Shown here one piece after another: positions 1 through 64,000 of a stretch of DNA of 64,000 nt (position 1 is the stretch's first letter; each line of letters starts with the position of its first letter). The DNA comes from Psychrobacter fulvigenes (lineage in GTDB: Bacteria > Pseudomonadota > Gammaproteobacteria > Pseudomonadales > Moraxellaceae): positions 62,001 through 126,000 of the forward strand of contig NZ_CAJGZP010000001.1 of NCBI RefSeq assembly GCF_904846155.1, read 5' to 3'. The position numbers and the translations under genes were made by a program. Under the pieces are notes generated by a model, which was given only the letters and a program-made list of their open reading frames with translations, did not search any database and was not told the origin of the DNA.

Positions 1-1
1 T

Positions 2-814
2 CTCACCGAGGACTCCTTCTTCGATGAGAGCCGGCGGCTAGACCCCGCCGGCGCTGTCACCGCGGCGATCGAAATGCTGCGAGTCGGATCAGACGTCGTG
101 GATGTCGGACCGGCCGCCAGCCATCCGGACGCGAGGCCTGTATCGCCGGCCGATGAGATCAGACGTATTGCGCCGCTCTTAGACGCCCTGTCCGATCAGA
201 TGCACCGTGTTTCAATCGACAGCTTCCAACCGGAAACCCAGCGCTATGCGCTCAAGCGCGGCGTGGGCTACCTGAACGATATCCAAGGATTTCCTGACCC
301 TGCGCTCTATCCCGATATTGCTGAGGCGGACTGCAGGCTGGTGGTTATGCACTCAGCGCAGCGGGATGGCATCGCCACCCGCACCGGTCACCTTCGACCC
401 GAAGACGCGCTCGACGAGATTGTGCGGTTCTTCGAGGCGCGGGTTTCCGCCTTGCGACGGAGCGGGGTCGCTGCCGACCGGCTCATCCTCGATCCGGGGA
501 TGGGATTTTTCTTGAGCCCCGCACCGGAAACATCGCTGCACGTGCTGTCGAACCTTCAAAAGCTGAAGTCGGCGTTGGGGCTTCCGCTATTGGTCTCGGT
601 GTCGCGGAAATCCTTCTTGGGCGCCACCGTTGGCCTTCCTGTAAAGGATCTGGGTCCAGCGAGCCTTGCGGCGGAACTTCACGCGATCGGCAATGGCGCT
701 GACTACGTCCGCACCCACGCGCCTGGAGATCTGCGAAGCGCAATCACCTTCTCGGAAACCCTCGCGAAATTTCGCAGTCGCGACGCCAGAGACCGAGGGT
801 TAGATCATGCCTAG
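2..814 (+). CDS. sul1: Sulfonamide-resistant dihydropteroate synthase Sul1 (5' end cut by window)
   Basis: This drug-insensitive dihydropteroate synthase replaces chromosomal FolP in folate synthesis and so gives sulfonamide resistance. The reading frame is open from base 2, where LTEDSFFDESRR is read, and stops with TAG at 812-814. About 271 residues are visible; Sul1 is 279 aa, so only the first few codons lie outside the window. DHPS motifs are present: NDIQGF, DPGMGFF and SVSRKSFL. The protein matches remembered Sul1 almost throughout. It is followed at once by orf5, the usual order of the class 1 integron 3' conserved segment. The qacEdelta1, cassette and intI1 parts would lie to the left, outside the window. 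Confidence 0.97.
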   Translation, partial: LTEDSFFDESRRLDPAGAVTAAIEMLRVGSDVVDVGPAASHPDARPVSPADEIRRIAPLLDALSDQMHRVSIDSFQPETQRYALKRGVGYLNDIQGFPDPALYPDIAEADCRLVVMHSAQRDGIATRTGHLRPEDALDEIVRFFEARVSALRRSGVAADRLILDPGMGFFLSPAPETSLHVLSNLQKLKSALGLPLLVSVSRKSFLGATVGLPVKDLGPASLAAELHAIGNGADYVRTHAPGDLRSAITFSETLAKFRSRDARDRGLDHA

Positions 815-941
815 CATTCACCTTCCGGCCGCCCGCTAGCGGACCCTGGTCAGGTTCCGCGAAGGTGGGCGCAGACATGCTGGGCTCGTCAGGATCAAAC
901 TGCACTATGAGGCGGCGGTTCATACCGCGCCAGGGGAGCGA

Positions 942-1442
942 ATGGACAGCGAGGAGCCTCCGAACGTTCGGGTCGCCTGCTCGGGTGATATCGACGAGGT
1001 TGTGCGGCTGATGCACGACGCTGCGGCGTGGATGTCCGCCAAGGGAACGCCCGCCTGGGACGTCGCGCGGATCGACCGGACATTCGCGGAGACCTTCGTC
1101 CTGAGATCCGAGCTCCTAGTCGCGAGTTGCAGCGACGGCATCGTCGGCTGTTGCACCTTGTCGGCCGAGGATCCCGAGTTCTGGCCCGACGCCCTCAAGG
1201 GGGAGGCCGCATATCTGCACAAGCTCGCGGTGCGACGGACACATGCGGGCCGGGGTGTCAGCTCCGCGCTGATCGAGGCTTGCCGCCATGCCGCGCGAAC
1301 GCAGGGGTGCGCCAAGCTGCGGCTCGACTGCCACCCGAACCTGCGTGGCCTATACGAGCGGCTCGGATTCACCCACGTCGACACTTTCAATCCCGGCTGG
1401 GATCCAACCTTCATCGCAGAACGCCTAGAACTCGAAATCTAA
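942..1442 (+). CDS. GNAT-family acetyltransferase, orf5 of the integron 3' conserved segment
   Basis: A 166-residue GNAT-fold N-acetyltransferase whose substrate is unknown. The acetyl-CoA binding region is seen around residues 90-105 (LHKLAVRRTHAGRGVSSALI), followed by a typical C-terminal YERLGF motif. It lies 127 bp after sul1 on the same strand, as in class 1 integrons, where it is known as orf5. It is not known to give resistance. It is GC-rich like sul1 and intact. I am confident of the identity from the sequence and the position. Confidence 0.93.
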   Translation: MDSEEPPNVRVACSGDIDEVVRLMHDAAAWMSAKGTPAWDVARIDRTFAETFVLRSELLVASCSDGIVGCCTLSAEDPEFWPDALKGEAAYLHKLAVRRTHAGRGVSSALIEACRHAARTQGCAKLRLDCHPNLRGLYERLGFTHVDTFNPGWDPTFIAERLELEI

Positions 1443-1764
1443 CGTCCGTTCGGGCATCGAGGTCCATGTCGGGGTGGGACGGGCCCGTGGCTTCAAGATC
1501 ACTTGCAGTCCGACCGCGATGTCTTGGTTGCGCGAGAGGTTGTCGATATCCTCCACTTCCATCATCAACCCTGGATAATGCCGCCGCCGTCATCGCCGCC
1601 GACGCCCGTGCCGGGCTTTTCGGGCCTGTCAGGCTTGCTCGGCCTTCAGCCTGCCTGGGCGAGATCTCCGGCGGACGGATTAACGGCGGAGCTTCGCCGC
1701 CTTTCGTGCGTGTGAAGGCCGAAGATAGTTCTCTCAAAAACATCCGTTTATGAGAGATACCAAA
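1443..1764 (+). other. Tail of the integron 3' conserved segment after orf5
   Basis: This GC-rich, non-coding stretch lies between the orf5 stop codon and the first IRt copy. In class 1 integrons this is where an orf6 relict is found before the tni-end or IS6100 junction. I see no intact reading frame with a credible start. The assignment rests on position, not on a recognised protein. Confidence 0.55.
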
Positions 1765-1916
1765 TGTCATTTTCAGAAGACGACTGCACCAGTTGATTGG
1801 GCGTAATGGCTGTTGTGCAGCCAGCTCCTGACAGTTCAATATCAGAAGTGATCTGCACCAATCTCGACTATGCTCAATACTCGTGTGCACCAAAGCGAGG
1901 TGAGCATGGCGACGGA
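1765..1916 (+). repeat. IRt end fragment of Tn402/class 1 integron, 152-bp copy
   Basis: The segment starts with TGTCATTTTCAGAAGACG, the outer end of the Tn402-type inverted repeat IRt, and runs 152 bp to the edge of IS6100. Its first 123 bp (1765-1887) occur again in inverted orientation at 2797-2919 on the other side of IS6100. This 152/123 arrangement is the signature of In4-type integrons. Confidence 0.92.
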
Positions 1917-2796
1917 GGCTCTGTTGCAAAGATTGGCGGCAGTCAGAGGTAGGCTGTCGCTCTGCGCCGATCAGGCGGCTGCTGCGAAATGGTGGTTGAG
2001 CATGCCCATGGCCTCCGTCAGCGCCGAGGGCCCAATGCCAAAAGCTCTCTCCACAAGGCGCACCTCGCCCCTGATGCCGGGCTGCAGGCACCAGGGGCGA
2101 GCCTGTCCTTTGCGCAGGGCTCGCATGACTTCGAATCCCTTGATCGTGGCATAGGCCGTGGGGATCGATTTGAAACCGCGCACCGGCTTGATCAGTATCT
2201 TGAGCTTTCCGTGATCGGCCTCGATCACGTTATTGAGATACTTCACCTGCCGGTGGGCCGTCTCCCGGTCCAGCTTTCCTTCGCGCTTCAATTCGGTGAT
2301 CGCTGCACCATAGCTCGGCGCTTTGTCGGTATTGAGCGTGGCAGGCTTTTCCCAGTGCTTCAGGCCTCGCAGGGCCTTGCCCAGGAACCGCTTCGCTGCC
2401 TTGGCGCTGCGGGTCGGCGACAGGTAGAAATCGATCGTGTCGCCCCGCTTGTCGACTGCCCGGTACAGGTAGGTCCACTTGCCCCGCACCTTGACGTAGG
2501 TTTCATCCAGGCGCCAGCTCGGATCAAAGCCACGCCGCCAGAACCAGCGCAGCCGCTTCTCCATCTCCGGGGCGTAGCACTGGACCCAGCGATAGATCGT
2601 CGTATGGTCGACCGAAATGCCGCGTTCCGCCAGCATTTCCTCAAGGTCGCGATAGCTGATCGGATAGCGACAATACCAGCGCACCGCCCACAGGATCACA
2701 TCACCCTGGAAATGGCGCCACTTGAAATCCGTCATCGTTCCGTCCGTCCAATCTCCGCCAAGCATGCTCAAGCTTCACGATTTTTGCAACAGAGCC
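1917..2796 (-). mobile_element. IS6100 (IS6 family), complete
   Basis: The element is 880 bp, the known IS6100 length, and is bounded by perfect 14-bp inverted repeats, GGCTCTGTTGCAAA at 1917-1930 and its complement at 2783-2796. It contains one intact transposase gene on the minus strand. IS6-family elements move by a replicative route that forms cointegrates and adjacent deletions, which fits the truncated integron end here. Confidence 0.97.
1971..2735 (-). CDS. tnpA: IS6100 transposase
   Basis: A DDE transposase of the IS6 family, 254 residues from MTDFKWRHFQGDV. Upstream in-frame ATGs at 2765 and 2771 would add 10-12 residues. The start chosen is the first that matches the conserved beginning of IS6-family transposases. 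The N-terminal helix-turn-helix region (YRDLEEMLAERG, DHTTIYRWV) is followed by the catalytic triad: D in RLDETYVKV, D in NTDKAPSY, and E in VIEADHGKLK with the usual K seven residues on. The gene is intact and probably active. Confidence 0.95.
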   Translation of the reverse strand: MTDFKWRHFQGDVILWAVRWYCRYPISYRDLEEMLAERGISVDHTTIYRWVQCYAPEMEKRLRWFWRRGFDPSWRLDETYVKVRGKWTYLYRAVDKRGDTIDFYLSPTRSAKAAKRFLGKALRGLKHWEKPATLNTDKAPSYGAAITELKREGKLDRETAHRQVKYLNNVIEADHGKLKILIKPVRGFKSIPTAYATIKGFEVMRALRKGQARPWCLQPGIRGEVRLVERAFGIGPSALTEAMGMLNHHFAAAA

Positions 2797-2919
2797 CACA
2801 CGAGTATTGAGCATAGTCGAGATTGGTGCAGATCACTTCTGATATTGAACTGTCAGGAGCTGGCTGCACAACAGCCATTACGCCCAATCAACTGGTGCAG
2901 TCGTCTTCTGAAAATGACA
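2797..2919 (-). repeat. IRt end fragment, 123-bp inverted copy (outer end of integron)
   Basis: This is the exact inverted copy of 1765-1887 and ends in TGACA at 2919. It is the outer boundary of the In4-like integron. The sequence from 2920 on (CCTTG) is outside the integron, so a 5-bp target duplication of CCTTG should lie beyond IRi if the integron inserted intact. Confidence 0.9.
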
Positions 2920-3282
2920 CCTTGCCTGACATCCAGTTAGGGTATAGCTCAGGCTGACATCCAAGCAGGACGCCCTACTCAGGGTTGACTCGCAGTAATT
3001 ACCCTCTTCCTGTAGACTGTCGCGGCCATTGAGTTACCAAAGACACTCGATAAGACCTCATGCTTACCCTGCAAAACATGATCTGGCTGCCTACGCCGCC
3101 ATAGCGCTTCGCCCCCCGCATCATCTGTGACTGCTTGCTCTGCCAGCGGTCGCGCTCTGCTGTGCTTTCGGTTTCAACACCCGCCACAGCCCCCCTACAT
3201 CCGACAATTTGACCTCATATCGACCAGTTGCACATGGCCTGCGCCATGCTGCGCTGCGTGATCCATTGCCTTGGGAATTCTG
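2920..3282. other. Intergenic segment between integron end and SulP gene
   Basis: This stretch of about 360 bp is GC-rich like the cargo genes that follow. I recognise no protein, inverted repeat or RNA in it. Short open frames on the minus strand lack family likeness. It probably holds the promoter of the sup operon and a relict of the transposon backbone into which the integron inserted. Confidence 0.4.
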
Positions 3283-4770
3283 ATGCTCCACTCGTTAAAA
3301 CAAACCTGGTTATCCAACATCCGTGGCGACATCCTCGCCGGTATTGTGGTCGCACTGGCCCTCATCCCTGAAGCCATCGCTTTCTCGATCATTGCCGGGG
3401 TTGACCCCAAGGTCGGCCTGTACGCCTCTTTCTGTATCGCCGTGGTGATCGCCTTTGTCGGTGGCCGACCCGGAATGATCTCGGCCGCAACCGGGGCCAT
3501 GGCACTGCTGATGGTGACCCTGGTCAAGAATCATGGTCTCGAATACCTGCTGGCCGCCACGCTGCTATGTGGTGTTTTACAGATCGCTGCTGGGTACCTG
3601 AAGCTCGGCTCACTGATGCGCTTCGTCTCGCGCTCGGTGGTGACCGGCTTCGTCAATGCCCTGGCGATCCTGATCTTCATGGCTCAGCTACCCGAGTTAA
3701 CCAACGTCACCTGGCACGTCTACGCCATGACAGCCGCAGGCCTCGGCATCATCTATCTGTTCCCCTACGTCCCCAAGATCGGCAAGCTCATCCCATCGCC
3801 GCTGGTGTGCATCATCGTGCTGACCGCCGTCGCCATGTCGGTTGGGCTAGATATCCGCACGGTCGGCGATATGGGCCAACTGCCCGATACGCTGCCAATC
3901 TTCCTCTGGCCTGACGTGCCGCTGACGTTCGAGACGTTGGCCATCATCTTCCCTTACTCGGCAGCACTGGCCGTGGTCGGTCTGCTGGAGTCGATGATGA
4001 CCGCGACCATTGTTGACGACCTGACCGACACCCCCAGCGACAAGAACCGCGAGTGCAAGGGCCAGGGCGTGGCCAACATTGCTTCGGGTCTGCTCGGCGG
4101 TATGGCCGGCTGCGCGATGATTGGTCAGTCGATCATCAACGTGAAATCCGGTGGTCGTTCGCGCCTGTCGTCCCTTGCCGCAGGCGTATTCCTGCTGCTG
4201 ATGGTGGTGTTCCTCGGCGACTGGTTGAAGCAGATCCCGATGGCGGCGCTGGTGGCAGTGATGATCATGGTGTCCATCGGCACCTTCAGTTGGGATTCGC
4301 TGCGCAACCTGAAGAAGCATCCGCTGTCGACCAACATTGTCATGGTCGTCACCGTGGTGGTCGTGGTCGCCACCCATAACCTGGCCTTCGGCGTGCTGGC
4401 CGGCGTGCTGCTGGCCGCGATGTTCTTCGCCAACAAGGTTGGCCATTACATGGCGATCAGCTCTTCGCTGGACGAAGCCGGCGAGCATCGTAGCTATAAC
4501 GTCACCGGCCAGGTGTTCTTCAGCTCAGCAGACAAGTTCGTCGCGGCCTTCGACTTCAAAGAAGCCCTGAACAAGGTAACCATCGACCTGAATCGCGCCC
4601 ACTTCTGGGATATCACCGCCGTTGCCGCTTTGGACAAAGTGGTCATCAAGTTCCGCCGCGAAGGCACCGAAGTCGAAGTGCTGGGCCTCAACGAAGCAAG
4701 CGCCACTATCGTGGATCGCTTCGGCGTTCACGATAAACCCGACGCCATTGATCAACTCATGGGCCACTGA
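3283..4770 (+). CDS. sup: SulP-family inorganic anion (sulfate) transporter
   Basis: A 495-residue SulP/SLC26 membrane transporter, probably for sulfate or bicarbonate. The N-terminal part has many hydrophobic segments with the SulP region [19 protein letters not shown] near residue 17. The C-terminal 110 residues form a cytoplasmic STAS-like domain ([22 protein letters not shown]). ATG 3283 is chosen because GGGAA precedes it at a good distance; a TTG at 3271 would add four residues. It is the first gene of a tight operon with a universal stress protein. The same sup-usp pair is known in Acinetobacter resistance islands, where its benefit is unclear. Confidence 0.92.
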
Positions 4771-4784
4771 GAAGGAGAACAACA

Positions 4785-5636
4785 ATGAACCACATAATCG
4801 CCTGTATCGACGGTTCCGCCTCGGCCCCAGCCGTGTGCGACTATGCGGCCTGGGCCAGTCTGAGCCTGGAAGCCCCGTTGACCTTCCTGCATGTGCTGGA
4901 TCAGCGCCAGTACCCGGTTGCACCGGATCTGAGTGGCAATATCGGCCTTGGCAGCCGCGAGCACCTACTCGATGAGCTTGCTTCCCTGGATGAACAGCGC
5001 GGCAAGTTGGCCCTGGAGCAGGGGCGGATCATGTTAGCGGCCGCGAAAGAGCGGGCCATGAAGGATGGTGTGGCCGCACCGGAGTCCAAGCAACGTCATG
5101 GCGATCTGCTGGAGAGCCTGCAAGAGCTGGAAAGCGAAACGCGCCTACTGGTCATCGGTCGCCAGGGCGAGTCTAGTGGAGGCCTGAGTCAGCATGTCGG
5201 AAGCCAGCTGGAAAGCGTGATTCGTGTCATGCACCGGCCGATCCTGGTCACCCCGACCAGCTTTCAGAAGCCCCAGAGCGCAATGCTGGCCTTCGATGGC
5301 AGTGCTACTACCCGCAAGGGTGTGGAGATGCTGGCAGCCAGCCCCCTGCTGAAGGGACTACCGATCCACCTGGTCATGGTCGGGCCCGTGAACGACGAGT
5401 CGTCGGCGCAGCTGGACTGGGCGCAAAAAGTGCTGCTCAACGCCGGGTTCACTGTTCGTGCCGAGACCCTGAGCGGTGAGATAGAGCCTACCCTGCACGC
5501 CTATCAGAAAGAGCATGGCATTGATCTGCTGGTGATGGGGGCCTATGGCCATTCCCGTATCCGGCAGTTCCTGGTCGGAAGCACCACGACCAGCATGCTC
5601 CGCACCACCACCAGTCCGCTGTTACTGCTGCGCTAA
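4785..5636 (+). CDS. uspA: Universal stress protein with two Usp domains
   Basis: A 283-residue cytoplasmic protein of two tandem Usp domains, the first at about residues 1-150 and the second at about 155-283. The ATP-binding pattern GxxGx9G(S/T) is clear at the C-terminus (GAYGHSRIRQFLVGSTT), with a similar GRQGESSGGLSQHVGS in the first domain. It starts 14 bp after the SulP stop with AGAAGGAG upstream of ATG, and its TAA overlaps the ATG of the next gene. Genetic coupling suggests a role in sensing or regulating the transporter, but this is inference. Confidence 0.93.
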   Translation: MNHIIACIDGSASAPAVCDYAAWASLSLEAPLTFLHVLDQRQYPVAPDLSGNIGLGSREHLLDELASLDEQRGKLALEQGRIMLAAAKERAMKDGVAAPESKQRHGDLLESLQELESETRLLVIGRQGESSGGLSQHVGSQLESVIRVMHRPILVTPTSFQKPQSAMLAFDGSATTRKGVEMLAASPLLKGLPIHLVMVGPVNDESSAQLDWAQKVLLNAGFTVRAETLSGEIEPTLHAYQKEHGIDLLVMGAYGHSRIRQFLVGSTTTSMLRTTTSPLLLLR

Positions 5637-5995
5637 TGGCCATGGACGACGCCCTCGATCTTGCCCATTTCAAGACCCTGCTGGAACAGCGGGCTGCCGA
5701 GCTGGATCGATTGCTGGAAGACGCTGAGTCTCGCTCGCAATCGGTAGAGCTGGATCAAGGCAAGGTAGGGCGTTTGTCGAGGATGGATGCACTCCAGCAG
5801 CAAGCAATGAACGATGCCATCCGCAGTCGGGCGCAGCATGAACGCGTCCGCCTCCAGCTGGCCCTCAAGCGTTGGCACGAGGGTGAGTATGGCTGGTGTA
5901 ACCAATGCGGCGAGTTGATCGCCTCAGGCCGCTTGGAATTCGATCCGGCCACGCCACTGTGCATCACCTGTGCCAGCCGCGTCGAGTCGGGTTGA
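5636..5995 (+). CDS. DksA/TraR-type C4 zinc-finger protein
   Basis: A 119-residue protein with an N-terminal coiled-coil-like region (about residues 5-80) and a C-terminal zinc ribbon with Cys88, Cys91, Cys109 and Cys112. Members of this family enter the RNA polymerase secondary channel and alter transcription. It is shorter than DksA (about 150 aa) and longer than TraR (73 aa). Its ATG overlaps the Usp stop codon (TAATG), so it is translationally coupled. It probably acts as a regulator carried with the operon. Confidence 0.88.
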   Translation: MAMDDALDLAHFKTLLEQRAAELDRLLEDAESRSQSVELDQGKVGRLSRMDALQQQAMNDAIRSRAQHERVRLQLALKRWHEGEYGWCNQCGELIASGRLEFDPATPLCITCASRVESG

Positions 5996-6040
5996 AACCA
6001 CCGCGCGGCGCGCTGCATCTCCCAATTAACGAGGTCTCTG

Positions 6041-7003
6041 ATGTATTCGATGGCTAAACACTGGCTGGGCCGAACACGGAAAGCAAGTGCTTGGATGTGG
6101 GTGCTGTTGTGCCTTGCCCTGCTCGCCGTATTCCAAGTCCGCACCCATCACCTTGATGATCGTTTGTACTTCTGGATCAAGACCCACTGGCACACCGATG
6201 ATTGGCAGGAGCGCTCTGTGTGGCTGCCTGACTATCGGGTTGAGCTGGATGCTAAGCCGGTTCCAGGTGTGGACAACAATCTTTCGGGCCTGACCTTCGA
6301 CCCTGACCTAAACCTGCTGTGGGCGGTCACCAACGGCCCAAACGAACTATTGGCCCTCAGTCGTGACGGTGATGTGGAAAGACGTTACAGCCTGGATGGC
6401 TTCCACGATGTGGAGGCGGTGTCCTATGCCGGCAACGGCCAGCTGGTAATCGCCGAAGAGCGCCGGCAGAGCCTGGTTGTCGTGGATGTCCCCATCGCTG
6501 AAGACGGTAAACTTTCTCCTGATCGACCATTGAGCCGAGACCAGTATCCAGCTCTGACCCTGGCGCTTGGCAAGGAGGACAACAAAGGCCTTGAAGGGCT
6601 CGCCTACGACCTGAAAGGCGACCGCCTGTTTGTGACCAAGGAGCGTGACCCCCGCCAATTGCTGGAAGTGGGCGGCCTTCGTGCCAGCCTGGCAGGAGGT
6701 TTTTCCCTGCACGTCCGCGACCTGTCCAGCTTGGTAAAGGACAAGGTGTTTGCGACTGACTTATCTTCGGTCGTCTTCGACCAACAGAGTGGCCATCTGA
6801 TTCTGCTCAGTGACGAGTCGAAACTGCTGATTGAAATGACCGACGAGGGCAAAGTGGTGAGTTTCCGCTCCCTGGCGAGAGGGTTTGCTGGTTTGCTGAA
6901 GGGCATACCCCAGGCCGAAGGCGTAACCATCGACGATGAAGGGTATTTGTACGTGGTCAGCGAGCCGAACCTGTTCTATCGCTTTAGCCGCGAGACAGAT
7001 TAA
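6041..7003 (+). CDS. SdiA-regulated/YjiK-like beta-propeller protein
   Basis: A 320-residue protein with one N-terminal membrane segment (about residues 19-34, WVLLCLALLAVFQV) and a large extracytoplasmic part. The repeats (NNLSGLTFDPDLNLLWAVTN, KGLEGLAYDLKGDRLFVTKE, EGVTIDDEGYLYVVSEPN) are those of the SdiA-regulated/YjiK family, a six-bladed propeller of unknown function. The start at 6041 has GAGG seven bases upstream. It is the last gene of the sup-usp-dksA/traR-yjiK cargo and ends 45 bp before a transposon inverted repeat. Confidence 0.88.
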   Translation: MYSMAKHWLGRTRKASAWMWVLLCLALLAVFQVRTHHLDDRLYFWIKTHWHTDDWQERSVWLPDYRVELDAKPVPGVDNNLSGLTFDPDLNLLWAVTNGPNELLALSRDGDVERRYSLDGFHDVEAVSYAGNGQLVIAEERRQSLVVVDVPIAEDGKLSPDRPLSRDQYPALTLALGKEDNKGLEGLAYDLKGDRLFVTKERDPRQLLEVGGLRASLAGGFSLHVRDLSSLVKDKVFATDLSSVVFDQQSGHLILLSDESKLLIEMTDEGKVVSFRSLARGFAGLLKGIPQAEGVTIDDEGYLYVVSEPNLFYRFSRETD

Positions 7004-7048
7004 CCGGTCAACAAGCTACAGTCGGGCGTGGTCGGGACGCTTGCACTG

Positions 7049-7085
7049 TTAGCGTACGATTTTTTCCGAATTCTGCGGGCTCCCC
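7049..7085 (-). repeat. Terminal inverted repeat of a Tn501/Tn1721-type (Tn3 family) transposon
   Basis: Read on the minus strand the segment begins GGGGAGCCCGCAGAATTCGG and ends ATCGTACGCTAA. This matches the 38-bp end shared by Tn21-subgroup transposons such as Tn1721 and Tn501, apart from the last base. The outer GGGG edge faces right, so the transposon body lies to the left and includes the cargo operon and integron. No second copy was found in the window. The next base starts an interrupted transposase gene, so the element inserted there. Confidence 0.85.
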
Positions 7086-7427
7086 TTCCACGGGGTGTTC
7101 GCACCCAACAGTCGGCACCGGGCGTTGGTCACGCCGGCAAAACGGGGCAGGGGCAACAAGGTCAGGGTGGCTGATGAACCGGCAACACCAGCACAACGGC
7201 GAGCGTCGATGACATGGGCGCAACGGCTCAAGCGTGTTTTCAATATCGACATCGAGACCTGCAGCGGCTGCGGCGGCGCCATGAAAGTCATCGCCTGCAT
7301 TGAAGACCCTATAGTGATCAAGCAGATCCTTGATCACCTGAAGCACAAAGCCGAAACCAGCGGGACCAGGGCGTTACCCGAAAGCCGGGCGCCACCGGCT
7401 GAGCTGCTCCTGGGTCTGTTTGACTGA
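7086..7427 (+). pseudogene. 3' end of an IS91/ISCR2-type transposase gene, interrupted
   Basis: The frame reads FHGVFAPNSRHRALVTP at its start and later IETCSGCGGAMKVIACIEDP, the usual C-terminal region of IS91/ISCR rolling-circle transposases with a CxxC pair. It ends with TGA at 7425-7427. About 113 of some 490 residues remain; the HUH catalytic part is missing because a Tn3-family inverted repeat abuts it at 7085. Its place before an oriIS-like end, glmM and sul2 points to ISCR2 (also called ISVsa3). Confidence 0.85.
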
Positions 7428-7640
7428 CGAGCCTGAAGGCCAACGATACCAATCAAAATGCTGCGTTCACAGCGCCGCGGCAGGGATCCGCCGTGCTGGT
7501 TGTCGGAAAAGGAGCCGCTAGTGGGAAAGAGGAGGGTAAATTTTCAGCGTTGCTGGCTCCCCGTCAGCCGGATTGGGTTGCATCGCAGGGGTGTCGAAAG
7601 AGTCAACTGCGGTCCAAAGCTGTTGGACTTGGGTGAAAAG

Positions 7641-7664
7641 GGCGTTTATTCTTCCTATACGTTG
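7641..7664 (+). mobile_element. oriIS-like end of the ISCR2 element
   Basis: The motif GCGTTTATTCTTCCTATACG closely resembles the oriIS reported for ISCR elements (GCGTTTGAACTTCCTATACG in ISCR1, from memory). It lies about 215 bp downstream of the transposase stop codon, the usual distance. The adjoining sequence changes at once to truncated glmM, which marks the end of the element. Confidence 0.75.
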
Positions 7665-7905
7665 TCGGCAGCGGGCCAAAAAGGAATACGTCCATGCCCA
7701 TCGAGGTGAAACCGGCTGTGAGCGCGGGTTCAAGCATATAGCCCGACAGGCGCGTATCCTTGCCGATCACGACACGATGGCGGTGGTCACCGCGACGAAA
7801 GACACGGCCAGCCGCCATGCCGACGCGCAAGGCGGTTTCCGCCGTCATCGCGCCTTCGTTGGCTTTGCCACGAATACCGTCTGTGCCGAAATATTTGCGC
7901 ACCAT
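7665..7905 (-). pseudogene. glmM: Truncated phosphoglucosamine mutase
   Basis: The minus-strand frame starts [16 protein letters not shown] and is recognisable as the N-terminal 80 or so residues of GlmM up to FLFGPLPT. It then runs into ISCR sequence and loses homology. GlmM makes glucosamine-1-phosphate for cell-wall synthesis; this fragment lacks the catalytic serine loop and is non-functional. Its start lies 86 bp after sul2, preserving a folP-glmM gene order from an unknown ancestral chromosome. Confidence 0.93.
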
Positions 7906-7991
7906 AAGGTCGATTATCCTGTCGTCGGGTCGCCCTCAAAGGGGACATGCCTGCTGAACCGCGAATATAGAGAAATATCCCGAATGTGCAG

Positions 7992-8807
7992 TTAACGAAT
8001 TCTTGCGGTTTCTTTCAGCGCCGCCAATACCGCCAGCCCGTCGCGCAAGGGGCGCGGCTCGTGTGTGCGGATGAAGTCAGCTCCACCTGCGGCGGCGGCA
8101 AGCTCTGCAGCGAGTGTCGCGGCCCCGACATCCCCCGGACCACGGCCTGTGAGCGCGCGCAGAAAGGATTTGCGCGAAACAGACAGAAGCACCGGCAAAT
8201 CGAAGCGCAGCCGCAATTCATCGAACCGCGCCAGCACCGAGAGCGAGGTTTCGGGAGCAGCCCCCAGAAAAAACCCCATGCCGGGATCAAGGACAAGGCG
8301 GTTGCGTTTGATACCGGCACCCGTCAGCGCCGCGATGCGCGCGTCAAAGAACGCCGCAATGTGATCCATGATGTCGCCAGCGGGTGCCTCGCGCCGATCT
8401 GCCTGCCCGTCTTGCACCGAATGCATAACGACGAGTTTGGCAGATGATTTCGCCAATTGCGGATAGAACGCAGCGTCTGGAAAACCGCGAATATCATTGA
8501 GATAGGCCACACCACGCGACAAGGCATAGGCTTGCGTCGCGGGTTGATAACTGTCGAGCGAGACGGGAATGCCATCTGCCTTGAGCGCGTCCAGCACCGG
8601 CGCGATACGCGCGATTTCTGTGTCGGACGAAACAGGCGCGGCGTCGGGATTGCTGGATGCCGGACCGAGGTCGATCACATCTGCCCCCTCGGCCATCAGC
8701 TTACGCGCCTGCGCAATGGCTGCGTCTGGCGCCAGATACCGGCCTCCATCGGAGAAACTGTCCGAGGTTATGTTGACGATGCCGAAAATGATGAGCGATT
8801 TATTCAT
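7992..8807 (-). CDS. sul2: Sulfonamide-resistant dihydropteroate synthase Sul2
   Basis: A complete 271-residue Sul2, beginning MNKSLIIFGIVNITSDSFSDGG. It carries the DHPS motifs NDIRGF, DPGMGFF and SVSRKSFL. It replaces the sensitive FolP and confers sulfonamide resistance. The gene is followed by truncated glmM and an ISCR2 oriIS-like end. It is the second sulfonamide-resistance gene in the window. Confidence 0.98.
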   Translation of the reverse strand: MNKSLIIFGIVNITSDSFSDGGRYLAPDAAIAQARKLMAEGADVIDLGPASSNPDAAPVSSDTEIARIAPVLDALKADGIPVSLDSYQPATQAYALSRGVAYLNDIRGFPDAAFYPQLAKSSAKLVVMHSVQDGQADRREAPAGDIMDHIAAFFDARIAALTGAGIKRNRLVLDPGMGFFLGAAPETSLSVLARFDELRLRFDLPVLLSVSRKSFLRALTGRGPGDVGAATLAAELAAAAGGADFIRTHEPRPLRDGLAVLAALKETARIR

Positions 8808-9110
8808 GGGGGCTTCTATAATAATAATAATCGAGCATGAGTCTCATACGGATGCTCGGGTCGAAAGGGAATCCCCAGGCGAGTAACCTGTTTGCGGTGA
8901 TCCATTAGCTGCAGGAGCAGAATAGCATACATCTGGAAGCAAAGCCAGGAAAGCGGCCTATGGAGCTGTGCGGCAGCGCTCAGTAGGCAATTTTTCAAAA
9001 TATTGTTAAGCCTTTTCTGAGCATGGTATTTTTCATGGTATTACCAATTAGCAGGAAAATAAGCCATTGAATATAAAAGATAAAAATGTCTTGTTTACAA
9101 TAGAGTGGGA
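8808..9110. other. Plasmid-type sequence upstream of sul2 and probable island boundary
   Basis: The region contains the TTATTATTATTATAG run just before sul2, a GAGCAT/ATGCTC inverted repeat at about 8834-8858, and an AT-rich stretch up to about 9110. From memory this is the segment found before sul2 in RSF1010 and related sul2 contexts. After about 9110 the sequence resembles the chromosome. The exact junction cannot be fixed without the uninterrupted site. Confidence 0.5.
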
Positions 9111-9148
9111 GTAGGGTTTGGCTTAGTTTTTAGCTTTATTTAAATAGC

Positions 9149-9177
9149 AAAAACACCCAACTTGGTTGGGTGTTTTT
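9149..9177. terminator. Bidirectional rho-independent terminator
   Basis: A perfect stem, ACACCCAAC/GTTGGGTGT, with a three-base loop and A and T runs on either side. It lies downstream of the Abi_C-like gene on the minus strand. Confidence 0.85.
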
Positions 9178-9209
9178 TTTGGTTAATTTTTCTAACTAAA
9201 AAATCTAAT

Positions 9210-9947
9210 CTACAGAAAATGTAATAGTAAACGGCCTATAGAGTTGACCAAGTCGCGACTATAGGTTGCTAACCACTTATTCGCTTCTTTATCAAAATGA
9301 GAGTCGCTAAACGAATTACGAGAGTTTGCGATAGCGCTTGTTAGTGTAGAAATGCTTGTAACCATTAGAACGGGATAATTGCCTTTATTCGATAATTTAG
9401 AGTTTATATCGTCACGAACGATTTTTGATAAAGGTATTAAGTCTGTCACGTTTATGCTTGTTGGTACGTGTTTACGAATATAAGATTTATAAAGTCCTTC
9501 TAAACATGTATATGATAATGTCATCGCATAATCATAATTTGAAATATCAATTGCATTATCAATTTTTGACAGCATTGAGTTAAGCTTGTCAGAGCTCCAT
9601 TGCTGATTGGGTATTTTTGCTTTTGGGACTGGTTGAGCATTACCAAATAGATATGCTCTTAAATCCTGAGCCTCATTTGGGAAATGTGGCTCTACAATAT
9701 CTATAAATGCACGAAAAACTTCAAAGCGAACAGGTTCTTCTAGTTCTTTTAATATATCCCAGTAGAAGTCCTTTCTACTTGTACTTTTATTCAAGCGCTT
9801 ACGTTCTTCAATATATAGTGAGTAATCGGGCAATCCGCGATCAAAGTTTTGTACTACTTTAATAAACTCAGAGCCACTATGGTAGGCTGGAGTTTCAGCT
9901 TTATTCAATATGTTAAATAAATGACTGTAAGCGGATATCCATTGCAT
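9210..9947 (-). CDS. Abi_C/HEPN-like protein, possible abortive-infection factor
   Basis: A 245-residue soluble protein with low GC compared with its neighbours. The C-terminal half resembles the abortive-infection C-terminal (Abi_C) family. A helix with CLEGLYKSYIRKH (about residues 148-160) is followed, after a loop, by ANSRNSFSDSHF (about 207-218). R210-N211 and H217 form an Rx6H pattern, the motif of HEPN ribonucleases. No antitoxin-like partner or restriction gene is adjacent. A defence role is inference from family likeness only. It is the first chromosomal gene next to the resistance region and could itself have been acquired. Confidence 0.6.
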   Translation of the reverse strand: MQWISAYSHLFNILNKAETPAYHSGSEFIKVVQNFDRGLPDYSLYIEERKRLNKSTSRKDFYWDILKELEEPVRFEVFRAFIDIVEPHFPNEAQDLRAYLFGNAQPVPKAKIPNQQWSSDKLNSMLSKIDNAIDISNYDYAMTLSYTCLEGLYKSYIRKHVPTSINVTDLIPLSKIVRDDINSKLSNKGNYPVLMVTSISTLTSAIANSRNSFSDSHFDKEANKWLATYSRDLVNSIGRLLLHFL

Positions 9948-10021
9948 TTAGACTATCTCTTTATTCTTATATGTATATGTGATTATGAGTTTATCACAAG
10001 TAAATATAGTACTTGAAAATA

Positions 10022-10062
10022 AAAAAATAGTAGTGATCCAACAGTGTAGAACACTACTATCG
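10022..10062 (-). terminator. Minus-strand terminator hairpin
   Basis: The stem ATAGTAGTG/CACTACTAT has a 16-base loop and is followed on the minus strand by a run of T. It lies downstream of the DUF5996 gene and the acuI relict. Confidence 0.6.
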
Positions 10063-10092
10063 CCTTCTGAACAGTTCTAGATAACGTTAACT

Positions 10093-10182
10093 TTAATCCT
10101 TCACATTCACCACATAACGCCCAACGGTCTGATTCGCCATAAAGCGCTCTAAATACTCAGGCGTCTGCTCAAGGGTAATGTA
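10093..10182 (-). pseudogene. Relict of an acuI-like 3' end
   Basis: Translation on the minus strand gives ITLEQTPEYLERFMANQTV and then GRYVVNVKD before a stop. This is nearly identical to the C-terminus of the intact oxidoreductase at 11276-12304 (ITLEQTPEYLDRFMASQTV, GRYVVNVRG). Only about 29 codons remain and no start or upstream domain is present. It marks a lost gene copy or a partial duplication around the DUF5996 gene. Confidence 0.88.
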
Positions 10183-10217
10183 TCCCGATCAAATACATCC
10201 TGCTATAAATCTCAAAC

Positions 10218-11165
10218 TTAATGAACGTTGCGAGGAACCTTAGGTTTGCCTAGAGCACATTCCAGCGCATCCCTATCCCACTCACCAAGATTGGCAGCAG
10301 CCTTATAAGTTGATTGTAAAAACGCCATAAGCGTGGCGTCTGGATTGTCGCTCGTTCTCACCGCATCATAAGGAAGCAAAAACTCTCCAAGGTCTTTATC
10401 AAACCTTGCCTCCATTGGTTCTACTTTTTGATCAGCAAAACCGTCTAGCCCTGGATAGGTGTAGGAGTAGAACATCGGCTCATCCACACCGCCACCACCT
10501 GGCCAAAATCCTGCAGAGGATACCTCATGGCTATAAGCCTCTTGCGCCACTTTATCTGGCAAGTTCGGAATACCTGCTGGGTGCAGAGGTGCAAGACGAC
10601 CTGAAAACCGTGTGACAGCCAGATCGAACGATCCCCAGAACAGATGCGATGGTGACACCTTACCGATAAATCCAGAGCGAAACTGAGTAAACACTCGATC
10701 AATCTTGAGTAGAGCGGTGTGGAAGTTGGCAACGGCATTAGAGTCATAAGGTCGAGTTTTAGTATCTTTGACAAAAGGCGTCGCATCTTCCAGCTCGTTT
10801 GGCTGTCCATGAATACTAAAAGTCCCGCCTACCGCTTCGACGATCATTTTAGTTTGAGCATAGAAGTCGGCAACGCTCATGTCTTTGAGAGCAAACTCTT
10901 CTGAGCGTCCATCGTCAGATATCGCACGTAATGTATGATCACAAAAGTCGAGTGTCAGAGTGATATAGCGATCACCATCTGGAACGGTTCCTGTCGATAA
11001 ACCTTGCGGCGTGACATACAATGTCGTATGCCATGCATGATTAATCCACGGGGTATGCGATAATCGGTATTTACCAACGATCTGGCAGCATAGGTGCAAT
11101 AGCGTACAGGTCTCTTTCCAATCTTGATAAGGAATATCAGGCCAACTAGCAACTGTCTGTTTCAT
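10218..11165 (-). CDS. DUF5996 family protein
   Basis: A 315-residue protein matching the DUF5996 family, with the characteristic start SWPDIPYQDWKETCTLLHLCCQIVGKYRL and the later HPAGIPNLPD and YSYTYPGLDGF segments. Its function is unknown. The ATG at 11165 is preferred because GGAG lies six bases upstream; an ATG at 11177 overlaps that ribosome-binding site. No signal peptide or membrane segment is seen. It sits between the acuI relict and intact acuI, as if inserted between two copies. Confidence 0.85.
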   Translation of the reverse strand: MKQTVASWPDIPYQDWKETCTLLHLCCQIVGKYRLSHTPWINHAWHTTLYVTPQGLSTGTVPDGDRYITLTLDFCDHTLRAISDDGRSEEFALKDMSVADFYAQTKMIVEAVGGTFSIHGQPNELEDATPFVKDTKTRPYDSNAVANFHTALLKIDRVFTQFRSGFIGKVSPSHLFWGSFDLAVTRFSGRLAPLHPAGIPNLPDKVAQEAYSHEVSSAGFWPGGGGVDEPMFYSYTYPGLDGFADQKVEPMEARFDKDLGEFLLPYDAVRTSDNPDATLMAFLQSTYKAAANLGEWDRDALECALGKPKVPRNVH

Positions 11166-11275
11166 AAAATGCTCCATCGTTTAATATAGGGCGTAACACT
11201 AAGCTTAATGTATAGCGTAAAATGATCCTTAACTCGCTTCATCCTAATGGAGGATTAAATTTAGCGGATTAATTA

Positions 11276-12304
11276 TTACCTATCTTCTAAACCAAAAACC
11301 AAGCCCCGCACATTCACCACATAACGCCCAACCGTCTGGCTCGCCATAAAGCGATCTAAGTACTCAGGCGTTTGCTCAAGCGTAATCTCCTCAGCATAAC
11401 TCTCTAAATTAGGCAATTTCATATCGGTCGAGACACGCTGCCAAATGGCCTTTTTATCAGCCAGTGGAATATAGACCGAATCGATACCGAGTAGGGACAC
11501 TGCGCGAGTGATAAACGGCAATACCGTCATCGAAAACTCAGCGCCGCCTGCCAAACCACAAGAAGTAACCGCGCCGCCCGCTTTGGTTTGCTTGAGTAGA
11601 TTTGCTAAATAGTCGCCGCCGATCGTATCAATAGCGTTTGCCCATAGTTCGCGACCGACAGGTTTATCTCCGATCTCGTTGATGCTATCGCGATGACGGA
11701 CTTCACTTGCGCCAAGATCTTTTAGATAATCGCTTTGCTCAGGCTTGCCAGAGAAGGCGATAACCTCATAGCCAAGCTGACTTAATATCGCGATACTGAT
11801 ACTACCGACACCGCCCGTTGCACCCGTGACCGCGACTGCACCATCTTCAGGTTTTGCACCCATTTTCTCAAGCTTTTGCACGCTTAAAGCAGCCGTTAAG
11901 CCGCCCGTACCATATATCATGGCTTCTTTTAGCGTTAAAGAAGACGGACATTCGACCGCCCAATCGGCAGGGATAGAGATCATTTGCGCCAAGCCACCAT
12001 CGGTATCCATACCCAAATCATAACCAAATACGACGACCTCTTGGCCTTCTGTAAAGGTGCCAGACTTGTCACTGACTACGATCCCTGCCGCATCAATACC
12101 AGGGGTGTGCGGATAGTTTCTGGTGATTCTTTTATTACCCGAGGCTGACATGGCATCTTTGAAGTTTAATGATGAATAATGCACTTCGATTAACAAATCA
12201 TTCTCAGGTAAATCATCGACACTGCGCTGTTGAATACTTTTCTTAAATTCACCGTCGTTGGTTTCTTCGACCACTAGGGCTTTGAAAACTGTGTTATTAG
12301 ACAT
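11276..12304 (-). CDS. acuI: YhdH/AcuI-type NADPH-dependent acrylyl-CoA reductase
   Basis: A 342-residue medium-chain dehydrogenase/reductase of the YhdH/YhfP group, which reduces acrylyl-CoA to propionyl-CoA with NADPH and detoxifies acrylate. The GroES-like half (SSLNFKDAMSASGN) and the nucleotide-binding motif GATGGVGS at about residue 158 are both seen. There is no zinc-ligand set. A GGAAG ribosome-binding site precedes ATG 12304. The C-terminus is about ten residues longer than in the nearby relict copy (GLVFGLEDR tail). The assignment to acrylyl-CoA rather than a general quinone substrate is by family. Confidence 0.88.
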   Translation of the reverse strand: MSNNTVFKALVVEETNDGEFKKSIQQRSVDDLPENDLLIEVHYSSLNFKDAMSASGNKRITRNYPHTPGIDAAGIVVSDKSGTFTEGQEVVVFGYDLGMDTDGGLAQMISIPADWAVECPSSLTLKEAMIYGTGGLTAALSVQKLEKMGAKPEDGAVAVTGATGGVGSISIAILSQLGYEVIAFSGKPEQSDYLKDLGASEVRHRDSINEIGDKPVGRELWANAIDTIGGDYLANLLKQTKAGGAVTSCGLAGGAEFSMTVLPFITRAVSLLGIDSVYIPLADKKAIWQRVSTDMKLPNLESYAEEITLEQTPEYLDRFMASQTVGRYVVNVRGLVFGLEDR

Positions 12305-12361
12305 AGCGTACTTCCAGTTAAAAGGGTTTGTTTACAACTAAGAGCTATAAAAAATATAAGC

Positions 12362-13339
12362 TTAAGGCTTTAATAGCACCTTGCCGCTCTTACCCGCCTG
12401 CAACTTGCCATCGACTGCCTCGATAATATCGGCTAGATCAAAGGTCGCTTCTACAGGCAGTCTTAATTTGCCGTCAACGGCACACTCTATCAGCTCATTG
12501 ACCAGACGCTTTTTGTTTTCGACACTCATCTCTTGGCTAAGCTTACTGCCCCAAAATCCTTTCAAGACTGCTTGCTTAAAAATCATATGAGTCGGGTTGA
12601 GCACCATTGGCTTGCCTGACATCGCACCAAATACCGCAAACGTCCCATAATGGCCAAGTAGAGAAAGCAGATCACCACTGTCTTCACCACCGACAGAATC
12701 GACCGCTGCACTGATTTTATCGTCACCAAGGATCGCTTTGACTTGCTCTTTCCAGTCCTCATCTGCAGTGTTGACGTTGTTTTTGATGTCTAGTGCTTCT
12801 AATTCACTCATGGCATCGCTACTGCGTACGACATTGATGGTATTGATACCGCGGGCAGCAGCGATCATGGCCAGTGACTTACCGACCGCACCATTGGCAG
12901 CGTTATGGATGATCCATTGACCGCTCTCTACTTCTAGGAATTCAAGCAGCATCAAGGCGCTCAACGGCATGGCGATCAACTGTGCTGCCATCTCATCGTC
13001 TAAGCTTTCTGGGATAGGAAATATCATATGCTCAGGCGCAACGAAGTACTCTGCCCAAGTCGCTTGTACGCTTGCCGCTGCTACGCGCTGACCGACTTTT
13101 AGGTCTTTGACCTCGCTTCCTACTGCATCGATGACGCCAACTGCTTCACTACCACCGATAGCGGGCAGCTCAGGTTTGAAGCCGTATTTACCGCGGATGG
13201 TAAGTAGGTCATGGTTATGAATGGAGGCGAGTACCGTTTTGACACGGACTTCATTGGCCTTTGGTTCTGGGATAGGACGGTCGCCAAGGCTAAGTACTTC
13301 AGTTGGTCTGCCAAATTCGTTATAAGTTGCGCTACGCAT
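12362..13339 (-). CDS. Zinc-free MDR oxidoreductase (quinone/enoyl reductase type)
   Basis: A 325-residue medium-chain dehydrogenase/reductase. It has an N-terminal GroES-like domain (EVRVKTVLASIHNHDLLTIRGKYG), a coenzyme loop NAANGAVGKS at about 146-155, and a Rossmann segment ending SVGGEDSG. It resembles NADPH:quinone reductases and mitochondrial-type enoyl reductases; the substrate is not evident. AGGAT precedes the start. It lies 57 bp upstream of acuI on the same strand and may share its transcript. Confidence 0.85.
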   Translation of the reverse strand: MRSATYNEFGRPTEVLSLGDRPIPEPKANEVRVKTVLASIHNHDLLTIRGKYGFKPELPAIGGSEAVGVIDAVGSEVKDLKVGQRVAAASVQATWAEYFVAPEHMIFPIPESLDDEMAAQLIAMPLSALMLLEFLEVESGQWIIHNAANGAVGKSLAMIAAARGINTINVVRSSDAMSELEALDIKNNVNTADEDWKEQVKAILGDDKISAAVDSVGGEDSGDLLSLLGHYGTFAVFGAMSGKPMVLNPTHMIFKQAVLKGFWGSKLSQEMSVENKKRLVNELIECAVDGKLRLPVEATFDLADIIEAVDGKLQAGKSGKVLLKP

Positions 13340-13527
13340 AATAAATCCTTTTTTTGATTTTTCAGTTTTTTGATAAGGTCTAATTGGTGCGGTTTATTTT
13401 GAAGTGCTCACCAATTATCAGTCACTAACAGTAACAAGTCTCACTTGTCTATCACAATGCTTGTTTGGTTAAGTTGCTTTAGTTTAAGCATGTTTTTATA
13501 AGTTTAAAACATAAAGCGTAAGAAGAG

Positions 13528-14469
13528 CTACACTTTAACCACAGCTTTACCTACTGTCCGATTAGACTCAACTTGACGATGAGCGTCTGCTAAGTTTTCA
13601 AAGGCAAAAGTCTTGGAAACGTGGGGCTTTAGCGTGCCATTTTCTATCATTTCTTTTAGCGTTTGCATGTCAGAGCCATTGGAAGTCACACTAAAAAACG
13701 AGACGTCGATATCATGTTGCTTAGCATAATTCACTACTGCTTCAGAGAACTCAGGACTGGGTAAAGAGATAATCGATTGCCCATCTTTGGTGACCCTAAA
13801 GGACTTCTAAAGTACTCCACCGCCGATAGCATCCAAAACAAAATCAAGATCCGATACTATCTTTTCAAAATCTTGCGTTTCATAATCAATATGTTCATCT
13901 GCACCTAAAGAGAGCACAAAGTCTCTATTGTCAGCAGAAGAAGTTGAGATAACGTAAGCACCAAGATGTTTGGCAATCTGTATAGCGAAATGACCAACAC
14001 CGCCTGAGCCTGCATGGATCAGTACTTTATCACCCGCTTTAATTCTAGGCTCTAGTGCTTGTAACGCTGTCAAAGCGGCAAGCGTGGTCGCAGCTGCAGC
14101 TTCAAAGGAGATACTGGCAGGTATCTTGGCAAGCTGCTCCGCCGGAGCGGTGACATATTCGGCGTAAGCATTGCCATGACCAGGAAAGTTGACCAGTCCA
14201 AAGACGGCATCGCCTTCTTTGAAGTCAGTGACATCTTGACCAATCGCGGTGACTACGCCTGCGATATCCCAGCCTAGAATCAGAGGTCTGTCAGTACCAT
14301 ACACCATATCCAACAGATCAGGTAGCTCGCGTATCTTGACATCGACAGGGTTAATACTAATGGCTTTGGTCTCAATCAGCACTTCATCGGCTTTGGGTGC
14401 TGGTCGCTCAATCTCACTCAAAATCAGATTTTCAATACCACCTGCTTTGTGCAGTAGATAGGCTTGCAT
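13528..14469 (-). pseudogene. NADP-dependent oxidoreductase (MDR family) interrupted by an amber codon
   Basis: The full frame would encode 313 residues of a QorA/zinc-free MDR enzyme: GroES domain from MQAYLLHKAGG, coenzyme motif HAGSGGVGHFA, and C-terminus VESNRTVGKAVVKV. TAG at 13807-13809 stops it after LDAIGGGVL, yet homology continues in the same frame (KSFRVTKDGQSIISLPSPEF and so on). One base change (TAG from CAG, for example) would restore it, so this is a nonsense mutation and not a frameshift. The first part (220 residues) lacks the end of the nucleotide-binding domain and is probably inactive. Confidence 0.88.
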
Positions 14470-14639
14470 AAGAGTCTCCTTTATTTTTCTAAAGTCAGGA
14501 TTTTATTCATAAAATAAGTAAGAATCACTGTAGCAAGTTGCTCTGATTACTAGCAGTAGCAGTTTGGTTAAGTCATGTTATTGCTTGCTTTGACACGCTC
14601 TAGGGTAATTATTGAGTTTGAGCGCTTTTTCAAAGTTAA

Positions 14640-15242
14640 TTACTTCGGTTCAATCACCGCAAAGTTTCCATCGACCATATCAGTCAGCAAAGGCTCACCC
14701 TTATCATTCACCCGTAAGAGTCCATACTCTGCCGCTTCATAAGCCTCTGCATGACCTTCTTGAAAGAAAAAAGCATTGGTCGCAAGTTTCATGGAGCCGA
14801 GACGAATACGATAGTAAATCGCCATTTCATTCGCCGGCAATCCCTCAGGTTGACTATCACTTATACGTGCAAAATGCCCCACATTGTTTTCGTCTAGCGT
14901 TACGATGGCATAGCCATCAGCTGACACGATATTGCGAGCGTCAGCTGAATCGTCGGCGGTGCTTTTTTCTAACGCTGTAAAGACATTATTCTCCAGTGCG
15001 TATCTAAGGATCATATAATCGCCCTGCATAAAGCCGCGCGGGTCAACAGGGGCAAGCTCTAGTAAAACGCTATCACCTGTCGCGAGATGAGTCTCAAACT
15101 TCATGACATTGATATTGATCATGGTTAAAACCAGCAGCAGCCCTAGTATGGCAACGCTAAGCGTAAATGAACGATTTTGCCACCAAGGTAGTGACTTGGC
15201 TAAGGAGTCTTGAGTCACCAGTCCATCATTGATATTAGTCAT
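14640..15242 (-). CDS. GDYXXLXY-domain membrane-anchored protein
   Basis: A 200-residue protein with one membrane segment at about residues 26-45 (SFTLSVAILGLLLVLTMINI) and an outside domain with the namesake motif GDYMILRY at about 93-100. Its role is unknown. It is the third gene of an operon; its ATG overlaps the stop of the DUF4401 gene (TAATG). The same three families are found together in many Proteobacteria. Confidence 0.9.
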   Translation of the reverse strand: MTNINDGLVTQDSLAKSLPWWQNRSFTLSVAILGLLLVLTMININVMKFETHLATGDSVLLELAPVDPRGFMQGDYMILRYALENNVFTALEKSTADDSADARNIVSADGYAIVTLDENNVGHFARISDSQPEGLPANEMAIYYRIRLGSMKLATNAFFFQEGHAEAYEAAEYGLLRVNDKGEPLLTDMVDGNFAVIEPK

Positions 15243-16423
15243 TATGGGCGCTCCTTACGGCTAATATCTTGACTGATAGAGCGGTCATTAGAGCGGTTAG
15301 TAATGTTGCCAGTAGTGCGATTAGATAAGGCAGTCTTATCAGCAAAATAATGCTTAATGAGCAACCAGCGCATCAGTAACAGGCTAATACCGATAATCAG
15401 CATGGAGATGGATTTAACGAGCAGTGAGGTATCGAGCTGATAGTAATACCAAAATACATAGCCGACCAAAGCAAAAACTCCCGCACCTAATAGTATGCGT
15501 TGGCTGTTTGCCATAGCAATAACGATGACGAGACTGGTCGCAAGCAGTCCTGAGACATAGATCGAGATCATGCCCAATACGGCAAGGGCAGATACGATTA
15601 AGAGTCCTGCGGCTGATAGGGTTTTGATTTGATAGCGGCTAAGAATCAGATAAGCAGCGTAAAGGCTGGCGAGGGTCAGTAGCCCTTGTGCCAAGTAATA
15701 GTTATAGTGAAACCCTTCATTATAGGTAGCAAAAGCATAAGTGCTTTCACTGACGATAAAGTAAACAGAGACGCCCAGCAGCACGAGCGCGCTGCTATAG
15801 GCAACCGCTTTGCTCATATCAAAGGCCGCAAAACGAACTTTGTGAGGGACTCGCTGTAACAGGGAGTAGCGTTGCAAATTGGCGACTATCACGACCAATG
15901 CCAACAGGCCTAAGCTAAATTCAGGTATACCATAATAACTGAGCATATAGACCAGACATCCTAACGCTATCGCACTACTCAGCAGACGATAAACGAAGTT
16001 TGGCATGAGGATGGTGAGTATGATTTGAATCAGCAAAAACAGCCATAAGCTGATTGGCTGTATTCCTTCCATAAATAAGGCAATGACAATATAAACCTGT
16101 CCTGCACCACTAATCGCAAAGGCCAAACCATTCCAAAAGGGACTCTGGCGTATATGCTCGTTGTGAAACATAACGCCACCTGCAGCGCTGAGCACTGCAC
16201 CAACGATAAAGATACCTGCCGTACTATCAAGAATGTTGGTTTCAACCAAAATAAGCGTCAAGAATGCCAAAAAAAGCAAGCTTGCAAACACACCACTTAA
16301 GCCAAAAAATACCTGTAAATACCAAGGCGTGTTATCACTTGATTGACTATCAAGGGTTGCATTACCATCGACTAGGCCGATGCGCTTTAACTCTATGAGG
16401 GCTTGTTGAGAGTAATCAGTCAT
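15242..16423 (-). CDS. DUF4401 multi-pass membrane protein
   Basis: A 393-residue protein with about ten to twelve hydrophobic segments after a soluble start of about 35 residues. It matches the DUF4401 family by its WYLQVFFGLSGVFASLLFL start and its operon partners. Function is unknown. It overlaps the DUF2157 gene upstream by eight bases and the GDYXXLXY gene downstream by three bases, which suggests strict coupling and perhaps one membrane complex. Confidence 0.88.
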   Translation of the reverse strand: MTDYSQQALIELKRIGLVDGNATLDSQSSDNTPWYLQVFFGLSGVFASLLFLAFLTLILVETNILDSTAGIFIVGAVLSAAGGVMFHNEHIRQSPFWNGLAFAISGAGQVYIVIALFMEGIQPISLWLFLLIQIILTILMPNFVYRLLSSAIALGCLVYMLSYYGIPEFSLGLLALVVIVANLQRYSLLQRVPHKVRFAAFDMSKAVAYSSALVLLGVSVYFIVSESTYAFATYNEGFHYNYYLAQGLLTLASLYAAYLILSRYQIKTLSAAGLLIVSALAVLGMISIYVSGLLATSLVIVIAMANSQRILLGAGVFALVGYVFWYYYQLDTSLLVKSISMLIIGISLLLMRWLLIKHYFADKTALSNRTTGNITNRSNDRSISQDISRKERP

Positions 16424-17477
16424 GGTTTGCCCCTTTATCTGTTAGTGAGGCTTTAGCGTTTTTGTTATCCAACGACTGGTGCTCAAGGTTTGCCAGTCTT
16501 CGCAGCCAAGCGACTGCATATGAGCTCATACCGATCAGTAAGGGCGTGAGTATAAAAAACACACCCGCATTCATATCATTAGGGAGCACCTGCACCGCCC
16601 AAAACATGACTACAGTGATGATAGAAAAACAAAGAAAAGTTAGCATCAGCACATCGATTTGCCGCAAATAAAAACGCCAATATATCAACGCGCACCAGCC
16701 TACCCATGACAGCAAGGTGAGAATCGCTGTTAGTGCGTTGATATTGCCAATGACATAAATAATAGCAAAATGAGTGATAGAATAAGTGCTGAGAGCGCCA
16801 ACGACATAAGTACTCCAATGCAAGCGAGCGTTTGCTAGACGGCGCTGGTCAATCAGAGTATCACCATCCAAAAATCTCAACCAGAGAATGAGCATCACTG
16901 TATTTATCAATGCCAATGTAGCAACGCGAATGACATAAGGATAATCGCTGTCAAAAGAGAATGCCGCATCGATATATTGCAAAACAGTAGCATTAATCAG
17001 CCCAAGCCATAGCAGCCATAGCGCAGGGAAGCGCGCGATGACTACCCACGGAGTGATGAGTGCCGCCCAGCCAAAAAACAACTGCCACGTATCCGCGCCC
17101 GTCTGATAGACCTGACCAAATAGCGCCAGCAAGCTGCCAGTAATGACGCTAGCAATGAGTAAAAGTAGCTGTTGGATAAGTTTGAACTTGCGTTTAAAAG
17201 CCAATAACGCATAAGCCGCAATGGTGATGACTAACGCACCTTCGACCAAGGCAAACTTACCCATCTTGCCCATGTTTATCCAGTTATAGGCGATAAAGAA
17301 TACCAGTGCCAGCACCAACGCTACTGCGCCAATGATGAGTAATGCTTTATCAAAAAATGCCAGCCAAGTGCGCTTGCTCGGAAATACTTCTAAGTGCGTC
17401 GCCGCTGTCTCTGCGTGCTCTAGGGGCAGGGTGCCTTGATTGAGCAGTTGCTCGATGGTACGCCGCGATTGGCTCAT
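16416..17477 (-). CDS. DUF2157 multi-pass membrane protein
   Basis: A 353-residue protein with a soluble N-terminus (about 35 residues, including IEQLLNQGTLPLEHA) and about ten membrane segments. It belongs to the DUF2157 family, with the typical FFIAYNWINMGKMGKFALVEG region at about residues 62-82. It is the first gene of the DUF2157-DUF4401-GDYXXLXY operon; a GAGAG site precedes the ATG. The function of the set is unknown. Confidence 0.9.
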   Translation of the reverse strand: MSQSRRTIEQLLNQGTLPLEHAETAATHLEVFPSKRTWLAFFDKALLIIGAVALVLALVFFIAYNWINMGKMGKFALVEGALVITIAAYALLAFKRKFKLIQQLLLLIASVITGSLLALFGQVYQTGADTWQLFFGWAALITPWVVIARFPALWLLWLGLINATVLQYIDAAFSFDSDYPYVIRVATLALINTVMLILWLRFLDGDTLIDQRRLANARLHWSTYVVGALSTYSITHFAIIYVIGNINALTAILTLLSWVGWCALIYWRFYLRQIDVLMLTFLCFSIITVVMFWAVQVLPNDMNAGVFFILTPLLIGMSSYAVAWLRRLANLEHQSLDNKNAKASLTDKGANHD

Positions 17478-17567
17478 AGCGCTCTCTAAATAAAAACCGT
17501 ATGACGTCTATATTAGCTGTTTTTATTTAGCAGGTGTGGAAAAGTGGGGTAAAGATAGGGTGGTAAA

Positions 17568-17822
17568 TTAATAAAACTCAATACGACTGAGCAGATGCTC
17601 TTGGATCAAATAGGCACAGATGTAAGCGCTTGGCCAAGCAACCATAAAGGCAAATTTCCATGAATGAAACAGGGTGATAAAGAAGCCTTCGACAAATCCT
17701 ATATTGATCAGCAGCAATGCCGTCGAGATAATCGTAGACATCATCAGCGCCATTAAAAAGGTGAAAATAAGGCGGTAGTATTTGCGCCGCGTGCGTATTC
17801 TGACGGTAGGAAATTTTGCCAT
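17568..17822 (-). CDS. DUF2798 small membrane protein
   Basis: An 84-residue protein with two membrane segments (about residues 17-38 and 46-70) after a basic N-terminus (RIRTRRKYYR). It matches the DUF2798 family, whose function is unknown. It is 90 bp upstream of the DUF2157 operon on the same strand. Confidence 0.82.
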   Translation of the reverse strand: MAKFPTVRIRTRRKYYRLIFTFLMALMMSTIISTALLLINIGFVEGFFITLFHSWKFAFMVAWPSAYICAYLIQEHLLSRIEFY

Positions 17823-18088
17823 AATGTTATGTTGTCCTGCATGATGAGAGCCACGCTTAAATAATGTTATAAACGTGATGTTGTGAGCTGATAGATTACG
17901 AAGTGAAGCATTACTAATGCTTGGCGGTGACTATGATATCGCGTGATGATGGTGAGGTAAAAGGGTTAGTATCAATCATAACGTTCTCATTATTATATTG
18001 TTATCATTTGGCTTTAATGATTTTCAGTCATCCAAGCATATTGAATAAGCTTCAACGCTATCCAAAAATACATGTATAAGGATAAAAA

Positions 18089-18847
18089 ATGTCTACTGAT
18101 CAAAAAAACTCAGCGCAACGAACCACTAAGCAACGAACATTAGGCATCATCGGCGGTATGAGCTGGGAGAGTACTGAAAGCTATTATCGTCTGATAAATG
18201 AAGGCATCAAAGCAAAATTAGGCGGATTACATTCAGCAGATTTGTTGATTCATAGTTTAGACTTTGCACCGATTGGCGAGCTACAAGCCCAAGGCGATTG
18301 GAAAGAGATGAGCGAGATATTAGCCAATAGCGGCAAGCGTTTACAAGCGGCTGGCGCACAAGGCTTATTAATCGCTACCAATACCATGCATAAAGTTGCA
18401 AATGATGTGAAAGCTGCGACTGGTCTACCGATTATTCATATCGCTGATGCCACGGCTACTGCAATTAAGCGAAAAGGTCTGAGCAAGATAGCGCTACTCG
18501 GTACGCAATTTACGATGACGCAGGACTTTTACAAACAGCGCCTTGTTGATGCTGGCTTGCAAGTTTTAATACCTGAGACAGACGCGCGGGCGGAGGTGCA
18601 TCGGATTATCTATGATGAGCTGTGCCAAGGGCAATTTCTTGATAGCTCACGTCAGTATTATAGCCAGGTGATTCAAGACTTAGCCAATGAAGGAGCAAAA
18701 GGCGTGATATTAGGCTGTACCGAAATTGGACTGCTGATTAAGCAAGAAGACAGTCCAATTCCGGTATTTGATACCACCGCCATTCATGCAGCGGCGGCGG
18801 TAGAGTTTTTATTGGATAATGCAAAGCCTAGTACAAGACAGAATTAG
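18089..18847 (+). CDS. Aspartate/glutamate racemase family protein (YgeA-like)
   Basis: A 252-residue cofactor-independent racemase. The first catalytic position, usually Cys in aspartate racemase, is Thr97 (IATNTMHK), and the second is Cys210 (GCTEIGLL). This Thr/Cys pair is that of E. coli YgeA, a broad-range amino-acid racemase acting on homoserine and other substrates. The start has AAGGAT upstream. The gene stands alone, opposite to its neighbours. Confidence 0.88.
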   Translation: MSTDQKNSAQRTTKQRTLGIIGGMSWESTESYYRLINEGIKAKLGGLHSADLLIHSLDFAPIGELQAQGDWKEMSEILANSGKRLQAAGAQGLLIATNTMHKVANDVKAATGLPIIHIADATATAIKRKGLSKIALLGTQFTMTQDFYKQRLVDAGLQVLIPETDARAEVHRIIYDELCQGQFLDSSRQYYSQVIQDLANEGAKGVILGCTEIGLLIKQEDSPIPVFDTTAIHAAAAVEFLLDNAKPSTRQN

Positions 18848-18940
18848 GTTAGGTGTTCGTAGTAATAGGTAAGTATGATGAATAATTACTCGCCATACCA
18901 AGAGCAAAAGCCGCCAAGCCAAGCTTATACTGACACCAAG

Positions 18941-20509
18941 CTATGATCGCTTATTCTTTCTAATCATACGGTGTCTCTGCAGTCGTCTCTGCAGTCGTCG
19001 ACGCAACCTTGTGATACGGCGTAAAGGCGATAGTTTCCATACAGTGGTCGGTAAAATATCACGAAATGATGCACTGGTGCCTGTATGCGCGCGAAACTCC
19101 TCAGACCTTTGCGCAGCTTCTTCTGCAGGCAGGTTTTTACCCTTGCGCCATCCGCCGTACAGATAGAGTCCCCCTCCCATCACAGCAGTGGCTACCATGC
19201 CCGCTGGAAACGACAGCCAAAGCGCATCGGTTCCGAGTAGGGGATAAAGCCCGAAAGCAAATCCAAGACGCACTGGATACATCGAAATCACCATGACAAT
19301 CAGCGGCCAAATCACATAGCCGTTGGCACGCATGGTGCCGAACAGCACTTGCGCTATCCCAAAAAAGACAAAGCCCCAAGTCGCCATTAACTGAATATGA
19401 CGCCCAATCGGCACCGCTGGGCTGTCACTACTAAGGAAAAGGCTCAAAATAGCCTCATCAAAAATGGTCAGCACCCCAATCATAGCACCAGTTAATATCA
19501 CGTTAAAGATGAGTCCCCAACGGGTGATACCTGCAACTCGGCTCCACTGGTTGGCACCGATGTTCTGTGCGACCATCGCACTGGCTGCAGCGCTTAGCGC
19601 CATAGCAGGCATCTGTACGTATGTCCAAAGCTGCTGGGTTGCGCTATAGGCTGCTGTCGTCTGTACGCCCTCGCGGTTGATCAGTGATAGCATAGTCAAT
19701 GCCGCCGAAGAGATGACAATCATCTGAATGCCCATCGGCAATCCTTTTGAGAACATCGACTTCAGGATTTCTCGGTTTGCGCGCAAAAAATGCAGCTCAG
19801 GCAAGCTAAGTGTCAGCACAGAGCCACGCCAGTATAGGGTAACGACCATGCCGATAAGCGCCAGCGTGTTTGCAACGGCGGTTGCGAATGCCGAGCCAAA
19901 TATACCCCATTCGGGAAAGGGTCCTAAACCCAAAATCAGCGTTGGTGTCAAAACCAGATCAATAACCACTGATATGATGATAAACCAAAGCGGCGTCGTA
20001 GAATCGCCCGTCCCGCGCAGTGCCATCATTAGTAGCGTAAAGGTCAATGTGACGGGCATCGCAACAAAAATCATCCGCAGGTAAGTTAGGGCAAGCCCGA
20101 CCGCACTTGACGGTGTACCAAGCAGATCGAGTAACGTCGGGGCAAATATCCACCCTATTGCCGATACCAATACACTTATTGGAATAATGCTGCCCAGCGC
20201 CGTTCCCATGGTCTTTTTGACCATAGCATCGTCACGGCGACCCATTGCCTGACCAATCAAAATAGTGGCCGCCATGCCGAAACCAAAAACGAAAGAGATC
20301 AAGATAAACATCAAGATGTTACCGTTCGCCGTTGCGGCAAGCGCCTCCTCACCTAAAAATCGGCCCACCCAGACGGCATTGATCGAGCCGTTTAATGACT
20401 GTAGTGCCGATGAACCAAGCGTTGGCAAGGCAAACAGTAGCATTGTTTTGGCAATCGACCCTTCGGTGAGGTCATGCTGTTTACCAGTGGCGGTATTTTT
20501 TTTACTCAA
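18941..20509 (-). CDS. MATE-family efflux transporter with basic C-terminal tail
   Basis: A 522-residue multidrug and toxic compound extrusion protein with twelve predicted membrane segments, an N-terminal TEGSIAKTMLLFALPTLGSSALQSL and conserved VWVGRFLGEEALAA. MATE proteins export cationic drugs in exchange for Na+ or H+. The usual length is about 450-460; the extra C-terminal 60 residues include an arginine-rich stretch (RITRLRRRLQRRLQRHRMIR) of unknown role. Translation probably begins at TTG 20509 with AGGAT upstream, since no ATG lies near. Confidence 0.9.
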   Translation of the reverse strand: MSKKNTATGKQHDLTEGSIAKTMLLFALPTLGSSALQSLNGSINAVWVGRFLGEEALAATANGNILMFILISFVFGFGMAATILIGQAMGRRDDAMVKKTMGTALGSIIPISVLVSAIGWIFAPTLLDLLGTPSSAVGLALTYLRMIFVAMPVTLTFTLLMMALRGTGDSTTPLWFIIISVVIDLVLTPTLILGLGPFPEWGIFGSAFATAVANTLALIGMVVTLYWRGSVLTLSLPELHFLRANREILKSMFSKGLPMGIQMIVISSAALTMLSLINREGVQTTAAYSATQQLWTYVQMPAMALSAAASAMVAQNIGANQWSRVAGITRWGLIFNVILTGAMIGVLTIFDEAILSLFLSSDSPAVPIGRHIQLMATWGFVFFGIAQVLFGTMRANGYVIWPLIVMVISMYPVRLGFAFGLYPLLGTDALWLSFPAGMVATAVMGGGLYLYGGWRKGKNLPAEEAAQRSEEFRAHTGTSASFRDILPTTVWKLSPLRRITRLRRRLQRRLQRHRMIRKNKRS

Positions 20510-20780
20510 TGTTTATCCTTTTGCGCTAGACCGTTCATTTGGGTCTGATTAAACGAAAACGCTTATCATAAACCAGAAAGCGGGTGCCGTCTTTATTAGA
20601 GCTGTAAACCCTGAGTAAGCTCTATAGTTATTTGACTATCGTTTTTTATGTGATTGTCATACTGTTTAGAGACGAGGATAATGGCTATGATTGCTTACAC
20701 TTAAAATAAGCTTATTCTAGGACTATACCTTTCAAGCCATTAACCCTTTTCTATCTACTAACTCTATCAAGGATGCTCTA

Positions 20781-21728
20781 ATGCTCTTAAAACGCTTAGG
20801 CCTAGCCGTTCTGTTCAGTCTTTCTATGGTGGGCTGTACCACTGCGCCCAATAGCCTAGCCGTTGCCACGACGCAAAAACTGATAACGTACGAACGCAAT
20901 AAATCAGATCTTGACGCCAAAGCGTTCACCCTAGCCTCGGGTGAAAAAATGGCTTATTTAGAAAATGACAACTTGGCAGGTGAGCCTTTAATACTCATCC
21001 ACGGCTTTGGCGGTAATAAAGACAACTTTACCCGTATCGCAGATAAACTAGAGGGTTATCATCTGATTATTCCAGACTTGTTAGGTTTTGGGGATTCTAG
21101 CAAGCCGATGTCGGCAGACTATCGCGCTAATGCCCAAGCGCAGCGTTTGCATGAGCTGCTACAAGCCAAAGGTGTGGCATCTGCTATTCATGTCGGCGGC
21201 AACTCGATGGGCGGTAGTATCAGTGTCGCTTATGCCGCCATGTATCCTGAAAGTGTTGAGAGTTTATGGTTACTGGACAGTGCCGGATTTTGGTCAGCTG
21301 GCATACATGAAGCATTTGAAGATGCTACTCCTGACGATAATCCATTGGTAATCGATAGCACCGAGCAGTATTTTGAGCTCTATAAACTGGTGATGTTTGA
21401 CCCGCCTTATATACCTAGAAGTGTGCAAGCAGTCTTTGCACAGGACAGTATAGTCAATCGGGAACTCCATAAAAATATCCTCGAGCAGATCATCGAAGAC
21501 AATGTCGAAGAACGCGCGAAAGTCGTCACAAAATACAATATTCCGACGCTAATCGTTTGGGGCGAAGAGGACAACATCATCAAGCCTGAAACTGCCGAAC
21601 TGATGTCTGAGCTGATGCCGCATGCACAAGTCATTATGATGCCCGGTGTCGGTCATGTGCCGATGATAGAAGCAGTGGAGCAGACGGCGGATGATTATAA
21701 AAATTTTCGGGAGGGGATCAATAGGTAG
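20781..21728 (+). CDS. Alpha/beta-hydrolase lipase, predicted lipoprotein
   Basis: A 315-residue lipase/esterase like the Lip1 group of Psychrobacter and Moraxella. The signal sequence ends SMVGC with Cys19 as likely lipidation site, so it is probably membrane-anchored. Oxyanion motif HGFGG is at 74-78, nucleophile Ser142 in GNSMGG, Asp264 in WGEEDN, and His292 in GVGHVP. All catalytic residues are present. AAGGA precedes the ATG. It is transcribed alone, divergent from the MATE gene. Confidence 0.9.
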   Translation: MLLKRLGLAVLFSLSMVGCTTAPNSLAVATTQKLITYERNKSDLDAKAFTLASGEKMAYLENDNLAGEPLILIHGFGGNKDNFTRIADKLEGYHLIIPDLLGFGDSSKPMSADYRANAQAQRLHELLQAKGVASAIHVGGNSMGGSISVAYAAMYPESVESLWLLDSAGFWSAGIHEAFEDATPDDNPLVIDSTEQYFELYKLVMFDPPYIPRSVQAVFAQDSIVNRELHKNILEQIIEDNVEERAKVVTKYNIPTLIVWGEEDNIIKPETAELMSELMPHAQVIMMPGVGHVPMIEAVEQTADDYKNFREGINR

Positions 21729-21749
21729 TTAAATAGTTGTTTAGGTATA

Positions 21750-21843
21750 GTAGGCTGGGTTTTTAACCCAGTATTTTCCTTGCAAAGCTAAAATTGCAGT
21801 ACGATTTTTTAACGCTTCTCAGGGTTAGAAACCTAGCCTACGC
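21750..21843. repeat. Palindromic intergenic repeat
   Basis: The left arm GTAGGCTGGGTTTTTAACCC and the right arm GGGTTAGAAACCTAGCCTAC are imperfect inverted copies separated by about 50 bp. The unit fills the gap between the lipase and the nitronate monooxygenase genes, which converge. It could act as a terminator or be a small MITE; no second copy was seen in the window. Confidence 0.6.
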
Positions 21844-21851
21844 TAATCAAA

Positions 21852-22898
21852 TTACAAATCCCTTACCAGTCGCTCTAGCAATTCAATCGTGCTTTCTTGT
21901 CTGACCGAGGCGACTCCTTGTCCTGCCCATAAAGACTGATGTTCTGCATCAGAGCCTTTACTAGCATGCGTACGCATAAACTTGGTCATGGCGTTCAATT
22001 GTGGGTAGGGCGGTAGTTCATGAGCACTCTCAAATTGGCCAAAGTCTCGCAGATAATCATTTAATAATCCACGAGCTTGCTTACCTGAAAACAGCCGAGT
22101 TAAGCGCGTCTCAGCACTGCGCTTATCTTGACTGGCATCGAGTAGCGCCTTTTTATAAATGTCATTAATGCCGCATTTATCTGTGGTCAAAAATGCTGTT
22201 CCTAGTTGCGCTAGCTCTGCACCTGCTGTTTGCACAGCTTTAATGGCTTGCCCATTCATGATGCCGCCCGCCGCGATTAACGGAATATCGGTGCAAGCGT
22301 GCGTTTGGCTAATCAGCGTCAATAATCCTAGTGGATCGTTTGCGCTTTGCGGTAACCAGCCGCCGCGATGCCCACCAGCTTCTACTCCTTGCACGCATAC
22401 TGCATCAGCGCCAATCTCTGCCCATGCTTTTGCTTCCAATGGATGATTAGCGGTACCGATGACGCGTGTGCCTAGACTCTGTAAACGCTGAACTTGCTCA
22501 GCGCTAATAATGCCAAAGGTAAAACTCGCCACAGGAACAGGATTGTCATAGAGCACTTGTAGCTGCTCTGCAAAGCTGAGCGCTGGCCGTTCAGGTAACG
22601 CGACTTCTATGTTTTTTTCTTGATAGTACTTATTTAGCCAATTCGGAATGGAGGTATCAAAGGTGTTGGATTCATGCTCAGATAACACCATTAGATTGGT
22701 CATAAAAGGACGATCAGTGAGCGATTTGATGGTATTAATTTGACTGTTCAAAACATCTGGTGCCGTCATGCCAGCACCCAATGAACCCAGTCCACCAAAA
22801 TTACTAACAGCAGCAATCAATTCAGGTGTGGTTGCACCACCCGCCATTGGCGCTTGTACGATAGGGTAAGTTAAACTGAGGGTGTTCAGTAAAGTCAT
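21852..22898 (-). CDS. Nitronate monooxygenase
   Basis: A 348-residue FMN-dependent enzyme of the nitronate monooxygenase/2-nitropropane dioxygenase family, which oxidises toxic nitronates such as propionate-3-nitronate. It has the start YPIVQAPMAGGATTPELIAAVSN and the FMN-binding/catalytic region GVEAGGHRG at about 171-179, then IPLIAAGGIMNG. GGAAG precedes ATG 22898. Confidence 0.9.
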   Translation of the reverse strand: MTLLNTLSLTYPIVQAPMAGGATTPELIAAVSNFGGLGSLGAGMTAPDVLNSQINTIKSLTDRPFMTNLMVLSEHESNTFDTSIPNWLNKYYQEKNIEVALPERPALSFAEQLQVLYDNPVPVASFTFGIISAEQVQRLQSLGTRVIGTANHPLEAKAWAEIGADAVCVQGVEAGGHRGGWLPQSANDPLGLLTLISQTHACTDIPLIAAGGIMNGQAIKAVQTAGAELAQLGTAFLTTDKCGINDIYKKALLDASQDKRSAETRLTRLFSGKQARGLLNDYLRDFGQFESAHELPPYPQLNAMTKFMRTHASKGSDAEHQSLWAGQGVASVRQESTIELLERLVRDL

Positions 22899-23197
22899 GA
22901 CGGGCTTCCTTTTTATTTTATTAGGCGTTTTACATGACTTACTTTAGCAAAGCTGGACGGCTCGCATGTTAGATAATGTGTATTTAGTTTCTGAATAGAA
23001 GGGGTGGGGCTTAACCAGACACTGTGATTAAAATTAATAATTAAATTTCGAGAGATAAAGTTCAAAATATAAAATTTAACGCAAAAAATAGGCCAGCCCC
23101 CAAACCATCAAAACGATGGCTAAGAAAACTGACCTACTTACTTATACAATCTTATTACTGATCTGACTTACTAGCCTTAGCCACTAATCAATAGTTA

Positions 23198-23572
23198 CTA
23201 GGTCAACTGCAACGAGCCTTTTGCACCCATTACCATGTCAATCACATCATCAGCGCTAATGATGGTAAATCGAGGATCAATCTCTGATTCAGCCACACCA
23301 TTATGCTGCATGCATGCGCCGCAGACCAATATTTCTCCACCTTTTTCGATGAAAGCTTCTAATAGTTTGGCAGCAGGCTCAAACGGCGCGCCAATATCGA
23401 TACCGTCTAGCGAGTTTGGTTTGGCAAGATAAACCGCGTCCACCATCAGTATAAGGGCGGCTGAATGACCTTTATCTAACGCTTTAAACGCCATCGTATA
23501 GGCGACGGTAATCTTGTTTGGGTTGCTTGTGTCATCGAATAGCGTTCCGACATAATCTGTAGTTTTAACCAT
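23198..23572 (-). CDS. DsrE-family protein
   Basis: A 124-residue small soluble protein of the DsrE/DsrF-like fold. The segment EKGGEILVCGACMQHNGV holds Cys residues at about 94 and 97, the position of the sulfur-binding cysteine in family members. A role in sulfur handling is inferred by family. It has a GGAG site before the ATG and stands alone. Confidence 0.85.
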   Translation of the reverse strand: MVKTTDYVGTLFDDTSNPNKITVAYTMAFKALDKGHSAALILMVDAVYLAKPNSLDGIDIGAPFEPAAKLLEAFIEKGGEILVCGACMQHNGVAESEIDPRFTIISADDVIDMVMGAKGSLQLT

Positions 23573-23728
23573 GTTATTCTCCTTGTTGGGTTTATCACTG
23601 TTGAGTGAATACTACTTAACTACCTATATTAGCATTTAATATATTTATTTATATAATGTAATGTTATGAAATAGTAGCCCTAAGGTGAGTAGTTGTGACA
23701 GACTGTCAAAAGTATATTTACACAAAAA

Positions 23729-24271
23729 TTAATCTTTTGGCGGCCACGGGCGATCGCCGTCGCTTTCTATCCACTCTGCCACATAGCCTGTCGGCGGCAT
23801 CTTCCAATCAGGTTTGCCCATCGCCTCTAATACTTCCTGAGTATCGACCACGCCCCCTTTACTGGTGACGCCAGTACGTATCAACACCGATGAGCAGGGT
23901 TTTCCCTTCACCCACATGGACTGCTCTACATATATCCAGCGCTCATCAATAGCAGCGATATGAGTCTTCATGGTGACCTTATCAAAGGCACGGATGCGTT
24001 TGCGGTATTGTACCGTGCTGCCTGCGACGACCAATCCCCAACGCTGTTTGAGCAGCTGCTTGCCAAGTCCAGTACGAATGGCAAAATCTGTACGACCCAA
24101 ATCATACAAGGTCAGCACGCGGCCATTATTCATCTCAAGGAAGTTATCAATGTCTGTCAGGCTACAGCGAAACTCAATCTCGCTAGTACCCGTAAAGTCT
24201 AGTTGAGCGCCTGTCGTCTTGCCGACAACTGCTTGAACGATGGCTTTGCCATAACGAAAAAATGGATACAT
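23729..24271 (-). CDS. Hotdog-fold acyl-CoA thioesterase
   Basis: A 180-residue protein of the 4HBT-like thioesterase superfamily (THEM6-like), with the hotdog segments CSLTDIDNFLEMNNGRVLTLYDLGRTDF (about 51-78) and KVTMKTHIAAIDERWIYVEQSMW. It probably hydrolyses acyl-CoA thioesters; the substrate is unknown. Confidence 0.82.
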   Translation of the reverse strand: MYPFFRYGKAIVQAVVGKTTGAQLDFTGTSEIEFRCSLTDIDNFLEMNNGRVLTLYDLGRTDFAIRTGLGKQLLKQRWGLVVAGSTVQYRKRIRAFDKVTMKTHIAAIDERWIYVEQSMWVKGKPCSSVLIRTGVTSKGGVVDTQEVLEAMGKPDWKMPPTGYVAEWIESDGDRPWPPKD

Positions 24272-24360
24272 AAAGTGGTCTCAACCGTTCAAAAAGATAG
24301 TTATGATTTATTCATGGTGACTTGTTAAATAGCCACTTATTAATTGCTACTTATTAATAG

Positions 24361-25437
24361 TTATTTATTCGACTTGACACCAATAGACTGAAAGTAGGCG
24401 CTGACCGTTTCGGGTACCCAATTGATATCGAATTTTTGCGCTTTTGATTGTTTACCGATTGCTTGCTTGGCATCAGGTTGGGTGCTGTCTGAGCGATAAC
24501 GCAGATACCCAATATGCCCACCGTGGTCAGTCTCCAAAATGGTCACACTATCTGAGACGTCATTTGGCGTGGCGGTAAAGCCGATAAAAGGATCGTCTTT
24601 CGCGCTAATTAATAGTAATGGACGGGTCACATTCAATAAGTAAGGTAGGGCAGAAGCGGTGCGATAGTAATCATTGTTAGAGCGATAGCCATGACGCGGC
24701 GCGGTAAAGATATGATCAAAATCACTGATACGCTTGACGGATTTAATAGAGGCAATCTCTTCTTTGGTGATGTCGTTTGCCAAGGCTTTTTTGATAATAG
24801 GGTTGAGCAAATAAGGCGTGTAAATACGGTGGCTTAAAAAGTTGTGCATGGTAATCGCCGCCGAGGACATATCGACGGGTGCAGAGATGACCGCCGCGCC
24901 TTTACATATGGCGTCGTCACCATACTCGCCCATATACTTTGCTAAGGCATTGCCACCAAGTGACACCCCAACTGCGTAAATATTGGCGTATTTTTCACGC
25001 AAGTTTTGTAGCATATGATGCACCTCGCTTGTGTCGCCCGCGTTATAAAACACTTGTCCGTTGGCAGGGATGCCGCCGCAGCTGCGAAAATGCGCCACCA
25101 CAAAGTGCCAACCTTCACTATGCATCTGATACGCCAATGCGCGCGCATAATGACTATCACTACTGCCTTCCATACCATGAAACAGCACGATTAATGGCGT
25201 TTCTTCTAACTGATCTATCTCGGTAGAGGTGCTTACAGGATGTGCATCATAAAAATCATAGGCAATATCGGTTTCATCCAATGAGTCTTTTCTGATGACG
25301 CGTCTATAATTAGGCGTTTTGGGTGCAAAAAACTTGGGCAAGATACTTTGTAGATGCGGATTGGTCAACCAAAACGGCGGTTTGAAGGGAGTAGGAGCGA
25401 ATGGCTTTGCGGTGTTTGAAGGTTTTGAAGTGTGCAT
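24361..25437 (-). CDS. YheT-family alpha/beta hydrolase (copy 1)
   Basis: A 358-residue hydrolase of the YheT family. The family start FKPPFWLTNPHLQSILPKFF is seen, then HGMEGSSDSHYA, the nucleophile elbow GVSLGGNALAKY, acid SAKDDPFIG and histidine DHGGHIGYL. The substrate is unknown; family members act as esterases. A second, clearly homologous copy follows upstream on the same strand. Confidence 0.9.
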   Translation of the reverse strand: MHTSKPSNTAKPFAPTPFKPPFWLTNPHLQSILPKFFAPKTPNYRRVIRKDSLDETDIAYDFYDAHPVSTSTEIDQLEETPLIVLFHGMEGSSDSHYARALAYQMHSEGWHFVVAHFRSCGGIPANGQVFYNAGDTSEVHHMLQNLREKYANIYAVGVSLGGNALAKYMGEYGDDAICKGAAVISAPVDMSSAAITMHNFLSHRIYTPYLLNPIIKKALANDITKEEIASIKSVKRISDFDHIFTAPRHGYRSNNDYYRTASALPYLLNVTRPLLLISAKDDPFIGFTATPNDVSDSVTILETDHGGHIGYLRYRSDSTQPDAKQAIGKQSKAQKFDINWVPETVSAYFQSIGVKSNK

Positions 25438-25565
25438 AGGTCAGTCTTATATAAGTTGTTATCAAAAACAGTGACTTATCATACCGACTGGCAGGGTTAA
25501 AACCAATGATTTTCAGTGAACGCTTGGTTACTAAACAGGGATGGATTGCCGCAAAGAGCAGTTAA

Positions 25566-26597
25566 TTACGCAGACGCAGCGGTGTTAAAAAACTGTAGCG
25601 CTGTTTCTGGCACCCAATTGGTATCTAACCCTTTGTCTTTCCAACGGACAAAGCCAATGTGACCACCATGCGCCGGCTCGTATAATATCACGCTGTTTGA
25701 GACATCACCTGCCGTAGCGTTAATACCCAAAAAAGGGTCGTCTTTAGCGGTGATAATCAAGGTCGGTTTGCTAATTTTATGCAGATGCGGCATCGCTGAG
25801 GCTTGACGATAGTAGTCATAAGGTGAACGATAACCCAAACGCGGCGCGGTAAAGGCCTCGTCAAACTCCTGAATGCGCTCGCTGGCGGTAATTTTATTGA
25901 GCTCTGTAACATCTAACTGCTGACTTAAAACCTTGGTCAGCATAGGGTTTAGTAAATAGGGTGTATATAGCCTGCGACCTATCAGGTTTTCCATCGCCGT
26001 TGTTGCTGATGCCAAATCAAGCGGCGCTGATACCACTGCCGCGGCTGCACAAATAGCATCATCAGCATAATCTGCCATATAACGCGCCAATAAGTTGCCC
26101 CCTAGCGAGACTCCCACAGCATAAATAGTTTCGTAGCGCTCGGCCAGTACTTCCAGCGTATGATGGGTCTCTGCGCTATCACCAGCATGATAGACCACCT
26201 CATTGGACATTGGCACGCCGCCGCAGCCACGAAAATGTCCCACCACAAAGTGCCAGCCTTGCTGCTCGACATAAGTGGCTAGTGTTCGAGCATAATGACT
26301 GGCACTACTGCCCTCCATCCCATGAAATAATACTATCAATGGCGTTTTGTAACGTTGATTGTACTGCGGTTGCGGCTCACTATTATCGATGAAATCATAA
26401 GCCACCTCACTGATTTGATGAGAGTCTAGTATCAGCTCCCGACGATAGGCAGGATTATGTTTGACAAGGACAGTAGGCAAGATGGTTTGTAAATGGGCAT
26501 TGCTGAGCCAAAAAGGCGGCTCGAAGGGCTCAAAGTTAAAAGTATTACCATTGATAATAGGCGGGGTTTTCAGTTCTGCTAGGTTAAGTACTGGCAT
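25566..26597 (-). CDS. YheT-family alpha/beta hydrolase (copy 2)
   Basis: A 343-residue paralogue of the downstream gene, aligning along its full length (FEPPFWLSNAHLQTILPTVL, HGMEGSSASHYART, GVSLGGNLLARY, TAKDDPFLG, AHGGHIGFV). All catalytic residues are retained in both copies, so both may be active with different substrates. The 128-bp gap between them has no obvious terminator. Confidence 0.9.
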   Translation of the reverse strand: MPVLNLAELKTPPIINGNTFNFEPFEPPFWLSNAHLQTILPTVLVKHNPAYRRELILDSHQISEVAYDFIDNSEPQPQYNQRYKTPLIVLFHGMEGSSASHYARTLATYVEQQGWHFVVGHFRGCGGVPMSNEVVYHAGDSAETHHTLEVLAERYETIYAVGVSLGGNLLARYMADYADDAICAAAAVVSAPLDLASATTAMENLIGRRLYTPYLLNPMLTKVLSQQLDVTELNKITASERIQEFDEAFTAPRLGYRSPYDYYRQASAMPHLHKISKPTLIITAKDDPFLGINATAGDVSNSVILYEPAHGGHIGFVRWKDKGLDTNWVPETALQFFNTAASA

Positions 26598-26657
26598 GGC
26601 AACTCTCTTGGTTTGACTTATTATTTTATTGCTATTTATTTTGAAGACTAGCGGTGA

Positions 26658-27254
26658 TTATTCATCTTCTAACACCCGCCCATCCATCGCTAATCGTTCT
26701 TTTAAGTTTTCAATGTCTTGCTCAGCGATAGTAATGGTCAGCGTGACTTGCTTACTATAATCGACATCATCAATCTGACCATTTAGATCCTCCACCACAT
26801 AACGGCATTGGGCTTCGGTAGCAAAGTCAGCCAATATCTGTATTTGCGCCATGGGCACATAAGGCTGCAATGTCATTTTATCAACGGCCGCTTGCGCCGA
26901 GCCTGCATAAGCCCGGGTCAGACCACCAGCACCCAATTTAATACCGCCAAAATAACGCACGACAACAATAATAATATTGCCAATAGACTTATGTTGCAGC
27001 ACATTTAATATGGGTCGCCCTGCTGTGCCATTAGGCTCACCGTCGTCATCAAAGCCGGCACTGGTGGTGTTCTCGGGATCACCAATGATATACGCCCAAC
27101 ACCAATGACGCGCATCAGGGTACTTCACGCGTAGTTGTTCCACGTGAAACATTGCTTGCTCACGGGAGGTGACAGGGTAAGCATAAGCGATAAATTCAGA
27201 CTTTTTAATCTCAAGGCGGGCAGTGACTGCTTTTTGCAGGGTTTGATAACTCAT
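26658..27254 (-). CDS. yigZ: YigZ/IMPACT family protein
   Basis: A 198-residue member of the YigZ/IMPACT family with the signature NVLQHKSIGNIIIVVVRYFGGIKLGAGGL at about 85-113 (UPF0029 N-terminal domain) and a smaller C-terminal domain. The function is unclear; links to translation and stress responses are reported for relatives. Its coding sequence contains a near-perfect parS-like palindrome at 27136-27151. Confidence 0.9.
   Translation of the reverse strand: MSYQTLQKAVTARLEIKKSEFIAYAYPVTSREQAMFHVEQLRVKYPDARHWCWAYIIGDPENTTSAGFDDDGEPNGTAGRPILNVLQHKSIGNIIIVVVRYFGGIKLGAGGLTRAYAGSAQAAVDKMTLQPYVPMAQIQILADFATEAQCRYVVEDLNGQIDDVDYSKQVTLTITIAEQDIENLKERLAMDGRVLEDE
27136..27151. promoter_or_regulatory. 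parS-like site (15/16)
   Basis: TGTTCCACGTGAAACA differs from the widely conserved parS consensus TGTTTCACGTGAAACA by one base. It lies inside yigZ. ParB binding is inferred. Confidence 0.65.
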
Positions 27255-27470
27255 GTTTTAGCTCATTTAAAATAACGACCCAAAGATAGGTGCTGGAGTT
27301 TCATTCTACTTTTATAAAATGAAATACACCCCATATTCTAACCGATGATACGCCTAGGTCTGTGTTGGATATGCTAAACTTGCATGATAAATACTGCTGT
27401 GATTTTGCTCACTATTTAGCGCAGTATCCTTTTATTATTCACTATAACAAAACCAATGGTAGCAAATAAC

Positions 27471-28175
27471 ATGCGTTTAGATAAATTTATTAGTAAAGCC
27501 ACTGAGCTGTCACGTAAAGAGTCCAAAAAGATCCTGCACGCTGGTGAAGTGACTGTAAACGATCAGGTCATTAAAGATCCTGGTTTACACGTCGATATCA
27601 CCAACGACGAAGTCATGTGGGCAGGCGAGCCGCTATCAGTCGCGACTGGCAATCGTTATATCTTATTGCATAAGCCTGAAGGCTTTGAGTGTACGCTGAA
27701 AGCGAAAGAGTATCCAATCGTCACCGAGTTGATTGCGGTACCAGAGCTAGACAGCTTACGTATTGCTGGACGCCTTGATGTTGATACCACTGGCGCATTA
27801 CTCATTAGCGATGATGGCAAATGGCTGCACCGTGTCACCAGTCCCAAGCACGAGCACGCCAAGATCTATGAGCTAACGCTTGCAGAGCCGATGGACAGTG
27901 ACGCGCAGGCCAATGCAGTCCAAAAGGTTGCCAAAGGCATCTTGCTCGATGGTGATTATGAAGAGACCAAACCTGCTGTCCTTGAGTTTATTGATGAGAC
28001 TCATGCGCGCCTTACTTTAGAGCAAGGCAAGTATCATCAGGTCAAACGTATGATGGGCTATTTTGGTAACAAGGTCGTCGAGCTGCATCGAGCCAGTATT
28101 GGCCACATCACTTTAGATGGTCTTGATAAAGGTGACAGCCGTTTCTTGACCGCAGAAGAGGTCGCAAAGTTCTAA
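27471..28175 (+). CDS. rsuA: 16S rRNA pseudouridine(516) synthase
   Basis: A 234-residue RsuA-family pseudouridine synthase. An N-terminal S4 RNA-binding domain (about 1-60) is followed by the catalytic domain with the active-site aspartate in GRLDVDTTG and the KVYELT-like KIYELTLAEP. It converts U516 of 16S rRNA. The start at 27471 (MRLDKF) matches E. coli RsuA; an ATG five codons upstream (27456) is possible. Confidence 0.9.
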   Translation: MRLDKFISKATELSRKESKKILHAGEVTVNDQVIKDPGLHVDITNDEVMWAGEPLSVATGNRYILLHKPEGFECTLKAKEYPIVTELIAVPELDSLRIAGRLDVDTTGALLISDDGKWLHRVTSPKHEHAKIYELTLAEPMDSDAQANAVQKVAKGILLDGDYEETKPAVLEFIDETHARLTLEQGKYHQVKRMMGYFGNKVVELHRASIGHITLDGLDKGDSRFLTAEEVAKF

Positions 28176-28498
28176 TAGCAGATACAATCGAGTCTCCTTA
28201 ACACCATCACCAGCAGATCGCTATACTCGAAAGCGGGCGGTCTGTTGATGTTGCTTGTGTCTTAAAGTTGAGTAGCAGTTTTGCAAAATAGAGCACTCAG
28301 TACTTATCAATCTCTTATAAAAAACTGCCAATGTGCTACAGTCTCAGTAGTTTGTTAATCTACTTTTTTACATAGTATTATTGGTTTTTTAGTCAATCCA
28401 AATCAGCGGCTTGTAAGCACGGATAGAGACTGACTACCACAATGTCTCAAAACCGACATAACCGATAGCTTTGTATCGATTCTGATAGGAATTCTATT
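28176..28498. other. Intergenic region between rsuA and the DsbC-like gene
   Basis: An AT-rich region of about 320 bp. I see no reading frame, strong hairpin or RNA in it. It presumably carries the promoter of the DsbC-like gene; no clear site was picked out. Confidence 0.35.
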
Positions 28499-29518
28499 GT
28501 GAAATTACCTGTATTTAAAACTGCCAGTGTCCTGAGTGCCATACTATTAGCGACCACTGCTTGCGCCCAACCTGGCGCGACCAAACCTGCAAATAACAAC
28601 ACTGCCCAAAGCAGCCAGAGCACCAAAGCAGCAGGCACAGTAAGCGCTGATATCGATAGCCATCTGCGCCAAGTACTCACCCAAGCGGGTATCAAAACCC
28701 AAATCACCTCTATCACCCCGTCTAATTTGCCTAATATGTACCAAGTAGAGCTCGTTGGGCAACCGCCGTTGCATATGACTGCTGATGGTAAATATGTCAT
28801 TCAAGCAGAGCTTATCAAAAACCCCAATCCAAACCGTCTATCGAGCAAGACGCCAACGAGTATTGATAGCGCGCAAATAGGTAAACCATTCAATACCAAT
28901 GCGAAAACCCCATTTTATTACACCGCAGTACCGGGCGTGATTTGGGGCGCAAACCTAGAAGGGGTGCCGTTCTTGGTATCCGATGATGGACAATACATCA
29001 CTGATGGTGAAATATCAGTCATCGAAAATGGTCAGTTCATGGGATTGGATGAAGAATTTGAAAAACGAAAAAACCAATCGGTATTTAGCGTGTTAGATGA
29101 GTCGCAACTGATTACTTATCCAGCAACCACGGCTGAAAAAGCAGTGATATACGTGGCAACGGATGTGAACTGTCCGTTTTGTCGTCAGCTGCATAAGCAA
29201 ATGGATGCGCTCAATAAAAAAGGCGTCACGGTGAAGACCATTGGCTATCCAATATATGAGCAATCACCTGAGCAAATGCGTGGAATCTGGTGCCAAGCTG
29301 ATGAGTCAAGTCGCCGTAAAGCCTTAGATAATGCTATGTTAAAAGGCCAAATGACCCCTGCGCCAGCAGGTTGTAGTGCAGATCACATCATACCAAACCG
29401 TGACAAAGCAGCAGGACTGGCAGTGATGGCAACCCCTGCGATTTATCGTGAAGATGGGGTGTTGTTTCAAGCGAGTTTTGAGAGCCCTGAGTTTTTAGAG
29501 TTCCTGGGTGTAGAATAA
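28499..29518 (+). CDS. DsbC/DsbG-like thiol:disulfide protein with doubled N-domain motif
   Basis: A 339-residue exported protein, longer than DsbC (about 236). The signal sequence ends ILLATTAC, with Cys22 as possible lipid site. Two DsbC N-domain motifs appear, LHMTADGKYVIQAEL near 91 and FLVSDDGQYITDGEI near 158. The thioredoxin-like domain holds CPFC (Cys225, Cys228) and the cis-Pro region MATPAIY. It probably isomerises or reduces disulfides in the periplasm. It starts at GTG 28499 with AGGA upstream. Confidence 0.85.
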   Translation: MKLPVFKTASVLSAILLATTACAQPGATKPANNNTAQSSQSTKAAGTVSADIDSHLRQVLTQAGIKTQITSITPSNLPNMYQVELVGQPPLHMTADGKYVIQAELIKNPNPNRLSSKTPTSIDSAQIGKPFNTNAKTPFYYTAVPGVIWGANLEGVPFLVSDDGQYITDGEISVIENGQFMGLDEEFEKRKNQSVFSVLDESQLITYPATTAEKAVIYVATDVNCPFCRQLHKQMDALNKKGVTVKTIGYPIYEQSPEQMRGIWCQADESSRRKALDNAMLKGQMTPAPAGCSADHIIPNRDKAAGLAVMATPAIYREDGVLFQASFESPEFLEFLGVE

Positions 29519-29547
29519 TACAGTTAATAAAAGCATAGCCAATAAAA

Positions 29548-29584
29548 ACTGCCCCATGAGTCTGGCTCATGGGGCGGTTTTTTA
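29548..29584. terminator. Rho-independent terminator after the DsbC-like gene
   Basis: Stem ACTGCCCCATGAG/CTCATGGGGCGGT with a five-base loop, followed by TTTTTT on the plus strand. Confidence 0.88.
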
Positions 29585-29615
29585 TGCTGAAATGTTAAGC
29601 AGTATCAAGCAGTAT

Positions 29616-30275
29616 TTACGGCAACACCACATCGATGATTTTCCAATCAAGCAATCCTTGGCGCTGCATCTCTATAGTGAGAGGATAGCCTTTGATCTGT
29701 CCGCTAATGGTGAAGCAGTTAATACCGCAATAGCTCAGATTTGGCTTATCACTATCGGTACCTTGAGTTGCCTGTTGCTCTAACTGCGCCGCCTGTTTGC
29801 TCATCATTTGCTCGACTTGTTGTTTGACCACAGCATCGATATCTCCACGATGAATGATCAAATCTTGGATAAGGTTTTTGAGATCCATCTGATTGCTAGA
29901 GATGGCCCAAGCGGCTGCTAATTTCTTGGTGACAGTATTAGCCTGACCTTGAGTTTCGATCAACCTTTCGATATTTTGCGCGGTAATAGCGCCATCCACC
30001 GATTGCTCAATGAAGCTATTGGCTGCTTGAGTAAGAGGTTCACCGCCAAGCTCTGCAACGAGTGGGTAGCTGGCTATGGTGTTGGCAAAGTCACTGGTCA
30101 ATTGATTTTTGATATTCGGCCTTAGCTGCTCATAATCGATTGCAGCAGCAATGGCTGCACCGTCTTTGGCATCATAAGCATTTTTTAGCTGATAGGCAGT
30201 GTAGTAAGGTGAGCCAGCATATACTGCCACTGCGATGACGACTAATAACATCAGTAACGAGATCAGCTTTTTCAT
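29616..30275 (-). CDS. DUF2939 family protein
   Basis: A 219-residue protein with an N-terminal signal anchor (KKLISLLMLLVVIAVAVYAG) and a DUF2939 domain (SPYYTAYQLKNAYDAKDGAAIAAAIDYEQLRPNI). The family has no known function; the domain often occurs in exported proteins. It stands alone on the minus strand. Confidence 0.85.
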   Translation of the reverse strand: MKKLISLLMLLVVIAVAVYAGSPYYTAYQLKNAYDAKDGAAIAAAIDYEQLRPNIKNQLTSDFANTIASYPLVAELGGEPLTQAANSFIEQSVDGAITAQNIERLIETQGQANTVTKKLAAAWAISSNQMDLKNLIQDLIIHRGDIDAVVKQQVEQMMSKQAAQLEQQATQGTDSDKPNLSYCGINCFTISGQIKGYPLTIEMQRQGLLDWKIIDVVLP

Positions 30276-30302
30276 AACTTTTAGTACCTTTTCGCAGACT
30301 TA

Positions 30303-30355
30303 ATATACCAGTAGCGCGTTTAAATCGATAACCGTTTTACATTCAGCTGGCTATA
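30303..30355. repeat. Partial copy of the MITE-like repeat
   Basis: The segment from CCAGTAGCGCG to GGCTATA matches the right half of the complete repeats at 33958-34094 and 46797-46944. The left half is missing or too diverged. Confidence 0.6.
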
Positions 30356-30655
30356 CAACTAAACAATTAATATTGGCGATAAATACTAGCATGACTTTGA
30401 CTGACAAAGGTATGAAAATGTTACGGTGGATTGCTGTGTCACGAGAGATTTAATTTGCCTTTTTTATGCTATTCATAAGTTTTATACATGCAGTCAGTAA
30501 TTTACTGACAGTAGCGCTTGATAATTCAGTAGGTCATCTCCATTAATAGCGCAAACTATTATACTTTTTATACTAACTGATTTGGTTAAACAGCACCACG
30601 CCGTTTCAAATTACAATCTTCAAGTTTTTCTCATTATTAATGACATCAGTTTGGA

Positions 30656-30671
30656 TGTTTCATGTGAAACC
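30656..30671. promoter_or_regulatory. parS-like site (14/16)
   Basis: TGTTTCATGTGAAACC differs from the parS consensus at two positions. It lies about 85 bp upstream of dnaJ in the intergenic region. Confidence 0.45.
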
Positions 30672-30756
30672 ACTATGAGCGTTTGGTTATAACTGGCCAG
30701 CGTGATAGTAGATAAGATTGTCAGCCGGCGTTACTGTGATGACGATAGGAGAGCCC

Positions 30757-31890
30757 ATGAGTAAGCGCGATTTTTATGAAGTATTAGGCGTCAGTAAGAC
30801 TGCAGATAGCAAAGAAATTAAGAGAGCATACCGTAAGCTGGCGATGAAGTACCATCCTGATCGCAACTCTGATGACCCTGATTCTGAGGACAAGTTCAAA
30901 GAAGCCTCAATGGCTTATGAAGTTCTCAGTGATGAAGATAAGCGCTCAGCCTACGACCGTATGGGTCATGCAGCCTTTGAAAACGGCATGGGCGGTGGCG
31001 GCTTTGGTGGTGCAGGCGCGGGCAACTTCCAAGATATCTTTGGTGATATCTTTGGCAACTTCGGTGACATCTTCGGTCAATCACGCGGCGGCGGTGGGCG
31101 TTCACGCCGTGGCTCAGACTTGCGTTATGTGATTGAGCTAACGCTAGAAGAAGCCGTACGCGGCTGCAAAAAAGAGATTAGCTTTACCGCGCCAGCTCCT
31201 TGTGATACTTGTGATGGTAAAGGGGCAAAAAACGCCTCAGACGTGGTGACTTGTCAGACCTGTCATGGTCAAGGTCAAGTCCGTATGCAGCAAGGCTTCT
31301 TTGCCGTGCAGCAGGCGTGCCCACATTGCGGCGGCACAGGTAAACAAATCAAAAACCCATGCTCCGACTGTCATGGTAACGGCGTAAAAGACAAGTCGCG
31401 TACGCTAGAGGTCTCTATTCCAGCTGGGGTAGACGATGGCGACCGCGTACGTCTGGCAGGCGAAGGTGAAGCGGGCGGTGCAGGTGTACAAAACGGCGAC
31501 CTGTATGTTGAAGTCCGTGTGAAGCCGCATGATGTCTTTAACCGTCAAGGTGCAGATCTTTATATGGATGTGCCTGTTAGCATCACGGATGCTGCCTTGG
31601 GTAAAGAAGTTGAGATTCCAACCCTAGATGGTAAGGTGAAAATCAAGGTTGCAGAAGGCACGCAAAGCGGTAAGCTATTACGGGTGCGCGGCAAAGGCGT
31701 GACCCCAGTGCGTACCACTATGAAAGGTGATTTGATCTGCCGCGTGGTGATTGAGACGCCAGTGAACTTGACTCGTGAGCAAAAAGATCTGCTGCGCCAG
31801 TTCCAAGATACGCTTGATGGTGACAGCAAGCACCAACAGTCGCCACACAAAAAGTCGTTCTTCAAAAAGATCGGCGAATTATTTGACTAA
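30757..31890 (+). CDS. dnaJ: Molecular chaperone DnaJ
   Basis: A 377-residue DnaJ co-chaperone. The J domain (residues 1-70) has HPD in [10 protein letters not shown], then comes a Gly/Phe-rich linker and four CxxCxGxG-type zinc repeats from CDTCDGKG to CSDCHGNG, and the C-terminal peptide-binding domains. It stimulates DnaK ATPase. ATG 30757 ([11 protein letters not shown]) follows GGAGAG; an upstream ATG at 30718 would add 13 residues not found in the family. dnaK and grpE are not in the window. Confidence 0.97.
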
Positions 31891-31939
31891 ATAATTTTTG
31901 CTCAAGATACTGTCTTGATTGGCATGACATTTCAAGCAA

Positions 31940-31975
31940 AGCCCAAAGGTTTCACATGAAACTTTTGGGCTTTTT
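31940..31975. terminator. Terminator after dnaJ, with parS-like centre
   Basis: A stem of about 15 bp, AGCCCAAAGGTTTCA/TGAAACTTTTGGGCT, is followed by TTTTT. Its apex is GGTTTCACATGAAACT, 13 of 16 bases of the parS consensus, most likely a by-product of the stem symmetry. Confidence 0.85.
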
Positions 31976-32075
31976 ATTGGCTGTATAAAAAACCATTCAT
32001 GCTATGATATTTGTTAAACTTAACAGAAGTTTTTTGCAGATTACACATTAAAAATAAAGTATTCAGGATAAAAAT

Positions 32076-32918
32076 ATGAACCAACAATCACAGAGTAAAA
32101 CAACCGATAAAACGATTAATGTTGGTGTTATCGGTGCAGGCGGCCGCATGGGGCGCATGCTCATCGAAGCGGTGCAAGATAATTCACAAACGACATTGAG
32201 TGCGGCTATTGAGCGTCAAGGCTCCAGCCTTGTCGGTGCTGATGCTGGCGAAGTAGCAGCGATAGAGCGATTAAACGTCAAGATAGTCGATGATTTGGTC
32301 GCTGTTATCAATGACATAGATGTCTTAATTGACTTTAGTCTGCCTGATGCCACCGAGCAAAACATGCAAACTTGTGCTGAGCATAAGGTAGCAATGGTCA
32401 TTGGTACGACGGGCTTTAGTGAGCAGCAAGAGCAAGTGTTGTTTGAGGCCAGTAAGCACGTTGCCATCGTCTATGCAGGTAACTACTCAACGGGCGTCAA
32501 CTTGTCATTAAAACTCTTGGGCATGGCTGCGAAAGCCTTTGGTAACAGTGCTGATGTTGAGATTATCGAAGCACATCATAAGCATAAAATTGATGCACCA
32601 TCAGGCACCGCTTATATGATGGCAGAAGCCGTCGCAGAGGCACGCGGACAGAACCTAAAAGACGTGGCTATATACGGCCGTGAAGGGCAGACTGGTGCAC
32701 GTGAAGCCGGCACGATTGGTATTCATGCTGTACGTGGCGGCGAGATAATCGGTGATCATACGGTGATGTTTATCGCTGATGGTGAAGTCGTTGAAATCAC
32801 CCATCGAGCGCGGGCTCGTATGACCTTTGCAGCGGGTGCAGTACGTGCCGCTACTTGGGTGATTGAACAAAAAACAGGCCAGTATAATATGCAGGACGTT
32901 TTAGGGCTAAGTGAGTAG
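32076..32918 (+). CDS. dapB: 4-hydroxy-tetrahydrodipicolinate reductase
   Basis: A 280-residue DapB, which reduces dihydrodipicolinate in the lysine and meso-diaminopimelate pathway. The nucleotide-binding motif GVIGAGGRMGRM is near residue 17, and the catalytic region EAHHKHKIDAPSGTA carries His167/168 and Lys171. AGGATAAAAAT precedes the ATG. It follows the dnaJ terminator, so it has its own promoter. Confidence 0.97.
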   Translation: MNQQSQSKTTDKTINVGVIGAGGRMGRMLIEAVQDNSQTTLSAAIERQGSSLVGADAGEVAAIERLNVKIVDDLVAVINDIDVLIDFSLPDATEQNMQTCAEHKVAMVIGTTGFSEQQEQVLFEASKHVAIVYAGNYSTGVNLSLKLLGMAAKAFGNSADVEIIEAHHKHKIDAPSGTAYMMAEAVAEARGQNLKDVAIYGREGQTGAREAGTIGIHAVRGGEIIGDHTVMFIADGEVVEITHRARARMTFAAGAVRAATWVIEQKTGQYNMQDVLGLSE

Positions 32919-32965
32919 GGTCACTTGTTACTAACCACTTCACGCGAAAAATAAAGGCGGCATAT

Positions 32966-33868
32966 ATGAGCATCAATCAGTGGCAGGTAGGATTACGCAA
33001 TAGGTCAAGCTGTGGTCTTACAATGGCTTATATGCGCCATGCAATGCTTGTTTTAAGCTTAGGAGTGCTATCGATTGGTGCTCAAGCTGCCACTTATCAA
33101 ACCTACGTTATCCATACCTATGGCGGTGAGACATTACTGCCGGCTGTGCGCCAACAATTAAATAACAGCCGTGATGGTGGAAGCGCTGCGACCTATCAAG
33201 ACAAATTAATACTAAAAACCACCGCTGCTAATTATCAAGCGGTACAACAATTACTAACGCAGATTGATGGTCAGCCGCAAGCATTGACCGTGGCGGTGCG
33301 CGTGGGCAATGATAGCAACGTACAAAGCAATATCCAGCAAGGCCGAGTGGTCATCAGTAACCGAGGGATTGCAGGTGCAGGCGTGATCAGTCAGCGTAAT
33401 ACCCAGCAGCAGAATAACAGCGTTTATCAGGTGCAAACTCTATCTGGCAGTGCTGCCAGTATCAGTATTGGCACACTCTACTCATTAACGCAAAACTATC
33501 AAGTTAATGGCTATCCGACTTATCATCGCCCATCAGGACGGATTACTATTCAGCAGCAAGTGTTATTGCCCACCACCCGAGGTATTGCTGTGACACCAAG
33601 GATTCTACCTAGTGGGCAGGTAGAGGTCACTCTGTCGCAAACAGAGGAGCAGCTAGCAAGCGTAGATTCATCCTATAACGGCAATGTTTACGCCAATAAT
33701 GCTGCTATCAAACGCCAAGGCTTAAACAGCACAATTATTGTACCGCGTGGGCAGTGGGTCAATATTGGCCAGATCTCACAAAGCACACAAAACAGCACCT
33801 CAAGCTATGGTAGTAATAGTGTTTATAGTGGTAATAACAGCATGCCTATTTGGTTGTTGGTACAGTAG
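32966..33868 (+). CDS. Small secretin-like exported protein
   Basis: A 300-residue protein with a signal peptide ending LSIGAQA-ATYQ at about residue 42; a later start at 33023 (MAYMRHAML) gives a more usual signal length. The mature part starts with a secretin N-domain-like fold (YQDKLILKTTAANYQAVQQLLTQID) and ends with a secretin-core-like region (TPRILPSGQVEVTLSQTEEQ, STIIVPRGQWVNIGQI). It is far shorter than PilQ or GspD and has no secretion genes near it. The tail is Ser/Asn/Tyr-rich. The function is unknown. Confidence 0.65.
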   Translation: MSINQWQVGLRNRSSCGLTMAYMRHAMLVLSLGVLSIGAQAATYQTYVIHTYGGETLLPAVRQQLNNSRDGGSAATYQDKLILKTTAANYQAVQQLLTQIDGQPQALTVAVRVGNDSNVQSNIQQGRVVISNRGIAGAGVISQRNTQQQNNSVYQVQTLSGSAASISIGTLYSLTQNYQVNGYPTYHRPSGRITIQQQVLLPTTRGIAVTPRILPSGQVEVTLSQTEEQLASVDSSYNGNVYANNAAIKRQGLNSTIIVPRGQWVNIGQISQSTQNSTSSYGSNSVYSGNNSMPIWLLVQ

Positions 33869-33904
33869 CTTGTTTTAGTCATTTATTAACCTGACCTGAC
33901 ATCC

Positions 33905-33943
33905 AAAAAGAGCGGCACTGCCAATAACAGTGCCACTCTTTTT
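33905..33943. terminator. Rho-independent terminator after the secretin-like gene
   Basis: Stem AAAAAGAGCGGCACTG/CAGTGCCACTCTTTTT with one mismatch and a seven-base loop, T-rich on the plus strand. Confidence 0.85.
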
Positions 33944-33957
33944 ATGCTATAAAGTAT

Positions 33958-34094
33958 TATAGTTAATACACTTTAGAAATGACATAGCGCTACTGGAATG
34001 AATTTTGCGCAGCCTCTGGGAACGCAGCACGCAAGTAAAATTTATACCAGTAGCGCATCTCAATCTATAACAGTTTTATTTTCAGTTGACTATA
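33958..34094. repeat. MITE-like repeat, complete copy A
   Basis: The 137-bp unit starts TATAGTTAATACACTTTA and ends GTTGACTATA, with an inner inverted pair GCGCTACTGG/CCAGTAGCGC around AATTTTGCGCAGCCTCTGG. The ends are imperfect inverted copies and are consistent with insertion at TA. A second complete copy is at 46797-46944. Confidence 0.75.
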
Positions 34095-34106
34095 GCACTC
34101 CAAGTG

Positions 34107-35285
34107 CTAATCGATATAAATCACTTCTAACGGCGGGAAGCCATTAAACTCAACCGATGAATAAGAGTTGGTATAGGCACCAGTAGTTAGCCAATAGATC
34201 TTATCACCAATCGCCAGCTCTTCTGGCAGCTGATAGCCTGCTTCTTCATACATAATATCAGTCGAGTCACAGGTTGGGCCTGCCAGTACCACCGTCCCTT
34301 TGCTGGTTGAGGTTTCCATCTTTGGTGTATATACAGGATATTTAATCGCCTCACCCAAAGTTTCTATCAGACCTTGGAACAAGCCTACATCGGTATACAC
34401 CCAGCGAGTCAAGTCAGTATGTGCCTTACGTGAGATAAGCACCACCTCACTGACCAATACTCCAGAACCACCGACTAGTGAGCGCCCAGGCTCTAAGATG
34501 ATCTCAGGCATGTCGTCGTTATAATCATCGCTTAGGTAGCGCTGGATCTCTTCGGCATAGACTTTTACTGGGTTAACTTCGCTGATATAGTTGGCTGGAA
34601 AACCGCCGCCCAAATTAATCATTTGTAGCTTGATGTTCTCTTCATTTTTCATCCAGTCAAACATATATTTGACCTTTGCTAAGGCATCATCCCACGCCGC
34701 GACGTCTTTTTGTTGACTGCCCACATGGAAGGAGATGCCATAAGGAACGAGGCCTAAATCACGCGCTTGTACCAGCAGCTCAAGAGCCATGTTCGGATGA
34801 CAACCAAACTTACGTGAGAGTGGCCATTCAGCGGTATCTGAGCCTTGCACCAAGATACGCACAAATACCTTAGAGCCTGGTCCATGCTTAGCGATGTTCT
34901 TTAGATCCGCTTCTGAATCAGTGGCATAGAGCTGTACACCTTTCTCAAAAGCATATTTAACATGGTTTGCTTTTTTGATGGTATTGCCATAAGAGATACG
35001 AGAGGCGTCGACTCCGCAATCAAGCACGCGATCCAGCTCATAAATCGAGGCGCAGTCGAAGTTTGACCCAAGCTCCGCCAGTAAATTAATAACTTCAATG
35101 GCAGGGCTCGCCTTCATCGCATAATGAATCTTTGCATTAGGAAATAAGCCGACCATTTCATTATATTTAGTTTTGATACGGTTTAGATCCACTACCAATA
35201 AAGGTGTTTCACGACCTTCTGCCGCTTGAGTAAATTTTTGCCAATTGGCTTGATCAAAGTATTGATCGATTTTTATCATAGTCAT
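34107..35285 (-). CDS. Type III PLP-dependent ornithine/lysine decarboxylase
   Basis: A 392-residue fold-III decarboxylase of the eukaryotic-type ornithine decarboxylase group. The PLP lysine is in IHYAMKASP at about residue 58, followed by HVGSQ, GGGFP, EPGRSLVG, and the C-terminal catalytic GPTCDSTD. It makes putrescine (or cadaverine) for polyamine synthesis. No ornithine or spermidine gene is adjacent. The substrate is assigned by family. Confidence 0.9.
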   Translation of the reverse strand: MTMIKIDQYFDQANWQKFTQAAEGRETPLLVVDLNRIKTKYNEMVGLFPNAKIHYAMKASPAIEVINLLAELGSNFDCASIYELDRVLDCGVDASRISYGNTIKKANHVKYAFEKGVQLYATDSEADLKNIAKHGPGSKVFVRILVQGSDTAEWPLSRKFGCHPNMALELLVQARDLGLVPYGISFHVGSQQKDVAAWDDALAKVKYMFDWMKNEENIKLQMINLGGGFPANYISEVNPVKVYAEEIQRYLSDDYNDDMPEIILEPGRSLVGGSGVLVSEVVLISRKAHTDLTRWVYTDVGLFQGLIETLGEAIKYPVYTPKMETSTSKGTVVLAGPTCDSTDIMYEEAGYQLPEELAIGDKIYWLTTGAYTNSYSSVEFNGFPPLEVIYID

Positions 35286-35374
35286 GATACAGAACCCTTT
35301 AATAAGAAGAGTAGGCTACTGAGATTGGGTGATGAGAATTATAGAGATATATAACAGATTAGTATGAATAGCGA

Positions 35375-35404
35375 AAAATAAAAGCCTTAAAGTTTTTTAA
35401 GGCT
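35375..35404 (-). terminator. Terminator downstream of def
   Basis: Stem AGCCTTAAA/TTTAAGGCT, followed by a T-rich stretch on the minus strand. It lies between def and the decarboxylase gene. Confidence 0.7.
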
Positions 35405-35458
35405 AAGAAGGCTGAAACAAAAAATCTGACGGATAATAGGGCATGATGAGCAAAACAA

Positions 35459-35995
35459 TTAAGCGTTAGTGGGTTGTGCTTCGCCTTGCTTTTCACGTAT
35501 CTTAAGTACTTTGCGTACCTTGTCACGCGCGCGAGTTTGCTTTAGACGGGATAGGTAGTCGACAAAGATGACGCCGTTTAAGTGATCCATTTCATGTTGG
35601 ATACACACAGCAAGTAAACCTTCGACTTCTTTATCAATGGCTTGTCCATTCTCATCTAAGGCTTCGATGCGCACTTTTTTAGGACGTTCTACTTTGTCAT
35701 AAACTTCAGGTACTGATAGGCAGCCTTCTTCGTACGGCTCTTTTTCTTCTACCAATGGCGTCACTTTTGGATTGATAAACACCATCGGTTCATTTTTGTC
35801 TTCGGATAAGTCCATGACAATAAGCTGAATATGCCGATCGACTTGAGTGGCGGCTAGGCCAATACCCTGCGCATCGTACATGGTTTCGATCATATCAGCG
35901 ATGAGGGTTTTAATCTCATCATTGACTTCTTTCACTGGCTTCGCAATAGTACGAAGGCGTGGATCAGGATAGCTTAAGATAGGGAGTAATGCCAT
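35459..35995 (-). CDS. def: Peptide deformylase
   Basis: A 178-residue peptide deformylase, which removes the formyl group from nascent proteins. All three family motifs are present: GIGLAATQ (Gln51), EEGCLSVP (Cys92) and QHEMDHL (His134, Glu135, His138), which bind the metal. It stands alone here; the fmt partner is not adjacent. Confidence 0.97.
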
Positions 35996-36167
35996 GACGG
36001 CTCACCTCGATATTAGCGGGTAGAATAGGCGGTTTATTATAAGGTAAATGAGGGCAAAAGTAACATTAATCAAGACAGTTGCAAATCTATCTGTGTACTG
36101 GTGTGTCACAAGCTCCTACAAATATTCATTGCCTACTTATAATGAATTAGAAAATACGGAGTCAGAC

Positions 36168-36204
36168 AAAAAAGACCTTACATTATGTAAAGTCTCTTTT
36201 TTTA
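36168..36204. terminator. Bidirectional terminator downstream of the GlsB/YeaQ gene
   Basis: Stem AGACCTTAC/GTAAAGTCT with a short loop, flanked by A and T runs. Confidence 0.65.
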
Positions 36205-36251
36205 TCAATCTGTTTTTTATTAATATGTACTAATAGTTATCTCAAAAGCAA

Positions 36252-36506
36252 TTATACGCCGCGTTTGCTCATAATCATCTCATATAAGAACAACAAGATA
36301 ATGGCGCCAATCACTGAGAATATCAGACCTATGAAACCACCATCGGCATTGATACCGATAAGACTGGCGATAAAGCCACCCAACATGGCACCAACGATAC
36401 CGAGTATGATGGTCATAATCCAGCCCATCGCATCGTTACCGGGCTTAATAGCACGTGCCAACAGACCAGCCACCAGACCGACGATAATCATCCAAATGAA
36501 TCCCAT
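36252..36506 (-). CDS. GlsB/YeaQ/YmgE stress-response membrane protein
   Basis: An 84-residue protein of three hydrophobic helices with glycine-rich motifs (GLVAGLLARAIKPGNDAMGW, GIVGAMLGGFIASLIG), typical of the transglycosylase-associated GlsB/YeaQ family. GGAGAAG precedes the start. Its stress role is inferred from relatives. Confidence 0.92.
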   Translation of the reverse strand: MGFIWMIIVGLVAGLLARAIKPGNDAMGWIMTIILGIVGAMLGGFIASLIGINADGGFIGLIFSVIGAIILLFLYEMIMSKRGV

Positions 36507-36782
36507 GATACTTCTCCTAATTTTGTATGGTTAATTTATATTATTAATAAATGAATAAAAATTATTCTTATATTTAGATAGGTGTTTCTGATTTTGATAA
36601 CGATATTGTAAACACTGAACCGCACAAAAAGTAGGTGTGAAATGTTACCAGTGTAGGGGCTATGTGAGAAAATGCCGTTATTTGCTGTTGTGCAGATAAG
36701 ATAGGTAAATGGAAAGTTACAAAGGCAAAGCTAGAGAGACGAATAGATATCGGGATACTACTAGGGCGTGTCAGAATAAAAA

Positions 36783-36813
36783 ATAGCGCCGTTTTCACTG
36801 AAAACGGCGCTAT
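36783..36813 (-). terminator. Terminator of mpl
   Basis: A perfect stem, ATAGCGCCGTTTTC/GAAAACGGCGCTAT, followed by a T run on the minus strand. Confidence 0.9.
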
Positions 36814-36848
36814 CATATTAATTTTGCGGCTATGATATGTCTTTAGAT

Positions 36849-38372
36849 CTAAATAATTTGCTCGCGCAACGCTGTTAGTAGCCTTTGATGGATACCTTCA
36901 AAGCCACCATTGGACATAATGATAATGGCATCGCCAGCCTCTGCGTGTGCTGTTATATGCTCGATTATGGCATCTGTACTGCGAACAACTAGCTGATTAC
37001 CTTTGTGCTCAGCATTTTCAATGACTTCTTTTAGACCCCATTCAAGACCAGCTGGCTCATACCATAATGTATGATCTGCCAGTGCTGCTGACTGTGCCAG
37101 ACTGTCTTGATGGATACCCATTTTCATGGTGTTACTACGTGGCTCAATAATCGCCCATAAGCGTCTGCCCGACAGTTTCTTTTTGGCACCGTCTAAGGTA
37201 GTGGTAATGGCTGTTGGATGATGGGCGAAGTCATCAAAGACTAAGATGTCATTAATATCTCCGATCAACTCCATGCGACGCTTGATACCAGCAAAGGCTG
37301 ACAACGCGGCGCAAGCAGTCGCTACATCTACGCCGACATTATAGGCTGCGGCGACCGCAACCAAGGCGTTGTTCACATTATGAATGCCGCTCATGGCCCA
37401 GTCGACGGTCGCTGTGGCTTGCTTATCTTCATTAAAGCTGACTTTAAATTGACTGCCATCTGCGGTGATCAGCTCTGCTTGCCAGTCGCTATCAGTTGTT
37501 TCGCTTGTTATTTTTGGCTGATTGGCTGACTGTTCATTAAGGAGAGATTTTTCGGTGACAGCAGTGCGCCAGATTGGTGTCCAGACCCCTTTTGCTAAAG
37601 TGTCTTCTAAGCTGATGGTGGCAGCAGGCATAATAACCTTACCAGTACTTGGAATCATGCGTACCATATGGTGGAACTGCGTTTGAATGGCATCAAGATC
37701 CGCAAAGATATCCGCATGATCAAACTCTAAGTTATTTAAGATAGCTGTACGCGGCCGATAATGTACGAACTTTGAACGCTTATCAAAAAACGCAGAGTCG
37801 TATTCGTCCGCTTCAATGACAAAGTAGCCTGGCTGCGTAGATGAAGTCGTCTCTGCCTCTGAGGCATCAGAGTCTTTATCTACTGTATCTGCACCCAGAT
37901 AACTGCTATGTGCAAATACTTTTTGCAGGCGCGTATCAGTAGTATCCACTAAGGGTACGCCACCAATCAAAAACCCAGTATCGATACCAGCATAGTGTAG
38001 TATCCATGCGAGCATCGTAGTGGTTGTGGTCTTGCCGTGTGTCCCTGCCACAGCTATTACATGCCGTGACTGCAACACTTCTTCTGACAAAAACTGTGGC
38101 CCTGAAGTATAGCGCATGCCTTCATTGAGCATATATTCGACCACATCCATACCACGTTTCATGGCATTGCCAACCACCACCAAATCTGGGGCTGGTTGCA
38201 GGTGCTGTACAAGATAGCCCTCTTGAATAGTGACGCCAGCATTTTCAAGCTGGGTAGACATCGGAGGGTAGACATTGGCGTCTGAGCCTGTGACTTCATG
38301 CCCAAGTGCCCGCGCCAATAGCGCCAATGAGCCCATAAAAGTGCCACAGATACCAAGAATATGAATATGCAT
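36849..38372 (-). CDS. mpl: UDP-N-acetylmuramate:L-alanyl-gamma-D-glutamyl-meso-DAP ligase
   Basis: A 507-residue Mpl, which joins recycled tripeptide to UDP-MurNAc in murein recycling. The start HILGICGTFMGSLALLARALGHEVTGSD and the ATP-binding GTHGKTTTTTMLAW at about 114-127 are diagnostic. A Ser/Thr/Glu-rich insertion (about residues 165-182) makes it longer than E. coli Mpl (457 aa). It stands alone with its own terminator. Confidence 0.95.
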   Translation of the reverse strand: MHIHILGICGTFMGSLALLARALGHEVTGSDANVYPPMSTQLENAGVTIQEGYLVQHLQPAPDLVVVGNAMKRGMDVVEYMLNEGMRYTSGPQFLSEEVLQSRHVIAVAGTHGKTTTTTMLAWILHYAGIDTGFLIGGVPLVDTTDTRLQKVFAHSSYLGADTVDKDSDASEAETTSSTQPGYFVIEADEYDSAFFDKRSKFVHYRPRTAILNNLEFDHADIFADLDAIQTQFHHMVRMIPSTGKVIMPAATISLEDTLAKGVWTPIWRTAVTEKSLLNEQSANQPKITSETTDSDWQAELITADGSQFKVSFNEDKQATATVDWAMSGIHNVNNALVAVAAAYNVGVDVATACAALSAFAGIKRRMELIGDINDILVFDDFAHHPTAITTTLDGAKKKLSGRRLWAIIEPRSNTMKMGIHQDSLAQSAALADHTLWYEPAGLEWGLKEVIENAEHKGNQLVVRSTDAIIEHITAHAEAGDAIIIMSNGGFEGIHQRLLTALREQII

Positions 38373-38522
38373 AGATGTTCCGCGCTCGGATAGATAATCG
38401 TTAAAAAAGAAGGGAGTAATGAGTGACGTTAGCGAGTAAATACTGCTTATTTTTTATTACTGTAGACAATTGAACTCACTATAACAGCGCTCATTGTAAA
38501 GTAAACCTCGATAGATGACCAA

Positions 38523-38550
38523 TAAAAAAACGCCAAACAGGGAGGCGTTG
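38523..38550 (-). terminator. Probable terminator of the NlpE-like gene
   Basis: Stem AACGCC/GGCGTT with a nine-base loop and seven T on the minus strand. The stem is short. Confidence 0.6.
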
Positions 38551-38666
38551 GTTAGTCAAAAAACTTTAGAAAATATTACTTTTAGGCTGAAGTATGACTC
38601 AGAGAACTACTGCAATGCCCGACTCAAAAAAGCCATTAGTTTACGCGCTGACTCCCTGTGTGCTGC

Positions 38667-39314
38667 TTACTTGCGTGCTAGGGTGTAGTCAGTATTTGGC
38701 TTTTTATCGTCGTCTAACATAACCAGATGATTGCTTTGAATATTATAGCTTTCTATGTCTTTATTATCATAAACGACCGTGATGGTATTACTGTCCTGAC
38801 GGTAAACACCGTGTTCAACCAAAGGGACTCTTGGCGTTTGTGGGTTCTCATAAACGCTTGTTTTTAGTACAGAGCTATCAGCAAATAAGTTTAGGGTTAC
38901 TGATACACCATCACAAAAAGAGCAAGGTAATATACCTGCATAATCACCAATTAAGGTTGCCTGCAGAGTATTGTCAGGTTGGGGCTCCGAGATCATTGGT
39001 GAACGACGTTTTTGCGCGGAACTATCGGGTTTAGCCGCTGCTATAAGCGACTGGCCTTCATCTTCACTATCTGCATCTACACTGTCTGCAGAGTCGATAC
39101 TAGAATCATCCATCTGGGCTGTGTCGTCAGCAGCGCCATCATCATTGGTTGCTGACTGTTGTACAGAGGCTTTTTGATTCACTGTGGTTGCAGTGGACGG
39201 CTTATCACAGCCTAACAACAGTAAACAAAACGGCAAGGGTAATAACAAACGACTGAAGCGTTTGATAGAAATAGTTAATAGTGGAGAAGTAGGCCCGAAA
39301 AAATTCATTATCAC
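38667..39314 (-). CDS. NlpE N-terminal-domain lipoprotein
   Basis: A 215-residue predicted lipoprotein; LLLLGC places the lipidated Cys at residue 36. An acidic, Asp/Ser-rich linker (about 50-95) leads to a C-terminal domain of the NlpE type (GDYAGILPCSFCDGVSVTLNL) with a CxxC pair. NlpE signals envelope stress through Cpx in E. coli; whether this protein does so is not shown. The N-terminus is long and could begin two codons later. Confidence 0.85.
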   Translation of the reverse strand: MIMNFFGPTSPLLTISIKRFSRLLLPLPFCLLLLGCDKPSTATTVNQKASVQQSATNDDGAADDTAQMDDSSIDSADSVDADSEDEGQSLIAAAKPDSSAQKRRSPMISEPQPDNTLQATLIGDYAGILPCSFCDGVSVTLNLFADSSVLKTSVYENPQTPRVPLVEHGVYRQDSNTITVVYDNKDIESYNIQSNHLVMLDDDKKPNTDYTLARK

Positions 39315-39779
39315 ACCAACAATAAGCTAAAAATTATAAACGATGGCGACGCATATGCATGATTTAAAAATACTTACCTATATGGTAGCGCTAATCGCGC
39401 TCAGCATCGTTGTAAAAACGTCACAAAAGTCAAAACCACAATATTACTCTTATTTGGGCTTTTATCGCAAAAACTAAATCGCTGATACCAGATACGTAGC
39501 AATTTCTTAAGATTTGAGCAGTAAATACAAGAGGTGTTAAGACAGAAGGTAACTTATAACCGACAAACGGTGCTCAAGATAACAGAACAACCTGATGACT
39601 ATGTGTGGTTTTTGTTATAAAGCAGTTACTTTTGACAATAAAAAAGCCACTGATAAAGGTCAGCGGCTAATGGATATTTTTAAAATTATAATAGTGCTAA
39701 GACCATCAGCTAAACCACATCAACAGCTATATGGCCAGAATGAGCTATATGATCAGAATGAGCTATATAACCAAAACTA
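39315..39779. other. Intergenic region between the NlpE-like gene and dsbB
   Basis: About 465 bp with no convincing gene. A possible hairpin is seen at about 39646-39669 (AGCCACTGA/TCAGCGGCT). A plus-strand open frame at 39595-39834 contains a short repeated peptide (YDQNELYNQNE-like) but overlaps the end of dsbB and has no family likeness. Confidence 0.4.
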
Positions 39780-40304
39780 TTATCTACGAGCAGATAGCAT
39801 AGGGCGCATGATTCGCCATAGTATTAATAGGTGAGTCAGTAATAGTACACTAAAAAGTATCAGCGACTGCTCAGGAATGCTTAAACCCAAAAAACGCCAG
39901 TCAACGGTGGCACATTCTCCAGAACCAGATAGCACTTCATTGAAAACCTGCTGCATAGGCAAGGTGTCTAGCCAGTAATCAAGACCAGGGCCGCAGGTAG
40001 GTACTTGATCAGGAGGTAGATGCTGTAGCCAAACATGACGTGCAGCGACGCCAGTTGACCAAACAATACCCGCCAGACTGCCAATCCATAATAGAAGCTT
40101 CACAGCGATAGATTTGGGATTTAACAGCGCAGCGATTAAAGCAAAACCGCCCATCACCATCAAACCGATCCGCTGAAACACACAGAGCGGGCAAGGCGAA
40201 AACCCCATATGTCGCTGCAAAAAGAACAATGCGAAGCTCATTCCGATCACGGTCATAATGACCAAAAACACTTGTAAATGGCGATAAGTGGTGAATCTTT
40301 GCAT
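39780..40304 (-). CDS. dsbB: Disulfide bond formation protein B
   Basis: A 174-residue four-helix membrane protein that re-oxidises DsbA and passes electrons to quinone. Both redox pairs are present: Cys38-Cys41 in SPCPLCVFQR and Cys104-Cys131 in the second periplasmic loop. DsbA is not adjacent. Confidence 0.95.
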   Translation of the reverse strand: MQRFTTYRHLQVFLVIMTVIGMSFALFFLQRHMGFSPCPLCVFQRIGLMVMGGFALIAALLNPKSIAVKLLLWIGSLAGIVWSTGVAARHVWLQHLPPDQVPTCGPGLDYWLDTLPMQQVFNEVLSGSGECATVDWRFLGLSIPEQSLILFSVLLLTHLLILWRIMRPMLSARR

Positions 40305-40381
40305 CTAGTACATACTCTTAGATAATGGTTGCTAACTAACTAACTTAGGCACAGCAGCAGGTCAAACCGCCTGCTGACTTA

Positions 40382-41944
40382 TTAACGATACTGCTGTATG
40401 AAGTCCATAAAGTCTTCTGTTTCGGCTTTTTCAATCTCGGCTTGCTGCAGGATTGATTTTTCAGCCAACACCTCATATTTAGCTTGGGTATTTGGACTAA
40501 AAGCTTGCTGCAATAAAGCACCGCGATGCTGCTGCGCTAGGGTCAGTCCAAGCTGCCACATGCCGCCCAAACGCTCACTGTCAGCGTTGACTTGTGCGGA
40601 GATGGTTGACTCAGATTGAGCCGCTTTGCCTTGCATGAGTGCCAATGCTGCACGGTAGTCGTTGCCACCATAGTGCGCGTCAAATAGTGCTGCTAGCGGT
40701 AGCATGTTGTTTAGATGTTCAACCATCCAGCTCTGTAGGGGAATCTCTTTACCGTCATTGATGATATGTAAGTCATCACGGCGACCTTCATTGACCACAC
40801 GCTCTAGGTTAATTGCCAACTCTTCATCTTCTGCAGGCAGTAAGTCAGGTGAGCTGTTAAACAAACAATATAAGGCCATGATCTCTAAAAAGCAGGCGCT
40901 CGATAAGCGGATACCGATATCACTATAGGGATCAAGGTCGATGGCGCGAAACTCAACATAAGCGATACCACGACGCTCTAAAGCTTCAGTTGGTGTCTCT
41001 CCGCGGTCAGCAATTTGCTTGGGACGAATAGGGCTATAATATTCATTTTCTATTTGTAAAATATGATCATTAATCTGTATTGGATTGCCGTCATCATCAT
41101 CTAAGCCCAACTTTTGGAAGCTTTCATGAGGTGTTTGAATGGCACGGCGTAGACCCACGATATATTCTGGTAAATTATTATAACGAATATCAAGGTTTTC
41201 TTGCACACTATTGGTATAGCCCAGTCTGCCCATACGCAAGCTGGTGGCGGCAGGCTTATAGTAGGTTGAGTCGTTTTGAAGTATCAAATCATGCTCACGG
41301 CCCGCCAAAAAGCAAGGGGAGACGTTAGGACTTGCACCTAGTAGATAGAGCACGAGACTGGTCAAGCGCTTGAAGTTGCGAATCAGGCCGAGATACTTAT
41401 CGTTTTTGAATTCTGTGAGAGTCAAATCGCTTGCTTCTGGTGTTTGTGCTTGCCATGACTCAAACAAACCATCACCAAATGATAAGTTATAATGTAGCCC
41501 TGCAATGGACTGCATGCGGCGACCATAACGTACGCCAAGACCGCTGCGGTATAGAGTTTTAAGCTTGCCAGTATTGGAGGTGCCAAAGTCTGCCAGAGGA
41601 ATATCCTCATCTTCAGCTGAGCGCATGTAAGGCATGGACAGCGGCCACATCAGCTCTTCTTCAGGTAAAGCTCGATACACCAGTACATGTAGTTGGCGCA
41701 ATACCATCAAGGTGTCTTTCGGGGAGCTCCTAGGGTCAGTGACCAGCTCAAGCAAATTCTCTGAATAATCGGTGGTAATAAATGGATGCGTCAGTTTTGA
41801 TCCGAGCTTCTCTGGGTGCGGTGCTCGACTCAGATAGCCGTCAGGTTTGATCCGTAAGCCTTCTTTTTCGATACCACGCAGCATTCCAGTTAGATGTTGA
41901 CTGCTCATCCAGTCTGGAGTTTTAAATTGGGAAAAATCACTCAT
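40382..41944 (-). CDS. gshA: Glutamate-cysteine ligase
   Basis: A 520-residue type I (E. coli-like) gamma-glutamylcysteine synthetase, the first step of glutathione synthesis. Recognisable segments include GIEKEGLRIKPDGYLS, THPFITTDYSENLLELVT and YVEFRAIDLDP. The length matches GshA (518 aa in E. coli). It is followed by dsbB with a 77-bp gap. Confidence 0.96.
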   Translation of the reverse strand: MSDFSQFKTPDWMSSQHLTGMLRGIEKEGLRIKPDGYLSRAPHPEKLGSKLTHPFITTDYSENLLELVTDPRSSPKDTLMVLRQLHVLVYRALPEEELMWPLSMPYMRSAEDEDIPLADFGTSNTGKLKTLYRSGLGVRYGRRMQSIAGLHYNLSFGDGLFESWQAQTPEASDLTLTEFKNDKYLGLIRNFKRLTSLVLYLLGASPNVSPCFLAGREHDLILQNDSTYYKPAATSLRMGRLGYTNSVQENLDIRYNNLPEYIVGLRRAIQTPHESFQKLGLDDDDGNPIQINDHILQIENEYYSPIRPKQIADRGETPTEALERRGIAYVEFRAIDLDPYSDIGIRLSSACFLEIMALYCLFNSSPDLLPAEDEELAINLERVVNEGRRDDLHIINDGKEIPLQSWMVEHLNNMLPLAALFDAHYGGNDYRAALALMQGKAAQSESTISAQVNADSERLGGMWQLGLTLAQQHRGALLQQAFSPNTQAKYEVLAEKSILQQAEIEKAETEDFMDFIQQYR

Positions 41945-42205
41945 AGTATGTCATCTATTGTTATTCGTTATGATATATTGCAACACCGTTTGTATTTACC
42001 CCTTTTGTTTATAAGGGTTGTACTCTGTCATGGCCGATGTTAAGAACCTTGTCAGTTTAGCCCAAAGCAGGGTTAAAAACTATGCACAATTACAAAATCA
42101 GTAACCTTTACTTTAGGTCAGCTCAACGGTTTGTGCGTATTTAGCGAGTATAGGATAGGCGATTTTGCTAGTATTTTATAAGCTAGCCAACGCGCCCTTA
42201 TATAA

Positions 42206-42242
42206 AAAAAGCATCTACCTATAGATAGGTAGATGCTTTTGC
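42206..42242. terminator. Bidirectional terminator between the roadblock gene and gshA
   Basis: A perfect stem, AGCATCTACCTA/TAGGTAGATGCT, with A and T runs. It is downstream of the roadblock gene on the minus strand. Confidence 0.9.
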
Positions 42243-42296
42243 GATTAGAATTATATCTAGGTAAGATAAAAAACTAAGCGGTTCTTCTAAACGGGC

Positions 42297-42653
42297 TTAT
42301 GAGAAATCAAGTTCAGTCTCAAAGCTCTTTAAGTTATGACGAGCCATAGCTAGGTTAGACTTTTGACGGTCAAGTACTAGGTACAAAAATAAGTTGCTGT
42401 TGCGTACTAATGGACGTAGCAAATGGTACTGCTTGCTTAGGGTGATTAGGATATCTTCGATGCTTTCATCCAGACCTAGAGCGTCAGCTACTTTACGCTT
42501 AGAACGTAAAACTTCAGTGTTACCAGCCGCCGCAAGTTCTAGATCGATGCCTGTACCCAATGTTGCGAGTGCTAAGCCTGATTCGCTATCAACCAGTGCT
42601 GCTGCCATAAAGCCGTCAATTTCATTTAGTGCATTAAGTGTTAACTTAGCCAT
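42297..42653 (-). CDS. Roadblock/LC7-like protein
   Basis: A 118-residue protein with the roadblock/LC7 fold pattern: [22 protein letters not shown] at about 12-33 and a C-terminal strand [20 protein letters not shown]. In other bacteria such proteins (MglB type) regulate small GTPases. No GTPase gene is next to it, so its partner is unknown. Confidence 0.75.
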
Positions 42654-43167
42654 ACTATTATTCCTTAAACGTAAAAACTATAGAAGATTAACAATCAGTA
42701 ACGGACGAAGTTCATAACGATTCTCATATTGTGATAATCACATCACTTTGAGCACTTCTTATGGGCGCTAAAACAGTAGGCGCTATTAAATTATACGTGC
42801 TACACCGATAGCTAGGCACGTCACTGGATTGTCTAATTGGGGTGTCTTAACATTCTACTAAAGACAGGGTAATCACTGCAATTATAGTGCCATTTGTATT
42901 ATAGATTAACATTACTCTCTATAACTACATTACTATCTAAGCATATTTTTATGAAAAAGCAAGATTTTCAGCGATAAAGTGTCAGTTTTCGCGAATGAGC
43001 GGTCTGGTTGGAGTGTTTTTGGATCAATACTCTAAGCATGGATATAGAAAAGATATGACGAGGAACTATAAGAAAGAGGTCAAAATTAAGCCGTTAACTT
43101 TATTAAAAAAGCTAACGGCTGGGAGGTTAAATACGGGTCTAGGTAAACAGTTTCTAATAAACGGCTT
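42654..43167. other. Long intergenic region with one hairpin
   Basis: About 510 bp between the roadblock gene and erpA, AT-rich. A hairpin at 43089-43120 (AGCCGTTAAC/GCTAACGGCT) is followed on the minus strand by TTAATTTTG and may terminate erpA. I see no gene in the rest. Confidence 0.45.
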
Positions 43168-43548
43168 CTAAATAGAAAATGATGATCCGCAACCACAAGA
43201 GGTGGTGGCGTTAGGGTTTTCTACTACAAAGCGTGCACCCTCTAGCCCTTCTATATAGTCAACAGTAGAGCCTTGTAAGTACTGATAGCTGAGTGAATCA
43301 ATAACTAAAGTGACATCACCGTTATCAAAGTTGGCATCGTCTTCATTTAAGTCGCTGTCAAATCTAAAGCCGTAAGAAAATCCTGAACAGCCGCCACCCG
43401 TCACATAAACGCGTAACATCAAATCGGTATCACCTTCTTCTTCACGCAGTCGGCGTACTTTTTGTGCCGCGCTATCGGTTAGGCTTAAGACAGTGGGATC
43501 TACAGGCTGGCTTGCGCTTGGATCGTATTGGTTGGTTTGTGTGTTCAT
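43168..43548 (-). CDS. erpA: Iron-sulfur cluster insertion protein ErpA
   Basis: A 126-residue A-type Fe-S carrier with the three conserved cysteines, one in [12 protein letters not shown] and two in [10 protein letters not shown]. It hands Fe-S clusters to target enzymes such as IspG. Start ATG 43548 (MNTQTNQYD) has GAGGTAG upstream; the open frame reaches to 43719 but that extension has no family likeness. Confidence 0.93.
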
Positions 43549-44003
43549 ATCTACCTCGGTTACTAATATCAAATGCCATCGTCGTCTTGGTATGATTGGC
43601 AGCGTTAGTGACGACAATCTATTAGTGGCGATGTGATGGACTCGGATGGGTACTGTCGTGTCATTGCTGTGATTATTTCGTTTTGTTATAAGACTACAAA
43701 AAGCTAGGAAAGACGCCAAATCTATTTTTTATCGATATAAAAACAGCTTAGCTGCTCACAGTTATCGTGTCCTAACAGTATATCATAATGGGGGTTTGCG
43801 TGGATTTGTCAATAGCCTTTGCCATTCTGGATGCCCTTTATTGATTTAACGGTTGCTGATAATAAATAATTGGATTTAAAATACTTTTTTAATTGTTTGC
43901 CTATAGTGAGTGTGTTTGAAATAATAGCCCGCAATTAGCGCACGCTGTGTGTGCTTTACTATGACATTATTTTGCCAAAAATACATTGAGATGAAAAAAA
44001 TCT
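43549..44003. other. Intergenic region between erpA and the ABC-F gene
   Basis: A divergent promoter region of about 455 bp. It holds no other gene that I can support. Confidence 0.4.
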
Positions 44004-46025
44004 ATGATCGAATTTAAAGACGTTAGTGTTCGCCGTGATGGCCGTGAATTATTTTCTGGTGCTAGCTTTCAGCTGCATCCAGGCCACAAGGTTGGCTTAA
44101 CGGGCAATAATGGTACAGGCAAATCTACACTATTTGCCTTATTACTGACGCAAATGGGCACAGGTGATACCGAAGTCACCGTCGATCGCGGAGAGGTGAG
44201 CATTCCTGATACTTGGCAGGTGGCACATATGGCGCAGGAAGTTGGCGCAAGCGCGCAAACGGCGATTGACTATGTGCTGGGTGGTGACGAAGAGTGGTAT
44301 GAGCTCAACGAAGCAATGAGCGACTTGAGTACGGTCAGTGATGAGCAGATTGGAGTGTTGCATCAGCGGTTTGATGAAATCGATGGTTATCGTACGCCCA
44401 CCAAAGCGGCACAAATCATGGCGGGCCTTGGCTTTAATACGACGCAACATGAGCTGCCAGTAGAAGGGTTTTCAGGTGGTTGGCGTATGCGTTTGAATCT
44501 GGCGAAGACGTTGATGAGCCGTGCAGATTTGTTATTGCTCGATGAGCCAACCAACCATTTGGATTTGGATGCGATTTTATGGCTTGAGACTTGGATCAAT
44601 CAATTTGAAGGGTTGGTCATCGTCATCTCACACGATCAGGCATTCTTAGATGCCACAGTCGGTCACATCTTGCACGTCGAACAGCAAAAAATCACATTAT
44701 ATACCGGTAATTATCAGCAGTTTATTCGCACCCGTCATGAGCGTATGGCGCAGCAGCAGCAGGCGTATGAGAAGCAGCAAGAAACGCGGGCATATTTAGA
44801 TGACTTTATTCGTCGCTTCCGTGCTAAGGCCAGTAAAGCCAAGCAAGCACAGAGCCGTATCAAGCAGCTAGAGCGTATGGCGGATCTATCACCAATGATG
44901 GCGGATAACCCGTTCTCCTTTAAGTTTTATGAGCCGGCACACATGAGTAGCCCACTGATTGAACTGACTAAGGCTGATATTGGCTACAGTGATACGCCGC
45001 TATTGTACAATGCCAATGTGCAAGTAACTCCCGATACACGGCTTGGGCTGCTCGGTATGAATGGCGCTGGTAAATCAACTTTGATCAAAGCCTTGGTTGG
45101 TGAGCTGGGCGTGCTGTCTGGGACCTACACCGTATCTGATACGCTCAAACTTGGTTACTTTAATCAGCATCAAATGGATACCCTAGATGCCGAAGCGACG
45201 CCAATGGAGATGCTGCGCCGCTTGGCGGGCAAGACTTCCGACGCGTTATTGCGCTCATTCTTGGGTAGTTTTGACTTCCGCGGTGAGCGTATTGATACGC
45301 CAAGCAAGCTATTCTCGGGCGGTGAACGTGCTCGTTTAACCTTGGCATTGATTGTCTGGCAACGTCCAAATGTCTTAGTACTTGATGAGCCAACCAACCA
45401 TTTAGACTTACAAATGCGTCAAGCTTTGACGTTGGCGTTGCAAGGTTTTGAGGGCGCAGTCGTTCTGGTCTCGCATGATCGTGAACTGATTGCCAATGTC
45501 TGCGATGAGCTATACCTTGTCCATGATGGCAAGATTGAAGAGTTCGATGGTGATATCAGCGACTATGGTAAATGGCTGAGCGACAAACGCAAACAAGAGA
45601 ATGCGCCAGAGAAGAACACTGGTAAGAAGAAAAGTAAAAAAGAGAGTAAGAAGTTTGTTTCACGTGAAACAAATAACAGTCAAGTAAGCAATAAAGCATC
45701 TGCTACGTCAGAAAAGACCAAAGCCGCGCAGCCAACGCTTAGTAAAGAAGAGCAGCGCAAGCTGGCCGCTGAACAGCGCAAGCTGACCGCACCTGTCCGC
45801 CGTGACATTGAAGAGACAGAAAAGACTTTGGCTAAGATTGATAAACAGCTGATTGCTCTTGAAGAAAAGCTTGCCGATACTGACCTTTATGAAGAGAGCC
45901 GAAAAACAGACTTATTAAAGTTGCTTGATGAGCAAACGGAGCTGCAACAACAGCATGGCGACAATGAAGAAAAGCTATTGCTTGCCATGACGACTTTAGA
46001 AGAGATGGAAGCCAGTTTTGAGTAA
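44004..46025 (+). CDS. ABC-F family ATPase (YheS/Uup type)
   Basis: A 673-residue ABC-F protein without membrane segments. Two nucleotide-binding domains are seen, Walker A GNNGTGKST and GMNGAGKST, signatures FSGGWRMRL and FSGGERARL, and Walker B LLLDEPTNHLD and LVLDEPTNHLD. They are joined by the ABC-F linker (RTRHERMAQQQQAYEKQ). The C-terminus has a Lys/Glu-rich tail and coiled coil. ABC-F proteins act on ribosomes; this resembles YheS-type housekeeping members, not a dedicated resistance gene. The tail coding region contains a perfect parS palindrome. Confidence 0.9.
   Translation: MIEFKDVSVRRDGRELFSGASFQLHPGHKVGLTGNNGTGKSTLFALLLTQMGTGDTEVTVDRGEVSIPDTWQVAHMAQEVGASAQTAIDYVLGGDEEWYELNEAMSDLSTVSDEQIGVLHQRFDEIDGYRTPTKAAQIMAGLGFNTTQHELPVEGFSGGWRMRLNLAKTLMSRADLLLLDEPTNHLDLDAILWLETWINQFEGLVIVISHDQAFLDATVGHILHVEQQKITLYTGNYQQFIRTRHERMAQQQQAYEKQQETRAYLDDFIRRFRAKASKAKQAQSRIKQLERMADLSPMMADNPFSFKFYEPAHMSSPLIELTKADIGYSDTPLLYNANVQVTPDTRLGLLGMNGAGKSTLIKALVGELGVLSGTYTVSDTLKLGYFNQHQMDTLDAEATPMEMLRRLAGKTSDALLRSFLGSFDFRGERIDTPSKLFSGGERARLTLALIVWQRPNVLVLDEPTNHLDLQMRQALTLALQGFEGAVVLVSHDRELIANVCDELYLVHDGKIEEFDGDISDYGKWLSDKRKQENAPEKNTGKKKSKKESKKFVSRETNNSQVSNKASATSEKTKAAQPTLSKEEQRKLAAEQRKLTAPVRRDIEETEKTLAKIDKQLIALEEKLADTDLYEESRKTDLLKLLDEQTELQQQHGDNEEKLLLAMTTLEEMEASFE
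45656..45671. promoter_or_regulatory. parS site (perfect consensus)
   Basis: TGTTTCACGTGAAACA is the exact 16-bp consensus bound by chromosomal ParB in many bacteria. The surrounding bases extend the palindrome to 20 bp (45654-45673). It falls inside the ABC-F gene, in the segment coding FVSRETN of a variable linker, where sequence is free to vary. Confidence 0.82.
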
Positions 46026-46099
46026 AGGGTTTTGATAAATGGTGAATCGGTTATTATTTAAAAGTTGAACTATCACTTAAAAGTTGAATAGCAGCCATA

Positions 46100-46132
46100 A
46101 AAAAAGGAGAAGCACCAGCTTCTCCTTTTTTA
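46100..46132. terminator. Bidirectional terminator between ABC-F and RlpA-like genes
   Basis: A perfect stem, AAAAAGGAGAAGC/GCTTCTCCTTTTT, with a four-base loop between converging genes. Confidence 0.92.
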
Positions 46133-46137
46133 TTACA

Positions 46138-46500
46138 TTATTGCTTACGGTATTTACCATCACCATAAGACAGAATCTTCATGGTAGTGGTACAAAGCTG
46201 ACAGTTTATTTTACCAGCAGCGCCTTTAGATAAATCAAGAATTCGTCCTGGTGTAAAAGGACCTCTATCTGTGATTTTTACTATTACGCTCTGCTTTGTC
46301 TTTTTGTTGGTCACTTCTACTTCCGTACCAAACGGCAGCGTTTTGTGCGCAGCGGTCATAGCATTCATATTGAATATACTACCGCTAGCGGTGCGTTTGC
46401 CATGAAATTTGCTACCGTAGTAACTGGTGTTACCGGCAAAGACTGTGGTACTCAGCAGTAGCGATAACGTGACAACCAAAGACTTGATTAAATAAGACAT
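46138..46500 (-). CDS. RlpA-like double-psi beta-barrel protein
   Basis: A 120-residue exported protein with a signal peptide (LVVTLSLLLSTTVFAG) and a double-psi beta-barrel domain (YYGSKFHGKRTASGSIFNM, KITDRGPFTPGRILDLSKGAA). RlpA proteins are lytic transglycosylases or murein binders; this short form lacks a SPOR domain. The conserved Asp in ITDRGPF is present. Confidence 0.87.
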   Translation of the reverse strand: MSYLIKSLVVTLSLLLSTTVFAGNTSYYGSKFHGKRTASGSIFNMNAMTAAHKTLPFGTEVEVTNKKTKQSVIVKITDRGPFTPGRILDLSKGAAGKINCQLCTTTMKILSYGDGKYRKQ

Positions 46501-46796
46501 TTAATACCTTTATGCAGTTTATAAGATAGACAGATACTCTTGCCTATAATATTCCTACTCCCTATGAGTACGAATAATGCACACATAATACAATAAATAA
46601 CTTGCTCTTTCCTTACAGGTATGTAAAAAACGCTTGAGTTCAAAGTTTGCCAATGTGCATATGCTTGTTAATATGGGTATTCTATAAATAATTGGGTCAT
46701 TTCGCCTCTAACTAAAAAGCCGCGTCTATTAGTTTGAAAGAATTGACACTATGGCAACAGCGGTTAAACAACAATGATGCCAAAATCAAAATAGCA
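46501..46796. other. Intergenic region before the MITE-like repeat and cbpA
   Basis: AT-rich, with no gene seen. It presumably carries the RlpA-like gene's promoter. Confidence 0.35.
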
Positions 46797-46944
46797 TATA
46801 GTTGATACACTTTAAAACCGATACAGTGCTACTGGGATAAAATTTTGTGCAGCCTCTGGAGTGCGAAGCGCACAGCAAGCAAGGAAAATTTGTACCAGTA
46901 GCACGACACTATAAACGCATCGATTTTATTTCGAGTTGACTATA
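46797..46944. repeat. MITE-like repeat, complete copy B
   Basis: A 148-bp unit, TATAGTTGATACACTTTA to GTTGACTATA, with the inner pair GTGCTACTGG/CCAGTAGCAC. It is homologous to 33958-34094 but has a small extra palindrome (GTGCGAAGCGCAC) at the centre. Confidence 0.75.
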
Positions 46945-47058
46945 TGTGAATAAAGCTTTATGAGTGATAGCAGCAGGCAAAAATGAAATACTGATCCATC
47001 ATCCCCATATTATGTATTAGCTGAATTTTTGTAAATAAATACAATAAGGAAAAATAAC

Positions 47059-48066
47059 ATGGCAGAAAAAAACTACTATGACATTTTAGGGGTCAAAAAA
47101 GACGCCTCAGACGCTGAGATAAAAAAGAGATACCGTAAGCTCGTTCGTCAATATCACCCTGATGTCAGCGACGATCCAGATGCTGATAATAAGATTGCTG
47201 AAATTAATAACGCATATGAAACCATCAGGGACAAAGAAAAGCGTGCTGAATATGACGCCATGTTAAACAACCCCTTTGCCGGTCAAGGTGGCGCAGGTGG
47301 GTTCGGCGGCTTTGGCGGTCAGTCTGGTGGACAGCAGGGTGGCTTCCGCTGGGAAGATATCAAAGATCAGTTTGGCGATGGTGAGGCCTTTGGCGATGGC
47401 GGCTTTCGCTTTGATGACATCTTTTCGGCTTTTGGTCGCGGCGCACGCGGTGGGCAGTCACAACAGGGTGGCTTTGATCAGTTTGGTGGTGGCTTTGGTG
47501 CTCAAGACAGTAAAGGCCAAGATCAACATGCAGAGATTACCGTCGATTTAGCCTCTGTATATAGCGGTGACGACTATAGTATCAAGCTAAACGTTCCTGT
47601 TCGTCAGCCTAACGGCAGCGTTGACTACGAGAATAAAACCCTCAAAATAAAAATACCTAAAGGTATCACTGATGGTAAGCAAATCCGCCTAGCAGGGCAA
47701 GGCGCTGCTGGTATTGGCAGTGGTAAAAACGGCGATTTATTTCTGAAAGTCAAGATTCGCCATACGGACAATATCCGCTTAGAAGGTGCCGATGTCTATC
47801 AGACAGTGAATATCGCTCCATGGGAAGCGGCGCTGGGCGAAAAAGTAAACGTCACGACGCCAGCAGGCACGCTAGGTGTTAGTATCCCAAAAAACAGTAA
47901 GTCTGGCAGCAACTTACGCCTAAAAGGCAAAGGCATCCCAGCTAAGCAAGCGGGTGATCTTTATTTGACTCTAAATATTATCAACCCTGATGTCAGCACC
48001 GAGACAGAAAAACAAGCTTATGAACAACTGAAACAAGCCTTTGCTCATGCATCCATTCAGCGTTGA
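47059..48066 (+). CDS. cbpA: DnaJ-like co-chaperone CbpA
   Basis: A 335-residue class B J-protein. The J domain has HPD in QYHPDVSDD, followed by a long Gly/Phe/Gln-rich linker (about 72-160) and the DnaJ C-terminal domains, without zinc repeats. It acts with DnaK. AAGGA precedes the ATG. It is followed closely by the modulator gene cbpM. Confidence 0.93.
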   Translation: MAEKNYYDILGVKKDASDAEIKKRYRKLVRQYHPDVSDDPDADNKIAEINNAYETIRDKEKRAEYDAMLNNPFAGQGGAGGFGGFGGQSGGQQGGFRWEDIKDQFGDGEAFGDGGFRFDDIFSAFGRGARGGQSQQGGFDQFGGGFGAQDSKGQDQHAEITVDLASVYSGDDYSIKLNVPVRQPNGSVDYENKTLKIKIPKGITDGKQIRLAGQGAAGIGSGKNGDLFLKVKIRHTDNIRLEGADVYQTVNIAPWEAALGEKVNVTTPAGTLGVSIPKNSKSGSNLRLKGKGIPAKQAGDLYLTLNIINPDVSTETEKQAYEQLKQAFAHASIQR

Positions 48067-48142
48067 TAAATTAGGCGTTGATAAGGAAAAAGGATGCACA
48101 ATTGAAAGCGATAAAAATAAAGAGATAACGAGGATGATAACT

Positions 48143-48466
48143 ATGAAACACTCGCCCGAATTAAACGATATTGTTTTGAGCTTAGATGAGCTAGTGTCTG
48201 CGTGCGGTCAGGAGCACCAATGGGTATTGGCGTTGATTGAAGAGAATATCATCGAATATGATGTCCCAGATAGTGAGCAGTTCACAGGCTATCAGCTAAC
48301 GACCGTCCGCCGTGCTTCACGCCTGAGCCGTGACTTTGAAGCCAGCGTGCCTGCTATTGGCTTGATCCTTGAACTATTAGATGAGCTTGAGCAACTACGC
48401 CAATTCAAGCGTCAGTGGGAACTAGAAGCACCAACGGTGGAAGTGGAAGTTCGTCATATTAAATAG
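48143..48466 (+). CDS. cbpM: Chaperone modulator CbpM
   Basis: A 107-residue protein of the CbpM/MerR-like family (LDELVSACGQEHQWVLALIEENII, YQLTTVRRASRLSRDF), which binds the CbpA J domain and inhibits it. ATG 48143 follows GAGG at nine bases; an open frame from 48041 overlaps cbpA, but those residues lack family likeness. It is in an operon with cbpA. Confidence 0.9.
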   Translation: MKHSPELNDIVLSLDELVSACGQEHQWVLALIEENIIEYDVPDSEQFTGYQLTTVRRASRLSRDFEASVPAIGLILELLDELEQLRQFKRQWELEAPTVEVEVRHIK

Positions 48467-48603
48467 TCTGAACATAAAATTATACCAAGCCTAAAAAGTA
48501 CGATTAACTTTGTCAAACTTGCTAAGTCTACTAGGAGTAGTACTTGCACAAGTTTTCCGCGTTACTCTAACTTTTGGGAATAGTATCAGTGTCAGCTTTT
48601 GCA

Positions 48604-48638
48604 ATAAAAAAAACGCCACTTAATAAGTGGCGTTTTTT
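48604..48638. terminator. Bidirectional terminator between cbpM and sstT
   Basis: A strong stem, AACGCCACTT/AAGTGGCGTT, with long A and T runs. Confidence 0.92.
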
Positions 48639-48686
48639 TGGCAAGTAAGTGACTAACTGTTTATAGTTTTAACGCTATTTATAATA

Positions 48687-49889
48687 TTAACGAGAGTATT
48701 TTGGATCAGCCGCCGCTGTAAATAGCACGTCGGTCGACGAGTTCAGTGCCGTTTCTGCAGAATCCTGAATCACACCAATGATAAAACCAATTGCGACTAC
48801 TTGCATGGCAATGTCGTTTGGAATACTAAACAAGCTAGCGGCAAGCGGAATCAGTAACAATGAGCCACCAGCGACACCAGAAGCACCGCAAGCACTAATG
48901 GTCGCTACTAAACTCAATAGCAATGCTGAAGCAAAAGTTACTTCGATACCGAGCGTATGCGCAGCAGCCAGCGTCAACACGTTAATCGTAATCGCCGCAC
49001 CTGCCATATTGATGGTGGCACCGAGTGGAATGGTGACCGAATAAGTATCTTTGTGCAGACCTAACTTGTCGGCGAGGTTCATGTTTACTGGAATATTGGC
49101 CGCCGAGCTACGCGTAAAGAAGGCAGTAATGCCTGACTCACGCAAGCAAGTAAATACCAGTGGATAAGGGTTTTTGCCCGTTTTGACGAGGACAATAATA
49201 GGGTTGGCAACCAGCGCAATGAATAGCATACAGCCGACCAATACCATCAAAATACGCGCATAACCTGCCAGTGCTTCAAAGCCTGTCTCAGCCACTGTAT
49301 TGGCGACCAAGCCTAAGATACCAAAAGGCGCGAGCGCAATGACCCATTTGACCACTTGCGAGATAGCTTCAGAAAAGTCCACCACCATATTGCGCGTGGC
49401 CTCTCCTGCTTGACGTAGCGCAAAGCCGATGATTAATGCCCATGCCAAGATACCGATATAGTTGGCATTGGCGACAGCTTCGACTGGGTTTGCGACGAGG
49501 TTCATGAGTAGATTGGTCAAGACCTCCTTTAGGTTCGCTGGAGGTACTTGCTCGATAGTGGCGTTTATGAGTACCAGTTCGGTTGGGAATAAGAAGCTTG
49601 CTCCAACCGCCGTCAGTGCTGCCAAAAAAGTGCCAAAGACATACATAATCAGCACTGGCTTGATATAAACCTCACTACCACTGCGATGCTGACAAATCGC
49701 TGCCATCACCAAAATAAAGACCAGCACAGGCGCTACAGCTTTTAGTGCACCGACAAACAGTGTACCGAGTAGTCCTAAGGCAATACCGATATTAGGCGCA
49801 AGCCAGCCAATTAACACCCCTAGCACTAAGCCGATAATAATCAGCGGCACCAGTCCTATTCGTTGGTACATCGCAATCAATGATCGCAT
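48687..49889 (-). CDS. sstT: Serine/threonine:sodium symporter
   Basis: A 400-residue dicarboxylate/amino acid:cation symporter family protein, like SstT. Typical segments are [19 protein letters not shown] (near residue 235) and the TM7-8 signature [17 protein letters not shown], then [19 protein letters not shown]. It takes up serine and threonine with sodium. Confidence 0.95.
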
Positions 49890-50060
49890 ACTCCATCCTC
49901 AACATAATCAAATAAGAAAAACCATTATAAAAACAGCATTATAAATGGGTGGATGTTAGCATTTTTTTGTATATTCTCCTACTGATATACCGTATTTACG
50001 TAGGTGAACAGACTAAAATATCTTTATATTTAGGAGGTTTGGGCAAGATTAAGAAGGCAT

Positions 50061-50094
50061 AAAAAAACCCAAGCGCGCATTTGGCACTTGGGTT
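50061..50094 (-). terminator. Terminator of holC
   Basis: Stem AACCCAAG/CTTGGGTT with a 13-base loop, followed by a T run on the minus strand. Confidence 0.75.
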
Positions 50095-50128
50095 TGGTCG
50101 TGAAATAGAAAGAGAAGCTTAAAGCATA

Positions 50129-50620
50129 CTACACTTTAAAGTGCGTGAGTTGATACTCTAACTGCTGATAGTGCTTGTACTTATTGCGCCCATCTTGCAT
50201 GCTTTTTGCATCAGGTTTAATCAGCTCAAGCACGCGAGTAGGGTGCGCGCTACCAGCGACCGCCATAAAGTCATTGACTGGTCGAGGAGTGATATTGAGC
50301 ACAATACCATCAAAATCGATTGGCATATAGCTGCTGAGCAATACAGGTGCTAACTTGGTAGCAGTATCAGCAGTATCAGCAGTATCAGCAGTATTGTCAG
50401 TCGCTGTGCTGCTATCATTGTTAAGACGTTGATGCGGAATGAAGCTGCTGGCATCATGCGCCCACAGTGCCTCATCAAGTGTGCCAAGTAAGACATCCTC
50501 TTCAGCAAGGATTAATAACGACTGGTTGCTTTTATTAAGTGCAGTTTGGGTCAACTGACAAATAAAGCCCAAGAGGTCTTGGGCTTTACTCTCACTTAAT
50601 ATATAAAAGCTAATTTGCAT
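50129..50620 (-). CDS. holC: DNA polymerase III chi subunit
   Basis: A 163-residue HolC, which links the clamp loader to SSB. The start ISFYILSESKAQDLLGFICQLTQTAL and the end HYQQLEYQLTHFKV fit the family. Between them is a low-complexity insertion, TADTADTADTA, coded by a 9-bp tandem repeat, so it is longer than the E. coli chi (147 aa). It lies downstream of pepA, a common order. Confidence 0.88.
   Translation of the reverse strand: MQISFYILSESKAQDLLGFICQLTQTALNKSNQSLLILAEEDVLLGTLDEALWAHDASSFIPHQRLNNDSSTATDNTADTADTADTATKLAPVLLSSYMPIDFDGIVLNITPRPVNDFMAVAGSAHPTRVLELIKPDAKSMQDGRNKYKHYQQLEYQLTHFKV
50361..50396. repeat. 9-bp tandem repeat inside holC
   Basis: Three exact copies of GCAGTATCA and a fourth, GCAGTATTG. 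On the coding strand they give the Thr-Ala-Asp repeats of HolC. The number of copies can change without a frameshift. Confidence 0.9.
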
Positions 50621-50717
50621 GTGATAAGCACTCTAGGTTAATAGCGTTTGACCAAGTGACATTTAGTCAAAGAATAGGCAAACGCTCAAATCATACCTGC
50701 CCCAATACTTAGGGCAC

Positions 50718-52364
50718 TTAGATACTGTTTTTTAGATATTGCATAAACAGTGGTACTGGACGACCGGTTGCAGCTTTTTCTTTACCTGAGTTCCATGCCG
50801 TACCAGCGATGTCTAGATGCGCCCATGCTTGACCTTCTTCGACGAAGCGAGATAAGAAACAAGCAGCGGTGACTGCGCCAGCTCCTTTGCCACCGATGTT
50901 TTGCATATCAGCGATCGGCGAGTCGAGCTGCGATTGATAAGCATCATCCATTGGCATATGCCAAACGAGATCGCCTGATTGCATGCTGGCGTTTTCAAGC
51001 TCAAATAGTACGTCTTCATCATTACTAAATACTGCTGAGCGCACATGACCTAAGGCCACGACACAAGCGCCCGTTAAGGTTGCCACATCGATGATGGCTT
51101 TTGGTTGATAACGTTGTACGTAGCATAGCGTGTCGGCAAGTACTAAGCGGCCTTCCGCATCGGTATTTAGGATTTCAACGGATTTACCATTCATGGCTTT
51201 TACGATATCGCCAGGACGAGTTGCATCACCTGATGGCATGTTTTCTGCGCAGGCCAACGCGCCGACGACGTTAATTGGTAAGCGTGCTTCACACAAGGCT
51301 TTGATGGTACCGAGTACAGCGGCTGAACCGCCCATATCAAACTTCATCTCATCCATCGCTGCACCTGGCTTGATTGAGATACCACCTGAGTCAAAGGTCA
51401 CGCCTTTACCAACCAATACAATTGGTGCATCATCGTTTGTAGCTTGTACATCATCAGCGCTGTCTTTGTCAGCATTTTTAGCAGACTTCTTATTAGGAAG
51501 TTTGGTCGGTATTTTATCAGCCAGCGCTTTTAGACCACCGCTGACTTTTGCACTACTGGTAGTGGTTTTTGCGCCAAATTTTGACTTACCTTGATACTCC
51601 ATCAGCACAAGCTTACCTTCTTTGGTAGAGCCCTGAGCGACTGCTAAGAAGCAATCCATGCCCAGCTCTGCCATCTCATCTTCACCCAGTACCGTTACTT
51701 TTAGTAGGTCAGGATAGGTTTTTGCCAGTGCTTCGGCTTGCTCTGCCATATAAGCTGGGAAACAGATGTTGCCTGGCTCATTGGCCACGTCACGGGTTAG
51801 GCTTTGACCGGCAAAGACAGATTGTGCAAAGTCCAATGCAGGCTCAAGCGCTGCATCAGCCAGTACATAAATATCCGTGAGGATAGGTGTGGTTTGCTCA
51901 GATTTGTACTTATCAAAGCGATAGCTTGCTGCCAATAGATTCAGCGCAAACTGACCGAACTGAGTGTCTTCTAAGGTATCACCAAGCACGACTGTGATTG
52001 AAGCGACACGCTTTTGCGTGCTGTCATAGATAGTCTTAGCGATCTTTTGTAATACGGTGTTGTTGAGCCTATCAACATTACCCACACCGACCAAAAATAG
52101 CTGCACTGGATTTTGCTTAGCAGTTTTTTTGTCACCTGCCAATGCGTAGTCAGCGACAGTCTCACAGGCTTTGCCATTGAAATGCGAGACTTCGATTAAT
52201 TGCTCAATACGAGTTGTATAATCCGTTAACGCAGATTCGGCAAGGATGTTTTTTTTGTCATCAACGAGTACTACTAGGCAAGCTTCGTCTTTATCTTTGG
52301 CTTCTTTTTTGAGAATCTTTTTGGTATGAGTTTGGGGTAATTGTTGGGTTAATTTAATATTCAT
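50718..52364 (-). CDS. pepA: Leucyl aminopeptidase
   Basis: A 548-residue M17 aminopeptidase with metal-binding and catalytic motifs VGKGVTFDSGGISIK, MKFDMGGSAAV and NTDAEGRLVLADTL. A Lys/Asp/Ala-rich insertion (about 262-312) between the two domains makes it longer than the usual 500 residues. It cleaves N-terminal residues from peptides. Confidence 0.95.
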   Translation of the reverse strand: MNIKLTQQLPQTHTKKILKKEAKDKDEACLVVLVDDKKNILAESALTDYTTRIEQLIEVSHFNGKACETVADYALAGDKKTAKQNPVQLFLVGVGNVDRLNNTVLQKIAKTIYDSTQKRVASITVVLGDTLEDTQFGQFALNLLAASYRFDKYKSEQTTPILTDIYVLADAALEPALDFAQSVFAGQSLTRDVANEPGNICFPAYMAEQAEALAKTYPDLLKVTVLGEDEMAELGMDCFLAVAQGSTKEGKLVLMEYQGKSKFGAKTTTSSAKVSGGLKALADKIPTKLPNKKSAKNADKDSADDVQATNDDAPIVLVGKGVTFDSGGISIKPGAAMDEMKFDMGGSAAVLGTIKALCEARLPINVVGALACAENMPSGDATRPGDIVKAMNGKSVEILNTDAEGRLVLADTLCYVQRYQPKAIIDVATLTGACVVALGHVRSAVFSNDEDVLFELENASMQSGDLVWHMPMDDAYQSQLDSPIADMQNIGGKGAGAVTAACFLSRFVEEGQAWAHLDIAGTAWNSGKEKAATGRPVPLFMQYLKNSI

Positions 52365-52611
52365 ATATTATTATCCTTGTTAGAGTGGTTAAAATTTAAA
52401 TGATTGAAAACAACACAGCGACGCACAGTTACTGCCTATTCCACTAAGGCTTATTATTAGAGGTTGTTTTGCCAAAATATATAGTCAGGTGTGCGTGGTA
52501 GTGTAGCATATCAGGTAGTCAGTGCGCTGTCCGTAAGGCTTAGTAATGATTTCACACACTTCTTACTAATATTTTGTATTAGTTATACCAATACCTATAT
52601 CTATACAGACC

Positions 52612-53217
52612 CTAATGACTAACGAGCTTATCTGTCGATAGTAAGGTTGCAAACATGTCTTGAAGTGCCGCCATCGCGGTGTCATGCATGATGTCCGCAG
52701 TTATGGCACTGCCTTTAGCATCAGGCAAATCACGAGTAGCACAAGCATCATGACAAACAAAGTTCTCCAAGCCAATATCAAAGGCGGCTCTCACGCTTGA
52801 GCTGACACACATGTGACTCATGAAGCCTGCAAAGATAATCTGCTGTTTACCAGTCGCTTTTAGCAGCTCTTGCAGTGGCGTATCATGGAAGGCGTTAGGA
52901 TATTTTTTGGTTATGGTTTTTTCGCTATCAAGCGGTTTTACATCTTCGATAAAGTTGACCTTAGATGATAGTGGGTCAAAAATATTGTCATTATCTTCGC
53001 CATGATGCGCCACATGAAACACGGGAACAGCCTCCTTTCTGGCTTTTTCAAGCAGCAGGCGCGCATTGGCAACTGCTTTAGCGCCGGCTTCACCCAAAGG
53101 CAGTGCACCATCAACATATTCGTTTTGATAATCAATAAAGACGATAGCGCAATTTGACCAATCGACGCTGCCAAATTGTCCGCCAGCAAGATTGATTAGG
53201 GTAGAGGGAGTGGACAT
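52612..53217 (-). CDS. Isochorismatase-like cysteine hydrolase
   Basis: A 201-residue protein of the isochorismatase/nicotinamidase superfamily. The catalytic triad is seen as Asp in IVFIDYQNEY, Lys in KKYPNAFHDT and Cys in GFMSHMCVSSS. The substrate is unknown. ATG 53217 (MSTPS) has GGAG upstream; an ATG at 53229 lacks one. Confidence 0.88.
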   Translation of the reverse strand: MSTPSTLINLAGGQFGSVDWSNCAIVFIDYQNEYVDGALPLGEAGAKAVANARLLLEKARKEAVPVFHVAHHGEDNDNIFDPLSSKVNFIEDVKPLDSEKTITKKYPNAFHDTPLQELLKATGKQQIIFAGFMSHMCVSSSVRAAFDIGLENFVCHDACATRDLPDAKGSAITADIMHDTAMAALQDMFATLLSTDKLVSH

Positions 53218-53616
53218 AGTATTCTCCATTATAGGTTAAGTAAGTAATAGGTTAAGTGAGTATTGTGAGTATGGTTATGAGCTTTACTAAGTCTAACAAG
53301 TAATAGGGGTGATACTTATCAAATGATACGAACCACACACAAGATTTTCTAAAGAATAAGTGCTTAACTTTATTTATTTGATTTCAGGGGTTTATGTGTT
53401 TTTTTTGTCTTATTACTTTCCATTTAATAATAGCTGACGAGTAAGATTTAGGTAATGTTTTCAAACACATTTCACAGCCATTTTTTACAAAAACATGCTA
53501 GCATTAGCGGTTACGCCTAAGCGTCTATGAGAGCCGAAAACTCAACTAAATTTTCTGATACATGCCGCGACCCTTGCAATGAGCGCGCGACTGCCAACTG
53601 TGAAGAGTACTTATTT
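53218..53616. other. Divergent promoter region upstream of lptF
   Basis: About 400 bp, AT-rich, between the cysteine hydrolase and lptF. The reading frame of lptF extends back to 53527 without family likeness. No other gene was seen. Confidence 0.4.
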
Positions 53617-54924
53617 GTGATATTACGCCGTTATATGACCCGTCAAGTTGCCTCAACCACTGCTTTGGTATTGGGGTTTTTGGTGGTGATGATGCTCGGT
53701 GGTCGCCTGATACGTTACTTTGGTATTGCTGCTGAAGGAAATTTGGATATTGGTTTGTTATTTACCATTATTGGTTATAATTTGCCGTATTTTTTGGAGC
53801 TTATCCTACCGTTAGCGTTTTTTATTGCCTTAATGCTGGTGTTTGGTCGCCTCTATGTTGATCAAGAAATGGCCGTTATTAATGCCAGTGGCGTCTCGCG
53901 TGGTAAGCTTGCCCGGCTGATGACACCATTAATACTGGCATTATTTGTTGGCGAAGCAGCATTGTCAGTAGTAGGTAAGCCGTGGGGTGTGCGCTCATCG
54001 GAGAGTGTCTGGCAGCAACAAGCATTGACCAGTGCCTTTGATTTGATTCGTCCCAAGGAGTTTATCAGTAGTGGCAATTACCATCTCTATGTCGGTAGTC
54101 TCAGCGATGACAAAAAACAACTGCAAGATGTGGTGCTGATTCAAACTGAGCCTGCCAAAAAAGGCAGCGCTCCTAAAAACCCTCCTACTACAGATGTAAA
54201 CGTCTCAAGCACTGCAAATAACTCTGAATCACTTGATGAGCTACCCATCCCAGAGCTGCCCAAAGCGTTAATCGATACGGGCAATGAAAAAGTCAGTAAA
54301 GATACCATTACCCTCGCTAAGCGTGCCGTGCAAGTAGACAATAGTGGCAGCGGCGTGACGCAGTTGGATCTGTTCCAAGGTCGTCGTTATGAAGTGGGTG
54401 CAGGCAGTCTTAAGTATAATCAGGTGGGCTTTGAGCGTTATCGTATTACCTTGACTGAATCTTCCAAAGAGATCGTCACTGAAAGTAATATCGAGACCCA
54501 AAAGATAGGCGCACTTTGGCAAGTGGCGACTGGCGGCGTGCCAGATAGCAGTATCGATACCTTGCGAGCAGCACAAGGCGAGCTTGGCTATCGTTTTGCC
54601 CTGCCTTGGCTGATGATTATCGCTCCTATGTTGGCAGTGCCGCTCGCGCAAGTGCGTCCACGGCAAGGGCGTTGGTTGCGTCTGTTTCCCTCTATTTTAT
54701 TATTTGTTAGCTGTGCGCTAGGGATTATCTCTCTTAAAAACGCCGTGAGCAAAGGCAGCGTCAGCGTGTGGGCATATGCATGGTTGATAGTAGGATTCAT
54801 GGCATTGGCACTATATATGAACTGGGGCAGCCGATTCCAGCATCGATTACGCGTGAGCCTAGAAGACAAGGCATTAGGATCTAGCGATCATCCAGCAAAA
54901 GACTCTCATGGAGGTCAAGCATAA
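53617..54924 (+). CDS. lptF: LPS export permease LptF
   Basis: A 435-residue LptF of the YjgP/YjgQ family, part of the LptB2FG ABC transporter that extracts LPS from the inner membrane. Membrane segments lie at the N-terminus (ILRRYMTRQVASTTALVLGFLV) and C-terminus, around a periplasmic jellyroll domain. GTG 53617 is chosen because VILRRYM matches the family start and GAAGAG lies upstream; ATG 53527 is an alternative. Its TAA overlaps the lptG start. Confidence 0.92.
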   Translation: MILRRYMTRQVASTTALVLGFLVVMMLGGRLIRYFGIAAEGNLDIGLLFTIIGYNLPYFLELILPLAFFIALMLVFGRLYVDQEMAVINASGVSRGKLARLMTPLILALFVGEAALSVVGKPWGVRSSESVWQQQALTSAFDLIRPKEFISSGNYHLYVGSLSDDKKQLQDVVLIQTEPAKKGSAPKNPPTTDVNVSSTANNSESLDELPIPELPKALIDTGNEKVSKDTITLAKRAVQVDNSGSGVTQLDLFQGRRYEVGAGSLKYNQVGFERYRITLTESSKEIVTESNIETQKIGALWQVATGGVPDSSIDTLRAAQGELGYRFALPWLMIIAPMLAVPLAQVRPRQGRWLRLFPSILLFVSCALGIISLKNAVSKGSVSVWAYAWLIVGFMALALYMNWGSRFQHRLRVSLEDKALGSSDHPAKDSHGGQA

Positions 54925-56150
54925 TGCGCTCCTGGACATCTAAAGCCCAATCCTCGCAAGGCCAATCTACTGCCAGTCGCTCAGCCAACCTAAAAGTGCT
55001 TGGCTGCTATGTAAAGACCAATGCACTGCTGGCGATCATCGCTGCCGTCGTTGGGCTGTGGGCATTACAGATCCTCTTTACCTACTTATCTGAGCTTGAA
55101 GATCTGAGCGACAGCTACACCATGTCAGATGCGCTCAGGTATATTCTTTATCGTTCACCTTATTTTTTAGAGCAGTTTATCCCGACTGGGGCGCTACTTG
55201 GTGCGGTCGTGGGTTTGGGGCTACTGGCCAATAAAAGCGAGTTGGTAGTCATGCGCGCCGCTGGGGTTAGCATCTATCGCATCGTCGGTTGGGTGCTGCA
55301 ACCTGCGCTGATTTTTGTGTTATTGGCTCTAGGCATCAATCAGTTTGTACTACCGCATTCCAATCAGTTAGCAAAAGAGATTAATGACGAAGACAGTAGC
55401 TCATTGGTCACCTCTGTCCGTGGCTATTGGACGGTGCAGCCGCGTTTTCAAAGTACAAATGAAGGTAGTATAGGTGGCGATGCTCAGCCTGATGGCAGTG
55501 ATATCTTGTACATTGATTATGCCGATGTACAAGGCAATATCGGCACTGTGAAGCGTTGGCACTTAGACAATGATGGCAGATTGCAAACGGCGATTCGTGC
55601 CGAAGGCGGGCAATATAGTGGACGTGTCGCAGCGCCTACCGCCAGCACCGAGCCAAGTGAGCAATATCGTTATGAATGGCAGCTAAACGATATGACTGAA
55701 CTGACAATCAATCAAGGCTTTGAGAGTAGCCAAACCAAGAGCGCCTCAGACACTTTGAGCTTGCCATTCGCGCCCGAGTCCGTTTATCTGCTGACTCGTG
55801 TGGCGGAGGATCTATCTCTAACTCAGCTATATGATCATCGCCAATTGATGCGCCAACAGGGCAACCGCTCCTTAGAGCATGAGCTGTCATTTTGGCAAAA
55901 GCTGCTGTCACCTTTGTCTATATTATCGTTGGTTATTGTCGCTTGTTCCTTTGTCTTTGGCTCGCTGCGTACCCATAGCTTGGGCTTGCGAATCGTGGTG
56001 GCATTATTGTTTGGTTTGTTATTCAGTTATATCCAAGACTTGGTTGGTTTCGTCTCATTGGCGACAGGCTTTTCGCCACTGCTGATGGTGCTGTTGCCGA
56101 TTATCGGTAGTGCGATTTTGGGTGGGTACTTGCTTAAGCGGCAGATGTAA
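54924..56150 (+). CDS. lptG: LPS export permease LptG
   Basis: A 408-residue partner of LptF with the same layout: membrane part (LEQFIPTGALLGAVVGLGLLANKSELVVMRAAG), periplasmic domain and three C-terminal helices. It begins at the last base of the lptF stop codon, so the two are translationally coupled. Confidence 0.94.
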   Translation: MRSWTSKAQSSQGQSTASRSANLKVLGCYVKTNALLAIIAAVVGLWALQILFTYLSELEDLSDSYTMSDALRYILYRSPYFLEQFIPTGALLGAVVGLGLLANKSELVVMRAAGVSIYRIVGWVLQPALIFVLLALGINQFVLPHSNQLAKEINDEDSSSLVTSVRGYWTVQPRFQSTNEGSIGGDAQPDGSDILYIDYADVQGNIGTVKRWHLDNDGRLQTAIRAEGGQYSGRVAAPTASTEPSEQYRYEWQLNDMTELTINQGFESSQTKSASDTLSLPFAPESVYLLTRVAEDLSLTQLYDHRQLMRQQGNRSLEHELSFWQKLLSPLSILSLVIVACSFVFGSLRTHSLGLRIVVALLFGLLFSYIQDLVGFVSLATGFSPLLMVLLPIIGSAILGGYLLKRQM

Positions 56151-56307
56151 GATGATTTTATAAGTTACCTGCAATGTGACAATATTTGATGGTGTCAGGT
56201 GACATATATCATTGCGCAATATGATAAAAAACATTCGACTCCGATTGTTCGCAAGCTCACAAAGTCGCTCATTTATTTTTATCATGTTGCAAATGTTTAT
56301 AGAAAAT

Positions 56308-56343
56308 AAAAAGCACGCTAAATCTGATTTAGCGTGCTTTTTC
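56308..56343. terminator. Bidirectional terminator after lptG
   Basis: A perfect stem, AAAGCACGCTAAATC/GATTTAGCGTGCTTT, with T runs on both strands. Confidence 0.92.
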
Positions 56344-56365
56344 ATGTCGTTTTAAGGATTAAAAT

Positions 56366-56986
56366 CTAGTCTTTAACCGCCATAGTAATGGTATAAGTTT
56401 TGCCTTGTTTGACCTTTTCGCTATTGCCAAAGACCTCAGTAAACGAGCGTTTCATAAACTGGCGCAAGCCATTAATCGTCACTACATAAAAACGCCCACC
56501 TTGACGCATACGCGCATAGGCATCGAGGAAGTATAGATAATGCTGCTCTTTACCTACTTTGGCTGGCAAGTTGGACATCACAAGGCTAAAGTCTTTGTCT
56601 TTTGCCACGTGATTAAAGCCGTTTGATAAATGCACATCGACATTTTTTAGACCGTTTTTCTCGCAATTCAGACGCGCATATTCCACCGCCATAAAGTCTT
56701 TATCGATTAACGTATGCAGGCCATTCGGACATTCACGCGCCGCTGTCATACCAAGCACACCATAACCACAGCCCAAATCTATCGAATCATCATCCGCTTG
56801 AAAGTCCACATAATCAAGCAGCATCAAGCTGCCGTCATCGAGCTTTTGCGGTGAAAATATGCCCCAGGTGGTGGTAAAGTCAAACGGCTTGCCCAATACG
56901 TCTTGGCGAAAATGAATGTCTTCGCGCCAGTGTTCAGCGTTTTTTAATAGCTCAGCAGGGGGGCGGTGATTTGTAGAATGGCTCAT
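56366..56986 (-). CDS. Class I SAM-dependent methyltransferase (RsmC-like)
   Basis: A 206-residue methyltransferase with the MTS domain found in RsmC. The SAM-binding motif is DLGCGYGVLGM at about 72-82 and the catalytic NPP-type motif is replaced by SNLPAK. The substrate is not certain; family members modify rRNA guanines. The NLPAK variant is also seen in RsmC-like single-domain proteins. Confidence 0.82.
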   Translation of the reverse strand: MSHSTNHRPPAELLKNAEHWREDIHFRQDVLGKPFDFTTTWGIFSPQKLDDGSLMLLDYVDFQADDDSIDLGCGYGVLGMTAARECPNGLHTLIDKDFMAVEYARLNCEKNGLKNVDVHLSNGFNHVAKDKDFSLVMSNLPAKVGKEQHYLYFLDAYARMRQGGRFYVVTINGLRQFMKRSFTEVFGNSEKVKQGKTYTITMAVKD

Positions 56987-57111
56987 GGGATTCTCGGATA
57001 TTGGATAAATAAAAAGGTTGATATGCTATGGCAGGTATTGTAGCGAGAAAAGGGCAGGTTTGCAGCTAGGGATTGATAGAATTTTAGCGAGGTTTTAAGA
57101 AGAGTAAAGAG

Positions 57112-57215
57112 AGGGTGCGCTCAGCGCACCGATAAACGAAGTAAGTTTGGTACAAACATCGTTGGGTCTCGTTCCTCGACGCCAACCTGCAAAAATCAGG
57201 TTAGCAGTGCTTCGT
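57112..57215. repeat. Inverted-repeat-rich intergenic segment after xerD
   Basis: It holds a perfect palindrome, GGTGCGCTCAGCGCACC, and a second inverted pair around AACCTG...CAGGTT. It lies just downstream of xerD and may be an intergenic repeat or a terminator. No second copy was seen in the window. Confidence 0.45.
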
Positions 57216-57226
57216 TTTAACGATTC

Positions 57227-58165
57227 TTACCCTCTAGGATGATGCTCGGCATGTAATTTTTGCAATCTTGCTGTCGCCACATGAGTATAAATCTGCGTGG
57301 TGGATAAATCACTATGTCCTAGCAATAACTGTACGCTACGAAGATCAGCGCCATGATTGAGTAGATGAGTAGCAAAGGCATGGCGTAAGGTATGCGGTGA
57401 TAACTCTTTATCAATACTGGCAACTTTGGCGTACTTCTTTAATAGATACCAAAAGTTTTGCCGCGTCATATAACCGCCTTGCGCGGTCAAAAACACCGCT
57501 TGGCAATTCCCAGATTTTAAATGAGCGATTAAATCACCACGGCCATGAGACAGATAATCCTCCAGCGCATCCGCAGCATATTCACCTAATGGCACTAGAC
57601 GTGTTTTATTACCTTTACCCGTGATTTGTAGCCAACCAGAATTTAGATTGACTTGTTCTAATGACAGATTAATCAACTCGCTAACACGCAGACCGCACGC
57701 ATAGAGCACTTCTAGCATAGCTTTATCACGCAGGCCGAGCGCCGTGCTGGTATCAGGCGCAGCGAGTAAATTATCGACATCCGCTTCGCTTAAATCCTTT
57801 GGCAAGGGGCGTCCAAGCTTCGGGCTTTTGATACGCTCGCAAGGATTGTCTTCACGCAAATTACTGGCAATCATCCATAGGTAAAACTGCCGCAAGCTTG
57901 AGAGCATGCGTGCTTGAGTACTTGGCGTTTTGCCATCTTGGATGAGGGTAGAGAGACAGTGCAGCACGTCATCAGGCTGCCATTTCGTCAGGGCAATAGG
58001 ACTGGTGAGCTCGCAAGAACGCAGGTCGCGGACATAAGCGTTACGCGTACGTGTTGCCAGACCGCGCGCCAGCATTGCTTGCCGAAACTCAGTGATATAA
58101 GCGGGTTCGTCATCGACGGCTAGCGCTTTAGGTTGTCGCTGTTGTACGGCACGGTCGCGGCTCAT
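57227..58165 (-). CDS. xerD: Site-specific tyrosine recombinase XerD
   Basis: A 312-residue tyrosine recombinase that resolves chromosome dimers with XerC at dif. The catalytic residues are present: Arg160 (LYACGLRVSE), Lys184, His258 and Arg261 (HTLRHAFATHLL), His284 and Tyr293 (GHSDLSTTQIYTHV). It is isolated from integron or prophage genes and looks like the housekeeping copy. Confidence 0.93.
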   Translation of the reverse strand: MSRDRAVQQRQPKALAVDDEPAYITEFRQAMLARGLATRTRNAYVRDLRSCELTSPIALTKWQPDDVLHCLSTLIQDGKTPSTQARMLSSLRQFYLWMIASNLREDNPCERIKSPKLGRPLPKDLSEADVDNLLAAPDTSTALGLRDKAMLEVLYACGLRVSELINLSLEQVNLNSGWLQITGKGNKTRLVPLGEYAADALEDYLSHGRGDLIAHLKSGNCQAVFLTAQGGYMTRQNFWYLLKKYAKVASIDKELSPHTLRHAFATHLLNHGADLRSVQLLLGHSDLSTTQIYTHVATARLQKLHAEHHPRG

Positions 58166-58189
58166 AAAACGATACTCAATGATTGAACG

Positions 58190-59407
58190 TTAAACACGCT
58201 GCAAGCACCATAACGAGGTGACTTCCGCACTTCGTGCTGCAAACAATGGATCAGTGTTGTCTTGGCTGCGACCATGCTTAGGTTTGGTATCGAGACGGTA
58301 TTTTACTGCTAAATCGCTATCCGCAAACCAACCCAATAACTCATCACGCGTACGCAGTTGCAAATGCTCAGCCAAGTCCGACAGAATCAACCAGGCTTCT
58401 CCTTGCTCGGCTAAATGAGATTTCGCGCCCTGCAACAACCCACGCAGCATTGCACTATTGGCATCATAAACGGCGTACTCTAAAGGCGAGCTGGGCTTAG
58501 CAGGCAACCAAGGTGGGTTACAAACGATCAGATTGGCGAGTGGCGCATCAGTCGGATACAAATCCGCTTGTTGCAACTGGACGTTAGATAGCCCTTGGCG
58601 AGTAAAGTTTTCATTTGCACAGGCCAAAGCACTCGGATTTAAGTCCGTCGCAATCACCTGATTTATACCGCGCTGCGCTAAGATAATCGCCAGCAAGCCA
58701 GTGCCAGTACCGATATCGTAGGCGATATCATTAACTGCTGGTAGTGGCGCATCGAGGAGCAGCTGTACGTACTCATGACGGGTTGGTGCAAAGACACCAT
58801 AATGCGGGTAAATCGATATACCTAAGCTTTCAATTGGTACACCTTTTTCGCGCCACTGCGCTGCACCAAGCGCCCCTTGTAGATCACGAAACGACAGCAC
58901 GCACGACTCATCCATCGCCTTATCTAACTGGCCAAAAGCCGCCATACAGGCCGCACTGACCTCCGGGGCGCGGCGTAACTTACTGACATAATCAGCATCA
59001 AGCTCTAATAACAAGCGGCTCAATATGCGCGAACGCTGGGCTTGGATTTGGCGCTGTTGATGAAATAGGTTAGGTATGGCTACCGAATCAGTCGTGGATT
59101 TGGCAGACTCATTAGCCTTAGCAGCTTTTTTCATTTTGCGCTGCTGGGAGCGCTCATTGGTACGCTCGATACGCCGTTTGAGTGCTTGTAGTAATTGCCG
59201 AGCATTATGAAAATCACCGCGCCACAGTAGTGACGTGCCTTCGCACGCTAAGCGATAAGCTTCATCCGCCGTCGTTTTATCATCGACTAATACAATCCGC
59301 GCAGGCGGCGTATGATTGCTTGCAGACAACCAGCGGACTGTATATAAGCTTTCGCTGCCGTTTTTGTTTTCGAGCCACTGCACATACTGCTTTTCTGTTT
59401 GTAACAC
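58190..59407 (-). CDS. Class I SAM-dependent methyltransferase (HemK/PrmB-like)
   Basis: A 405-residue protein. The C-terminal half carries the SAM-binding motif DIGTGTGLLAIILAQ and NPPWLP, the NPPY-type motif of N-methyltransferases that act on glutamine or nucleobases. The N-terminal half (about 200 residues, Lys/Arg-rich near 85-115) is of unknown function. It lies 24 bp upstream of xerD on the same strand. Confidence 0.85.
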   Translation of the reverse strand: MLQTEKQYVQWLENKNGSESLYTVRWLSASNHTPPARIVLVDDKTTADEAYRLACEGTSLLWRGDFHNARQLLQALKRRIERTNERSQQRKMKKAAKANESAKSTTDSVAIPNLFHQQRQIQAQRSRILSRLLLELDADYVSKLRRAPEVSAACMAAFGQLDKAMDESCVLSFRDLQGALGAAQWREKGVPIESLGISIYPHYGVFAPTRHEYVQLLLDAPLPAVNDIAYDIGTGTGLLAIILAQRGINQVIATDLNPSALACANENFTRQGLSNVQLQQADLYPTDAPLANLIVCNPPWLPAKPSSPLEYAVYDANSAMLRGLLQGAKSHLAEQGEAWLILSDLAEHLQLRTRDELLGWFADSDLAVKYRLDTKPKHGRSQDNTDPLFAARSAEVTSLWCLQRV

Positions 59408-59465
59408 GTAGCCTACCTTTTATGAAAATATGTTCTCTATAAAGTACTGAGTCTTGGCTGTCTTA

Positions 59466-59792
59466 TTAAGCGCTCTTTTTCTTTACTAAATAACGATAAA
59501 GTGTGGCGCTTATTGGCGCATTATCATCGTCAGCGACAGTGATTTCGTCAGGATCGACGTCTAAAATCACATTTTCAGCAAGCGTCTCTTGTTGGACAAG
59601 CGTGTGCCCCAGATGACGACAAAAATTAGGAATGTCACGAGTCGTTGCAGGGTCTGTGGCGAGTATTTCAATCACTGCGCCCGCATCGGCTTTACGAATG
59701 GTTCGATGTAGCATCATGACTGGCTCGGGGCATATCAGCCCTTGGGTATCTAAATGATGTTGAATCGTGGTATCAGATATTGAAGGTGTCAT
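59466..59792 (-). CDS. tusA: Sulfurtransferase TusA
   Basis: A 108-residue TusA-like protein with the CPxP motif (LICPEPVMML) at about residues 19-22. It passes sulfur for tRNA 2-thiouridine and other pathways. It is longer than E. coli TusA (81 aa) by a C-terminal extension (VDPDEITVADDDNAPIS). Confidence 0.9.
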   Translation of the reverse strand: MTPSISDTTIQHHLDTQGLICPEPVMMLHRTIRKADAGAVIEILATDPATTRDIPNFCRHLGHTLVQQETLAENVILDVDPDEITVADDDNAPISATLYRYLVKKKSA

Positions 59793-59873
59793 AGTCTTAG
59801 TTTGAGTCGATAAAGTAAAGTTAAAGTGTTTGCTATACAGCCCATTAGTAGGGATGTTTACCGCTTAGCTGCT

Positions 59874-60353
59874 TTACGCCTCTTCAATAATGTCAGCTTC
59901 TGCTTCGGCTTCCAAAAAGTTAAAAAAGCGCTTAAAGCTCACCTTGAATAAGAAGGCCACACCTACCCAACAAGCCAGTCCCAGCCAAGCAGTATCAGCA
60001 AATAGTAGCCCGCCAATCAATACGACGGCGGAGACACCGATGCTTAGTGCAATCATCGATGGCTGATTTAAGCGATAGCGATAAATCACTAACGCATCAT
60101 AAATGGCAATGGGAATGGTGAGTGCAATCAAGGCATATGGCAGATTATAAAACAGTTGATACAGCAGCTGATTGTCATGAAATGCTTTGATACTGGCAAT
60201 GGTGCCAAAGACCATAAAGGCGAGAATAGCGGCATAAATGAGATAGATCGCTATTTGGTTGGCACGCTGTGCGCCTTTGATACGAGCAATAGCAAGCGGA
60301 GCAAAGCCATGTTGCGTCTTGCTTTGCAAGGGTTGGTCTGAGGCATTGATCAT
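59874..60353 (-). CDS. Membrane protein of unknown function
   Basis: A 159-residue protein with four hydrophobic segments (about 33-53, 65-90, 98-118 and 120-138) and an acidic C-terminus (EAEAEADIIEEA). I do not recognise the family. It lies between ruvX and tusA on the same strand and could be part of a loose operon. Confidence 0.7.
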   Translation of the reverse strand: MINASDQPLQSKTQHGFAPLAIARIKGAQRANQIAIYLIYAAILAFMVFGTIASIKAFHDNQLLYQLFYNLPYALIALTIPIAIYDALVIYRYRLNQPSMIALSIGVSAVVLIGGLLFADTAWLGLACWVGVAFLFKVSFKRFFNFLEAEAEADIIEEA

Positions 60354-60458
60354 AACAGTCAGTCGTTTATCAGTATGTGATTATAAGTGTGCGATTAAAA
60401 AGCACTTGCTCGGATGCCATAGCGTTGCATAGTAAAACGGCCTGAGCTCAATGCTTGC

Positions 60459-61043
60459 TTACTCTGTCTTAATAGCACTAATCGCAACGGCGCTATTAGG
60501 ATCAGCGAAGTAGGCGGACAGCAGGATACAGGCAGAGATGTCATCAATTGGGTCGCGAGGATCTTGGATCCAGCCTTGCTCCCATGCCAGCTCACGTGCT
60601 GCCACTGATGTCAGACGCTCATCACATAGCTTCACGGTCACAGGTAAGTGTTGCTCCATGATGCGATGTGCTAAACGGCGTGCAAACTTATGCGCACGTT
60701 TGGAGAGCATAGAGCTGCTACCATCCATGTTTAGTGGTAGTCCAACCAATACTTGCGTGACGCCCCATACTTTTATGATACCCAGCAGATTGTCCCAATC
60801 TGGTTGGCCGTTGTCCATCGCCAAAATATCAAAAGCGCGTGCGGTCTCGGTGATGGTATTACCAAGCGCCATCCCCATCTTTTTGACACCATAATCCAGC
60901 GCTAAAATCAGATGGTCTTTTGGTGTTGGATCCGTTTGACAAGTATTGGTAGCATGCTCAGCGGACATATCCGTCTCTGCATTGATATCTGTGTCTGTGT
61001 TAAAGGTATTGTTGACCATAGTAGCCGCTTTCCCTGTTGTCAT
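60459..61043 (-). CDS. ruvX: Putative pre-16S rRNA nuclease / Holliday junction resolvase-like YqgF
   Basis: A 194-residue YqgF/RuvX with the RNase H-like fold: LALDYGVKKMGMALGN, VGLPLNMDGSSS, CDERLTSVAARE and DDISACILL carry the acidic residues. It matures the 5' end of 16S rRNA. About 45 residues precede the first motif, more than in E. coli; a second ATG at 61019 has a better ribosome-binding site. It is next to algH, as in many Proteobacteria. Confidence 0.93.
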   Translation of the reverse strand: MTTGKAATMVNNTFNTDTDINAETDMSAEHATNTCQTDPTPKDHLILALDYGVKKMGMALGNTITETARAFDILAMDNGQPDWDNLLGIIKVWGVTQVLVGLPLNMDGSSSMLSKRAHKFARRLAHRIMEQHLPVTVKLCDERLTSVAARELAWEQGWIQDPRDPIDDISACILLSAYFADPNSAVAISAIKTE

Positions 61044-61159
61044 TGAACTTATAGCGCTCAGTATGACGTTATGTGTTGGACTTTAGCAAAAGCAATAGAT
61101 CTCATTAGCCACAGAATAACTGTCTGATATTGGTCGTGACTAATCATAGCTAGTCATAG

Positions 61160-61735
61160 TTAGGCATGACCAATATCAGTGCTTAAGTAGTCAAAGTTCA
61201 CGCCGATTTTATCCGCCGCTGACTGCCAACGCTCTTCAAATGGGGTATCAAACAATAAGTTTAAATCAGCAGGGCACACTAACCAGTCGCCATTTTTAAG
61301 CTCGTTTTCTAGCTGTTTTTTGCCCCAGCTGGCATGTCCCAAGCACAGATGGTAATGACCAACGCCTTGACCAGCAGCGATACGCTTGAGAATGTCTTGA
61401 CTGGTGGTAATACAGACGTTCTCTGATATCGCAAAAGAAGACGCCCATTCTGGTTGGCCAGTATGCAGCACAAAGCCTACTTCAGGGTACATCGGACCAC
61501 CCTCTAGCGCCAAATCTTCCATCACTTGTGGATCAGTCACCTCAATGTCTAAGTCTTCTAATAGCTTGCCGACACGTGATTGCTCGATTGGACGATTCAC
61601 CATCAATCCAAGTGCACCTTGTTTGTCGTGGCGACAGATATAAATCAGCGCGCGCTCAAACCGTGGGTCTGGCAGCTCAGGTGATGCAATCAAGAAGTGA
61701 TGGGTCAAGTTAGCTTTAGACATAGATACAGGCAC
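61160..61735 (-). CDS. algH: YqgE/AlgH family protein
   Basis: A 191-residue AlgH/YqgE protein ([56 protein letters not shown]). It is usually found beside ruvX, as here. The function is unclear; in Pseudomonas it was linked to alginate regulation. Confidence 0.94.
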
Positions 61736-61819
61736 AGTTTAAAGGAGATGAGACACTACTATATGGTGATTGTCAGCAGAAAATCAACAGAGGTTTGATA
61801 TTCGCGTCGCCGTTACCGA

Positions 61820-63499
61820 TTATTTGATATCAATCAGTAAGCTGCGCGCGTGATCACGGGTGACATCAGTGATGGTCACACCGCCTGACATCCGTGCCAG
61901 CTCATCTACCTGGGCATCTTTATCCAATATCACCAACTCGCTTTGGGTTTGTTCATGATGATGCTTTTGTACCAAAATATGCTGATGCGCTTGCGCGGCA
62001 ACCTGTGCTTGGTGGGTAATGGCTAATAGTTGCTGCGTCTGTCCTAGCGCACGCAATAGCTCGCCAACGACTTGCGCGGTGCCGCCGCTGATACCGACAT
62101 CGACCTCATCGAATACTAGCATGGGTTTGGCGGCATTGTTATCGGCATTGGTCGCTTGCAATACTTGCATCACTAGTGCCATTCGTGACAGCTCACCGCC
62201 TGAGGCAATCTTATGTAGTGGCTGCATTGGCATGCCAACGTTGGCACTAAAGAGCAAGTCGATATCAAAGCAACCTTGGGCACTGTAGACGCTAGGGTCT
62301 GCTTTTTTGGTAAAGACGAACTCGCAGCGTGCATTGGGCAGGGCAAGCGGCTGCAATTGTTCAATAAGCTGCGCGCAGATACTCGGTGCGGCTTTTTCGC
62401 GCTTTTTATTCAGTTCAGTTGCTCGTTTGAGATATGCTTGCCAAGCGTCATCAATTTGTGCCGCCATTGCATCGCTACTGGGCTCGTTCTCTAATTGTTC
62501 TAGCTGTTGTTGCCAAGCTTTCGCTTCAGCGATTAAGTCGACTGCTGGCAAGCTATGCTTGCGCGATAAGCGGTGACCAAGGCTGATAAGGTTGTCTAAC
62601 TCTTGTAAGCGTTCAGGGTCTGGCAGTTGCTGCTCAGCATAGTCCGAAAGTAGAGCAGTCACTTCAGTAATTTGCTGCTGTGCCAAATGCAGTTGCTCAG
62701 ATGCTTGCCCAAAGGTTTGACTGACACCGATTTGATGGTTACACAACTTGATGGCTTGACCAAGCAAGGTCATGACGTCAGGCTCATCAGTATCATTGTC
62801 AAGTAAATGCAGGCCATGACTGGCCTCTTGCATCAAAGCTTCAATATTGGACAGCTCCTCGTGCTCCGCTTCAATATCATGATAATCGACAGCCAGTAGC
62901 GGTGCGATATCAGCCAGTTGACTTTGGAGTAGCTCGATACGGTCTTGGCGCTGCGCTTCTCGGCTGGCTAGCTCATCTGCTTGGCGTTTGAGCTGTTGAT
63001 AGTGTTGATAGCTACTGGCTGTTTGTGCTGCTAATGTCGTCAGCTGCGCCATTTCATCCAGCCATTGCACCACGAACTGCGGCTTGAGTAGCGCCTGCTG
63101 TGCGTGTTGGCTATGAATGTTGACGAGTAGTGTGCCAAGACTTTTTAGCTCAGCCAGACTGACTGGCGTACCATTCAGCCAAGCTTTTGAGCGACCATTG
63201 CTACTTAATTGCCGACGAATCAATACTTCTGGCTCATCCAAAGAGCGATCATGCGCGGCAAACCACTCTGCCACCACAGTATTGTCTGCTACATCAAATT
63301 GCGCGTAAATATCTGCATTTGCAGCACCATGTCTTACCATCGCGCTGTCTGCTCGGTCGCCTACACATAGTGCTAATGCATCGAGTAGTAGTGACTTGCC
63401 AGCACCAGTCTCACCGGTAATGACATTAAAGCCCTCAGCAAAGCTCAGCTCATGCTCACTAATGAGTGCAAACTGGTATAAGGTTAGTGATAACAGCAT
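61820..63499 (-). CDS. recN: DNA repair protein RecN
   Basis: A 559-residue SMC-like ATPase for double-strand break repair. Walker A is GETGAGKSLLLDAL at about 31-44, followed by long coiled coils and the C-terminal signature ASGGELSRMALVMQVL with Walker B LVFDEVDVGISGG. ATG 63499 follows GAGG; a TTG one codon upstream opens the longer frame. Confidence 0.96.
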   Translation of the reverse strand: MLLSLTLYQFALISEHELSFAEGFNVITGETGAGKSLLLDALALCVGDRADSAMVRHGAANADIYAQFDVADNTVVAEWFAAHDRSLDEPEVLIRRQLSSNGRSKAWLNGTPVSLAELKSLGTLLVNIHSQHAQQALLKPQFVVQWLDEMAQLTTLAAQTASSYQHYQQLKRQADELASREAQRQDRIELLQSQLADIAPLLAVDYHDIEAEHEELSNIEALMQEASHGLHLLDNDTDEPDVMTLLGQAIKLCNHQIGVSQTFGQASEQLHLAQQQITEVTALLSDYAEQQLPDPERLQELDNLISLGHRLSRKHSLPAVDLIAEAKAWQQQLEQLENEPSSDAMAAQIDDAWQAYLKRATELNKKREKAAPSICAQLIEQLQPLALPNARCEFVFTKKADPSVYSAQGCFDIDLLFSANVGMPMQPLHKIASGGELSRMALVMQVLQATNADNNAAKPMLVFDEVDVGISGGTAQVVGELLRALGQTQQLLAITHQAQVAAQAHQHILVQKHHHEQTQSELVILDKDAQVDELARMSGGVTITDVTRDHARSLLIDIK

Positions 63500-64000
63500 C
63501 AAAGCCTCTCATGGCAGACGGTTAATATCGGATAACAGGTGTTTAAATGTGGTTTAATCATCTAGTCATCGTTTAAATAGAGCAATATAAAAAGTAAAAA
63601 TGGATTAAATAGCTATGGATATTAGTAGTGGCTGCTATAGAGTTAGTGTATAGCTAATCTATAACTAACGCTCAGTATATAGTATCAAAATCTGCTTAAT
63701 ATAAATTTTATCGCGGAAAAAGTCTATTTGCTCTTGGGATAAACCAGTTTTCAGAAACGTTATACTATTGATCAAATCCATCACGATAAGATGAAAGATA
63801 ACCATGGTGAAGCGTATATTCTGTAAAGGTTTGACGATTAAGCTGAAGTAGATACGCTAATTAATTAGTAATAATAGCTGTATTAAGCGCTGTCTAATAA
63901 GCTATAGTTAAGCACACTGACCCCAAATATTAATCATGATTTACAGGCGTGCTGTAACAAACTTTACAGATATAATGTGGTAGCATAATCTCACCTAATC
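63500..64000. other. Intergenic region upstream of recN to the window edge
   Basis: An AT-rich stretch of about 500 bp with no gene that I can support. A stem-loop is seen at about 63639-63673 (GTTAGTGTATAG/CTATAACTAAC). It must hold the recN promoter; no LexA-type site was recognised. Confidence 0.4.

Follow-up and report, generated by a model that had tools for sequence, protein, structure and literature searches.

A Tn1403-like transposon with a class 1 integron inserted in the sul2-proximal ISCR2 of a GIsul2-type island in Psychrobacter fulvigenes

How did a Tn3-family inverted repeat come to lie within an ISCR2 transposase gene beside sul2 in Psychrobacter fulvigenes? A preliminary description, made from the letters of the DNA alone, had read this junction as a Tn21-subgroup transposon, itself carrying an integron, that had inserted into a rolling-circle element linked to sul2. 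We followed up this reading on the assembly as given (3,465,773 bases in five contigs). The window, meaning the whole stretch of 64,000 nucleotides that was analysed, corresponds to positions 62001–126000 of contig NZ_CAJGZP010000001.1 (C1). The features discussed are collected in Table 1; for some stretches the corresponding L009 coordinates are also given.

The 37-bp repeat was searched as a pattern across all 3,465,773 bases, with up to three mismatches allowed. It occurs at exactly two sites, both perfect and mutually inverted, while the reversed pattern, used as a control in the same search, gave 0 matches; a chance repeat was rejected on these two counts. One site (IRR) is where the preliminary description had located it, with its outer edge to the right. 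The other (IRL) is the partner that had been predicted, as a 38-bp repeat, to lie to the left; the two ends are equal throughout their 37 bases and diverge at the 38th. ISCR2 sequence does begin at the base after IRR, and from there 577 of 577 bases equal the intact ISCR2 of the same contig. The predicted TTCCA duplication is present at both outer edges, and its left copy closes the expected 5′ part of the interrupted ISCR2, directly before IRL. When the 5′ and 3′ pieces were mapped singly onto the intact ISCR2, they overlapped by exactly these five bases. Therefore, the transposon is 17,801 bp long between its repeats and is flanked by a real five-base duplication. That a Tn1403-like transposon entered the ISCR2 copy nearest sul2 by ordinary Tn3-family transposition is thus confirmed, and no evidence was counted against the insertion itself.

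The preliminary description had itself raised the alternative that some ISCR2 variant natively carries the yjiK–repeat–transposase junction as a fixed structure, with no transposition involved. We found no point that supports it. Uninterrupted ISCR2 is present on the same contig and in plasmid R485, the five-base overlap marks a duplication, and the junction was unmatched outside its own genome in all the collections searched. There were 0 exact matches in genome_contigs and viral_contigs, and of the 105 genus genomes searched just one, the genome's own, gave an exact match, leaving 104 without. At 80% query coverage or more, nothing matched either in 5,426 E. coli genomes, where the best place listed covered 71% of the query and was 85% identical, or among the best 5000 plasmid records; records of this genome may be absent from genome_contigs, viral_contigs and the E. 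coli and plasmid collections. A native arrangement thus has next to no probability.

Table 1. Positions of the features discussed, in window or contig (C1) coordinates
Feature	Position	Strand	Evidence or remark
guaA	C1:30914-32533		attL core GAGTGGGA at C1:32522 in guaA 3′ end
Intact ISCR2 transposase, 497 aa	C1:44813-46306		Uninterrupted; its start lies 5.3 kb upstream of the interrupted copy
Interrupted ISCR2, 5′ part	C1:49935-51284		1350/1350 identical to intact copy
IRL, perfect partner of IRR	C1:51285-51321, outside window	+	Repeat search, end comparison
sul1, 3′ part, in 3′-CS	window 2-814, start left of window	+	NCBIfam Sul1, 567 bits on 74-814 (cut-off of 600 is for the whole protein; gene open at left edge of window)
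orf5 GNAT gene of 3′-CS	window 942-1442	+	NCBIfam GNAT, 35 bits, below cut-off
Inner IRt copy beside IS6100	window 1765-1789	+	25-bp motif match at 1765
IS6100 transposase	window 1971-2771	-	NCBIfam IS6 family
Outer IRt, integron right end	window 2895-2919	-	End comparison
CCTTG, integron target duplication	window 2920-2924, partner C1:55002-55006 left of IRi	.	Flank comparison
sup, SulP transporter	window 3271-4770	+	NCBIfam sulP, 280 bits, below cut-off 380; SulP annotation in matching plasmids
uspA, universal stress protein	window 4785-5636	+	Annotation of corresponding plasmid genes; no NCBIfam match
dksA/traR-like gene	window 5636-5995	+	NCBIfam DksA_like and others below cut-offs; plasmids annotate TraR/DksA
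yjiK, SdiA-regulated domain	window 6041-7003	+	Pfam PF06977, 3.2e-88
IRR of Tn1403-like transposon	window 7049-7085 = C1:69049-69085	-	Repeat search, end comparison
TTCCA target duplication	window 7086-7090, partner C1:51280-51284	.	Flanks of both repeats
Interrupted ISCR2, 3′ part	window 7086-7662, coding end 7427, reaches glmM′	+	577/577 vs intact copy C1:45965-46541; R485 alignment
Truncated glmM	window 7663-7905	-	Pfam PGM_PMM_I on ORF 7603-7905
sul2	window 7992-8807	-	NCBIfam Sul2, 615 bits, above cut-off
attR core GAGTGGGA, island right end	window 9103-9110 = C1:71103	+	Core search, plasmid match ends

The tnpA and tnpR genes, which had been expected leftward, lie beside IRL and outside the window. 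The former encodes a 988-aa Tn3-family transposase (1278 bits in the profile search); the latter is a 224-aa ORF whose serine-recombinase matches all stay below cut-off. Over the 719 bases compared, the DNA of this region has 100% identity with Pseudomonas aeruginosa plasmid pBJ86, where a recombinase is annotated. The available excerpts of PMC10311859 and PMC6399125 define Tn1403-type elements by their backbone gene order together with a class 1 integron in the res region. Here we found paired inverted repeats with a duplication, tnpA-tnpR at IRL and sup-uspA-dksA-yjiK at IRR, and the transposon is by gene order a Tn1403-type element; Tn1403 itself (AF313472) was compared by description only. 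The insertion into the sul2-linked ISCR stands as first described, with the name refined from Tn21 subgroup to Tn1403 type. Tn21 or Tn1721 proper was rejected as the best name, since the cargo and gene order match Tn1403 as reported.

The left half of the transposon (C1:51285-55006; L009:7285-11006) is 97.6% identical to pBJ86 and 93.3% identical to pXM8-2, and matches Shewanella algae plasmid pKC-Na-R1 at 77–79% in pieces only. The right half (window 2920-7085) is 100% identical to pKC-Na-R1 over 4,166 bases, 99.95% identical to pXM8-2 and 93.3% identical to the other 10 P. aeruginosa plasmids among the matches listed; the sup annotation comes from the plasmids with the 100% and 99.95% identical right halves. 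A search of 105 genomes of the genus with the right half gave matches in 104; among the matches listed, those other than at this locus were 64–74% identical and inside the sup part, presumably reflecting chromosomal SulP genes. Three left halves paired with one right half suggest, from these comparisons, that halves may have been exchanged around res or the integron.

It could be argued on this basis that the present element is not what jumped, because homologous recombination or reassortment at res or the integron has since replaced part of it, and that the 17.8 kb need not be one unit. The nearest relatives do differ for the tnpR region, the left half and the right half. However, the TTCCA pair around the transposon and the CCTTG pair around the integron indicate that the present ends of each belong together, and any reassortment may well predate the jump into ISCR2. 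We consider it improbable that part of the element was replaced after it jumped.

Within the transposon, the integron extends from IRi at C1:55007 to the outer IRt, and CCTTG stands outside both ends. Profile searches gave the gene families AAC(6′)-Ib, DfrA1, class D beta-lactamase, CatB and AadA; the intI1 end is 99.8% identical to pBJ86, where IntI1 is annotated, and in the S. algae plasmid the gene following sul1 is annotated GNAT. The inner IRt was found with a 25-bp IRt motif. The layout, from IRi through to sul1-orf5-IRt-IS6100-IRt with a 5-bp duplication, is that of what we take to be the In4 type. The arms at window 1765-1887 and 2797-2919 are 100% inverted repeats of 123 bp, and the sequence between them (window 1888-2796) has a 100% identical but oppositely oriented counterpart, annotated IS6100, in the S. 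algae plasmid. The orientation of IS6100 is thus reversed relative to an otherwise matching plasmid, and the inverted arms could allow flipping.

Two genes of the integron were observed separately. The class D beta-lactamase (C1:59112-59894; L009:15112-15894) shares 95.8% identity with a protein encoded by three Providencia plasmids; its best NCBIfam subfamily is OXA-50 with 328 of 580 bits, far below cut-off. A truncated integron integrase of 137 aa, separate from intI1, lies just before the dfrA1-like gene (C1:57805-58218; L009:13805-14218), and the stretch around it (L009:12957-15100) was covered to at least 80% in 0 of the 3,897 plasmid records with a match.

In pBJ86, the transposon sequence continues past the CCTTG point and that plasmid's own integron begins 14 bases further; this site is therefore ordinary backbone there. 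In pKC-Na-R1, whose left half is quite different, IRt is followed by the same CCTTG as at the integron–sup junction here. Since that junction is shared with the S. algae plasmid, the transposon probably already held the integron when it entered ISCR2. The nesting of integron, Tn3-family element and ISCR2-sul2 that had been proposed is present, although the nested arrangement by itself is no proof that the integron came first. By gene order the integron lies in the res region, and resolution of cointegrates may be impaired.

The intact ISCR2 copy has Pfam Y2_Tnp and Zn_Tnp_IS91 domains and is 100% identical to a stretch of R485 annotated ISVsa3, which we take to be the same element as ISCR2. 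In the interrupted copy, the transposon cuts the coding region close to the end of the Y2_Tnp domain. The remaining 5′ ORF is 397 aa long, its last 11 codons lying inside the repeat, and its Y2_Tnp match reaches profile position 175 of 183 (179 for the intact copy); the 3′ ORF has no Pfam match. Relative to R485, a catA13-like segment, a truncated clade-Ia ISCR and the second ISCR2 have been gained exactly at the boundary between ISCR2 and glmM′. The sequence between ISCR2 and the opposed clade-Ia ISCR (C1:46542-48300; L009:2542-4300) has 41% G+C and carries the gene for a catA13-like chloramphenicol acetyltransferase. Used as query, this segment matches a Campylobacter jejuni plasmid at 93.5% identity along 38% of its length; only three plasmid records match it, none over 80% of its length. 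The second ISCR2 copy starts at C1:49934/49935 (L009:5934/5935), in island DNA, where it is joined to the truncated clade-Ia ISCR; of the 2,455 plasmid records that matched its left junction, none covered 80% or more of the query.

Leftward up to and including the intact ISCR2, 14,016 bases are 100% identical to R485, where an integrase, AlpA, a RepA-type helicase, RepC, TrbJKL, ars genes, a recombinase and the ISVsa3 transposase are annotated. Available excerpts of PMC9376610 give the GIsul2 order as int-alpA-repA-repC-trb-ars-recombinase (resG)-CR2-glmM′-sul2, with the truncated glmM between CR2 and sul2 as here. The backbone was assigned to GIsul2 because its order equals this one; the name itself is absent from the R485 record. 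On the sul2 side, window 7086-9109 has one mismatch to R485 in 2,024 bases. The island is thus integrated at a GAGTGGGA core in the guaA 3′ end and has the int-alpA-rep-trb-ars-resG-CR2 backbone, but in place of an uninterrupted CR2-glmM′-sul2 end it holds the extra block and the transposon. Therefore, we describe it as a GIsul2 derivative and not as the classical form. The linkage of the ISCR element to sul2 in the preliminary description holds; its description as a rolling-circle element was refined to part of a GIsul2-type island, for which mobility by a tyrosine integrase has been demonstrated.

Four att cores were located, at C1:32522, 44690, 50005 and 71103, and those at 44690 and 50005 each lie upstream of an ISCR2. 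The bases before the core are common to the attLR and attR cores (10 of 11) and not to attL. Further GAGTGGGA cores without att context occur in the region at C1:48373, 57496 and 72276, so the core by itself is weak evidence. At the right end, matches on the sul2 side stop at window 9114 in the 12 plasmids listed and at 9109 in R485. guaA was sought in 30 genomes of the genus and matched in 29, one of them this genome; of the 28 relatives, 11 were examined for attB. In 10 of these 11 guaA loci the attB core GAGTGGGA stands at the guaA end, and a stem motif resembling the one to the right of attR was seen within 160 bases in 4 of 11, most clearly in one. Among 105 genomes of the genus, only this one gave a match to the GIsul2 int. 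A chromosomal protein of the window has its closest matches in Psychrobacter, the best being 93% identical to one of P. coccoides, which places the host in that genus. Just to the right of the island, window 9210-9947 holds a 245-aa ORF with no Pfam or NCBIfam match; the 1 kb of DNA around it is 97% identical in one listed relative and 84% in another.

The DNA itself shows that the transposon and the integron were inserted, where the island ends and where its four att cores lie; from this we infer the time order of events. A GIsul2-type island would first have integrated at the guaA 3′ end of a Psychrobacter chromosome through its tyrosine integrase. Its CR2-sul2 end would then have gained the second ISCR2, the catA13-like segment and the truncated clade-Ia ISCR, before the 17.8-kb Tn1403-like transposon, with its In4-type integron in res, jumped into the sul2-proximal ISCR2. 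On this reading the island integrase could excise 21.1 kb between attLR2 and attR, comprising the 5′ ISCR2, the transposon, the 3′ ISCR2, glmM′ and sul2. We hold this account, from the guaA island and the added block to the Tn3-type jump, with high confidence as the best explanation of the locus, and the interpretation of the preliminary description is supported overall.

Four segments are predicted to be excisable: 38.6 kb (attL–attR), 26.4 kb (attLR1–attR), 21.1 kb (attLR2–attR) and 5.3 kb (attLR1–attLR2). Segments between attL and attLR were left out because, in the excerpts of PMC9376610, the corresponding circle was not detected. According to the same excerpts, Int suffices given att sites but excision is rare, wild-type excision being detectable by nested PCR, and the unit tested was ∼5.7 kb as judged from plasmid sizes. 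The published GIsul2 integrase moves the attLR–attR unit without the ISCR2 transposase, so the transposon may travel as a passenger of the integrase, and interruption of the ISCR2 copy should not stop Int-dependent movement. The inference is weakened by the need for nested PCR to see wild-type excision, by the 21.1-kb unit being about four times larger and by the weakness of the core alone as evidence. We therefore put the chance that the GIsul2 integrase can excise, from this composite island with four att cores, a 21.1-kb circle with the whole Tn1403-like transposon, the integron and sul2 at slightly under even.

Rolling-circle transposition of ISCR2, rather than the GIsul2 integrase, might instead have placed the ISCR2-sul2 segment and be what will move it. 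Two ISCR2 copies, identical where compared and co-oriented with foreign DNA between them, are the usual ISCR picture, and the intact copy could act in trans. However, the sul2 segment ends at the attR of the guaA island, and the published mobility (PMC9376610, in the excerpts available) requires int and not rcr2, deletion of int having abolished integration of GIsul2 and CR2-sul2 while deletion of rcr2 was without effect. In addition, the second ISCR2 copy starts ∼70 bases upstream of terIS, as positioned in those excerpts, which is unexpected for a transfer that ends at terIS. Rolling-circle transposition thus appears unlikely here, and the integrase of the island is the preferred agent.

Should such excision occur, a Tn3-family transposon that interrupted its ISCR2 target would have become cargo of a tyrosine integrase, and one otherwise mainly known from Pseudomonas could reach bacteria with the attB core in guaA. 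The locus offers a natural case for asking whether an interrupted ISCR2 transposase gene still allows the integrase to move its CR2-sul2 unit. It also documents, junction by junction, the assembly of a resistance region by nesting, from integron to transposon to ISCR2 to integrative island. The 2022 survey of complete genomes, in the excerpts of PMC9376610, found gamma-proteobacterial GIsul2 only in two Acinetobacter species and Enterobacterales; a GIsul2 derivative is now placed in Psychrobacter, beyond those hosts.

Literature searches for GIsul2 together with Psychrobacter found nothing, no paper among the matches listed joined GIsul2 and Tn1403, and none of the titles listed for Psychrobacter with class 1 integron, sul2 and transposon was on such an island. 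Among the papers listed on ISCR2, sul2 and glmM, Psychrobacter was named once, in one paper. Each layer of the stack has been described before (Tn1403-like elements, In4-type integrons, ISCR2-sul2, GIsul2), but no second example of the combination was met in the collections searched.

Each layer can be compared with its known counterpart. The transposon shares its backbone order and the res-region class 1 integron with Tn1403 and relatives such as Tn6393 and Tn7483 (Tn3 family), but differs from these relatives in host (Psychrobacter) and target (ISCR2), and its right half is, unlike theirs, the variant common to S. algae pKC-Na-R1 and pXM8-2. Whereas Tn1403 is reported with Tn5393c in uspA or dksA, both genes are without an insertion here. 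With In4-type integrons, the integron has in common IRi, the 3′-CS (sul1, orf5) and IS6100 between two IRt ends, but its cassette content departs from them in the divergent OXA and the fragment of a second integron integrase.

The nearest analogue found of a guaA island with two ISCR2 is GIflu-1 of Vibrio fluvialis, which, in the available excerpts of PMC13418153, likewise has the GAGTGGGA core and, interspersed with its resistance genes, two copies of ISCR2. Its authors distinguish it from GIsul2, as it is without the CR2-sul2 unit, and its resistance region, as quoted in those excerpts, is without Tn1403, in contrast to the island described here. GIsul2 of S. flexneri 2457T, with the same order in R485, shares the guaA site, the backbone through sul2 and the att cores with our island, but it has three att cores, whereas four are present here, with 38.6 kb between the outer ones.
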